Source: Asanoa iriomotensis (GTDB taxonomy: Bacteria; Actinomycetota; Actinomycetes; Mycobacteriales; Micromonosporaceae). Taken from it: a stretch of DNA of 34,244 nt. The notes beneath the pieces were generated by a model. That model searched no databases. It saw only the letters and a list, made by a program, of their open reading frames with translations, and had not been told where the DNA came from. Location: the NCBI RefSeq assembly GCF_016862515.1, contig NZ_BONC01000077.1, positions 1 through 34,244 on the forward strand, written 5' to 3'. The number at the start of each line of letters is the position of its first letter. Within the stretch, counting starts at the first letter, position 1. Shown in pieces: positions 1 to 34,244 of the stretch. A program made the translations under genes and the position numbers.

Positions 1-489
1 CGCGTACGCCACGAACTCGGGCATGTTGAGCCAGCGGGACGTTTCGTCGACGCGGATGCCGGCGCCGCGCATCCAGAGCAGCTTGGGGAGGCTCCACTGT
101 GTGCCGAGGGGCAGTCCCGTGCGGCGCGGGAACTCGTTCGTGAACTGGCGCCCCTGGGCTTCGAGCTCCGCGGCACCACGCTCGTCGAACCAGGCGATGA
201 CCGGCGAGGTCTCGCGTCCCCGTTCGTCGAGGATGACGCCGCTCTCGGCCAGGCCGGCGAGGCCGATGCCGGTCACCCGCACGGGTCCGGGCACGGCCGC
301 GACCGCGTCTTCGAGGGTACGCAGCACGTCCGCCACGAGCGCGGCGCCGGTGGTCTCCAGCCGCCCGCCGTGCGCGGTGGTCCAACTCGTCGGGTTGCGG
401 GCGAACGCGACCGTCTCCCCGTCCGGGCGGGTGAGCACGGCCTTGGTGTCGGTGGTGCCGAGGTCGACCCCGGCCACGAGTTCGGTCAT
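1..489 (-). CDS. FGGY-family carbohydrate kinase, N-terminal part (runs off the window)
   Basis: The 163 visible codons begin MTELVAGVDLGTTDTKAV, the phosphate-binding start of the FGGY sugar kinases (xylulokinase, gluconokinase, fuculokinase group), which phosphorylate a sugar or polyol with ATP in the cytoplasm. Further on are a GIGLAGLAESGV segment and an AWFDERG segment, both usual in the first FGGY domain. The start ATG overlaps the stop of the LacI gene (ATGA, 486-489), so translation is probably coupled. It is the third gene of a PfkB-LacI-FGGY operon. The sugar cannot be named from this half; the C-terminal domain lies outside the window. Confidence 0.88.
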   Translation of the reverse strand, partial: MTELVAGVDLGTTDTKAVLTRPDGETVAFARNPTSWTTAHGGRLETTGAALVADVLRTLEDAVAAVPGPVRVTGIGLAGLAESGVILDERGRETSPVIAWFDERGAAELEAQGRQFTNEFPRRTGLPLGTQWSLPKLLWMRGAGIRVDETSRWLNMPEFVAYA

Positions 490-1493
490 GGTTTGCCCAC
501 CGCGGCGAGTTCCCCGCTCCCGCGCGCCACGATCCGCAGCGGGGCGAGGATGGTCTCGACCGGCGGCTCCTCGCCGGCGAGGCGGCTGAACAGGCGTTCG
601 GCGGCGAGCCGGCCGATGGCCTCGGGTGAGTGGTCGACGATCGTGATCGCGGGGGTCAGCGTGTCGGCCATCGCGAAGTCGCCGAACGAGATGAACCCGA
701 TGTCGGTGCGGCGCAGGCGGTGCAGGGTGGGCAGCGTACCCAGTGAGCATCGGGTGTTGGCACTGAAGATCGCGGTCGGCGGCTCCGGCAGGCGCAGCAG
801 CGCCTCGGCCGCGACGCCCGCGTCGCCCTTGGCCGGCTCGACCTGGGCGACCAGCGACTCGTCGGGCACGATGCCGGCGCCCTCGATCGCGTCCCGGTAG
901 CCGAGGAGCCGGTGCCGGGCGGTCGCCGTGCTCAGCCGGTCGCCGATGTAGGCGATCCGCCGGTGGCCGTGCCGCATCAGGTGCTCGACCGCCATCCGCG
1001 CGCCGCCCCGGTCGTCGACCACCACCGCGTCGGCGGCCAGGTCCTCGGCCGCGCGGTCGATGAACACGAGCGGACAGCTGGAGTTGCGCAGGTACGCGTG
1101 GTTGTCCGAGATGGACGCGATGATCAGGCCGGCGACCCGGCGCTGGTAGAGGCCGTCGAGGACGATCCGCTCGCGCTCCTCGCGGCGCCGGGTGCTGGCG
1201 ATGATGACGGAAACGTCGCGGTCGATCGCCATCCGCTCGATCTCGCCGATGACGCTTGCGAAGAACGGGTCGCCGACCTCGTCGACCACGACGCCGATGG
1301 TCTCGTCGAGCCCGCGGCGCAGCGACCGGGCCAGCGGGTCGGGACGGTAGCCGAGGTCGATCACGGCCTTCTCGACCCGCGCCCGGGTCTCGGCGGACAC
1401 CCGATCGTCGCCGTTGATGACGCGGGACGCGGTCTTGGTGCTCGTCCCGGCGGCCTCCGCGACGTCCCGCAACCGGGCCCGTTGCTGCTTCAC
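486..1493 (-). CDS. LacI-family transcriptional regulator
   Basis: A 335-residue protein with a N-terminal LacI helix-turn-helix (about residues 7-30: LRDVAEAAGTSTKTASRVIN), a hinge with RPDPLARSLRRG, and a periplasmic-binding-protein-like effector domain (GVVVDEVGDPFF onward, ending near the LAPLRIVARGS strand). The start is taken as GTG at 1493, because it begins just before the HTH and overlaps the PfkB stop (GTGA, 1490-1493). An upstream in-frame ATG would only add low-complexity sequence read from the PfkB gene. It lies between two sugar kinase genes and most likely represses its own operon when its sugar ligand is absent. The direct repeats at 2491-2527 are candidate binding sites. Confidence 0.93.
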   Translation of the reverse strand: MKQQRARLRDVAEAAGTSTKTASRVINGDDRVSAETRARVEKAVIDLGYRPDPLARSLRRGLDETIGVVVDEVGDPFFASVIGEIERMAIDRDVSVIIASTRRREERERIVLDGLYQRRVAGLIIASISDNHAYLRNSSCPLVFIDRAAEDLAADAVVVDDRGGARMAVEHLMRHGHRRIAYIGDRLSTATARHRLLGYRDAIEGAGIVPDESLVAQVEPAKGDAGVAAEALLRLPEPPTAIFSANTRCSLGTLPTLHRLRRTDIGFISFGDFAMADTLTPAITIVDHSPEAIGRLAAERLFSRLAGEEPPVETILAPLRIVARGSGELAAVGKP

Positions 1494-2464
1494 GGCAGCT
1501 CCCGCACCGTCTCGGGCTGCTGCGCGACCAGCGTCAGCAGCTCTGCGGCCCGGTCCGGGTCGACGCCGCCGGCCCGCAACTGCTCGCAGGAGGCGCTTGC
1601 GGTGGCCGACCCGCGGCGCATCGCGGCTCCCCAGTCGTCGTTGGTCTCCAGCTCCAGCAGGACGCCGGCGAGGAACGAGTCGCCGGCGCCGACGGCGCTG
1701 ACCACCTCGACCTTGACCGCCGGGAACCAGCGGACCCGCTGCTTGGCCGGCTCGGCGAGCGCGACACCGTGGGCGCCGGCGGTGACGGCCGCGTTGCGGG
1801 CGCCGAGCCGGCACAGAGTGGCGGCGGCGTCCATGGCGCGGTCGCGGACGTCGCTGTCGGCGTCGGTGAGCAGCAGGCCCGACGCGCCGGTGATCGCCGC
1901 CTCGGCCTCCTGCAGGTTGGGTTTCACCAGGTCAGGGCCGCTGGGCAGGGAAGCACGCAACGCACCTGGCGCGGTGTCGACGACCGCGAGCACGCCCGCC
2001 TGGTGTGCCAGCTCGACGAGTTGGCCGTAGCCGTCCTCGGGCGCGCCCGGCGGCAGGCTGCCCGAGCAGGCCAGGGTCCTTTGCCCGGGCAGGCTGGTGG
2101 CGATCGCCGCGCAGTAGCGCCGCCACGTGTCGCGGTCGATCGTGGACCCAGGTTCGTTGACGATCGTGGTCCGGCCACCCTGCTCGATCATGATGATCGC
2201 GTTGCGGGTGTCGCCCGGCATGGGCACGTCGACGACGTCGGCGCCCTCCTCGGCAAGCAGCCTGAGCAGGCGTTCCCGGTCGTTGTCGGCGACCAGACCG
2301 ACCACAGTGGCCGGTCGGTGGTGGGCCCGCGCGACGCGTGCGATGTTGACGCCCTTGCCGCCCGCGGTGACCTCCACCTGCCGGGCGCGCATGACACCGC
2401 CGAGCACCAGCTCCGGCACGAGCTGCGTCCGGTCCAGACACAGGTTGGGCGTCGCGATCAGCAC
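1490..2464 (-). CDS. PfkB-family sugar kinase (1-phosphofructokinase / tagatose-6-phosphate kinase type)
   Basis: A 324-residue ribokinase-fold kinase. The N-terminus ATPNLCLDRT, the GGKGVNIARV substrate-binding motif (residues 35-44) and the C-terminal GAGDSFLAG signature with catalytic Asp262 are those of the FruK/LacC group, which phosphorylates hexose phosphates. Other PfkB members act on free sugars, so the substrate is open. The start is GTG at 2464, with AGAGGGG about 8 bases upstream; in-frame starts further upstream lie in the promoter and read as low-complexity sequence. It is the first gene of the operon and overlaps the LacI gene by 4 bases. The FGGY kinase downstream could make the phosphosugar that this enzyme phosphorylates again (inference). 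Confidence 0.9.
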   Translation of the reverse strand: MLIATPNLCLDRTQLVPELVLGGVMRARQVEVTAGGKGVNIARVARAHHRPATVVGLVADNDRERLLRLLAEEGADVVDVPMPGDTRNAIIMIEQGGRTTIVNEPGSTIDRDTWRRYCAAIATSLPGQRTLACSGSLPPGAPEDGYGQLVELAHQAGVLAVVDTAPGALRASLPSGPDLVKPNLQEAEAAITGASGLLLTDADSDVRDRAMDAAATLCRLGARNAAVTAGAHGVALAEPAKQRVRWFPAVKVEVVSAVGAGDSFLAGVLLELETNDDWGAAMRRGSATASASCEQLRAGGVDPDRAAELLTLVAQQPETVRELP

Positions 2465-2490
2465 TGACCGGTCCCCTCTACGACTCGATG

Positions 2491-2527
2491 GGTAATCGTT
2501 GTCACGAGACGAGGTAATCGATGTCAC
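2491..2527. promoter_or_regulatory. Two direct repeats, candidate LacI operators
   Basis: GGTAATCGTTGTCAC (2491-2505) and GGTAATCGATGTCAC (2513-2527) differ at one base and are 22 bp apart, about two helical turns. Each is an imperfect palindrome centred on CG, the usual form of a LacI-family operator. They lie between the predicted -10 and the PfkB start, where a bound repressor would block transcription. The autoregulatory LacI assignment is inference. Confidence 0.6.
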
Positions 2528-2539
2528 AGCAGTGCTCGC

Positions 2540-2569
2540 ACTATGTGCACCCGGCTTCATGACTGTCAA
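2540..2569 (-). promoter_or_regulatory. Predicted promoter of the PfkB-LacI-FGGY operon
   Basis: On the minus strand, a perfect TTGACA (-35, 2564-2569) is followed after 18 bases by CATAGT (-10, 2540-2545). The predicted transcript starts near 2533 and runs through the direct repeats into the PfkB gene. Confidence 0.55.
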
Positions 2570-2628
2570 GATGACGAAGAGTTTTCGGGCAGGTTTCGTG
2601 ACGCGATTGTTTCCGTGCGATATGGAGA

Positions 2629-2644
2629 GTGACCGTCTGGTCAC
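2629..2644. promoter_or_regulatory. Perfect palindrome GTGACC-N4-GGTCAC upstream of the P-loop kinase
   Basis: GTGACCGTCTGGTCAC is a perfect 6+6 inverted repeat with a 4-base centre, 28 bases before the P-loop kinase start. It has the same half-sites and spacing as the palindrome in the ArsR promoter at 31677-31692. It is a candidate operator for the plus-strand operon; the binding protein is unknown. Confidence 0.45.
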
Positions 2645-2672
2645 GACACGTGACGCGACGAGAGGGGTGCCG

Positions 2673-3242
2673 ATGCCGATCCGACCGCCCGCGTTGCTCG
2701 TCGCCGGCCCGCCCGCGAGCGGCAAGACGGTGCTGGGCAAGGCGATCGCGCGCCACCTCGGTGCGGCGCTGCTCGACCTGGACGTGCTCACGCGGCCGCT
2801 GACCGCGGTGGTCGGTTCGCTGCTCGACACGGACGACCTCGACTCCACGCGGCTGGCGGACGCCACCCGAGATGCCCGTTACGACACGCTTTATGACACT
2901 GCCGCCGACAACCTCGCGGTCGGCAACGCGGTCGTGCTGGTCGCCCCGTTCACAAGTGAACGGCGCTCCCCGGATGCGTGGGATGCCGTCGCTTCAGGTC
3001 TCAGCGACGCGGGCGGTCTGCCGATGCTCGTCTGGTTGCGGGTCACGCCCGAGTTGCTGCGGTCGCGGATGTCCGGGCGGGCGGCCGAGCGGGACCAGGA
3101 CAAGCTCGCGAACCTCGACGCCTATCTCGGCCGCGTCGACCTGCACCCGCCTTCGGTCGACCACGTCGCCGTCGACGCGGCGTCACCGGTAGCCGCGCAG
3201 GTTCGGGCGGTGCTTGACGCCGTCGAACGTACCCACCCATGA
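2673..3242 (+). CDS. P-loop nucleotide kinase-like protein
   Basis: A 189-residue protein with a Walker A motif GPPASGKT near residues 12-19, an early LLDLD strand, and the arginine-rich lid region (RSRMSGRAAERD) typical of small AAA_33/shikimate- or gluconate-kinase-like phosphotransferases. It may phosphorylate a small metabolite, but the substrate cannot be read from the sequence. The ATG at 2673 has GAGAGGGG just upstream; an earlier in-frame ATG at 2499 would run through the promoter region and is rejected. It is followed by a micro-ORF and a mannose-6-phosphate isomerase-like gene on the same strand, so a role in sugar phosphate metabolism is plausible but inferred. Confidence 0.85.
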   Translation: MPIRPPALLVAGPPASGKTVLGKAIARHLGAALLDLDVLTRPLTAVVGSLLDTDDLDSTRLADATRDARYDTLYDTAADNLAVGNAVVLVAPFTSERRSPDAWDAVASGLSDAGGLPMLVWLRVTPELLRSRMSGRAAERDQDKLANLDAYLGRVDLHPPSVDHVAVDAASPVAAQVRAVLDAVERTHP

Positions 3243-3262
3243 TTCCCCCCGGAGGAGAGCCC

Positions 3263-3340
3263 ATGAGCGAGCGAAGCGAGCGCGGCCAGCTCAGTGTGCC
3301 TCGCTCTTGCTCCGACGACCGAAGGGAGGCGGCGGCATGA
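3263..3340 (+). CDS. Micro-ORF (25 aa) with MSERSER start, coupled to the isomerase gene
   Basis: A 25-codon frame starts at ATG 3263 behind a strong GGAGGAG and ends in a TGA that overlaps the next gene's ATG (ATGA, 3337-3340). The peptide begins MSERSERGQLSV. The underlying GAGCGAGCGAAGCGAGCG DNA looks like a short repeat that, from memory, recurs near gene starts in Micromonosporaceae, so the frame may be a by-product of that element. It could act as a leader coupling translation to the downstream gene. No function is claimed. Confidence 0.35.
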   Translation: MSERSERGQLSVPRSCSDDRREAAA

Positions 3341-4329
3341 GCGTGATCGTCCTGCCCGCCAACCAGCCGGCCGACCGGTTCTACCTCGGCGGGGACCGGA
3401 TCGCGGAGTTCCGCGGCACCACGCCGACCGGCGACCACGTGCCCGAGGACTGGGTGGGTTCGGCCACGACGGTCGCGGGCTTCGACTCCCTCGGCCTCAC
3501 GGTCCTCGACGACGGCCGCTCCCTGCGCGCGACGATCGCGGACGACCCGGTGCGCTGGCTGGGCGCGGCGCACGTGGACCGCTTCGGCGCGGACCCGGCG
3601 CTGCTGGTCAAGCTGCTGGACGCGGGCGAGCGCCTCCCAGTGCACGCCCACCCGGACGACGCGTTCGCCCAGTCCCACCTGGGTTGCCGCAACGGCAAGA
3701 CCGAGTCGTGGATCATCCTGAGCGCGCAGCCGGGCGCCCAGGTCCACCTGGGCTTCCGCGAGGACGTCCCACCACAGACGCTGGCGGACTGGGTGACCCA
3801 CCAGGACCGCCCGGCGATGCTCGCCGCGCTGCACGGGGTCGAGGTGACTGCCGGTGACACGGTCTTCGTCCCCGCGGGCTACCCGCACGCGATCGGCGAG
3901 GGCATCTTCCTGCTGGAGTTGCAGCAGGCGGCGGACCTGTCGCTGCTGCTGGAGCACGACGGCTTCGCGGTCGACGGCCTCCGCGACGGCCACCTCGGCA
4001 TCGGCTTCGCCACGGCCCTCCCCTGCGTGCGCCACGAGGCGGTCCCGGCCGAGACGCTGAAGGAGATCTGCGGCCGGATCGACGACCCACGCATCTTCCC
4101 CGGGTACGCGGACGGCTTCTTCCGCGCCGAGCGCCACAATGGACCGTCCACGTGGGAGCCCGGGTTCTCGATCGCCGTGGTGCTCTCGGGTTCGGGGCGG
4201 CTGGCCTGGGGAGCCGACGATTCGGTCGCGCTGCGCCGCGGCATGACCGTCCTGGTGCCACACGACGCCGGCAGGGTCCGCGTGGAGGGCGACGTCGAAC
4301 TGGTCCGCTGCCGCCCGCCGGCGGTCTGA
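3337..4329 (+). CDS. Class I mannose-6-phosphate isomerase-like cupin protein
   Basis: A 330-residue protein of the type I phosphomannose isomerase family, which interconverts mannose-6-phosphate and fructose-6-phosphate using a metal held in a cupin barrel. Visible hallmarks are LVKLLDAGERLPVHAHPDD (about residues 89-107; the His pair in HAHPDD is a metal-ligand signature), the KTESW stretch with its ligand Glu, and VFVPAGYPHAIG with the later His ligand. The C-terminal part holds a second cupin-like segment (GSGRLAWG). The ATG at 3337 has GGGAGG upstream. At 330 residues it is shorter than E. coli ManA (about 390), like many Gram-positive forms. It could instead act on another phosphosugar. 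Confidence 0.85.
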   Translation: MSVIVLPANQPADRFYLGGDRIAEFRGTTPTGDHVPEDWVGSATTVAGFDSLGLTVLDDGRSLRATIADDPVRWLGAAHVDRFGADPALLVKLLDAGERLPVHAHPDDAFAQSHLGCRNGKTESWIILSAQPGAQVHLGFREDVPPQTLADWVTHQDRPAMLAALHGVEVTAGDTVFVPAGYPHAIGEGIFLLELQQAADLSLLLEHDGFAVDGLRDGHLGIGFATALPCVRHEAVPAETLKEICGRIDDPRIFPGYADGFFRAERHNGPSTWEPGFSIAVVLSGSGRLAWGADDSVALRRGMTVLVPHDAGRVRVEGDVELVRCRPPAV

Positions 4330-4336
4330 CGAGGTC

Positions 4337-4762
4337 GTGCCCGAGGACTGGATCGACCACGCGCTGACCGCGGTGGACTGGCGCGGGCTCGGCGCCGACC
4401 CCACCGCGGTCACGGCCGCGCTGCGGCAGCTGAGCTGGGTGACGACCGAGGCAGCCGGCGACACCGCGTACGCCGAGGTCCTCGACGCCGTCGGCCACAA
4501 CCATTCTGGGGAGCTGTTCGACGCCGCGGGCCCGGCCGCCGCGATCCTGGTCGACGTGGCCCGACGGGACAACGGATGGGCGCGCCGGACCGCGATCGAG
4601 GTCCTGGTGGACTGCCTATACTGGGCTCGCCCGGAGCAGCACGCCGCCGCCGTGATCCGCGCCGCGGTGACCAACTACCGGGATGAGCTACGGGCTCTGG
4701 CGGCCGGCCCGGGCGCGACCGCCCGCTCCGCGACCGAACTCCTCCAAGCCCTCGACGCTTGA
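4337..4762 (+). CDS. Small helical protein of unknown function
   Basis: A 141-residue protein starting at GTG 4337, only 7 bases after the isomerase stop, so probably cotranscribed. The sequence is alanine-rich and helical, with segments such as GPAAAILVDVARRD and WARRTAIEVLVDCLYW that resemble HEAT/armadillo-like helix pairs. There is no signal peptide, membrane segment or catalytic motif. I do not recognise the family. Confidence 0.65.
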   Translation: MPEDWIDHALTAVDWRGLGADPTAVTAALRQLSWVTTEAAGDTAYAEVLDAVGHNHSGELFDAAGPAAAILVDVARRDNGWARRTAIEVLVDCLYWARPEQHAAAVIRAAVTNYRDELRALAAGPGATARSATELLQALDA

Positions 4763-4924
4763 ACCCGTCGGCCCCGATCGTTCGCCGCGGGCCCGGTCGG
4801 CCGCGTCCTCGCTGTCGCGTAAGGCGGAATCGCCGAGGACGAACTCGCTCGGTCGTGCCCGCGCGCCGATGCAGACGGTGAGCATCGTCGTCCGCATCCC
4901 CTGCACGCTGGTCACCGCGCGGCT

Positions 4925-6097
4925 CTACAAGCCGCGTTCCGCCAGCCGGCGGATCGCGGACGCCGAGGCGCCGCGGGCCCAGTCCTCGAAGGTGTGTGGA
5001 CGGGTGACGATCTCGCAGCGGCTCGCCGCGCCGAAGGCGTGCTCGGCGAACGACGCCCGCAGGTGCGTCTCGAACAGGTCGAAGTTGCTCACCGCCTCGC
5101 CGCCGATGATGACCAACTGCGGGCCGGTCAAGTTGACCAGCGTCGCGATCGCCGTGCCGATGACCGTGGCCGCGTGTTCGAACGTGGCCACCGCGACCGG
5201 GTCGCCCGCGTGCGCCAGTTCGACGATCTCGCCGATCGACAGGTCGCGGCCGAGCGCACGCGACACCGAAGCGACGATCGCCGGTGTGCCGGCGACCGCC
5301 TCGACACAGCCGCGGCGGCCGCACGGGCAGATGTGGTCCGGCGATGTCAGCGGCAGGTGGCCGATCTCGCCCGCGACTCCGTAGGCGCCGGCCACCACGT
5401 CGCCGTTGATGTGCAGGCCGCTGCCGATGCCTCGGCCGATCGTGACGATCGCGAACAGGTCTGTGCCGACGCCCACGCCGAACCAGTGTTCGCCGATCGT
5501 CAGCGCGCGGACGTCGTTCTCGACCAGGACGTCGCGGCCCAGCCGGCCCGCGAGGAGGGTCCCGAGCGGCACGTCCGTCCAGCCCATGATGGCCGACTCG
5601 CGGACCACGCCGAGGTCGGTGTCGACGTCGCCGGACACGCTGACGCCCACCGCGCACAGCCGTGCGGCCAACGGGCCGAGGGCGGCGACGAGCGCACGGG
5701 TCGAGGCCTCGATCGCGTCGGCCACCACGTCCGGCGTCGTGCCCTTGAGCAGGCGCCGGTCGGACGCGAGCACCTGGGTCGTCAGGTCGGTGGCCACACC
5801 GACGATCTCGTCGGCGTTGACCTTCACGCCGATCGAGACCAGCGCGTCCGCGACGACCATGAGCGGGTTCGCCGGCCGGCCGGGCTGGCCGTCGCGGGGC
5901 ACCGACAGCTCGTCGGAGACCAGGCCCACGTCGAGCAGCGGGCCGACCGCCTTCGTGACCGCCGCCTGTGAGAGGCCGAGCAGCCGCGCGATGTCGATCC
6001 GGCTGATGGGTCCCCGGGTGAGGATGGCCCGGAAGACGTCGGCCGCCGCCGCGGACGCTCCCTTGAGGAGCGTGATGGCGGCGCCTGCATCCTGCAT
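4925..6097 (-). CDS. ROK-family transcriptional repressor
   Basis: A 390-residue ROK regulator: an N-terminal winged helix (GPISRIDIARLLGLSQAAVTK, about residues 29-49) followed by a sugar-kinase-fold domain. His247 in GHLPL and the CPCGRRGC cluster (about residues 257-264) form the ROK zinc site, followed by VEAVAG. The start is ATG at 6097, with AAAGGAA 7 bases upstream. The protein is the last gene of the permease-GH95-binding-protein operon and most likely represses it, with an imported sugar as inducer. The palindrome at 11880-11892 is the candidate operator. ROK proteins can also be glucokinases; the N-terminal HTH argues for a regulator here. Confidence 0.92.
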   Translation of the reverse strand: MQDAGAAITLLKGASAAAADVFRAILTRGPISRIDIARLLGLSQAAVTKAVGPLLDVGLVSDELSVPRDGQPGRPANPLMVVADALVSIGVKVNADEIVGVATDLTTQVLASDRRLLKGTTPDVVADAIEASTRALVAALGPLAARLCAVGVSVSGDVDTDLGVVRESAIMGWTDVPLGTLLAGRLGRDVLVENDVRALTIGEHWFGVGVGTDLFAIVTIGRGIGSGLHINGDVVAGAYGVAGEIGHLPLTSPDHICPCGRRGCVEAVAGTPAIVASVSRALGRDLSIGEIVELAHAGDPVAVATFEHAATVIGTAIATLVNLTGPQLVIIGGEAVSNFDLFETHLRASFAEHAFGAASRCEIVTRPHTFEDWARGASASAIRRLAERGL

Positions 6098-6196
6098 CGC
6101 TTGATTCCTTTGCTGTGGAGCCGGCCGAGTCGCACATGGACGATACGGCAGAGGGCACGCCGGGGCGGGAGTAAGCGCTCCCGCCCCGCGCACCGG

Positions 6197-7549
6197 TCAC
6201 TGCTTCGCGAGGATCTCCTGCGTCTTGGCGGCCATCTCCGGGAAGACGGCCTTGTCGCGCTCGCCGCTGAAGTAGGCCTCGAACAGCGGCTGGATCGTGT
6301 CGACGATCTCCTGGCCGTTGGCGGTCGGCGGTGCCGGGTACAGCTCGCCGTTGTTCAGCGCGTTCACGAAGCCCGACAGGTCGAGCCCTTGCGCCTTCTG
6401 GGCGTCGACGGCGACCTGCAGCGACTTCGCGATCGACGGGAGGAACGTGGCGTCGGCGCCGGCCGTCGACTGGCAGGCCTCCGATCCCATGTAGGTGACC
6501 CATTTCCACGTCGAGTCGAGGTTCTTCGTACCCGCGTAGATGTTGTTGGCGTTCGAGTTGCTGATCATCGAGCGGCCCTGCGGCCCCTTGACCGTCGGTG
6601 CGACGCCGACCTTGACGCCGGGGATCTTCGTCATCGACGTCGCGTCCCACGTGCCGCCCTGCACCATCGCGACGGTGCCGGAACCGATCTGCTGGCTGCC
6701 GGCCACGGTCAGCTGCCCGAACTTGGGCATCAGGCCGCGGTCGCCGAGACCCTTGACGTACTCGAGCGTCTTGACGAAGTTCGGGTCGTCGTACGGGAAC
6801 TTGGTCGGCCACGCCGGCTTGTCGCCGAGCCGCCACCCGAGCGTGGAGACGAACGGGTTCCACGAGGTCTGTCCGTTGAAGTCGCCGGAGGCGAGGCTGC
6901 CGATGCCGTACGTCGCGACCTTGGTCTTGTCGAAGCCCGGCTGGTCACCCCGCTTGCCGTTCTTGTCGACGGTGAGCTTCGCGACGATGTCGTCGAACGT
7001 GCCGCCGTCGTCCGGGTTCCAGGTCATGTCCCGGATCTGCTCGGGCGTGATGCCGGCGTCCTTCGCCTTGTCCTCGTTGAAGTAGATCGCGGCGCCGGCC
7101 CAGTCCAGCGGGATGCCGTACTGCTTGCCGTCGGTGTACTTCCAGGACTCGACGCCGATGTCGAAGACCGACAGGTCGTAGTCGGTCTTCTTGATCTGGT
7201 CGTCGAGCGCCATGATCTGCTTCTGGCCGGCGTACGCGCCGAGCAGCGGCACGCTGTTCTGGAACGCGTCCGGCGCGGCACCGGAGACGAACCCGGCGGT
7301 CAGCTTCGTGAAGTAGTCGTCGACGGCGTACTGCGAGATCGTGACGGTGATCCCGGGGTTCGCCTGTTCAAAACCGGGCAGGCATTTCTTGTACGAGGCA
7401 GCCTGCCGCTCGTCCCACGTCCACCAGTTCACGGTCTTGCCACCGGCCTCGCCACTGCCGCTGTCGCCGTCGCTCGAGCAGCCGGCCAGCGCCGCGGTCG
7501 CCGCGAGAGCGGCGAGCGCGATCGCCGACGCGATTCGCTTGGATCTCAT
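6197..7549 (-). CDS. Extracellular sugar-binding lipoprotein of an ABC importer
   Basis: A 450-residue family 1 solute-binding protein. The N-terminus is a lipoprotein signal (MRSKRIASAI, then a hydrophobic stretch and LAGC, with Cys24 as the lipidated residue). The mature part starts with VNWWTWDERQ, the typical first strand, and contains YGIPLDWAGAAIYFNED, the conserved region of oligosaccharide-binding proteins. The start ATG at 7549 has GAGGAA upstream. It would capture the oligosaccharide outside the membrane and pass it to the two permeases encoded upstream. It lies after the GH95 gene rather than before the permeases, and a stem-loop at 7599-7621 precedes it. Confidence 0.94.
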   Translation of the reverse strand: MRSKRIASAIALAALAATAALAGCSSDGDSGSGEAGGKTVNWWTWDERQAASYKKCLPGFEQANPGITVTISQYAVDDYFTKLTAGFVSGAAPDAFQNSVPLLGAYAGQKQIMALDDQIKKTDYDLSVFDIGVESWKYTDGKQYGIPLDWAGAAIYFNEDKAKDAGITPEQIRDMTWNPDDGGTFDDIVAKLTVDKNGKRGDQPGFDKTKVATYGIGSLASGDFNGQTSWNPFVSTLGWRLGDKPAWPTKFPYDDPNFVKTLEYVKGLGDRGLMPKFGQLTVAGSQQIGSGTVAMVQGGTWDATSMTKIPGVKVGVAPTVKGPQGRSMISNSNANNIYAGTKNLDSTWKWVTYMGSEACQSTAGADATFLPSIAKSLQVAVDAQKAQGLDLSGFVNALNNGELYPAPPTANGQEIVDTIQPLFEAYFSGERDKAVFPEMAAKTQEILAKQ

Positions 7550-7598
7550 GGGTTCCTCACTTGTCGGGTGATGGGGGTGTGGTGGGCAGCCTTGTTCC

Positions 7599-7621
7599 AC
7601 ATCGGACGTGACCGCCGATGT
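7599..7621 (-). other. Intercistronic stem-loop before the binding-protein gene
   Basis: ACATCGG and CCGATGT form a 7-bp stem with a 9-base loop in the 83-bp gap between the GH95 stop and the binding-protein start. Such hairpins often stabilise the binding-protein message relative to its neighbours; that role is inferred. Confidence 0.4.
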
Positions 7622-7632
7622 TGGTGAGATAT

Positions 7633-9984
7633 TCAGGAGAGTGCGGCCGCGCCGTGTGCTGGCACGTCGAGTTCGGACAGTCGGTCGCCGTGCGCGACGA
7701 CGACCTGGTGTGGTGCGCCGCGGAGGTCACGGAAGACCGCGCTCTCCACGGCGCCGCCGACCCAGCTCAGGTCGACCGCGAGTCCGCCGCGCACCCGCAG
7801 GCCGGTCACCCGGCCGTGGGGCCATTCGGCTGGCAGTGCGGGTAGCAGCTCGACGCGGCCGCGGTGGCTCTGCACGAGCATCTCCGCGATCGCCGCGGTG
7901 AAGCCGTAGTTGCCGTCGAGCTGGACGGGTGGATGGGTGCTGAACAGGTTCGGCAGGAGCCCGCCCCACTGCGACCCGTCGACCGGGGCGTGCGCCTGGT
8001 GGTCACGGTCGAACGGGGTGAACGCTTCGAGCAGCAGCGCCCGCGCCTGCGCGGCGTCGCCGAGCCGGGCCCGCAGCGCCACCTTCCAGGCCCACGACCA
8101 GCCCATGGCGCCGGGTCCGCGGGCGTCGAGGAACCGGCGCGCCGCGGCCGACAACGACGGGGTGTCGACCAGATCGAGCGGGTAGAGCGCCACCAGCGGC
8201 GACAGGTGCCGGTGGCGCGGGTCCTCGTCCATCAGGTCCGCCGACCATTCGCGCAACCGGCCGTCGGCGCCGACGGTCAACGAGGGCAGCCGGTCCAGGG
8301 CCTTGGCGAGCTCGGCGTCGAGGGGATCCGCCAGTCCGAGGTCGGCGATCGCCACCCGGGCCCGCTGCAGCAGGGAACGGATCAGCGCGATGTCCGCCGC
8401 CGTCGACACGCTCAGCGCTTCGGGCCGCCCGTCCGGGCCGACGTACAGGTTCTCGGGCGAGGTCGACGGGGTGGTGCGTAACCCACCCGTCGCGGGGTCG
8501 TCCACAATCCAGTCCAGGCAGAACAGCGCGGCGCCGCGCAACAACGGCCAGACGGTCTCCGAGAGCAGCGCACGGTCGCCGCTGAACTCGTAGCGGTCCC
8601 AGAGGTTGTGGGTCAGCCAGACGCCGCCCATCATCCAGATCGCCCAGCTCGGCGCGCCGTGCCCCATGCCGACCGGCAGGCTCCAGCCCCAGAGGTCGCT
8701 GTTGTGGTGTGCGACCCAGCCGCGGGCGCCGTAGAGCCGCCTCGCCACCTCGGTGCCGTTGTCCCGCAGCCGGCGCACGAGCGCGGCCAGCGGGGCGGCC
8801 GGGTCGTCGAGCCCGACCACCGGCGCAGGCCAGTAGTTCATCTGCGTGTTGATGTTGATGGTGTAGTTCGACGACCACGGCGGCCGCAGGTCCTGGTTCC
8901 AGATGCCCTGCAGGTTCGCCGCCGGCCCGCCCGCGCGCGACGAGGCGCCGAGCAGGTAGCGCCCGTACTCGGCCAGCACCGTGGCCCGCAGGCCCTCGTC
9001 GGCGCCGTGCAGGACGTCGCGGTGGACGTCCCAGGTGCCGGCTCGCCGGCCGCCGATCGCGAAACGCGCGCCCGAGACGTGGTCACGGATGTCGGCCACG
9101 TGCTCGGTGAACCGTTCGGCCCGCGCCAGTGCGGCCCGCGCGGTCGTCCGCGCCCGTTCCCGGATCTCCTCGCGCGAGGAGGTCCGCCAGTCGGCGCCGT
9201 CCGGGCCGTCCCACCACAAGCCGGCCCGGCTCGACGTCGACAGGGCGATCAGCAGCCGGCTCGCCCCACGGACCCGCAGGTAGTCGCCGTCCCGACCCTG
9301 CGTTCCGTCGCTGTGCACCGCGAGCGCCGCGGTGGCGAAATGGTCGAAGCCGCCGTCATAGACATGAGCCGGCTCGCCCGGCTCGTGCAGCGGGGCACCG
9401 TCGACGGGCGCGACGAGGTCCAGCGTGATGCCCGCCGCCGCGACGTCCCGGCCCACGGCGCGCAGTGGCGTCGTCAGGGCGACGTCGACGTCGAGCACGG
9501 GCCCGTCGGCGATGTACTCGACGAACAGGCAGCGGGCCGGCGCGGAGACGAAGGTGCGCCGGGTGACGGCGCTGCCGGCCACGTCGAGCCGCTCGGTCAC
9601 GTGCGACTCGTCGAGGTCAAGGATCCGGGCAGGCTCCCCGCGTACGCCGTGGGTGTCCAGGGTCAGGTCGACGAACGGCAGGTACTCCTGCGAGTAGCGA
9701 CCCTCGAACGTCATCACCAACGCCTCGGCGCGCCGGAGGTCCCCGGCGTCGATGGCGGCCCGGACCTCGGCGAGCCGCTCCGGGCCCGCGCCGGCCGCGA
9801 CCACGGCGTCGAGCGCCTCGGCCGGCCCGTCCGGGTGGCCCGACCAGATGGTCGCGTCGTTGACCTGGATCCGGGCCCGGGCGCCGCCGAACACCATCGC
9901 GCCGATGCGGCCGTTGCCGAGCGGGATGGCCTCGACCCATTCGCGGGCGGGCGCGGACCAGGACAGGCGCAGGTTCCCGGTCAT
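7633..9984 (-). CDS. GH95 alpha-L-fucosidase / alpha-L-galactosidase, cytoplasmic
   Basis: A 783-residue GH95 enzyme, close to the catalytic core size of the family, with no signal peptide or extra modules. The order is an N-terminal beta-sandwich (PLGNGRIGAMVFGG near residue 18), then an (alpha/alpha)6 barrel with NYWPAP (from residue 383), HHNSDLWG, TSPEN with Glu511 as candidate acid, and QLDGNYGF with Asp690 matching the region of the catalytic Asp in Bifidobacterium AfcA. GH95 enzymes remove terminal alpha-1,2-L-fucose or alpha-L-galactose by inversion. Its ATG overlaps the permease stop (TGATG). With the importer and GH36 genes around it, it probably trims an imported fucosylated or galactosylated oligosaccharide. 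Confidence 0.93.
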   Translation of the reverse strand: MTGNLRLSWSAPAREWVEAIPLGNGRIGAMVFGGARARIQVNDATIWSGHPDGPAEALDAVVAAGAGPERLAEVRAAIDAGDLRRAEALVMTFEGRYSQEYLPFVDLTLDTHGVRGEPARILDLDESHVTERLDVAGSAVTRRTFVSAPARCLFVEYIADGPVLDVDVALTTPLRAVGRDVAAAGITLDLVAPVDGAPLHEPGEPAHVYDGGFDHFATAALAVHSDGTQGRDGDYLRVRGASRLLIALSTSSRAGLWWDGPDGADWRTSSREEIRERARTTARAALARAERFTEHVADIRDHVSGARFAIGGRRAGTWDVHRDVLHGADEGLRATVLAEYGRYLLGASSRAGGPAANLQGIWNQDLRPPWSSNYTININTQMNYWPAPVVGLDDPAAPLAALVRRLRDNGTEVARRLYGARGWVAHHNSDLWGWSLPVGMGHGAPSWAIWMMGGVWLTHNLWDRYEFSGDRALLSETVWPLLRGAALFCLDWIVDDPATGGLRTTPSTSPENLYVGPDGRPEALSVSTAADIALIRSLLQRARVAIADLGLADPLDAELAKALDRLPSLTVGADGRLREWSADLMDEDPRHRHLSPLVALYPLDLVDTPSLSAAARRFLDARGPGAMGWSWAWKVALRARLGDAAQARALLLEAFTPFDRDHQAHAPVDGSQWGGLLPNLFSTHPPVQLDGNYGFTAAIAEMLVQSHRGRVELLPALPAEWPHGRVTGLRVRGGLAVDLSWVGGAVESAVFRDLRGAPHQVVVAHGDRLSELDVPAHGAAALS

Positions 9985-10865
9985 CACTTGATCCCCGAGA
10001 AGCCGATGGAGTTGACGATGCGCCGGCCGAACACCATGAACAGGGCCAGCATCGGCAGAGCCGCGACCAGCGTCGCCGCCATCAGGCCCGCCCAGTCCGG
10101 CTGCGACTGCGGCGAGGACTGCTTGAACACCGCGAGGGCGAGCGTGAGCGGCTGCACGGAGTCGTCGCTCGTGGCGAGCAGCGGCCAGAAGTAGTCGTTC
10201 CACATGCCGATGAAGCCCAGGATCGACAGCGTGACGATCGGCCCGCTGGTCATCGGCAGCGTGATGCCGAACAGCACCCGCAGCTTGCCGGCGCCGTCGA
10301 TCAGCGCCGCTTCCTCGATCTCGGTCGACAGGCCCAGCATGAACTGGCGGAGGAAGAAGATGTTGAATGCCGAGAACAGCGCGCCGGGCAGGATCAGGCC
10401 GGTGAACGTGTTGAGCAGGCCGAGCTCCTTGACCAGCACGAAGTTCGGCAGCAGGGTCAGGATGCCGGGCACCATCAGCGCGGTCAGGAACAGGCTGAAC
10501 ATGAAGTCGCGGCCGCGCCACTGCAGCCGGGCGAACGCGTACGCCGCCAGGGTCGAGAAGAACACGATCAGCCCGGTCGACAGCGACGCGTAGATGACCG
10601 AGTTGAGCAGGTAATGTCCGATGTGGATCGAGGCACCGGAGCCACCCTCCGCGATGGACTGTTCCGTGGTCGCCAGGCCCAGCACGCGCTGGAACGGACC
10701 CCACGTGAAGCCGACCGGCAGGAGCGAGGCGGGGTGGGCGGAGAGGGCGTAGTTGTCGGACAGGGCGGTCCGCAGGATCCAGTAGAACGGGAAGATCGTC
10801 ACGAACAGCACACCGACGAGGTACGTCCACGCGGCCGCACGGCCGATGCTGAGTTTGCGGCTCAT
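9984..10865 (-). CDS. Carbohydrate ABC transporter permease (MalG/UgpE type)
   Basis: A 293-residue inner-membrane permease with about six membrane helices; the first follows the N-terminus (AAWTYLVGVLFVTIFPFYWI). The EAA loop (EEAALIDGAGKLRVLFGITLP) contacts the ATPase. The ATG at 10865 overlaps the upstream permease stop by 4 bases, so the two subunits are made together. Its stop shares one base with the GH95 start. No ATPase gene is in this locus. Confidence 0.95.
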   Translation of the reverse strand: MSRKLSIGRAAAWTYLVGVLFVTIFPFYWILRTALSDNYALSAHPASLLPVGFTWGPFQRVLGLATTEQSIAEGGSGASIHIGHYLLNSVIYASLSTGLIVFFSTLAAYAFARLQWRGRDFMFSLFLTALMVPGILTLLPNFVLVKELGLLNTFTGLILPGALFSAFNIFFLRQFMLGLSTEIEEAALIDGAGKLRVLFGITLPMTSGPIVTLSILGFIGMWNDYFWPLLATSDDSVQPLTLALAVFKQSSPQSQPDWAGLMAATLVAALPMLALFMVFGRRIVNSIGFSGIK

Positions 10866-11821
10866 GCGTTGGTGTCCGATTCGCTTGCCCGCAGCAGGCG
10901 CATCTGCAGGAACGTGATGGCTATGAGGATCACGAAGAGGGACAGCGACATCGCGGCCGCGTACCCGAAGTCGAACTGCCCGAACGCCTTGCTGTAGATG
11001 TACATCTGCAGGACGTTGGAGGCGTTGGCCGGGCCGCCCTTGGTGGTCACCTGGACGATGTCGAAGACCTGGAACGCGCCGATGACGTTGAGCACGACCA
11101 CGAGGGCGAGGATCGGCCGCAGCAGCGGCAGCGTGAGCCGGCGGAACATCGTCAGCTCGCTCGCGCCGTCGACCCGGCCGGCCTCGTAGATGGTCGGCGG
11201 GATGGTCTGCAGCCCCGCGAAGATGATGATCGAGGTGTAGCCCATCTGCTTCCACACGCTGATCAGCGCGATCGACGGGATCGCCCAGCTCCGCGAGGTG
11301 AGGAACTGGATGCCGTCGCCGCCGAGCGCCTTGATGACGATGTTGACGATGCCGAGCTGGGTGTCGAGCATCCAGGACCAGACGGTGCCGGCGACCACGG
11401 CGGAGATGAGGAACGGCAGGATGATCAGGCCGCGGATCACCGTCGACGAGGTGAGGCGGTGCAGCACCGCGGCCGTGGTGATCGAGACGACCAGGCTGAT
11501 GCTCACCGACAACAGGACGAAGTAGACGGTGACGCCGAGCGCCGACCAGAAGACGTCGTCGTGCAGGAGCTGCACGTAGTTGTCGAGGCCGATCCACTCC
11601 GGCGGGCTGAGCACCGCGAAGTCCGTGAAGCTCAGGTAGATGCCGCGCACCGTGGGATAGGCGGCGAAGACCAGGAACCCGACCAGGGCCGGGGCGATCA
11701 GCACCCAGGCGAGCTTGGCGTCGCCGCGGTGCGCGGGCGAGTGCGGGCGGGACTTCCCGCGCCGCCCGACCGCGTCTCGCGGTGGCCGCTGCCCGCGTGC
11801 CGTTGATTCCAGGACCGCCAT
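10862..11821 (-). CDS. Carbohydrate ABC transporter permease (MalF/UgpA type)
   Basis: A 319-residue permease, first gene of the minus-strand operon. After a basic cytoplasmic N-terminus of about 35 residues come roughly six membrane helices beginning LAWVLIAPALVGFLVF, and the EAA loop EAGRVDGASELTMFRRLTLP. It pairs with the next permease to form the membrane channel. The ATG at 11821 lies about 50 bases after the predicted transcription start, with a GGGAG upstream. Confidence 0.95.
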   Translation of the reverse strand: MAVLESTARGQRPPRDAVGRRGKSRPHSPAHRGDAKLAWVLIAPALVGFLVFAAYPTVRGIYLSFTDFAVLSPPEWIGLDNYVQLLHDDVFWSALGVTVYFVLLSVSISLVVSITTAAVLHRLTSSTVIRGLIILPFLISAVVAGTVWSWMLDTQLGIVNIVIKALGGDGIQFLTSRSWAIPSIALISVWKQMGYTSIIIFAGLQTIPPTIYEAGRVDGASELTMFRRLTLPLLRPILALVVVLNVIGAFQVFDIVQVTTKGGPANASNVLQMYIYSKAFGQFDFGYAAAMSLSLFVILIAITFLQMRLLRASESDTNA

Positions 11822-11875
11822 TGGTCTGCCTGCTCCCGCATGTTTCCGGCTGGTTGCCCCTGCGCTTGCCGCGCC

Positions 11876-11905
11876 AGACTAAACATGGTTTATTTACGCC
11901 GTCAA
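11876..11905 (-). promoter_or_regulatory. Predicted promoter of the ABC importer-GH95-ROK operon
   Basis: On the minus strand, TTGACG (-35, 11900-11905) is followed after 18 bases by TAGTCT (-10, 11876-11881). The spacer holds almost all of the TAAAC-ATG-GTTTA palindrome, so a bound repressor would exclude RNA polymerase. Confidence 0.55.
11880..11892. promoter_or_regulatory. TAAAC-ATG-GTTTA palindrome, candidate ROK operator
   Basis: A perfect 5+5 inverted repeat with a 3-base centre, AT-rich in very GC-rich DNA, in the only divergent promoter of the sugar locus. Control of both arms by the ROK protein at 4925-6097 is inferred from position. Confidence 0.6.
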
Positions 11906-11941
11906 GTAACCCTGTCGTAACGTCTGCGGAGGCTGTTACAC

Positions 11942-14098
11942 ATGCATTCCGGCGCCAACGCCGTCATCGCCCTGCGTGCCGGAGGAGCGGCCTTCGTCGT
12001 CGAGATCTGCCATCCGGTGCCCCGGGTGCTGCACTGGGGAGCCGACCTCGGCGCGGCGCTGGACGGCCTCGCCGAGACCGCGGAGCCCGCCGTCCTCAAC
12101 AACTCGCCCGACTCGCCGCGGGTGTTCTCGGTCTGGCCGAGCGAGCGCGACGGCTGGTCCGGCACGCCCGCACAGGAGGGCAACGCTTCCGGGTACGACA
12201 CGACGCCGCGACCCGCGCTTGCCGCACACCGGGTCGAGGTGCCGGCGGACGGCGTCGGCGGGCGGCTCGAGCTGTCGTTCACGGACGCCGGGCTGCGCTC
12301 GTCGGTCGTCTACGAGCTGGACCGGTTCGGCGTGCTGGCGGTCTCGCTGAGCGTCGAGAACGCCGCCGCGCGTGCGTACACATTGGATGGTTTGCTGGCC
12401 TTGCTGCCCGTTCCCGAGCGGGCGGTCGAGCTGGTCGACTTCACGGGGAAGTGGTGCCGGGAACGGGCTCCGCAGCGGGCACCGTTCGGGTTCGGCACCC
12501 ATCTGCGGTCGACCAGGCGCGGCAAGCCGGGGCACGACTCCCCCTTCCTGTTGATGGCCGGCACGGCGGCGTTCAGCTTCGGGCACGGCGAGGTCTGGGC
12601 GTCGCACCTGGCGTGGAGCGGCGAGCAGCGATACCTCGCCGAGCGGCTGCCGGAGGGTGCCGGCGCGTTCGCGGCCGCCATCGGTGCCGGCGAGTCGCTG
12701 CGCTCGGGTGAGGTGATCCTGGCCGCGGGCGAGCGCTACACGGCCCCGACGGTGCTGTTCGTCTGGTCCGGCGCCGGCACGGACGGTGTCGCGGACCGGC
12801 TGCACCGCCGGCTGCGGGCCCGCGCCGGTCACACCGTGACGCCGCGCCCGCTCGTGCTCAACACGTGGGAGGCCGTGTACTTCGACCACGACCTGGACCG
12901 GCTGACGGCGCTGGTCGAGCGGGCCGCGACGGTCGGCGTGGAGCGGATCGTGCTCGACGACGGCTGGTTCCGCGGACGCCGGGACGCGGACGCGGGCCTC
13001 GGCGACTGGTTCGTCGACCCAGACGTCTGGCCGGACGGCCTCGAACCGTTCGTGAAGGTCGTGCGCGCGCACGGCATGCAGTTCGGGCTCTGGTTCGAGC
13101 CGGAGATGGTCAACCTCGACTCTTCGCTGGCCCGCGACCACCCGGACTGGATCCTCGGTCCGGCGGCCGGGCTGGGCCCGAGCGCGCGGCGGCAGTACGT
13201 GCTCGACATCGCCCGGCCGGACGCGTACGCGTACCTGCTCGGGAGGCTCGACGCGTTGGTCGCCGCGCATGCGGTCGACTACCTGAAGTGGGACCACAAC
13301 CGCGACCTGCTCGAGGCGGTGAGCCGGTCCGCCACCGGGGAGCGGCCAAGCGTCCGGCGCCAGACGCTGGCCCTCTACCGGCTCCTCGACGAGTTGCGGG
13401 CCCGCCACCCCGCCCTGGAGATCGAGACCTGCTCGGGCGGCGGTGGCCGCGTCGACCTGGGGATCCTGGACCGCACCGACCGGGTGTGGGCGTCGGACTG
13501 CAACGACCCCGTGGAGCGGGCGCAGATCGAGCGGTGGACCCGGACGCTCGTACCGCCGGAGCTGATCGGTTCCCACCTCGGCGCGGCCCGTTCGCACACG
13601 ACGTCGCGGACCACGGACCTGTCGTTCCGGCTCGCCGTGTCGCTGACCGCGCACGCGGGCATCGAGCAGGACCTGACCGCCGCGTCGGAGGCCGAGCTGG
13701 CGACGATCGCCGCGTGGTCGGCGCTGTACCGGGAGTTCCGGCCGCTGCTGCACACGGGCCGGGTGGTCAACGCGGACCTGGCGGACGACGCGGTGGCGCT
13801 CTCCGGCATCGTGGCCCAGGACGGCTCGCGGGCGCTGTTCACCTGGCTGCGCTTCCGGACCTCGGCGGCGGGCCAGACGGGCCGGGTCCGCTTCCCCGGC
13901 CTCGACGCCGACGCCAGGTACCGGGTCGTGGTCCGCGAGGAGCTGGGGGCGGCAAGCCGGCACGAGGCGGCCGACCCGTCATGGGTGGCGCGCGCGCCGA
14001 TCGTGCTCTCCGGCGCGGTGCTGGCAGTGGCCGGCGTGCCCCTGCCCACGCTCAACCCGCAGCAGGCCATGCTGATCGACATCGAGAGGACATCATGA
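11942..14098 (+). CDS. GH36 alpha-galactosidase
   Basis: A 718-residue GH36 enzyme that releases terminal alpha-galactose with retention. The N-terminal beta-supersandwich is followed by a TIM barrel with LNTWEAVYFDHD, LDDGWFRGRRD, GLWFEPEMVN, then YLKWDHNRD with Asp451 as nucleophile and ASDCNDP with Asp519 as acid/base; ETCSGGGGR is also typical. Length matches the family. No signal peptide is present, so it acts in the cytoplasm. The ATG at 11942 has GGAGG 9 bases upstream. It is divergent from the importer operon and overlaps the SGNH gene by 4 bases. Confidence 0.95.
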   Translation: MHSGANAVIALRAGGAAFVVEICHPVPRVLHWGADLGAALDGLAETAEPAVLNNSPDSPRVFSVWPSERDGWSGTPAQEGNASGYDTTPRPALAAHRVEVPADGVGGRLELSFTDAGLRSSVVYELDRFGVLAVSLSVENAAARAYTLDGLLALLPVPERAVELVDFTGKWCRERAPQRAPFGFGTHLRSTRRGKPGHDSPFLLMAGTAAFSFGHGEVWASHLAWSGEQRYLAERLPEGAGAFAAAIGAGESLRSGEVILAAGERYTAPTVLFVWSGAGTDGVADRLHRRLRARAGHTVTPRPLVLNTWEAVYFDHDLDRLTALVERAATVGVERIVLDDGWFRGRRDADAGLGDWFVDPDVWPDGLEPFVKVVRAHGMQFGLWFEPEMVNLDSSLARDHPDWILGPAAGLGPSARRQYVLDIARPDAYAYLLGRLDALVAAHAVDYLKWDHNRDLLEAVSRSATGERPSVRRQTLALYRLLDELRARHPALEIETCSGGGGRVDLGILDRTDRVWASDCNDPVERAQIERWTRTLVPPELIGSHLGAARSHTTSRTTDLSFRLAVSLTAHAGIEQDLTAASEAELATIAAWSALYREFRPLLHTGRVVNADLADDAVALSGIVAQDGSRALFTWLRFRTSAAGQTGRVRFPGLDADARYRVVVREELGAASRHEAADPSWVARAPIVLSGAVLAVAGVPLPTLNPQQAMLIDIERTS

Positions 14099-14679
14099 CC
14101 ACCATCGTTTTCGCCGGCGACAGCATCACGGACTGCGAGCGCCGCACAGACCCGGACGGCCTCGGCGACGGCTACGTGCGCCTGATCGCCGCGCGGTTGG
14201 ACCCGGCGATCCGGGTCGTCAACCGCGGGATCAGCGGCAACAGCACCCGCGACCTGCGCGACCGCTGGGCCGCGGACGTGCTGGCGGAAAGCCCCTCGCT
14301 GGTGAGTGTGCTGGTCGGCATCAACGACACGTGGCGCCGCTACGACAGCGGGACCATCACGACGGTCGAGGAGTTCGAGGACAACTACCGGGCGCTGCTG
14401 GACCCGCTGGCCGGCGTACCGCTGATCCTGATCGAGCCGTTCCTGCTGCCGATCGACGAGGTCCAGGTCACCTGGCGCGACGACCTCGACCCGAAGCTCG
14501 CGGTCGTCCGGAAACTGGCCGCCGAGTACGCCGCGACGCTGATCCCGGCCGACACGGCCTTGGCCGCCGCGGGCACGCCGGCGGATATGGCACCGGACGG
14601 CGTCCACCCGAGCCCCCGAGGCCACGACCTGCTCGCGTCGCTGTGGCTGGACCACGCGAAACCGCATCTTTTGCGGTGA
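14095..14679 (+). CDS. SGNH/GDSL hydrolase, probable carbohydrate esterase
   Basis: A 194-residue SGNH hydrolase with the four blocks in place: GDSITD near residue 7 (nucleophile Ser), NRGISGNSTRD (Gly), VGINDTW (Asn) and DGVHPSPRGH (catalytic Asp and His). Such enzymes remove acetyl or other acyl groups. It has no signal peptide and is coupled to the GH36 gene (ATGA overlap), so it probably deacylates imported oligosaccharides before or during galactose removal. Lipase activity is less likely from the context. Confidence 0.9.
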   Translation: MTTIVFAGDSITDCERRTDPDGLGDGYVRLIAARLDPAIRVVNRGISGNSTRDLRDRWAADVLAESPSLVSVLVGINDTWRRYDSGTITTVEEFEDNYRALLDPLAGVPLILIEPFLLPIDEVQVTWRDDLDPKLAVVRKLAAEYAATLIPADTALAAAGTPADMAPDGVHPSPRGHDLLASLWLDHAKPHLLR

Positions 14680-14705
14680 CAGGCGCGCGGTCGAGGCGGC
14701 CGTCG

Positions 14706-14740
14706 CCGCGGCGCAGCCGTTCACCGTGGCGCCGCCGCGG
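14706..14740. terminator. Terminator-like hairpin between convergent genes
   Basis: CCGCGGCG (14706-14713) pairs with CGCCGCGG (14733-14740) across a 19-base loop, in the gap between the plus-strand SGNH gene and the minus-strand TPR gene. It has no U-tract, as is common in actinobacteria, and could serve both strands. Confidence 0.45.
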
Positions 14741-14750
14741 TCCTGGGCCG

Positions 14751-15413
14751 CTAGCGTCGGCGGGTCAGCTCGGTCCGCGCCTCCAAGACCCAGCCGGCGA
14801 CCGCGTGCGCGCCGGAGTCGCTGGCGAGGGTGGCGGCCTCGTCGAGCAGCGCGCTCGCGTCGCCCGGGCCGCCCTCGGCGGTGAAGTGGGCCTGTGCGAC
14901 CAGGTTCGCCGCGACACCCGCCGTGAAGCCGAGGTCGCGGCGCAGCCGGGTGGACTCGGCGAGGGCCGCGTGGGCCTCGTCGGTGCGGCCGGCGTGCTGG
15001 GCCGCGAAGGCCAGGTGGCGCAGCGCGTACGAGCGGATCAGGTCATCGCCTGCCGCCTCGGCCAGGTCGCGGGCGCGGGCGAACATCGCCTCGGTGGTGT
15101 CCATGTCGCCGCGCACCACCTGGTGGTAACAGCCCACCCAGAACTGGGCCTCGGCGGCGCCGCGGGTGTCGTCGAGCGCCTCGTAGAGGGCGAGTGCCCG
15201 CTCGAACAGCGCGATCTCGGCCGGATCCTCCGCGGCCTGCTCCCCCGCCGCCCGCGCCGACAGGTAGCGGGCGTGCCGGATCCGCCCCCGGGCCACCGCC
15301 GTGTCGGCCTCGACCGCGTCGAGCGCACGGTCGGCGGCGTCGAGCCCGTCCTCGGCGCCGGCGAACAACGCCGCCTCGTAGCGCTCCCGGGCCTCGATGA
15401 GTCGATCATCCAT
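14751..15413 (-). CDS. TPR-like helical protein of unknown function
   Basis: A 220-residue soluble protein made of repeated helix pairs of tetratricopeptide type, for example ARYLSARAAGEQA, ALYEALDDTRGAAEAQFWVG, ALRHLAFAAQHAGRTDEAHAAL and AGWVLEARTEL. Such repeats usually bind partner proteins or peptides; there is no catalytic domain. The ATG at 15413 is the most likely start, though its ribosome-binding site is weak. It is divergent from the xylanase gene. I cannot link it to a pathway. Confidence 0.8.
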   Translation of the reverse strand: MDDRLIEARERYEAALFAGAEDGLDAADRALDAVEADTAVARGRIRHARYLSARAAGEQAAEDPAEIALFERALALYEALDDTRGAAEAQFWVGCYHQVVRGDMDTTEAMFARARDLAEAAGDDLIRSYALRHLAFAAQHAGRTDEAHAALAESTRLRRDLGFTAGVAANLVAQAHFTAEGGPGDASALLDEAATLASDSGAHAVAGWVLEARTELTRRR

Positions 15414-15469
15414 TTCGCCGAGTGTAGGTAGCGCCCGCGTGCCGCGCTGACCGCCGCGACCCCGATACT

Positions 15470-15486
15470 TCCGGAAACGTTCCGGA
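15470..15486. promoter_or_regulatory. TCCGGAA-ACG-TTCCGGA inverted repeat upstream of the xylanase gene
   Basis: A perfect 7+7 inverted repeat with a 3-base centre. With the related site at 15606-15617 it forms a pair of TTCCGGAA-type sites in the xylanase/TPR intergenic region. The form suits a dimeric sugar-responsive repressor, such as a LacI member, but no regulator gene is adjacent. Confidence 0.45.
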
Positions 15487-15605
15487 TCACACGCGTGCGG
15501 CTGACGGCCGGAACCTCGGCCGCGCGATGGCCCGGCCAGGTCGGGTGACGTAACCGCAGTACAGCGCGTCATCGACGCGTACACCGGTCGATTTGATGTC
15601 CGGGA

Positions 15606-15617
15606 ACTTCCGGAAGT
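15606..15617. promoter_or_regulatory. Perfect 12-bp palindrome ACTTCCGGAAGT at the xylanase promoter
   Basis: It lies 2 bases upstream of the predicted -35 of the xylanase promoter and shares the TTCCGGAA core with the repeat at 15470-15486. It is a candidate operator or activator site. Confidence 0.5.
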
Positions 15618-15619
15618 CG

Positions 15620-16739
<1,120 letters not shown>

Positions 16740-16743
16740 CCGC

Positions 16744-16766
16744 GACCTCCTGACCTCCTGACCTCC
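16744..16766. repeat. Tandem GACCTCCT repeat
   Basis: Three near-perfect copies of GACCTCCT lie just after the xylanase stop and before the terminator hairpin. Function unknown; possibly replication slippage. Confidence 0.6.
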
Positions 16767-16804
16767 GGCCCCGTGGCCCGGCGACACCGCCGCGCCACGG
16801 GGCC
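16767..16804 (+). terminator. Strong terminator hairpin after the xylanase gene
   Basis: GGCCCCGTGG (16767-16776) pairs perfectly with CCACGGGGCC (16795-16804) across an 18-base loop. No U-tract follows. It separates the xylanase from the SARP gene. The remainder of 16805-16913 is AT-richer and presumably holds the SARP promoter, but I see no convincing -35/-10 pair. Confidence 0.65.
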
Positions 16805-16913
16805 GCCGCCGGTGATCGAGTCGTAACCATTTCGCTACGGGCGGGGATCGTGGCCGGCCGCCCCGGCGGGCATGCTGATGCCATCGGAGTCCATCTGTTG
16901 CGAGGTGCGGCGC

Positions 16914-19900
16914 GTGGAGTTCAGCGTTCTCGGCCAGCTGGAGGCATCCGTCGACGGACACCCGGTCAATCTCGGCGGCGCACGCCAACGGGTCGTCCTG
17001 GCGGGACTGTTGCTCAACCTCGGCCGCGCGGTGAGCGTGGCGGAGCTGACCGAGCTGGTGTGGGGTGACAACCCGCCGTCCTCCGCGCGCAGCCAGCTCC
17101 AGATGGCCGTCCATCAGCTCCGCCAGATCTTCGGCGAGCACGGCCAACAGGATCTGCTGCGGACGGACGCGGCCGGCTACCGGTTGCTGGTGGACGCCCG
17201 GCGACTGGATCTCGCCCGGTTCGAGGCCGCCATCGGCCGGGCGCGCAAGTTCGCCGGGAGCGGCGAGTCCGTGTCGGCGGCGCTGGAGCTGCGCACGGCG
17301 TTGGCACTCTGGCGCGACCGGCCCCTGCGGGAGCTGGCCAACGACCTGCTCACCCGGCAGACCGAGTGGCTCTGCGAGCTGCGGCTCGCGGCGGCCGAGG
17401 AGTTCTTCGAGCTCGAGACCGAGGCGGGACACGACCGCGACGTGATCCCCGAGCTGGTCGACTACGTGGGCGAGCATCCGCTGCGCGAGCGGCTGGTGGC
17501 GGCCCTGGTCAAGGCGCTCGGCCGCACCGGCCGGCAGGCCGAGGCCCTCGCGCTCTACCAGCGGACGGTGGTGGCGCTGCGCGAGGAGCTGGGCGTGGAT
17601 CCGGGGCCGGAGCTGCGCCTCGGCCACCTGCAGCTGCTCCGCGGCGACCTGGCGGTGGCGGTGGCGGTCGACGACGCCGCGCCGACGCCGGTGCGTGGGC
17701 CCGCCTCGCCCCCACGATCCCTGCCCCGGTCGACCCGACTGCTGGGCCGCGACGAGGACCTCGGCAAGGCGTTGCGGGCCGTCCGGGCCGCTGGTCCGGC
17801 GCCGCGGGTCGTCATGATCGCCGGCATGCCCGGGGTGGGAAAGTCCGCGTTCGCGGTCACGCTCGCCCGGCGGCTGGCCGACGACTATCCCGACGGCCAC
17901 CTGTTCGTGCACCTGCGTGGCCACGGCCAGGGCACACCCGTCGACCCGGTGGAGGCGTTGGGGGTGCTGTTCGACCAGCTCGGCGTGGCACCGCAACAGG
18001 TGCCGGCGTCCCTGGAGGGCAGGAAGGCGTTGTGGCGCCGGCTGATGGCCGGCCGCCGGTCGATCGTGGTGCTCGACGACGCGACGACGACCGCCCAGAT
18101 CGAGCCGCTGCTGCCCGACGACGGCGGCCCCTTGGTAGTGGTGACCAGCCGGGCGGCGATCGGCGTCCTGGACGGCGCCTGGCCGGTCACGCTCGACGTG
18201 CTGTCGCCGGCGGATGCCGTCGCGGTGCTGCGCGACGTCGTCGGCGACCGCGTGGCCGGCGAACCGGCGGCCGCCGGCGAGGTGGCCGAGCTGTGCGGCC
18301 GGCTGCCGCTGGCCCTGCGGCTGGCCGCACACCGGCTGCTGCACCGTCCGCAGTGGACCGTCGCCGACATGGTCCGCCAGTTGCGCGCGGCGGAGCCGAC
18401 GCCGATCCGGCTCACGGTCGAGGGCCACAGCGTCGCCGCCGCGTTCGAGGTCTCATACCGCCAGCTCGACGAGCCGCAGCGCCACCTGTTCCGCCTGCTC
18501 GGGCTGCACCCCGCCGTGCCGTTCGAGGCGTGGGCGGCCGCGGCCCTGGCCGGCGTGCCGATCGCCGAGGCCCGGGACATTCTCGACGGGCTCGTCGACG
18601 TCCATCTCGTCCAGGCCGTCACCGCCACCCGCTACCAGTTGCACGACCTCGTCCGCGCGTACGCCGTTTCCCGGGTCACCGAGGTCGAGCAACCGCCGGC
18701 CGTCGTCCGGATGCTCGACTACTACCTCTACACCGCGACCGTCGCCGACGAACCGCGTGGCCTGCGTCCGATGCGGGCGGTCGAGGTGCCGGCCGGTGCC
18801 CTGGTGCGGCCGCTGGAACCCGGACCCGCCGAGGTGGCCTGGTCGCGATACGAGTGGCCGACGATCGTGGCGCTCACCGACCTGGCACACGGCATGGGCC
18901 TGCTTCGGCACGCCGCGCTGCTGCCGCTGGCGGCGTGGCAGGCCGCGACCAACGACGGCCACAGCGCGGTCATGGTGCGGCTCTGCCGTCAAGGCCTGGA
19001 CGCCGCGGCCGAGTTGGGGGACGAGGCCGCCACGGCCCGGCTGCATCACTACGTCGCCGGCAACTACCAACGGCTGGGTCAGCCCGCGGAGAGCGTCACG
19101 CACCTCGAGCTCGCGGCCGCCCATCACCGCCGCGTGGGTGACCTGCCGAGCGTGGTGCACGCACAACTCAACCTGAGCGTCGTCAAACGCGACGACGGCC
19201 GGCTCGTGGAGGCGTTGGCCGACGTCCGGATCGCCGTGACCCTGGCCGAGCAGATCGGTGACGCGCAGGCCCTCGCGACCGCGCGCCGGCTTCACGGAGT
19301 GGCCGCCAGTCGCGCGGGCGACCACGAAACCGCGCTGGCCCAGCTCCGGCGCTCCGTGGCCTGGAACTACCGGCACGGCGCACCCTGCGGGTTGGAGTTG
19401 GCGCTCGGCTCGCTCGCCCGCGCCCACCTGCTCGCCGGCCACTTCAGGCTCGCGGCCCTCCTGCTCCGACGCACCGTGCCGGTGCTCGAACAGGCGGGCC
19501 GTCCGGGCGACGCCGCGGAAGACCTCAGCGCCCTGGCACGGGCGTTGCTCGGGCTCGACCGGCCGCTGGAGGCGTTGGACAGCCTGACGCGAGCCCAGCA
19601 GCACCTCGCCGCCCTGGCCGATCCCTACTTCGAACCCGACGTCCTCAACAGCCTGGGCGCCACACTCACCAGGCTGGGGCGCACAGGTGAGGCGGTCGCC
19701 GCACACGAGCGGGCGCTCGCCTCGGCCCGGCTGACCCACCAGCGTTACGAGCAGGCGCGTGCCCATGCCGGGCTCGGCTCCGCACACGCCGACGCCGACG
19801 CGGCGCGACTGGCCCGGGAGACGGCGCTCGAGATGTTCCGCGCGATGGGCATCGCGCCCGTGACGGCGGAGACCCTGGCGGGCCCCGGGCCCGGGGCCGT

Positions 19901-19943
19901 GGCTGTCCACGGCCCCGAGACCGGTGAAACCAGGCGTCTCTGA
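16914..19943 (+). CDS. AfsR/SARP-type regulator with NB-ARC and TPR domains
   Basis: A 1009-residue regulator. The N-terminus is an OmpR-like winged helix (VEFSVLGQLEASVDG, GARQRVVLAGLLLN) followed by a bacterial transcriptional activation domain, to about residue 245. An NB-ARC ATPase follows, with Walker A GMPGVGKS at residues 304-311 and Walker B VVLDDA, then a long TPR array (about residues 680-990). This is the large SARP layout of AfsR, which activates secondary-metabolite genes. The start is GTG at 16914, with GAGG 8 bases upstream; an in-frame ATG at 16872 would add 14 untypical residues. It ends 14 bp from the convergent RiPP precursor gene, so it is a candidate activator of that locus. 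Confidence 0.93.
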   Translation: MEFSVLGQLEASVDGHPVNLGGARQRVVLAGLLLNLGRAVSVAELTELVWGDNPPSSARSQLQMAVHQLRQIFGEHGQQDLLRTDAAGYRLLVDARRLDLARFEAAIGRARKFAGSGESVSAALELRTALALWRDRPLRELANDLLTRQTEWLCELRLAAAEEFFELETEAGHDRDVIPELVDYVGEHPLRERLVAALVKALGRTGRQAEALALYQRTVVALREELGVDPGPELRLGHLQLLRGDLAVAVAVDDAAPTPVRGPASPPRSLPRSTRLLGRDEDLGKALRAVRAAGPAPRVVMIAGMPGVGKSAFAVTLARRLADDYPDGHLFVHLRGHGQGTPVDPVEALGVLFDQLGVAPQQVPASLEGRKALWRRLMAGRRSIVVLDDATTTAQIEPLLPDDGGPLVVVTSRAAIGVLDGAWPVTLDVLSPADAVAVLRDVVGDRVAGEPAAAGEVAELCGRLPLALRLAAHRLLHRPQWTVADMVRQLRAAEPTPIRLTVEGHSVAAAFEVSYRQLDEPQRHLFRLLGLHPAVPFEAWAAAALAGVPIAEARDILDGLVDVHLVQAVTATRYQLHDLVRAYAVSRVTEVEQPPAVVRMLDYYLYTATVADEPRGLRPMRAVEVPAGALVRPLEPGPAEVAWSRYEWPTIVALTDLAHGMGLLRHAALLPLAAWQAATNDGHSAVMVRLCRQGLDAAAELGDEAATARLHHYVAGNYQRLGQPAESVTHLELAAAHHRRVGDLPSVVHAQLNLSVVKRDDGRLVEALADVRIAVTLAEQIGDAQALATARRLHGVAASRAGDHETALAQLRRSVAWNYRHGAPCGLELALGSLARAHLLAGHFRLAALLLRRTVPVLEQAGRPGDAAEDLSALARALLGLDRPLEALDSLTRAQQHLAALADPYFEPDVLNSLGATLTRLGRTGEAVAAHERALASARLTHQRYEQARAHAGLGSAHADADAARLARETALEMFRAMGIAPVTAETLAGPGPGAVAVHGPETGETRRL

Positions 19944-19957
19944 GCAGCGCCCGGTGT

Positions 19958-20131
19958 TTACCAGGCCTTGCTTCCGAATCGCGCGGACTTGTCGTCGCTC
20001 GTGGCCTGCTCGGCGACCCGGGCGAGGGCCGTCTCGAAGGCGCCGTGGATCCGGCCGGTGTCGCGGGTGGACCGGTACATCCCCAGCGGGATGTCGACGA
20101 GGTCGCTGACCGGTGCGGTGGTCTCGGGCAT
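19958..20131 (-). CDS. RiPP precursor peptide candidate (57 aa, FxsA-like leader, FGSKAW end)
   Basis: A 57-codon gene starting at ATG 20131 with AGGAG 6 bases upstream and ending in TAA. The peptide begins MPETTAPVSDLVDIPL and ends DDKSARFGSKAW. The acidic leader with an SDLVDIPL segment resembles, from memory, FxsA-type precursors matured by FxsB radical SAM enzymes. The likely core holds an aromatic-x-Ser tripeptide, Phe52-Gly53-Ser54, the kind of site where such enzymes join the aromatic ring to the third residue. Unlike the FxSxx-COOH family, three residues (K55, A56, W57) follow the Ser. It lies 76 bp downstream of the MFS gene on the same strand. No homology search was possible. Confidence 0.75.
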   Translation of the reverse strand: MPETTAPVSDLVDIPLGMYRSTRDTGRIHGAFETALARVAEQATSDDKSARFGSKAW

Positions 20132-20152
20132 CGTGTGCTCCTGTGGTGATCG

Positions 20153-20170
20153 GCCGGCCTTGGTGCCGGC
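20153..20170 (-). other. Hairpin between the MFS gene and the precursor gene
   Basis: Two copies of the self-complementary GCCGGC (20153-20158 and 20165-20170) form a 6-bp stem with a 6-base loop, 21 bases before the precursor start. It could limit read-through or mark a processing site, giving the peptide gene a different expression level from the exporter. The effect is inferred. Confidence 0.35.
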
Positions 20171-20207
20171 GGCTGGGATCAGTCAAGGCGGCGGCGGTCT
20201 CGGGACG

Positions 20208-21491
20208 CTATGCGGCCGCTATCGCCGTCGGTTGGTGACGCATATCCGGTGCGGTCGGATAGTCGCGCAGGACGCGCAGCGGTGACGCGAGCGGCCACGC
20301 GGTGGCCGCGAGCATGACGAGTCCGGCGACGACCATGGTGGCCCGCAGCCCGAAAGCCGTCGCGAGCAGGCCGCCGAGCACCGCGCCGACCGGGTTCATG
20401 CCGGTCACGAGAATGGTCGCGCTGCCCATGACACGGCCGCGAAGATGGGCCGGGACGAGCGCCTGCCGCACCGATCCACCGACCACCGCGGAGACGGTCA
20501 GCGACGCACCCCACAACAGATTGCCGACCGACAGCACCAGCCAGGCGACCGCGGGAGGCCCAGCGGCGGCCGCGCCCAGCAGACCGCCGACTCCCCCCAG
20601 CGCGCAGGCGCCGATGATGGTCCCGCCCACGCCGAACCGGGCGACGGCCACACTGGACAGTGCCGAGGCGACCAACCCGCCGACGCCGAGGCAGGCGAGC
20701 GCCAGCCCCGTGCCGCCCGCGCCGAGGTGCAGTACCTGCACGGCGAAGAGCACCGCGACGGCGCTGTTCATGCAGGCACCGATATTGCTGACGCAGGCCT
20801 CGCCGACGAAGGCGCGCAACGTGCGCTGGCGCACCAGGAACCTGAGCCCCTGGCGCGCCTCCGCGACGAAGGCCCGCCGCTCGCCGGCGGTCACTGCGGG
20901 CTCGGCCACCGTGATCCGGCGCAGCAGGAGCGCCGACACCACGTACGAGACGGCGTCGGCGACCAGCGCCCCCGGACCGGTGAGCAGCGCGACGAGCCCT
21001 CCGCCGAGTCCGCGTCCGCCGATGGTGGTGACGGCCGCGCTGGCCGCGAGTTTGGCGTTGCCCTCGGGCAGCAGCTCCGGGCCTACCACGGTCGGCAGGT
21101 AGGCGTTGCCGGCCAGGTCGAAGAAGACGTCGAGCGTGCCGACCACCAGCGTGGCGAGGACAAGCTGCCAGTACGCGAGAGCGCCGAGCAGTGCCGCCGT
21201 GGGCAGGGCCAACAGGACCGCCGCCCGTCCCCAGTCACACCCGACGAGGACGCGGCGCCGCGGCAGCCGGTCGACCCAGACCCCGGCCGGAACGGAGATG
21301 AGCAGCCACGGCAGGAAGCCCGCCGCGACGAGCAACGCCAGTTCCATCGGTGTCGCGTTCAGGTTCACCGCGGCGATGTACGGCATCGCCAGCACGGTCA
21401 CCTGCGTGCCCAGCATGGAGACGCTGCGCGCCCCCCAGAGTCGCCGGAAGTCGAGGTGTCGCCACAGGTTGGGCGCGTCAGCAGTGGGCAT
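20208..21491 (-). CDS. MFS transporter, probable exporter of the peptide product
   Basis: A 427-residue major facilitator of the MFS_3 / enterobactin-exporter-like group with about 12 membrane helices. It starts MPTADAPNLWRHLDFRRLWGARSVSMLG, typical of that group, and shows the loop motif GVWVDRLPRRRVLV between helices 2 and 3. The ATG at 21491 has GAGG upstream. It is divergent from the radical SAM gene and upstream of the precursor gene on the same strand. Export of the mature peptide is the likely role by context; drug or metabolite efflux is the alternative. Confidence 0.88.
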   Translation of the reverse strand: MPTADAPNLWRHLDFRRLWGARSVSMLGTQVTVLAMPYIAAVNLNATPMELALLVAAGFLPWLLISVPAGVWVDRLPRRRVLVGCDWGRAAVLLALPTAALLGALAYWQLVLATLVVGTLDVFFDLAGNAYLPTVVGPELLPEGNAKLAASAAVTTIGGRGLGGGLVALLTGPGALVADAVSYVVSALLLRRITVAEPAVTAGERRAFVAEARQGLRFLVRQRTLRAFVGEACVSNIGACMNSAVAVLFAVQVLHLGAGGTGLALACLGVGGLVASALSSVAVARFGVGGTIIGACALGGVGGLLGAAAAGPPAVAWLVLSVGNLLWGASLTVSAVVGGSVRQALVPAHLRGRVMGSATILVTGMNPVGAVLGGLLATAFGLRATMVVAGLVMLAATAWPLASPLRVLRDYPTAPDMRHQPTAIAAA

Positions 21492-21510
21492 GGCCGGACC
21501 TCGCCGATCT

Positions 21511-21529
21511 GTCGAAGGAGGGTTTCGAC
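21511..21529. promoter_or_regulatory. GTCGAA-N7-TTCGAC inverted repeat in the MFS/radical SAM divergent region
   Basis: A perfect 6+6 inverted repeat in the 177-bp gap that must carry promoters for both the MFS (minus) and radical SAM (plus) transcripts. Candidate operator for coordinated control. I see no clear -10/-35 pair in the gap. Confidence 0.35.
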
Positions 21530-21668
21530 CAGCTCAGCCGACGGCGCTATGCGTCGCCTATCGCGCGCACCGCGCCGGCATGGCGGACCGAGAGCGCATC
21601 GGTGGCGACCGCGTCGATGGTGGGCGCCGGTGCCCGTAGCGGGCGGGTGAACGGATTCGAGGTGCGAG

Positions 21669-22913
21669 ATGACCGTGGTGACCGTTGCCGGGACCGTGGA
21701 CGAGGCCGCGCAGTGGCCGACACGGGCAGTCGTGGACGCGGCGTTCGCCGACCCCACCTGGCGACCGCTGCCCTTCCGGGAGTTCATCCTGAAGGTGCAC
21801 GGCCGCTGCAACCTGGCGTGCGACTACTGCTACATGTACGAGATGGCCGACCAGAGCTGGCGGACCAAGCCGGCGGTCATGGAACGGGCTGTGTTCGACC
21901 AGGCGCTGCACCGGATCGCGGAGCACGCGCGGACGCACGGGCTCAGCGGCGTCGACGTCATCTTCCACGGTGGCGAACCGCTGATGGTCGGCACCGCGTA
22001 CCTCGACGAGGCGGCCACCGCAGCCCGCGCCGCGATGCCCGCGGGTGTGCGGGCCGACCTGTCGATCCAGACCAACGGCACCTTGCTCACCGAGTCGACG
22101 CTCCGGGTGCTCGCCGCGCACGACATCGGTGTCGGCGTCAGCCTCGACGGTGGGGCGGCGGCCAACGACCGGCACCGCCGCTACCGCGACGGCCGCGGCA
22201 GCCACGCGGCCGTCATGCGCGGCATCGCGGCGCTTCGCAAGCCCGCCTATCGGCACCTGTTCACCGGCGTGCTGTGCACGGTGGACCTGGCCAACGACCC
22301 GGTCCAGCTCTACGAGGACCTGCTGGAGACAGGCGCACCGGGCGTCGACTTCCTGCTGCCGCTGGCCAACTGGGAGTCACCACCGCCGGGGTACGGTCCA
22401 CATGAGAGCGGCACACGCTACGCGGAGTGGCTGATCGCCATCTTCGACCGGTGGTACGACGCGCCCACCCGCGAGGTCGGCATCCGGTTCTTCGACGAGA
22501 TCATGAACCTCGTCCTCGGCGGCGCGAGCACCAGCGAAATCATCGGACTGAGCCCGGTGCGGATGCTCGTGATCGACACCGACGGCTCGATCGAACAGGT
22601 CGACGGCCTGAAATCGGCGTTCGAGGGTGCGCCCGACACCGGCCTGAGCGTTCGGTCCCACCCGTTCGACGCGGCGCTGACGCATCCCGCGATCGTGGCC
22701 CGGCAACGCGGCCTCGCCGCGCTGTCGACCACCTGCCTCGCCTGCCCGGTCCACGAGATCTGCGGCGCGGGCCTCTATTCGCACCGCTACCGTCCGGGAA
22801 CGGGCTTCCTCAACCCGTCCGTCTACTGCACCGACCTGCGCACGCTGATCGACCACATCGCGGGTCGGGTCGGCGCCGACCTGCGCCGCCTCGCCGGGGA
22901 GACGGACCGATGA
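21669..22913 (+). CDS. Radical SAM/SPASM peptide maturase, FxsB-like
   Basis: A 414-residue radical SAM enzyme. The KVHGRCNLACDYCYMYE segment carries the CxxxCxxC cluster (Cys47, Cys51, Cys54) that binds the SAM-cleaving 4Fe-4S. FHGGEPLM and VSLDGG are the next conserved strands. The C-terminal SPASM region has Cys356, Cys359, Cys365 and Cys387 for an auxiliary cluster. The pattern, including the KVHGRCNLxCDYCYMYE start, matches FxsB-type maturases, which form C-C cyclophane links in short peptides. ATG 21669 has GAGG 6 bases upstream. It overlaps the HExxH gene by 4 bases. The precursor at 19958-20131 is the likely substrate. Confidence 0.9.
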   Translation: MTVVTVAGTVDEAAQWPTRAVVDAAFADPTWRPLPFREFILKVHGRCNLACDYCYMYEMADQSWRTKPAVMERAVFDQALHRIAEHARTHGLSGVDVIFHGGEPLMVGTAYLDEAATAARAAMPAGVRADLSIQTNGTLLTESTLRVLAAHDIGVGVSLDGGAAANDRHRRYRDGRGSHAAVMRGIAALRKPAYRHLFTGVLCTVDLANDPVQLYEDLLETGAPGVDFLLPLANWESPPPGYGPHESGTRYAEWLIAIFDRWYDAPTREVGIRFFDEIMNLVLGGASTSEIIGLSPVRMLVIDTDGSIEQVDGLKSAFEGAPDTGLSVRSHPFDAALTHPAIVARQRGLAALSTTCLACPVHEICGAGLYSHRYRPGTGFLNPSVYCTDLRTLIDHIAGRVGADLRRLAGETDR

Positions 22914-24589
22914 CCGGGATCACCTGGACCGAGCTGACCGCGCTGGGCGGCGGCCACCTCGACGCCGCCGCGGTCACCGCGCTCGCCAACGGCCAGCACC
23001 GCAAGCGCATCGTGATGCTCACCCTGTTGCTGGACCGCGTCGCCGAGCGCTGTCCCGCCGAGACCGCAGGCGTGGAGGCCGCGTTCGGCCTGCTCGCCGA
23101 CGCTCAGGCCAGAGACCCGCGGGCGGTCAGGGACGTGCTGATGGATCCGGCCGTGGGTGCCTGGCTCGCCCGCATGCTGCGCCGGCTGCACACGACCGAC
23201 GCGGCCGACGACGAGCTGGCTTACCTGTCCGCGATCGCGGTCGCAGGAGCGGCCCGAGCGGGGCACGCGTGCGTGACCGAGCTGGCGCTGCGCGACGGGT
23301 CGGTGGTCATCCCGACGCTCGGACGCATCGACCTGCCGGGCGAGCGCACGGTGACCGTCACGGTCCAGGACGGCAGGCTCACCGTGGACGGCGAGCAGCT
23401 GGCGGAACGGCACGGCTGGCAACCCATGCGACGGAACACGTCGTACGCGGGTGCCCGGACCCTCGTCGTCGACCTCGACGACCTGGCCAGCGCGGCCACC
23501 CGCCTCTCCGAGGCCGAGCTCGCCGGATGGCGATCGGCGCTGGACAGCGCGTGGACCGTCCTGGCAGACGACAACCCGGGCCGCGCCGACGCCATCGCCG
23601 CGGGGCTGCGCAGAATCGTGCCGCTGGCGCCGAACGCGGCCGGCGAGGCCGCCAGCGTCACCTCGCGCGACTCCTTCGGCAGCATCGCGACGACACTCCC
23701 GCACGACGGCCTCACCTGCGCCGACACGCTGATCCACGAGTTCCACCACGCGGTCCTCTACGCACTCGGCGACCTGGTGGCGCTGCACCGTGCCGACGAC
23801 CAGCCCGTGCACTATTCGCCGTGGCGGGACGATCCGCGGCCGATCGACGGACTGCTGCACGGCGCGTACTCATACCTCGGCGTCGTCGACTTCTGGCGCG
23901 GCCAGCGCGAGGTCCTCACGGGACCGCGACGCCGCTTCGCGGACTTCGAGTTCGCGCGATGGCGCCGGCAGGTGGTGATGGCTGGTCGGCTCCTGCTCGA
24001 CTCGGCCCTGCTGACCGACGACGGCACCACCTTCGTCGCGAGCCTCGTGGCAACGGCCGAACAGTGGCTGGCCATCCCGGTCGACGACCGCCCCCGCCGG
24101 CTCGCCGACCAGACGGTCGCCGACCACCTTATCCGCTGGCGCCTACGCCACCGGCTCCCGGACCCGGCGGCGGTGGCGGCGATCGCCGCGGCCCGCCGCG
24201 CTGGCCTGCCCTGCCCGTCACACCCGGCCACGATCGACGGAGAGGTGCGGCCGCACCCGCCCGGCCAGCCCCTCAGCGACCGCACCCGCCTGGCCGCCAT
24301 CGCCGCACGCGGCGAGGATGCGCTGGCGGCCGCCACCGGCGACGTCGACGACCTGCGATTGGTGGCCGGCGCCGTCGCCGAGGCCAACGCCGGATACCTG
24401 GAACGCGTGCGCCACACACCGTCGGACATCGAGTCGTGGGCGGGGTTGGCCCTGTGCAGCCCGGAGGGTTCCGCGCTGCGCACCGCACCGGAGGTCGTGC
24501 GCGCGGTCGCCGCGGCGACGGACGACCTGGACCTCTCCGCCCTCGACCGCTGGCTCCGCGCACCGGTGCTCGAAAGGACAGACATTTAG
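22910..24589 (+). CDS. HExxH-motif peptide-modifying enzyme (probable peptide beta-hydroxylase)
   Basis: A 559-residue protein of the HEXXH-domain family found beside or fused to FxsB-type radical SAM enzymes (TIGR04267, now described as alpha-ketoglutarate-dependent HExxH peptide beta-hydroxylases). The metal motif HEFHH is at residues 276-280, and a conserved PWRDDPRPIDGLLHGAY segment follows, whose His317 is the candidate third ligand. The N-terminal 200 residues and the alanine-rich C-terminal part have no recognisable catalytic motif. Both motif histidines and Glu277 are intact, so it is not the inactivated form. The ATGA overlap with the radical SAM gene suggests the two act on the same peptide. 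A metallopeptidase role is the alternative. Confidence 0.85.
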   Translation: MTGITWTELTALGGGHLDAAAVTALANGQHRKRIVMLTLLLDRVAERCPAETAGVEAAFGLLADAQARDPRAVRDVLMDPAVGAWLARMLRRLHTTDAADDELAYLSAIAVAGAARAGHACVTELALRDGSVVIPTLGRIDLPGERTVTVTVQDGRLTVDGEQLAERHGWQPMRRNTSYAGARTLVVDLDDLASAATRLSEAELAGWRSALDSAWTVLADDNPGRADAIAAGLRRIVPLAPNAAGEAASVTSRDSFGSIATTLPHDGLTCADTLIHEFHHAVLYALGDLVALHRADDQPVHYSPWRDDPRPIDGLLHGAYSYLGVVDFWRGQREVLTGPRRRFADFEFARWRRQVVMAGRLLLDSALLTDDGTTFVASLVATAEQWLAIPVDDRPRRLADQTVADHLIRWRLRHRLPDPAAVAAIAAARRAGLPCPSHPATIDGEVRPHPPGQPLSDRTRLAAIAARGEDALAAATGDVDDLRLVAGAVAEANAGYLERVRHTPSDIESWAGLALCSPEGSALRTAPEVVRAVAAATDDLDLSALDRWLRAPVLERTDI

Positions 24590-24661
24590 CATCTCGGGGG
24601 TACGCGGTTATGGTGACGTCATGCGGCGCGCCAGCCAGCCACGCGTGGGCCGCGGTCCGCG

Positions 24662-25453
24662 ATGACCGTGCCCGGTGAGGTCGCGGACGCTGGACCGCCT
24701 GAGCGGCGGAGGCGTTCGCGGCCCTGGCTGGCCGGCGCCGGCGTGGTCCTCCTCCTGGCGATCACCGCCACCGTCGCCTTCCGGGCCGGCCGCGGCGGGT
24801 CGACGCCGAGCGCGGCACCCAGCCCTTCGCCGACCGCCAAGCCACCGTTGACGACCGCGCAGGTCTACACCGTCATGGCACCGTCCGTGGTCAGCGTCGA
24901 GGGGTCCGGCAACGGCACCGGCGTCGTCGCCAACGCCGACGGGCTCGTCGTCACCGCCTACCACGTGGTCGACGGAGCCAAGAACATCGAGGTCACCTTT
25001 CCCGACGGCACCGAGGTCGCCGCCACCCTCGCCGGCAGCGACCCCGCCAACGACATCGCCCTGCTCATGCCGCAGGAGCCGCCGACCGTGATCGTCCCGG
25101 CGGTCATCGGCAACGCCGGCCGGCTCGCGATCGGCGACGACGTCGTGGCCATCGGCAACCAGCTCGGTCTCGTGCACAGCACCACCGCCGGCGTCGTGTC
25201 CGGCCTGGAGCGGGTCGCCACCGGCACCGACGGCACCCGGCTGCGCGGGCTGATCCAGTTCGACGCCGCCGTCAATCCCGGCAGCTCCGGCGGGCCGCTG
25301 GTCAACACCCGCGGCGAGACCGTCGGCATCGTCGTCGCCCTGCTCAACCCCACCCCGGCCGGCACCTTCGTCGGTGTCGGCTTCGCCGTGCCCATCGGTG
25401 CCGCGCTGGCCGGCGGCGCCAACGGCACGGGACCACCCGGTCCGATGCAATAG
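24662..25453 (+). CDS. Membrane-anchored S1C trypsin-like serine protease (HtrA-like)
   Basis: A 263-residue protease. After a basic N-terminus a single membrane segment (WLAGAGVVLLLAITATVAF, about residues 22-40) and a Ser/Pro linker lead to a trypsin-fold domain outside the membrane. The triad is His101 (TAYHVVDG), Asp131 (ANDIALL) and Ser209 (NPGSSGGP). There is no PDZ domain, so it is shorter than DegP. It starts 72 bp after the HExxH gene, and its stop overlaps the ribosome-binding site of the MoxR gene. It may process the RiPP leader during export or serve the MoxR operon; neither is shown. Confidence 0.88.
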   Translation: MTVPGEVADAGPPERRRRSRPWLAGAGVVLLLAITATVAFRAGRGGSTPSAAPSPSPTAKPPLTTAQVYTVMAPSVVSVEGSGNGTGVVANADGLVVTAYHVVDGAKNIEVTFPDGTEVAATLAGSDPANDIALLMPQEPPTVIVPAVIGNAGRLAIGDDVVAIGNQLGLVHSTTAGVVSGLERVATGTDGTRLRGLIQFDAAVNPGSSGGPLVNTRGETVGIVVALLNPTPAGTFVGVGFAVPIGAALAGGANGTGPPGPMQ

Positions 25454-25461
25454 GAGCGCGC

Positions 25462-26427
25462 ATGGACACCGAGCCCATCCTGTACGAGGTCAAGAAGACC
25501 ATCGTCGGCCAGGACGCGCTTCTCGAACGGCTGCTCGTCGCCCTGCTCGCCCGCGGGCACATCCTCGTGGAAGGCGTACCCGGTCTCGCCAAGACCCTGG
25601 CCGTGAAGGCGCTCGCCGGCGCGATCGGCGGCCAGTTCCACCGCGTGCAGTTCACCCCCGACCTCGTGCCCGCCGACATCGTCGGCACCCGCGTCTACCA
25701 CCAGCACAGCGGCGAGTTCCAGGTGTCGCTCGGGCCGGTGTTCACCAACCTGCTGCTCGCCGACGAGATCAACCGTGCGCCGGCCAAGGTGCAGAGCGCG
25801 CTGCTCGAGGTCATGCAGGAGCAGCAGGTGACGATCGGTCGCGAGACCCACCAGGTGCCGCGCCCGTTCCTGGTCATGGCGACGCAGAACCCGATCGAGT
25901 CCGAGGGCACCTATCCGCTGCCGGAGGCGCAGGTCGACCGGTTCATGATGAAGGTGCTGGTCGGCTACCCGAGCCCGACCGAGGAGTTCGTGATCGTCGA
26001 GCGCGCGATCGCCGCGACGGGTGCCGGCCAGGCCGTCGCCGATCCGGAGCGGCTGGTCGCGATGCAGGAACAGGTCGATCGGGTGTACGTGGACCCGGCG
26101 CTCATCGAGTACGCCGTGCGGCTGGCCAACACCACCCGCGACCCGGCCGCGGCGGGGCTCGGCGACCTGTCCCGCTACGTCAGCTTCGGCGCCAGCCCGC
26201 GCGCCTCGATCAACCTGATCCTGGCCGGCCGGGCGCTGGCGTTCATCCGGGGCCGCGACTACGTGGTGCCGTCCGACGTCACCGAGCTGGTCCTCGACGT
26301 GTTCCGCCACCGGCTGGTGCTCTCGTACGAGGCGCTCTCCGACGACGTCACCCCCGACAGCATCCTGACCCGGGTGATGGCCGCCGTTCCCGTCCCCGAC
26401 GCGCCCTTGCAGCGGACCGCCCGATGA
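25462..26427 (+). CDS. MoxR-family AAA ATPase
   Basis: A 321-residue AAA+ ATPase with Walker A GVPGLAKT (about residues 38-45), Walker B LLLADEINRAP, and ATQNPIESEGTYPLPEAQVDRF, the family signature. MoxR proteins act as chaperone-like ATPases that load or activate partner complexes containing VWA proteins. AGGAG of its ribosome-binding site overlaps the protease stop codon. It overlaps the DUF58 gene by 4 bases. Confidence 0.95.
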   Translation: MDTEPILYEVKKTIVGQDALLERLLVALLARGHILVEGVPGLAKTLAVKALAGAIGGQFHRVQFTPDLVPADIVGTRVYHQHSGEFQVSLGPVFTNLLLADEINRAPAKVQSALLEVMQEQQVTIGRETHQVPRPFLVMATQNPIESEGTYPLPEAQVDRFMMKVLVGYPSPTEEFVIVERAIAATGAGQAVADPERLVAMQEQVDRVYVDPALIEYAVRLANTTRDPAAAGLGDLSRYVSFGASPRASINLILAGRALAFIRGRDYVVPSDVTELVLDVFRHRLVLSYEALSDDVTPDSILTRVMAAVPVPDAPLQRTAR

Positions 26428-27308
26428 CCACGGCCCCGGACCGCCTGCTCCGCCGGCTCGAGTGGCGGATCCTCCGCCGGCTCGACGGCCGGCTGCAGGG
26501 CGCCTACCGCACGGCGTTCCGCGGCACCGGGATCGACTTCGACAGCCTCCGCGAATACCTCCCCGACGACGACGTGCGGCACATCGACTGGAACGTCACG
26601 GCCCGGCTCGACCAGGCGCACGTCCGGCAGTACACGGAGGACCGCGAGCTGACCGCCTGGCTCGTCCTCGACCAGTCGGCCTCCATGCGGTTCGGTGAGA
26701 CGCCGCAAGGTAAAGACTCGATGCTCACGGACCTCGCGGTCTGCCTCGCCAGGCTGTTCTCGCGGGGTGGCAACCGGGTCGGCGCGATCCTCTACGACAA
26801 CCGCCGGCAATGGGTCGTGCCGCCTCGGACTGGCCGCGACCATGTGCTGCGGCTGACCGATCTGGTTACGGCGCCGACGCCCGAGCGCGGCGGCGGCAGC
26901 ACCGACCTCGGCGCGATGCTGCGGCTCGCCGCGCGCAACGCCCGCCGGCGCAGCCTGCTGTTCGTCGTCTCCGACTTCATCGGCGAGGGGGACTGGGCCG
27001 GCGAGCTGACCCGGTTGGCGTTGCGGCACGAGGTGGTCGCGATCCGGGTCGTCCACCCGGTCGAGCTGGACCTGCCCGACCTCGGCCTGGTGCTCGTCGA
27101 GGACGCCGAGACCGGCGAGCAGGTGCTGGCCGACACCGGCGATCCGCTGTTCCGGGAACGGTTGCGCGCCGAGGTGTCCGCGCGGGAGGCCGCCGTCGAC
27201 GCCGCGATGGCGCGGGCCGGCGTCGCCGCCCATCGGGTACGCACCGACGAGGACCTGGTCGAGGCGCTGGTCGCGATGGTCCGCCGGACGAGACGCGTAC
27301 GCCGATGA
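26424..27308 (+). CDS. DUF58 domain protein
   Basis: A 294-residue soluble protein with the DUF58 signature GTGIDFDSLREYLPDDDVRHIDWNVTAR (about residues 34-62) and a VWA-like fold after it, including VLDQSASMRFG with a DxSxS metal-site pattern. It is the usual partner of MoxR and VWA genes and overlaps both neighbours by 4 bases. The molecular role in this family is not settled. Confidence 0.93.
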   Translation: MTTAPDRLLRRLEWRILRRLDGRLQGAYRTAFRGTGIDFDSLREYLPDDDVRHIDWNVTARLDQAHVRQYTEDRELTAWLVLDQSASMRFGETPQGKDSMLTDLAVCLARLFSRGGNRVGAILYDNRRQWVVPPRTGRDHVLRLTDLVTAPTPERGGGSTDLGAMLRLAARNARRRSLLFVVSDFIGEGDWAGELTRLALRHEVVAIRVVHPVELDLPDLGLVLVEDAETGEQVLADTGDPLFRERLRAEVSAREAAVDAAMARAGVAAHRVRTDEDLVEALVAMVRRTRRVRR

Positions 27309-28261
27309 GCTTTCAATATCCGGTGATGTTCGGGGTTGCCCTGCTGGTGGGGGCCGCCTGCGTTGTCGGGCTGCGGCGGTTGATGCTGGAGCGCTCCAGG
27401 GCTTACGCGGCTGCCGGCGTGAGCGCCCGCGGCGGCGTCCGGCATTATCTGGCGCCGGTGCTGTTCCTCGCCGCGGTCGTGTTCCTGCTGCTGGCCGTCG
27501 CTCGTCCACAAGCGACGCTCGGCGTCCCGCGTACGTCCGGGACCGTGATCCTGGCCTTCGACGTCTCCAACAGCATGGGCGCCGACGACATCACGCCCAC
27601 CCGGCTGGCCGCGGCCCAGTCGGCGGCGATCGCGTTCGTCGAAGCGCAACCGACCACTGTGGACATCGGTGTGATCGCGTTCAGCCAGGGCGCGCTGAGC
27701 ACGCACACGCCGGCCAACCGGCACGCGGAGACCGTCGACGCCATCAAGCGGCTGCGGGTCACCGGCGGCACGTCGCTGGGCCAGGCGATCCTCGGCTCGC
27801 TCACCGCGATCGTCGGCCGGCCGGTCACGCTGCCGGAGCCGCCGGCCCAGCCGCCCGACCTCGGCTACCACAGCGACGCGACGATCGTGCTGCTCACCGA
27901 CGGCGAGGACACCGGCGGCCCGGACGCCCTCGCCGCCGCCGAACTCGCCTCGAACGCCGGCGTGCACATCCAGACCGTCGGCGTGGGCACGGTGGAGGGC
28001 AGCACCGTCGACATCGACGGGTACCAGGTGTCGACGGCGCTGGACGAGGACCTGCTCACCCAGATCGCCACGGCGACGGGCGGCGCCTACCACCGGGCCC
28101 AGGACGCCGGCGCGCTCGACGCCGCCTATCGCGACCTCGACCTGCGTACGACCATCGAGCCGCAACCGATCGAGCTGACCGGCCCGATCGTCGCGCTCGC
28201 GCTGCTCCTGCTCCTGACCGGCGCGGTGCTGACGATCCACTGGTTCGGACGGATCCTCTGA
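27305..28261 (+). CDS. VWA-domain membrane protein 1
   Basis: A 318-residue protein with two N-terminal membrane segments (around residues 6-22 and 48-65), an external von Willebrand A domain with the MIDAS motif FDVSNSM, LLTDGED, and a C-terminal membrane helix (IVALALLLLLTGAVLTI). This is the BatA-like layout of MoxR operons. It overlaps the DUF58 gene (ATGA) and shares one base with the next start (TGATG). Confidence 0.93.
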   Translation: MSFQYPVMFGVALLVGAACVVGLRRLMLERSRAYAAAGVSARGGVRHYLAPVLFLAAVVFLLLAVARPQATLGVPRTSGTVILAFDVSNSMGADDITPTRLAAAQSAAIAFVEAQPTTVDIGVIAFSQGALSTHTPANRHAETVDAIKRLRVTGGTSLGQAILGSLTAIVGRPVTLPEPPAQPPDLGYHSDATIVLLTDGEDTGGPDALAAAELASNAGVHIQTVGVGTVEGSTVDIDGYQVSTALDEDLLTQIATATGGAYHRAQDAGALDAAYRDLDLRTTIEPQPIELTGPIVALALLLLLTGAVLTIHWFGRIL

Positions 28262-29328
28262 TGTCACTGACCTGGCCGTGGGCCCTCACCACACTGCTGA
28301 TCTTCCCCGCGCTGCTCGGCTACCGCTGGTGGACCCGCCGCCGACGCCGCCGCGAGACGGTGCGGCTGCCCAGCCTCGCGCTGGTGCGCGCCGCCCTGCC
28401 CGCCCGGTCGCACTGGCGCCGGCGGATCCCGCTGTGGCTGTTCGCCGCCGGCCTGGTCGTCCTGGCCACGGGCGCCGCCCGCCCGCAGGCGTCGGTGCCG
28501 GTCCCGGCCAACTCGACGACCATCATGCTGGCCATCGACTCGTCGGGCTCGATGTGCTCGACGGACGTGCCACCCAACCGCCTCACGGCGGCGCAGGCGG
28601 CGGCCAAGGAGTTCGTGGAGGGCCAGCCGGACGGTGCCAACATCGGCCTGGTCACCTTCTCCGGGAACGCCGGGTTGCTGGTCGAGCCGACGGACGACAA
28701 GAAGGCGCTGGTCGCGGCCATCGACACGCTGCGCACGGCCCGCGGCACCGCGATCGGCCTGGCAATCCTGACGTCGGTCGACGCGATCGCCGAGATCAAC
28801 GCGGACGTGCCGCCGACGGGCATCGACCTCCCGGCCGCCGACCCGGTGGAGATCCAGGCAGACACGATCGTGGTGCTCACGGACGGCCGCAACACCCAGG
28901 GCGTAGACCCGACCACCGCGGCGGAACAGGCAGCGGCCCGCGGGTTGCGGGTCTACACGATCGGCTTCGGCACGACCCAGCCGTCGTCGATGGTCTGTAA
29001 CCCGAACCAGGTAGGCGGCGACGCGATGTTCGGCGACAGCTCCCGGTTCTCAGGGGGCGGCTTCGGCGGGCGCCGCTACCAGAACATCGACGAGCCGACG
29101 CTACGCGAGGTAGCCGATTTGACGGGCGGCGAGTACTACCAGGCACAGGACGCCGCGGAACTGACCCAGGTGCTCCGCGACCTGCCGAACAACATCGTCC
29201 TGCAACGACAGGACATGGAGATCACGGGTTGGTTCGCCCTAGCCGGCGCCCTGCTGGTGCTGGCCGCGGTCGCCCTGGCCCAGTGGTGGGGCCGCACCCC
29301 CGTCGGACGCTCGCCGTCGCCACCGTGA
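28261..29328 (+). CDS. VWA-domain membrane protein 2
   Basis: A 355-residue paralogue of the preceding protein with the same layout: a first membrane segment at the N-terminus, a second near residue 60 (LWLFAAGLVVLATGA), a VWA domain with MIDAS DSSGSM and VLTDGRN, and a last helix (FALAGALLVLAAVALAQW). A glycine-rich loop (SRFSGGGFGGRRY) is specific to it. The tandem pair probably forms one membrane complex with MoxR and DUF58. Confidence 0.93.
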   Translation: MSLTWPWALTTLLIFPALLGYRWWTRRRRRRETVRLPSLALVRAALPARSHWRRRIPLWLFAAGLVVLATGAARPQASVPVPANSTTIMLAIDSSGSMCSTDVPPNRLTAAQAAAKEFVEGQPDGANIGLVTFSGNAGLLVEPTDDKKALVAAIDTLRTARGTAIGLAILTSVDAIAEINADVPPTGIDLPAADPVEIQADTIVVLTDGRNTQGVDPTTAAEQAAARGLRVYTIGFGTTQPSSMVCNPNQVGGDAMFGDSSRFSGGGFGGRRYQNIDEPTLREVADLTGGEYYQAQDAAELTQVLRDLPNNIVLQRQDMEITGWFALAGALLVLAAVALAQWWGRTPVGRSPSPP

Positions 29329-29335
29329 CGGTCGA

Positions 29336-29505
29336 TCACAAGTGCTTGTATTCGGCCCAGGTCTTGTCGGTCTCGGAAACGCGCACGGATGTCAACTCCG
29401 GGAACTTCTTCGACCAGACGTCGAAGATCCAGATGGCCAGGTTCTCGGCCGACGGGTTGCGGCCGGTGATTACATCGTTGAGATGGCGATGATCGACCTC
29501 GGCGT
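29336..29505 (-). pseudogene. 3' remnant of a 6-pyruvoyl-tetrahydropterin synthase (QueD-like) gene
   Basis: The last 50-odd codons read DHRHLNDVITGRNPSAENLAIWIF...VRVSETDKTWAEY and end in TGA. This is the C-terminal half of a QueD/6-PTPS enzyme, with DHRHLN and the NPSAENLA segment in the correct order. The upstream sequence in this frame has none of the N-terminal motifs (the zinc His and catalytic Cys region), so the gene has lost its 5' part. The breakpoint is near 29505, where a different gene remnant begins. Confidence 0.75.
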
Positions 29506-30074
29506 CCAGCCACCGTCCCACGCCGCGATGATCGGGATCGCGGGCCAGGCGTCGCGGTTCCAGACTTCGCGGCCACGATGGGCACAGAGCGGAATGGTCA
29601 GGTGGACGGACTCGCTGTCGAGCAGGCGTGCCATCGTCGCAGCGGCGTCGACGTGCCTGTTGGCCTCCTGGACGAAATCGCCGCCCCGGCCGAACCGAAA
29701 TCCGATCAGCAGACTGCTCAACAGCCCGAGCACGTCGGCTGGTTCGATCGCGTTCTGACCTGCCGAGGCAGGCGCGCCAGAATCTCGCGGCCGTGAATGA
29801 TCTCTTCCCGCAGCGGCACCTGCCCGCTGAACGAGAAGATCGCCATAGCAACCGCACTCTCCCAACGCGCCGGCTTGGTCAGCGCGAGCGGATGGAAGGT
29901 GGCCGGCGCCGAGGGTTGAAACCAGTGGGCCAGCTCAACGTCCTGCTGCCCGGCTCGTTCTCTGCAGATGTCAGCGATGTCGTGTGGAGAGACGGTGGAT
30001 CCATTGCGGGCACCGAACGACTGGCCCATCGAAACGTCCCAGAACCCGATCGCGCCCGCATGACCGTTCCTCAT
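29470..30074 (-). pseudogene. Frameshifted remnant of an unknown gene
   Basis: From ATG 30074 (GGAG 6 bases upstream) a frame reads MRNGHAGAIGFWDVSMGQSF...REEIIHGREILARLP and stops at 29718. Just past 29760 a second frame continues with sensible coding sequence (NAIEPADVLGLLSSLL, IGFRFGRGGDFVQEANRH, CAHRGREVWNRDAWP) and ends at 29470. A one-base shift around 29755-29770 would join the two into about 200 residues. The downstream end runs into the pterin synthase remnant. I do not recognise the family. It could be a sequencing error rather than a real break. Confidence 0.5.
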
Positions 30075-30135
30075 CGGTCGCTCCAGCCTTCCTCGTTTCT
30101 CTAGCGGCCACGGCGCTCCAAAGCGGACACCGGAA

Positions 30136-30168
30136 CCTGCGGCGTCGATGAGGACGATAGCCCGCAGG
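30136..30168 (-). terminator. Hairpin after the DUF998 gene
   Basis: CCTGCGG (30136-30142) pairs with CCGCAGG (30162-30168) across a 19-base loop, about 80 bp beyond the DUF998 stop. No U-tract. It may end the ArsR-SRPBCC-DUF998 transcript. The gap 30075-30247 holds no other gene that I can see. Confidence 0.35.
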
Positions 30169-30247
30169 CATGATTTCCGTTGTCCCGCGCGGAATGGGAG
30201 CGGCATGCGAAGGCGCCGCGCCCGGTGAAGCCAGAGGCTGGTCTGAG

Positions 30248-30859
30248 CTAGCGCATCTTGAGGAAGAGTGAGGTGGTCCAGGCCGCGCCGATGGCCTGGC
30301 CGACCACGAGCCAGCGGAAGTCGCCGGTCGCGGCGGACGCCGCGTTGGTCGCGAGGACGGCCACTGATGCGGCGACTGTCCACACGAGCCAGCCGGGTTC
30401 GTGGGACGTCGCGAAGCGGCGGGCGAAGAGGATGTACGTGATGAGCCCGGCGATCCCGGCGACGGCCGGTGCCAGCGAGTGGATCGTGCCGTGCCAGGTG
30501 GCCGCGTCGGCCGTGCCGGGTGGGTAGCCGTTGATCGGGTCGGCCGTGAAGATAGCCGCCACGATCAGGGCGACCCCGCTCACCGCCATGAGGCGTGGTG
30601 CCCATCGGGCCGTCGGCAGCGTCCGGCGCACGCCCTCAGCGCCGGCCAGGGTCAGCAGGCCGTACACGATGAAGTTCGTGACCTGGAGCCAGCCCAGGTC
30701 GCCCAGGGCGAGCGAGCTCAACGGGTGCCGGGCCAGGTCGAAACCGTCGCGGGTGTACGCCTGGGCGAGGACGCCGATGACGAACAGTGGGCCGCCTACG
30801 GCGCCGGCCGCCAACAACGTTGAGCGGCGAACGGCCGGCGCCGACAGGGTCGCGGTCAT
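30248..30859 (-). CDS. DUF998 family membrane protein
   Basis: A 203-residue integral membrane protein with about six hydrophobic helices, beginning LLAAGAVGGPLFVIGVLAQA. The HPLSSLALGDLGWLQVTNF and DPINGYPPGT segments are typical of DUF998. The ATG at 30859 overlaps the SRPBCC stop (ATGA). It is the last gene of the ArsR operon. Function unknown. Confidence 0.88.
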   Translation of the reverse strand: MTATLSAPAVRRSTLLAAGAVGGPLFVIGVLAQAYTRDGFDLARHPLSSLALGDLGWLQVTNFIVYGLLTLAGAEGVRRTLPTARWAPRLMAVSGVALIVAAIFTADPINGYPPGTADAATWHGTIHSLAPAVAGIAGLITYILFARRFATSHEPGWLVWTVAASVAVLATNAASAATGDFRWLVVGQAIGAAWTTSLFLKMR

Positions 30860-31350
30860 GATTCCATCTCTTTGCCCGTCTCCAGCAGCGTCTTGAGGCC
30901 GCTGAGGGTCCACGGCCAGCCGCCGCCCGCGCCCATCGCTTCGAAGTCGCCGCGCATCAGGGCCGCCAAGCCCGGGGCGCCCGTCAGGTCGTGCGTGACC
31001 GTCAGCGTGCAGACGCCGTCGGTGCCCTCGGCGATCTCGTAGGTCAGGCGCGTGAAGCCCTCGGCCGCCAGGCCCGGGTCCATCAGCATCCGGAACGTCT
31101 GCACCAGGCGGTGCGGTGGGTCGGCCTCGATAACCTCGCCGTCCACCGCGACCTCGGGCACGCCGCGGGCCAGCATGCCCTCGTTGGCCCGGCCCACGAA
31201 GGCGCCGCCGGGGCGCAGGTCGTAGTCGCTCAGGCCGCGGTGTCCATATCGGGCCGTCCACTCAGGCTTGGTGATGGCGTCCCAGATCGCTTGCGCGGAC
31301 GCCTTGATGTAGACGCGGTGCACCTGCACCGTCGTTTCCGAGTCAGTCAT
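30856..31350 (-). CDS. SRPBCC / AHSA1-like protein
   Basis: A 164-residue START-like protein with the AHSA1 pattern: VYIKASAQAIWDAITKPEWTARY at the N-terminus, LRPGGAFVG, and a C-terminal GGGWPWTLSGLKTLLETG helix that closes the hydrophobic pocket. Proteins of this type next to ArsR regulators are common and probably bind a hydrophobic ligand. It overlaps the ArsR gene by 8 bases and the DUF998 gene by 4. Confidence 0.92.
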   Translation of the reverse strand: MTDSETTVQVHRVYIKASAQAIWDAITKPEWTARYGHRGLSDYDLRPGGAFVGRANEGMLARGVPEVAVDGEVIEADPPHRLVQTFRMLMDPGLAAEGFTRLTYEIAEGTDGVCTLTVTHDLTGAPGLAALMRGDFEAMGAGGGWPWTLSGLKTLLETGKEMES

Positions 31351-31663
31351 TTTCCAGCTCCGTCTTCAGCTCCGCCAGCGCGGACGCCTGGCGTTCGGTG
31401 TATTTGTCGATCCAGCGGTCGTGGATCAGGCGGATCGGCACGGGGTTGAGGAAGTGCAGCTTCTCCCGGCCCGAACGCCGGGTCACCACCAGGCCGGCGC
31501 CTTCGAGGACCCGCAGGTGCTTCATCACTCCGAAGCGCGACATGTCCAACTCGGACTCGAGCTCGGTGAGCGTGCGGCCGTCACGCGCGAAGAGCAGGTC
31601 GAGCAGGAAACGCCGGGTCGGGTCGGCGAGCGCTTTGAACACGAGATCCCCGTCGTCGTCCAC
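31343..31663 (-). CDS. ArsR-family winged-helix repressor
   Basis: A 106-residue repressor with VFKALADPTRRFLLDLL and the recognition region LTELESELDMSRFGVMKHLRVLEGAGLV. The metal-binding ELCVCDL motif of true ArsR proteins is absent, so it is the SRPBCC-associated subgroup that probably senses something else. The start is taken as GTG at 31663: the predicted -10 ends 6 bases before it and there is no ribosome-binding site, so the message is probably leaderless. An upstream in-frame ATG would cross the promoter. Confidence 0.92.
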   Translation of the reverse strand: MDDDGDLVFKALADPTRRFLLDLLFARDGRTLTELESELDMSRFGVMKHLRVLEGAGLVVTRRSGREKLHFLNPVPIRLIHDRWIDKYTERQASALAELKTELEND

Positions 31664-31669
31664 GAGCCA

Positions 31670-31699
31670 AAGATAGGTGACCAGATGGTCACATGTCAA
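31670..31699 (-). promoter_or_regulatory. Promoter of the ArsR operon, probably giving a leaderless mRNA
   Basis: On the minus strand, a perfect TTGACA (-35, 31694-31699), an 18-base spacer and TATCTT (-10, 31670-31675). The predicted start of transcription falls at or within a base or two of the GTG start at 31663. Confidence 0.7.
31677..31692. promoter_or_regulatory. ArsR operator GTGACCA-GA-TGGTCAC
   Basis: A perfect 7+7 inverted repeat with a 2-base centre filling the spacer between -35 and -10. It also lies 28 bp before the arginyl-tRNA synthetase start, so that gene may be affected. Autorepression is inferred from position and family habit. Confidence 0.7.
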
Positions 31700-31719
31700 C
31701 GCGACTAGATTGAGGTGCC

Positions 31720-33444
31720 ATGGGGACCCTGGACAGGCTGCTCCGTGATCGGCTCGCTCCCGCTTTCGCGGCCGTCGCCGGCCGGCCGGCCGACCCGAGC
31801 CTGCGCCGATCGCAGCACGCGGACTTCCAGGCCGACGGGGCGCTCGCGCTGGCACGCGCGCTGGGACGCAATCCCCGGGACATCGCCGCCGAGGTGGTCC
31901 AGCGGGCGCGACTCGCTGACCTGTGCAAGACCGTGGAGATCGCCGGTGCGGGGTTCATCAACCTGACCGTCGCCGACGACGCCGTCGCCGCGCTGCTCGC
32001 TGACATGGGCCGCGACGAACGGCTCGGCGTCAAGGCAGCCGAGGTTCCCGAGACCGTGGTGATCGACTACTCGGCACCCAACGTCGCCAAGGAGATGCAC
32101 GTCGGCCACCTGCCGTCCACTGTGATCGGTGACGCGGCCGCCCGCCTCCTCGACTGGCTCGGGCACCGGGTGGTCAAGGCCAACCACCTCGGCGACTGGG
32201 GCACCCCGTTCGGCATGCTGATCGAGCACCTGCTCGACATCGGCGAGGCCGAGGCCGCCCACGAGCTGTCGCTGGGCGACCTCAACGCCTTCTACCGGGC
32301 GGCCCGGTCCAAGTTCGACGCCGACGAGGCGTTCAAGGAACGCGCCCGGAACCGGGTCGTCGCGCTGCAGGGCGGAGACGAGCGGACCATCCGGTTGTGG
32401 CGGCTGCTCGTCGACGAATCCGAGAAATATTTCCTCGCGGTGTACGAGCGGCTCGACGTCTGCCTGACGGAGAAGGACTTCTTCGGCGAGAGCTTCTACA
32501 ACGACATGCTGGTGCCGGTCGTCGGCGAGCTCGACCGGCTCGGGCTCCTGCGCGAGAGCGACGGCGCGCAGGTGGTGTTCCCGGCCGGGTTCACCAACCG
32601 CGACGGCAACCCGCTGCCGCTGATCGTGCGGAAGAGCGACGGCGGCTTCGGGTACGGCGCCACCGACCTCGCCGCCATCCGGTACCGCACCCGCGAGCTC
32701 CACGCCACCAGGCTGTTGTACGTGATCGGTCTCCCCCAGCGGCAACACCTCGAGATGGTGTTCGAGGTGGCCCGGGAAGCCGGCTGGCTGAGCCCGCCGG
32801 CCCGCGCCCAGCACGTCGGTTTCGGCTCCGTGCTCGGGCCGGACGGCAAGATCTTCCGCAGCCGGTCCGGGGAAACCGTCAAGCTCGCCGACCTCGTCGA
32901 CGAGGCCGTAGCGCGGGCGACGACCCTGATCGAGGAGAAGAACCCCGACCTGGACGAGGCGACCAAGGCCAACGTCGCACGGATGGTCGGCGTCGGTGCG
33001 ATCAAGTACGCGGACCTGTCCAGCGACCGCACCCGCGACCACGTCTTCGACTGGGCGCGGATGCTGTCCTTCGACGGCAACACCGCGCCCTACCTGCAGT
33101 ACGCGCGGGCCCGCATCTTGTCGATCTTCCGCCGCGGCGGCGTCACGCCGGTGCGGGACCTGGCCCGGATCACCGTCACCGAGCCGGCCGAGCGGGCCCT
33201 CGCGATCGAGTTGCTCGCCTTCGAGGGCGTGGTCACCGAGGTGGCCGAGTCGCTCGACTTCCACAAGCTCGCCGGCTACCTCCACCAGGTGGCGACGGCG
33301 TTCACCGCCTTCTACGAGAACTGCCCGGTCCTGCGCGCCGAAGGCGAGGTCCGCGAGAGCCGGCTGGCGCTGAGCGACCTGACCGCCCGGGTGCTCGGCC
33401 GCGGACTAGGCCTGCTCGGCATCGGCGCGCCCGACCGGATGTGA
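31720..33444 (+). CDS. argS: Arginyl-tRNA synthetase
   Basis: A 574-residue class I synthetase that charges tRNA-Arg. The N-terminal additional domain (MGTLDRLLRDRL onward) is followed by VIDYSAPNVAKEMHVGHLPSTVIGD, with the HIGH-type motif HVGH at residues 127-130, then ANHLGDWGTPFGM, and a C-terminal helical DALR anticodon-binding domain (LAIELLAFEGVVTEVAES). As in most ArgRS there is no clean KMSKS. The SAPNVAKEMHVGHL form is like the E. coli enzyme. The ATG has GAGG just upstream. It may be the only copy or an additional one. Confidence 0.95.
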   Translation: MGTLDRLLRDRLAPAFAAVAGRPADPSLRRSQHADFQADGALALARALGRNPRDIAAEVVQRARLADLCKTVEIAGAGFINLTVADDAVAALLADMGRDERLGVKAAEVPETVVIDYSAPNVAKEMHVGHLPSTVIGDAAARLLDWLGHRVVKANHLGDWGTPFGMLIEHLLDIGEAEAAHELSLGDLNAFYRAARSKFDADEAFKERARNRVVALQGGDERTIRLWRLLVDESEKYFLAVYERLDVCLTEKDFFGESFYNDMLVPVVGELDRLGLLRESDGAQVVFPAGFTNRDGNPLPLIVRKSDGGFGYGATDLAAIRYRTRELHATRLLYVIGLPQRQHLEMVFEVAREAGWLSPPARAQHVGFGSVLGPDGKIFRSRSGETVKLADLVDEAVARATTLIEEKNPDLDEATKANVARMVGVGAIKYADLSSDRTRDHVFDWARMLSFDGNTAPYLQYARARILSIFRRGGVTPVRDLARITVTEPAERALAIELLAFEGVVTEVAESLDFHKLAGYLHQVATAFTAFYENCPVLRAEGEVRESRLALSDLTARVLGRGLGLLGIGAPDRM

Positions 33445-33445
33445 A

Positions 33446-34228
33446 CTAACCCGCCATCCCGCCGGCGGCTTCGGCGATGGCCGTGTCGACGCGGTGGGCC
33501 AGCGCCACGTCCGACTCCGTCACCGTGCCCGTCGAGGCCGTGTAGGCGGTCAGCGTGGCCGTGCCCGCCGACGGTCGCGCGATGTGCGGCGACCGGCCCG
33601 TCTCCCGCAGGCGCTCGATCCGCGGCAGCACCCGGTCCAGGTTGTCCGGTGGCAGCTCGATCGTCCGGCTGATCGCGTGGTGGTCCCCGTCCCAGTCCGG
33701 CAGGTCGCGCAGCGCCGCGACCACGTCCGCGTCGTTCAACGGCAGCGGGCGCCCGGGCGTGGTGCGCTCCTCCGGCGGCAGCGGGTCGGCCAGCGAACGC
33801 AGTTCCGCCGGCAGCGGCAGGTCGAGACCCGCGTCACCCAGGGCCGCGAACACCGCCTGGACCTTGACCCTTATCTGCTCCGGCCGCCGCTCCACCAGGC
33901 GGCCGACCTCGCGCAGGAACATCGTGAGGTCCCGCTCCGGTGGCCCGGACAGCGCGCGCGGCGCTTCCAGATCCGCCGGCAGGCTCGCGATCAGGTGCTT
34001 GCCGTCGGGGTCGTCGAGCGAGCGCGCCGTCACCCCGACGACGGCCTGGGTCAGCTCGCGGGCGTCCGCGAACGAGTCACCCGTCAGCGCGGCGATCTGC
34101 CCGACCAGCTCCCGGTAGCGCAAGCGGGGACCGGCCCCCGCGTCTGTCGAGGTGTCGCCGTTCGGCGCGCGACGGGGCCACGTCGCGGACGGCGTACCCG
34201 GTGAAACGATCTGTCCCGCACCCGCCAC
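33446..34228 (-). CDS. DUF2267 and pterin-4a-carbinolamine dehydratase-like fusion protein
   Basis: About 260 residues with an N-terminal DUF2267 domain (YRELVGQIAALTGDSFADA through REVGRLVERRPEQI, about residues 38-150) and a C-terminal half resembling pterin-4a-carbinolamine dehydratase (LRDLPDWDGDHHAISRTIEL, then LTAYTASTGTVTESDVALAHRVD). The dehydratase His-His-Pro-Asp segment appears as GRSPHI, so activity is uncertain. The GTG at 34228 is a possible start, but the frame stays open to the window edge and the real start may lie outside. It ends one base from the arginyl-tRNA synthetase stop, convergently. Confidence 0.75.
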   Translation of the reverse strand: MAGAGQIVSPGTPSATWPRRAPNGDTSTDAGAGPRLRYRELVGQIAALTGDSFADARELTQAVVGVTARSLDDPDGKHLIASLPADLEAPRALSGPPERDLTMFLREVGRLVERRPEQIRVKVQAVFAALGDAGLDLPLPAELRSLADPLPPEERTTPGRPLPLNDADVVAALRDLPDWDGDHHAISRTIELPPDNLDRVLPRIERLRETGRSPHIARPSAGTATLTAYTASTGTVTESDVALAHRVDTAIAEAAGGMAG

Positions 34229-34244
34229 CGGCTTGTGGCGGCCC

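Follow-up and report, generated by a model that had tools for sequence, protein, structure and literature searches.

A probable cyclophane RiPP cassette of the FxsB and aKG-HExxH kind with a divergent precursor in Asanoa iriomotensis

The 34,244-nucleotide stretch of Asanoa iriomotensis DNA analyzed here (the window) probably carries an FxsB and aKG-HExxH cassette for a cyclophane RiPP, equipped with its own exporter and regulator, in which a 57-residue peptide ending in FGSKAW would be the precursor (Table 1). This kind of system is already known; what is new is a precursor so divergent that the standard detection model misses it. The original prediction spoke of an unrecognized RiPP locus, and the word holds for the peptide, which had no match in Pfam, NCBIfam, or PHROGs and is the only component of the locus that the libraries do not recognize; it does not hold for the radical SAM and HExxH enzymes, which score over the cutoffs of curated families. 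The predicted combination of an FxsB-type maturase, a separate HExxH enzyme, and a precursor was supported by TIGR04269, by TIGR04267, and by a precursor HMM and alignments, respectively, and the short gene with its good ribosome-binding site has the coordinates and frame proposed for it.

Table 1 Features of the locus, with window coordinates.
Feature	Position	Strand	Basis
SARP-type regulator (BTAD, NB-ARC, TPR)	16905..19943	+	Pfam; longest ORF begins 16872
57-aa precursor peptide (putative), distant FxSxx-COOH type, C terminus FGSKAW	19958..20131	-	profile and pairwise
Ribosome-binding site CACAGGAGCACACG of precursor gene, immediately 5' of ATG	20132..20145	-	sequence
F52-G53-S54, predicted cross-link tripeptide	19970..19978	-	sequence; MscB analogy
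MFS_3-type exporter gene	20208..21491	-	Pfam MFS_3
Divergent intergenic region, 177 bp; promoters expected here	21492..21668	.	
FxsB-family radical SAM/SPASM peptide maturase	21669..22913	+	TIGR04269; ChlB structure 9gm3
Separate aKG-HExxH-type peptide beta-hydroxylase (predicted)	22910..24589	+	TIGR04267; Foldseek SjiH
Accessory block flanked by DNA conserved in five congeners	16747..24563 (approx.)	.	congener matches

The MFS gene lies upstream of the precursor gene on the same strand, with a gap of 76 bp, and is divergent from the radical SAM gene, as had been predicted, with 177 bp between the two starts. The coupling proposed for the radical SAM and HExxH genes is likewise present, as a 4-base overlap (ATGA, 22910–22913). 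Comparison with five congeners showed that these four genes and the SARP gene, and nothing else, make up an accessory block: congener matches stop at 16739–16746 on the left and resume at 24564–24603 on the right in 5/5. No empty site, that is, a congener with the flanks joined, was found; the two flanks are separate in the five congeners, so the block may stem from more than one event. The block contains no leader protease gene. A sigma-70 pattern scan of 19800–21750 gave no promoter-like site, and the three terminator-like sites, all weak, fall within the MFS gene. Downstream of the block there is a MoxR gene (25462–26427); it and a trypsin-like gene were rejected as cluster members, being core DNA in all five congeners.

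The regulator, whose gene the congener comparison places in the block, matches BTAD (116.1 bits), NB-ARC (31.4 bits), and TPR_12 (64.0 bits) in Pfam and is probably the cluster regulator. Its family is common, with 31 matches in the same genome at E ≤ 1e-20, itself counted. It falls below the equivalog cutoffs for AfsR (NF053617, 428.7 bits versus 1430) and HaaT (NF041717, 266.8 versus 1125), and a HaaT-like identity was rejected: the resemblance is generic, because an unlinked paralogue scores nearly the same (244.6 bits). An identity as FxsT was also rejected (NF040586, 94.2 bits, below the cutoff of 300; unlinked paralogue, 88.6). The second control in this family scoring, L282, matched no family and is possibly in the wrong frame. 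Neither the SARP gene nor the absence of FxsT had figured in the original prediction.

We surveyed 89 FxsB loci, seeking the STAND/TPR partner FxsT up to 8 kb away in BLAST searches (1e-20) that took the L102 FxsT as query. FxsT was found at 76 of the 89 loci, and the same search gave none within 8 kb of the window FxsB gene. A separate HExxH gene lies within 8 kb at 58/89 loci; a SARP gene was seen at 6/89 and an MFS gene at 19/89. Exporters were enriched at FxsT-less loci within 3.5 kb (6/13 versus 4/76; p = 0.0005) and 5 kb (8/13 versus 4/76; p = 7e-6), p values that we do not take as proof given that the loci are related to one another, and the enrichment is partly a matter of spacing because it is weak at 8 kb (9/13 versus 32/76; p = 0.08).

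This distribution bears on where the peptide would act. In the part of their paper available to us, Kaur et al. (2020) tie FxSxx peptides to vWA-MoxR-VMAP and AP-ATPase genes, proposed as intracellular conflict systems. The peptide could be modified as we propose and yet act intracellularly in such a system, with the MFS gene an incidental neighbor, and the frequency of FxsT among FxsB loci and the MoxR gene downstream both point in that direction. We consider this unlikely, since the window has no FxsT within 8 kb and the precursor gene trails an exporter gene on the same strand. Moreover, the trypsin–MoxR stretch starts outside the block and is ordinary core DNA, because it is kept in all five congeners, where the stretches compared show no adjoining Fxs block. 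The MFS protein itself matches MFS_3 at 80.4 bits (cutoff 27); its closest relatives (42% identical) do not adjoin FxsB, and its identity to MFS proteins that do lie next to FxsB reaches only some 24 to 35%. Judged by these identities, it belongs to no FxsB-linked subfamily, and it is gene position only that suggests export of the peptide's product.

The radical SAM protein scores 481.7 bits against the curated FxsB model TIGR04269 (cutoff 370) and matches the ChlB structure 9gm3 (E = 4.9e-78). In agreement with the intact clusters claimed for it, C47, C51, and C54 together with SPASM residues C356, C359, and C365 are kept in 66/66 aligned FxsB rows (65 of them different), and C387 in 65/66. 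We therefore class it, from its sequence, as an FxsB-family maturase with intact cluster residues; its predicted model had a pLDDT of 71.9. We take IPR026335 to be the FxsB family. In the FxsB tree, the enzyme falls in a 4-row clade with that of genome G130 and two from Streptomyces (support 100/98); all four loci are without FxsT, an MFS_3 exporter gene adjoins the others in two of them, and the precursors of two have a signal-like hydrophobic N terminus. A 7-row clade adding G104, G001, and G293 (100/96) was not recovered in a 98-row tree (bootstrap unsettled) and was set aside.

The HExxH protein passes the curated aKG-HExxH model TIGR04267 (164 bits, cutoff 40), and H276, E277, and H280 are kept in 48/48 aligned rows, two of which come from one locus. 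Foldseek matched its predicted model (pLDDT 92.9) to SjiH (22ob; E = 5e-22, TMt 0.86) and ChlBHExxH (8s5f; TMt 0.69–0.75), and its solved homologues are 22nu/22ob (E = 7.7e-41) and 8s5f (E = 7.5e-9). As modeled, the protein has the aKG-HExxH fold of SjiH and ChlBHExxH with its metal residues intact. In the portions of the literature available to us, aKG-HExxH enzymes act as hydroxylases on His, Asp, Phe, Gln, and Pro, and ChlH is described as a beta-hydroxylase; a literature search for SjiB/SjiH gave no relevant description. The enzyme could instead cleave the peptide backbone, either oxidatively like PflC and PosC or as a peptidase, and thereby release the core, which would fit a block that encodes no protease. 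The available text of PMC12636437 has PflC and PosC hydroxylating and cleaving oxidatively, with PflC able to hydrolyze without a leader, and Kaur et al. took the protein for a peptidase. We regard cleavage as quite unlikely, given that among solved structures SjiH and ChlBHExxH come closest, that ChlH is described as above, and that the window peptide has no ARMD motif.

A codon-usage gene caller, trained on 21 sequences with the window among them, retained the 57-codon open reading frame (score 20.7) and called no other gene of <400 residues in 16905–24589. The FxSxx-COOH precursor model TIGR04268 (cutoff 28 bits) did not match the peptide at E ≤ 1. The rule behind the name is exactly two residues after F-x-S, and F-G-S-K-A-W has three; longer tails also occur in other FxsB-adjacent peptides (e.g., L045 and L047). 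A TIGR04268 search of the whole genome gave no match, and its control was also silent (0/14 genomes); this search is given no weight. By comparison, an HMM of 32 FxsB-adjacent precursors ranked the frame first among 561 six-frame segments (E = 0.0043, next 0.14), a score reached by 0/2000 shuffles, and a 47-precursor HMM gave E = 0.0031 (next 0.33); the window peptide was excluded from training. Among 11 control loci without FxsB, one outdid the window under the 32-precursor HMM (E = 0.0022), and the best with the 47-precursor HMM had E = 0.017. The training peptides were hand-picked from short frames preselected for an aromatic-x-small motif close to the C terminus, so the motif part of this evidence is partly circular.

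Pairwise local alignments were made with five FxsB-adjacent precursors. Shuffles did as well in 0/5000 cases each for the G104 and L102 precursors, 1/5000 for G130, and 5/5000 for G035; the alignment with the L259 precursor, whose TIGR04268 score was not taken, failed (778/5000). The G130 precursor passes TIGR04268 (44.8 bits) and so links the window peptide to an accepted FxSxx-COOH member. Among 250 family genomes, 12 had a match at E ≤ 0.1, the window itself being the sole strong one; a G032 match (E = 0.039) 1.4 kb from an FxsB gene is antisense to a called 511-residue gene and was dropped as chance. Conservation of the peptide beside homologous radical SAM genes thus fails for close homologues (0 in 250 family genomes) and holds for distant ones, which adjoin FxsB genes. 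The peptide looks like a distant homologue of FxSxx-type precursors. That the true substrate is instead encoded elsewhere, for example beside the genome's second FxsB gene (locus L043, with a 67-residue precursor), would suit a frame that lacks library matches and lies on the divergent strand, 2.2 kb from the radical SAM gene center, and is very improbable in view of the profile and pairwise evidence, the good ribosome-binding site, the fact that the gene caller found no second short gene in the block, and the FxsB and HExxH proteins that L043 already has of its own.

With the 57-residue peptide as precursor, its N-terminal part would be the leader and its C-terminal tail with FGSKAW the core. 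FxsB would bind the leader and link the F52 ring to the S54 beta carbon, closing a cyclophane of three residues (−2 Da). Hydroxylation by the HExxH enzyme, produced 1:1 with FxsB through the 4-base overlap, would follow at a beta carbon within the ring or close to it (+16 Da; the site is not predictable). The leader would be removed by a protease encoded elsewhere in the genome, the MFS protein would export the product, and the SARP regulator would turn the cassette on. The most likely product would thus be an exported peptide with an F52–S54 cyclophane and a hydroxylation. A bolder reading, possible but on balance doubtful, is that the cassette represents an Fxs branch departed from the STAND/FxsT conflict setting, its secreted, cross-linked, and hydroxylated peptide serving as an antibiotic or pheromone; in its boldest form, the pheromone would be sensed by the block's own SARP/NB-ARC/TPR regulator. 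The locus shows that precursor models overlook plausible FxS precursors next to FxsB genes, so that counts of products based on TIGR04268 come out too low. With one precursor, two enzymes, and one exporter, the locus is a compact test case for whether FxS peptides are secreted or are intracellular conflict parts as in Kaur et al. (2020).

Fxs systems comprise an FxSxx-COOH precursor, FxsB, an aKG-HExxH protein, and FxsT (TIGR04268, TIGR04269, TIGR04267, and NF040586). The window shares with them FxsB and HExxH proteins above curated cutoffs and a putative precursor with FxS near its C terminus and distant homology; it differs in that TIGR04268 misses the precursor, with its three residues after Ser, and, unlike most of the FxsB loci surveyed, it lacks FxsT, has a SARP gene, and sets an exporter gene next to that of the precursor. 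NCBI annotation places the same FxsB and aKG-HExxH pair on a plasmid of Nocardia. In the tree, the FxsB closest to that of the window comes from G130 (L167) of the same family; it is 62% identical, and its locus also has a separate HExxH gene (about 39–41% identical), a divergent MFS_3 gene, and no FxsT. There, however, the TIGR04268-positive precursor lies upstream of the radical SAM gene on the same strand, whereas in the window the precursor and enzyme genes are on opposite strands; no SARP gene occurs within 8 kb, and the MFS protein was not picked up by a BLAST search (1e-5) that used the window MFS protein as query. SjiH and the cyanobacterial ChlB/ChlH provide solved homologues of both window enzymes; ChlBHExxH is, according to its PDB title and an available passage, one fused protein, in contrast to the two separate genes here. 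In the text available from PMC11002830, the triceptide enzyme MscB (IPR026335) makes a three-residue Phe–Ser(C-beta) cyclophane and thus forms the bond that we predict for FGS in the window, a parallel in chemistry.

The radical SAM/SPASM protein was identified by hmmscan as FxsB (TIGR04269; 481.7 bits against a cut-off of 370) and the HExxH protein as an aKG-HExxH-type peptide beta-hydroxylase (TIGR04267; 164 bits against a cut-off of 40). The cassette is real, but it is of a known kind: the original prediction rightly read a RiPP locus, yet calling it unrecognised does not hold, since both enzymes pass these curated cut-offs. Its four genes, the 4-base overlap of the radical SAM and HExxH genes and the divergent exporter were borne out by the coordinates and by the ATGA that the two enzyme genes share. 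The peptide ATG is immediately preceded by CACAGGAGCACACG; the MFS gene is followed after 76 bp by the peptide gene on the same strand, and 177 bp separate the divergent MFS and radical SAM starts.

Genes of the cassette and their positions in the window
Gene	Position	Strand	Remark
SARP regulator	16872 or 16905 to 19943		faces the peptide gene; ends 14 bp from the peptide stop
Peptide (57 codons)	within 19958-24589	-	
MFS	within 19958-24589	-	
Radical SAM/SPASM	within 19958-24589	+	
HExxH	within 19958-24589	+	

The cysteines of the radical SAM protein and the HExxH residues were kept across aligned homologues. Solved homologues were ChlB for the radical SAM protein (9gm3, E 4.9e-78) and, for the HExxH protein, 22nu (E 7.7e-41) and ChlH (8s5f, E 7.5e-9). 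When the HExxH protein was modelled with AlphaFold2 (27 rows, pLDDT 92.9), five of the 120 listed structure matches had E<=0.001: 22ob, whose title is SjiH-Ni (E 5e-22, TMt 0.86), and four chains of 8s5f, which is ChlBHExxH (TMt 0.69-0.75). The SARP contains BTAD, NB-ARC and TPR domains. The transporter is an MFS_3 protein (Pfam; 80.4 bits against a cut-off of 27) and, counting itself, has at least 13 matches at E<=1e-20 within the genome; its nearest relatives were 42% identical and lay on other contigs than the FxsB matches of their genomes. It does not form a dedicated subfamily, and export of the product by this protein is therefore likely. Elsewhere in this genome (C15:98882-101255), the remains of an HExxH gene, broken across two frames, stand immediately before an MFS gene ~30% identical to that of the window, on a contig with no FxsB match.

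The 57-residue peptide matched nothing in NCBIfam, Pfam or PHROGs. FxsB loci were taken from relatives and from named genomes (at least 52 loci from the latter; genes called with a home-made codon model), and many of them hold an ORF of 45-90 aa that has an aromatic-x-small motif close to the C-terminus. When 32 such peptides, excluding the window's, were built into an HMM, the window peptide came first among 561 segments at E 0.0043, and none of 2000 shuffles reached its score; one of 11 control loci without FxsB did better (E 0.0022). In leave-one-out runs, 31 of the 32 loci had their own peptide on top, mostly at E-values far better than that of the window; the best was 2.4e-16, and four were no better than 0.0017. 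With 47 peptides, the window scored E 0.0031 against 0.017 for the best of the 11 controls. Pairwise local alignment to five FxsB-adjacent precursors (5000 shuffles each) gave scores of 56 for L173 (genome G104; 0 shuffles as high), 43 for L102 (0), 48 for L167 (G130, the nearest FxsB; 1), 40 for L055 (G035; 5) and 25 for L259 (778). Against TIGR04268, the curated FxSxx-COOH precursor model (cut-off 28), the L167 peptide passed (44.8), L173 (19.6) and L102 (24.4) fell under the cut-off, and L055 had no match. The window peptide has three residues after Ser, whereas the FxSxx type has two. On the profile and alignment evidence, the best reading of it is a precursor of the FxSxx type that has diverged. 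One weak peptide match near an FxsB gene (G032:C42:84202-84360, E 0.039) is antisense to a called 511-aa gene and was taken as chance.

We kept 103 FxsB loci, 89 of them with at least 6 kb on both sides. Within 8 kb in these 89, a set drawn by likeness to the window FxsB rather than at random, there were 76 with the STAND/TPR partner FxsT, 58 with a separate and two with a fused HExxH, 19 with MFS and six with SARP; only the window combined MFS, SARP and HExxH without FxsT. In a 98-row tree, the window FxsB grouped with L167, Streptomyces albus subsp. chlorinus (L063) and S. aculeolatus (L068) (support 100/98). All four lack FxsT, and the next three rows have it (96/93); its absence was clustered on the tree (9 changes versus 15.9 in shuffles, 0/500 as low). 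In G130, too, a divergent MFS_3 gene is present (115.1 bits). Neither L063 nor L068 shows an HExxH gene within 8 kb, and the N-termini of their precursors are hydrophobic and signal-like, ranking in the top four of the 41 that were measured, unlike those of the window and G130. On a Nocardia plasmid, the gene for an FxsB 57% identical to the window's is accompanied by a 47-aa ORF and by HEXXH and MFS genes; the NCBI annotation reads FxsB, hypothetical protein, HEXXH protein and MFS transporter.

Strongly hydrophobic N-termini were seen in FxsB-adjacent precursors at L044:9319-9591, L175:8186-8458, L063:7679-7915 and L068; the first three had no NCBIfam match at E<=1, and the last matched TIGR04268 weakly (15.3 bits, under the cut-off). 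Another FxsB-adjacent precursor (L051:3464-3694) is multi-core, with three near-repeats of GNFSSFIE, and a Streptosporangiaceae MAG locus (L075) holds three near-identical FxS precursor genes. The Asanoa genome itself has a second Fxs locus (C86:10000-28000) with a 67-aa precursor ending AAFQSVLSPDE, FxsB, HExxH and a 1460-aa FxsT-like protein. On C78 (L278:7293-8637), an AmcB-type radical SAM gene (NF041718, 524.4 bits) and a 79-aa AmcA precursor (NF041722, 110.7 bits; FYNWNNRPR end) mark another cyclophane RiPP in this genome.

In all five congeners, the match to window DNA (79-91% identity) stops at 16739-16746 on the left side and resumes at 24564-24603 on the right, and the block between holds exactly the SARP, precursor, MFS, radical SAM and HExxH genes. 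No blastn match lay between the flanks in the congener stretches (10-15.5 kb each; for the right flank, the query was window 14001-34244). Because the congeners carry the two flanks at distant sites or on separate contigs, none of the five offered an empty site, and the block could stem from more than one event. The trypsin-like and MoxR genes downstream of it were rejected as cluster members, being core DNA. The gene at 33446-34123, right of these genes, shows 79-82% DNA identity to DNA on their left in four of the five congener stretches, a local rearrangement.

Among the matches listed, open-access full texts on cyclophanes or radical SAM did not name FxsB, and within the open-access texts FxSxx-COOH occurred in two papers. 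We take IPR026335, the family of MscB, to be the FxsB family. Because MscB is described as bonding Phe to the C-beta of the Ser two residues on (PMC11002830), the FxsB-type enzyme is predicted to join F52 to S54 of FGS. Among reported aKG-HExxH enzymes, ChlH hydroxylates His and Asp of a peptide whose cyclophane is already in place, PflC and PosC hydroxylate Gln and cleave oxidatively, and PesO hydroxylates Pro (PMC12636437, PMC13060819); by analogy, the HExxH protein would hydroxylate the peptide at a site that is not predictable.

The divergent precursor, missing FxsT, exporter pairing and SARP make the cassette a variant deserving one bench test. In the view of Kaur et al. (2020), FxSxx peptides act as toxins or signals and are linked to conflict systems inside the cell that include an AP-ATPase (PMC7159879). 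That partner is missing from the window locus, where the precursor is instead coupled to a gene for an exporter; this speaks for a secreted product.
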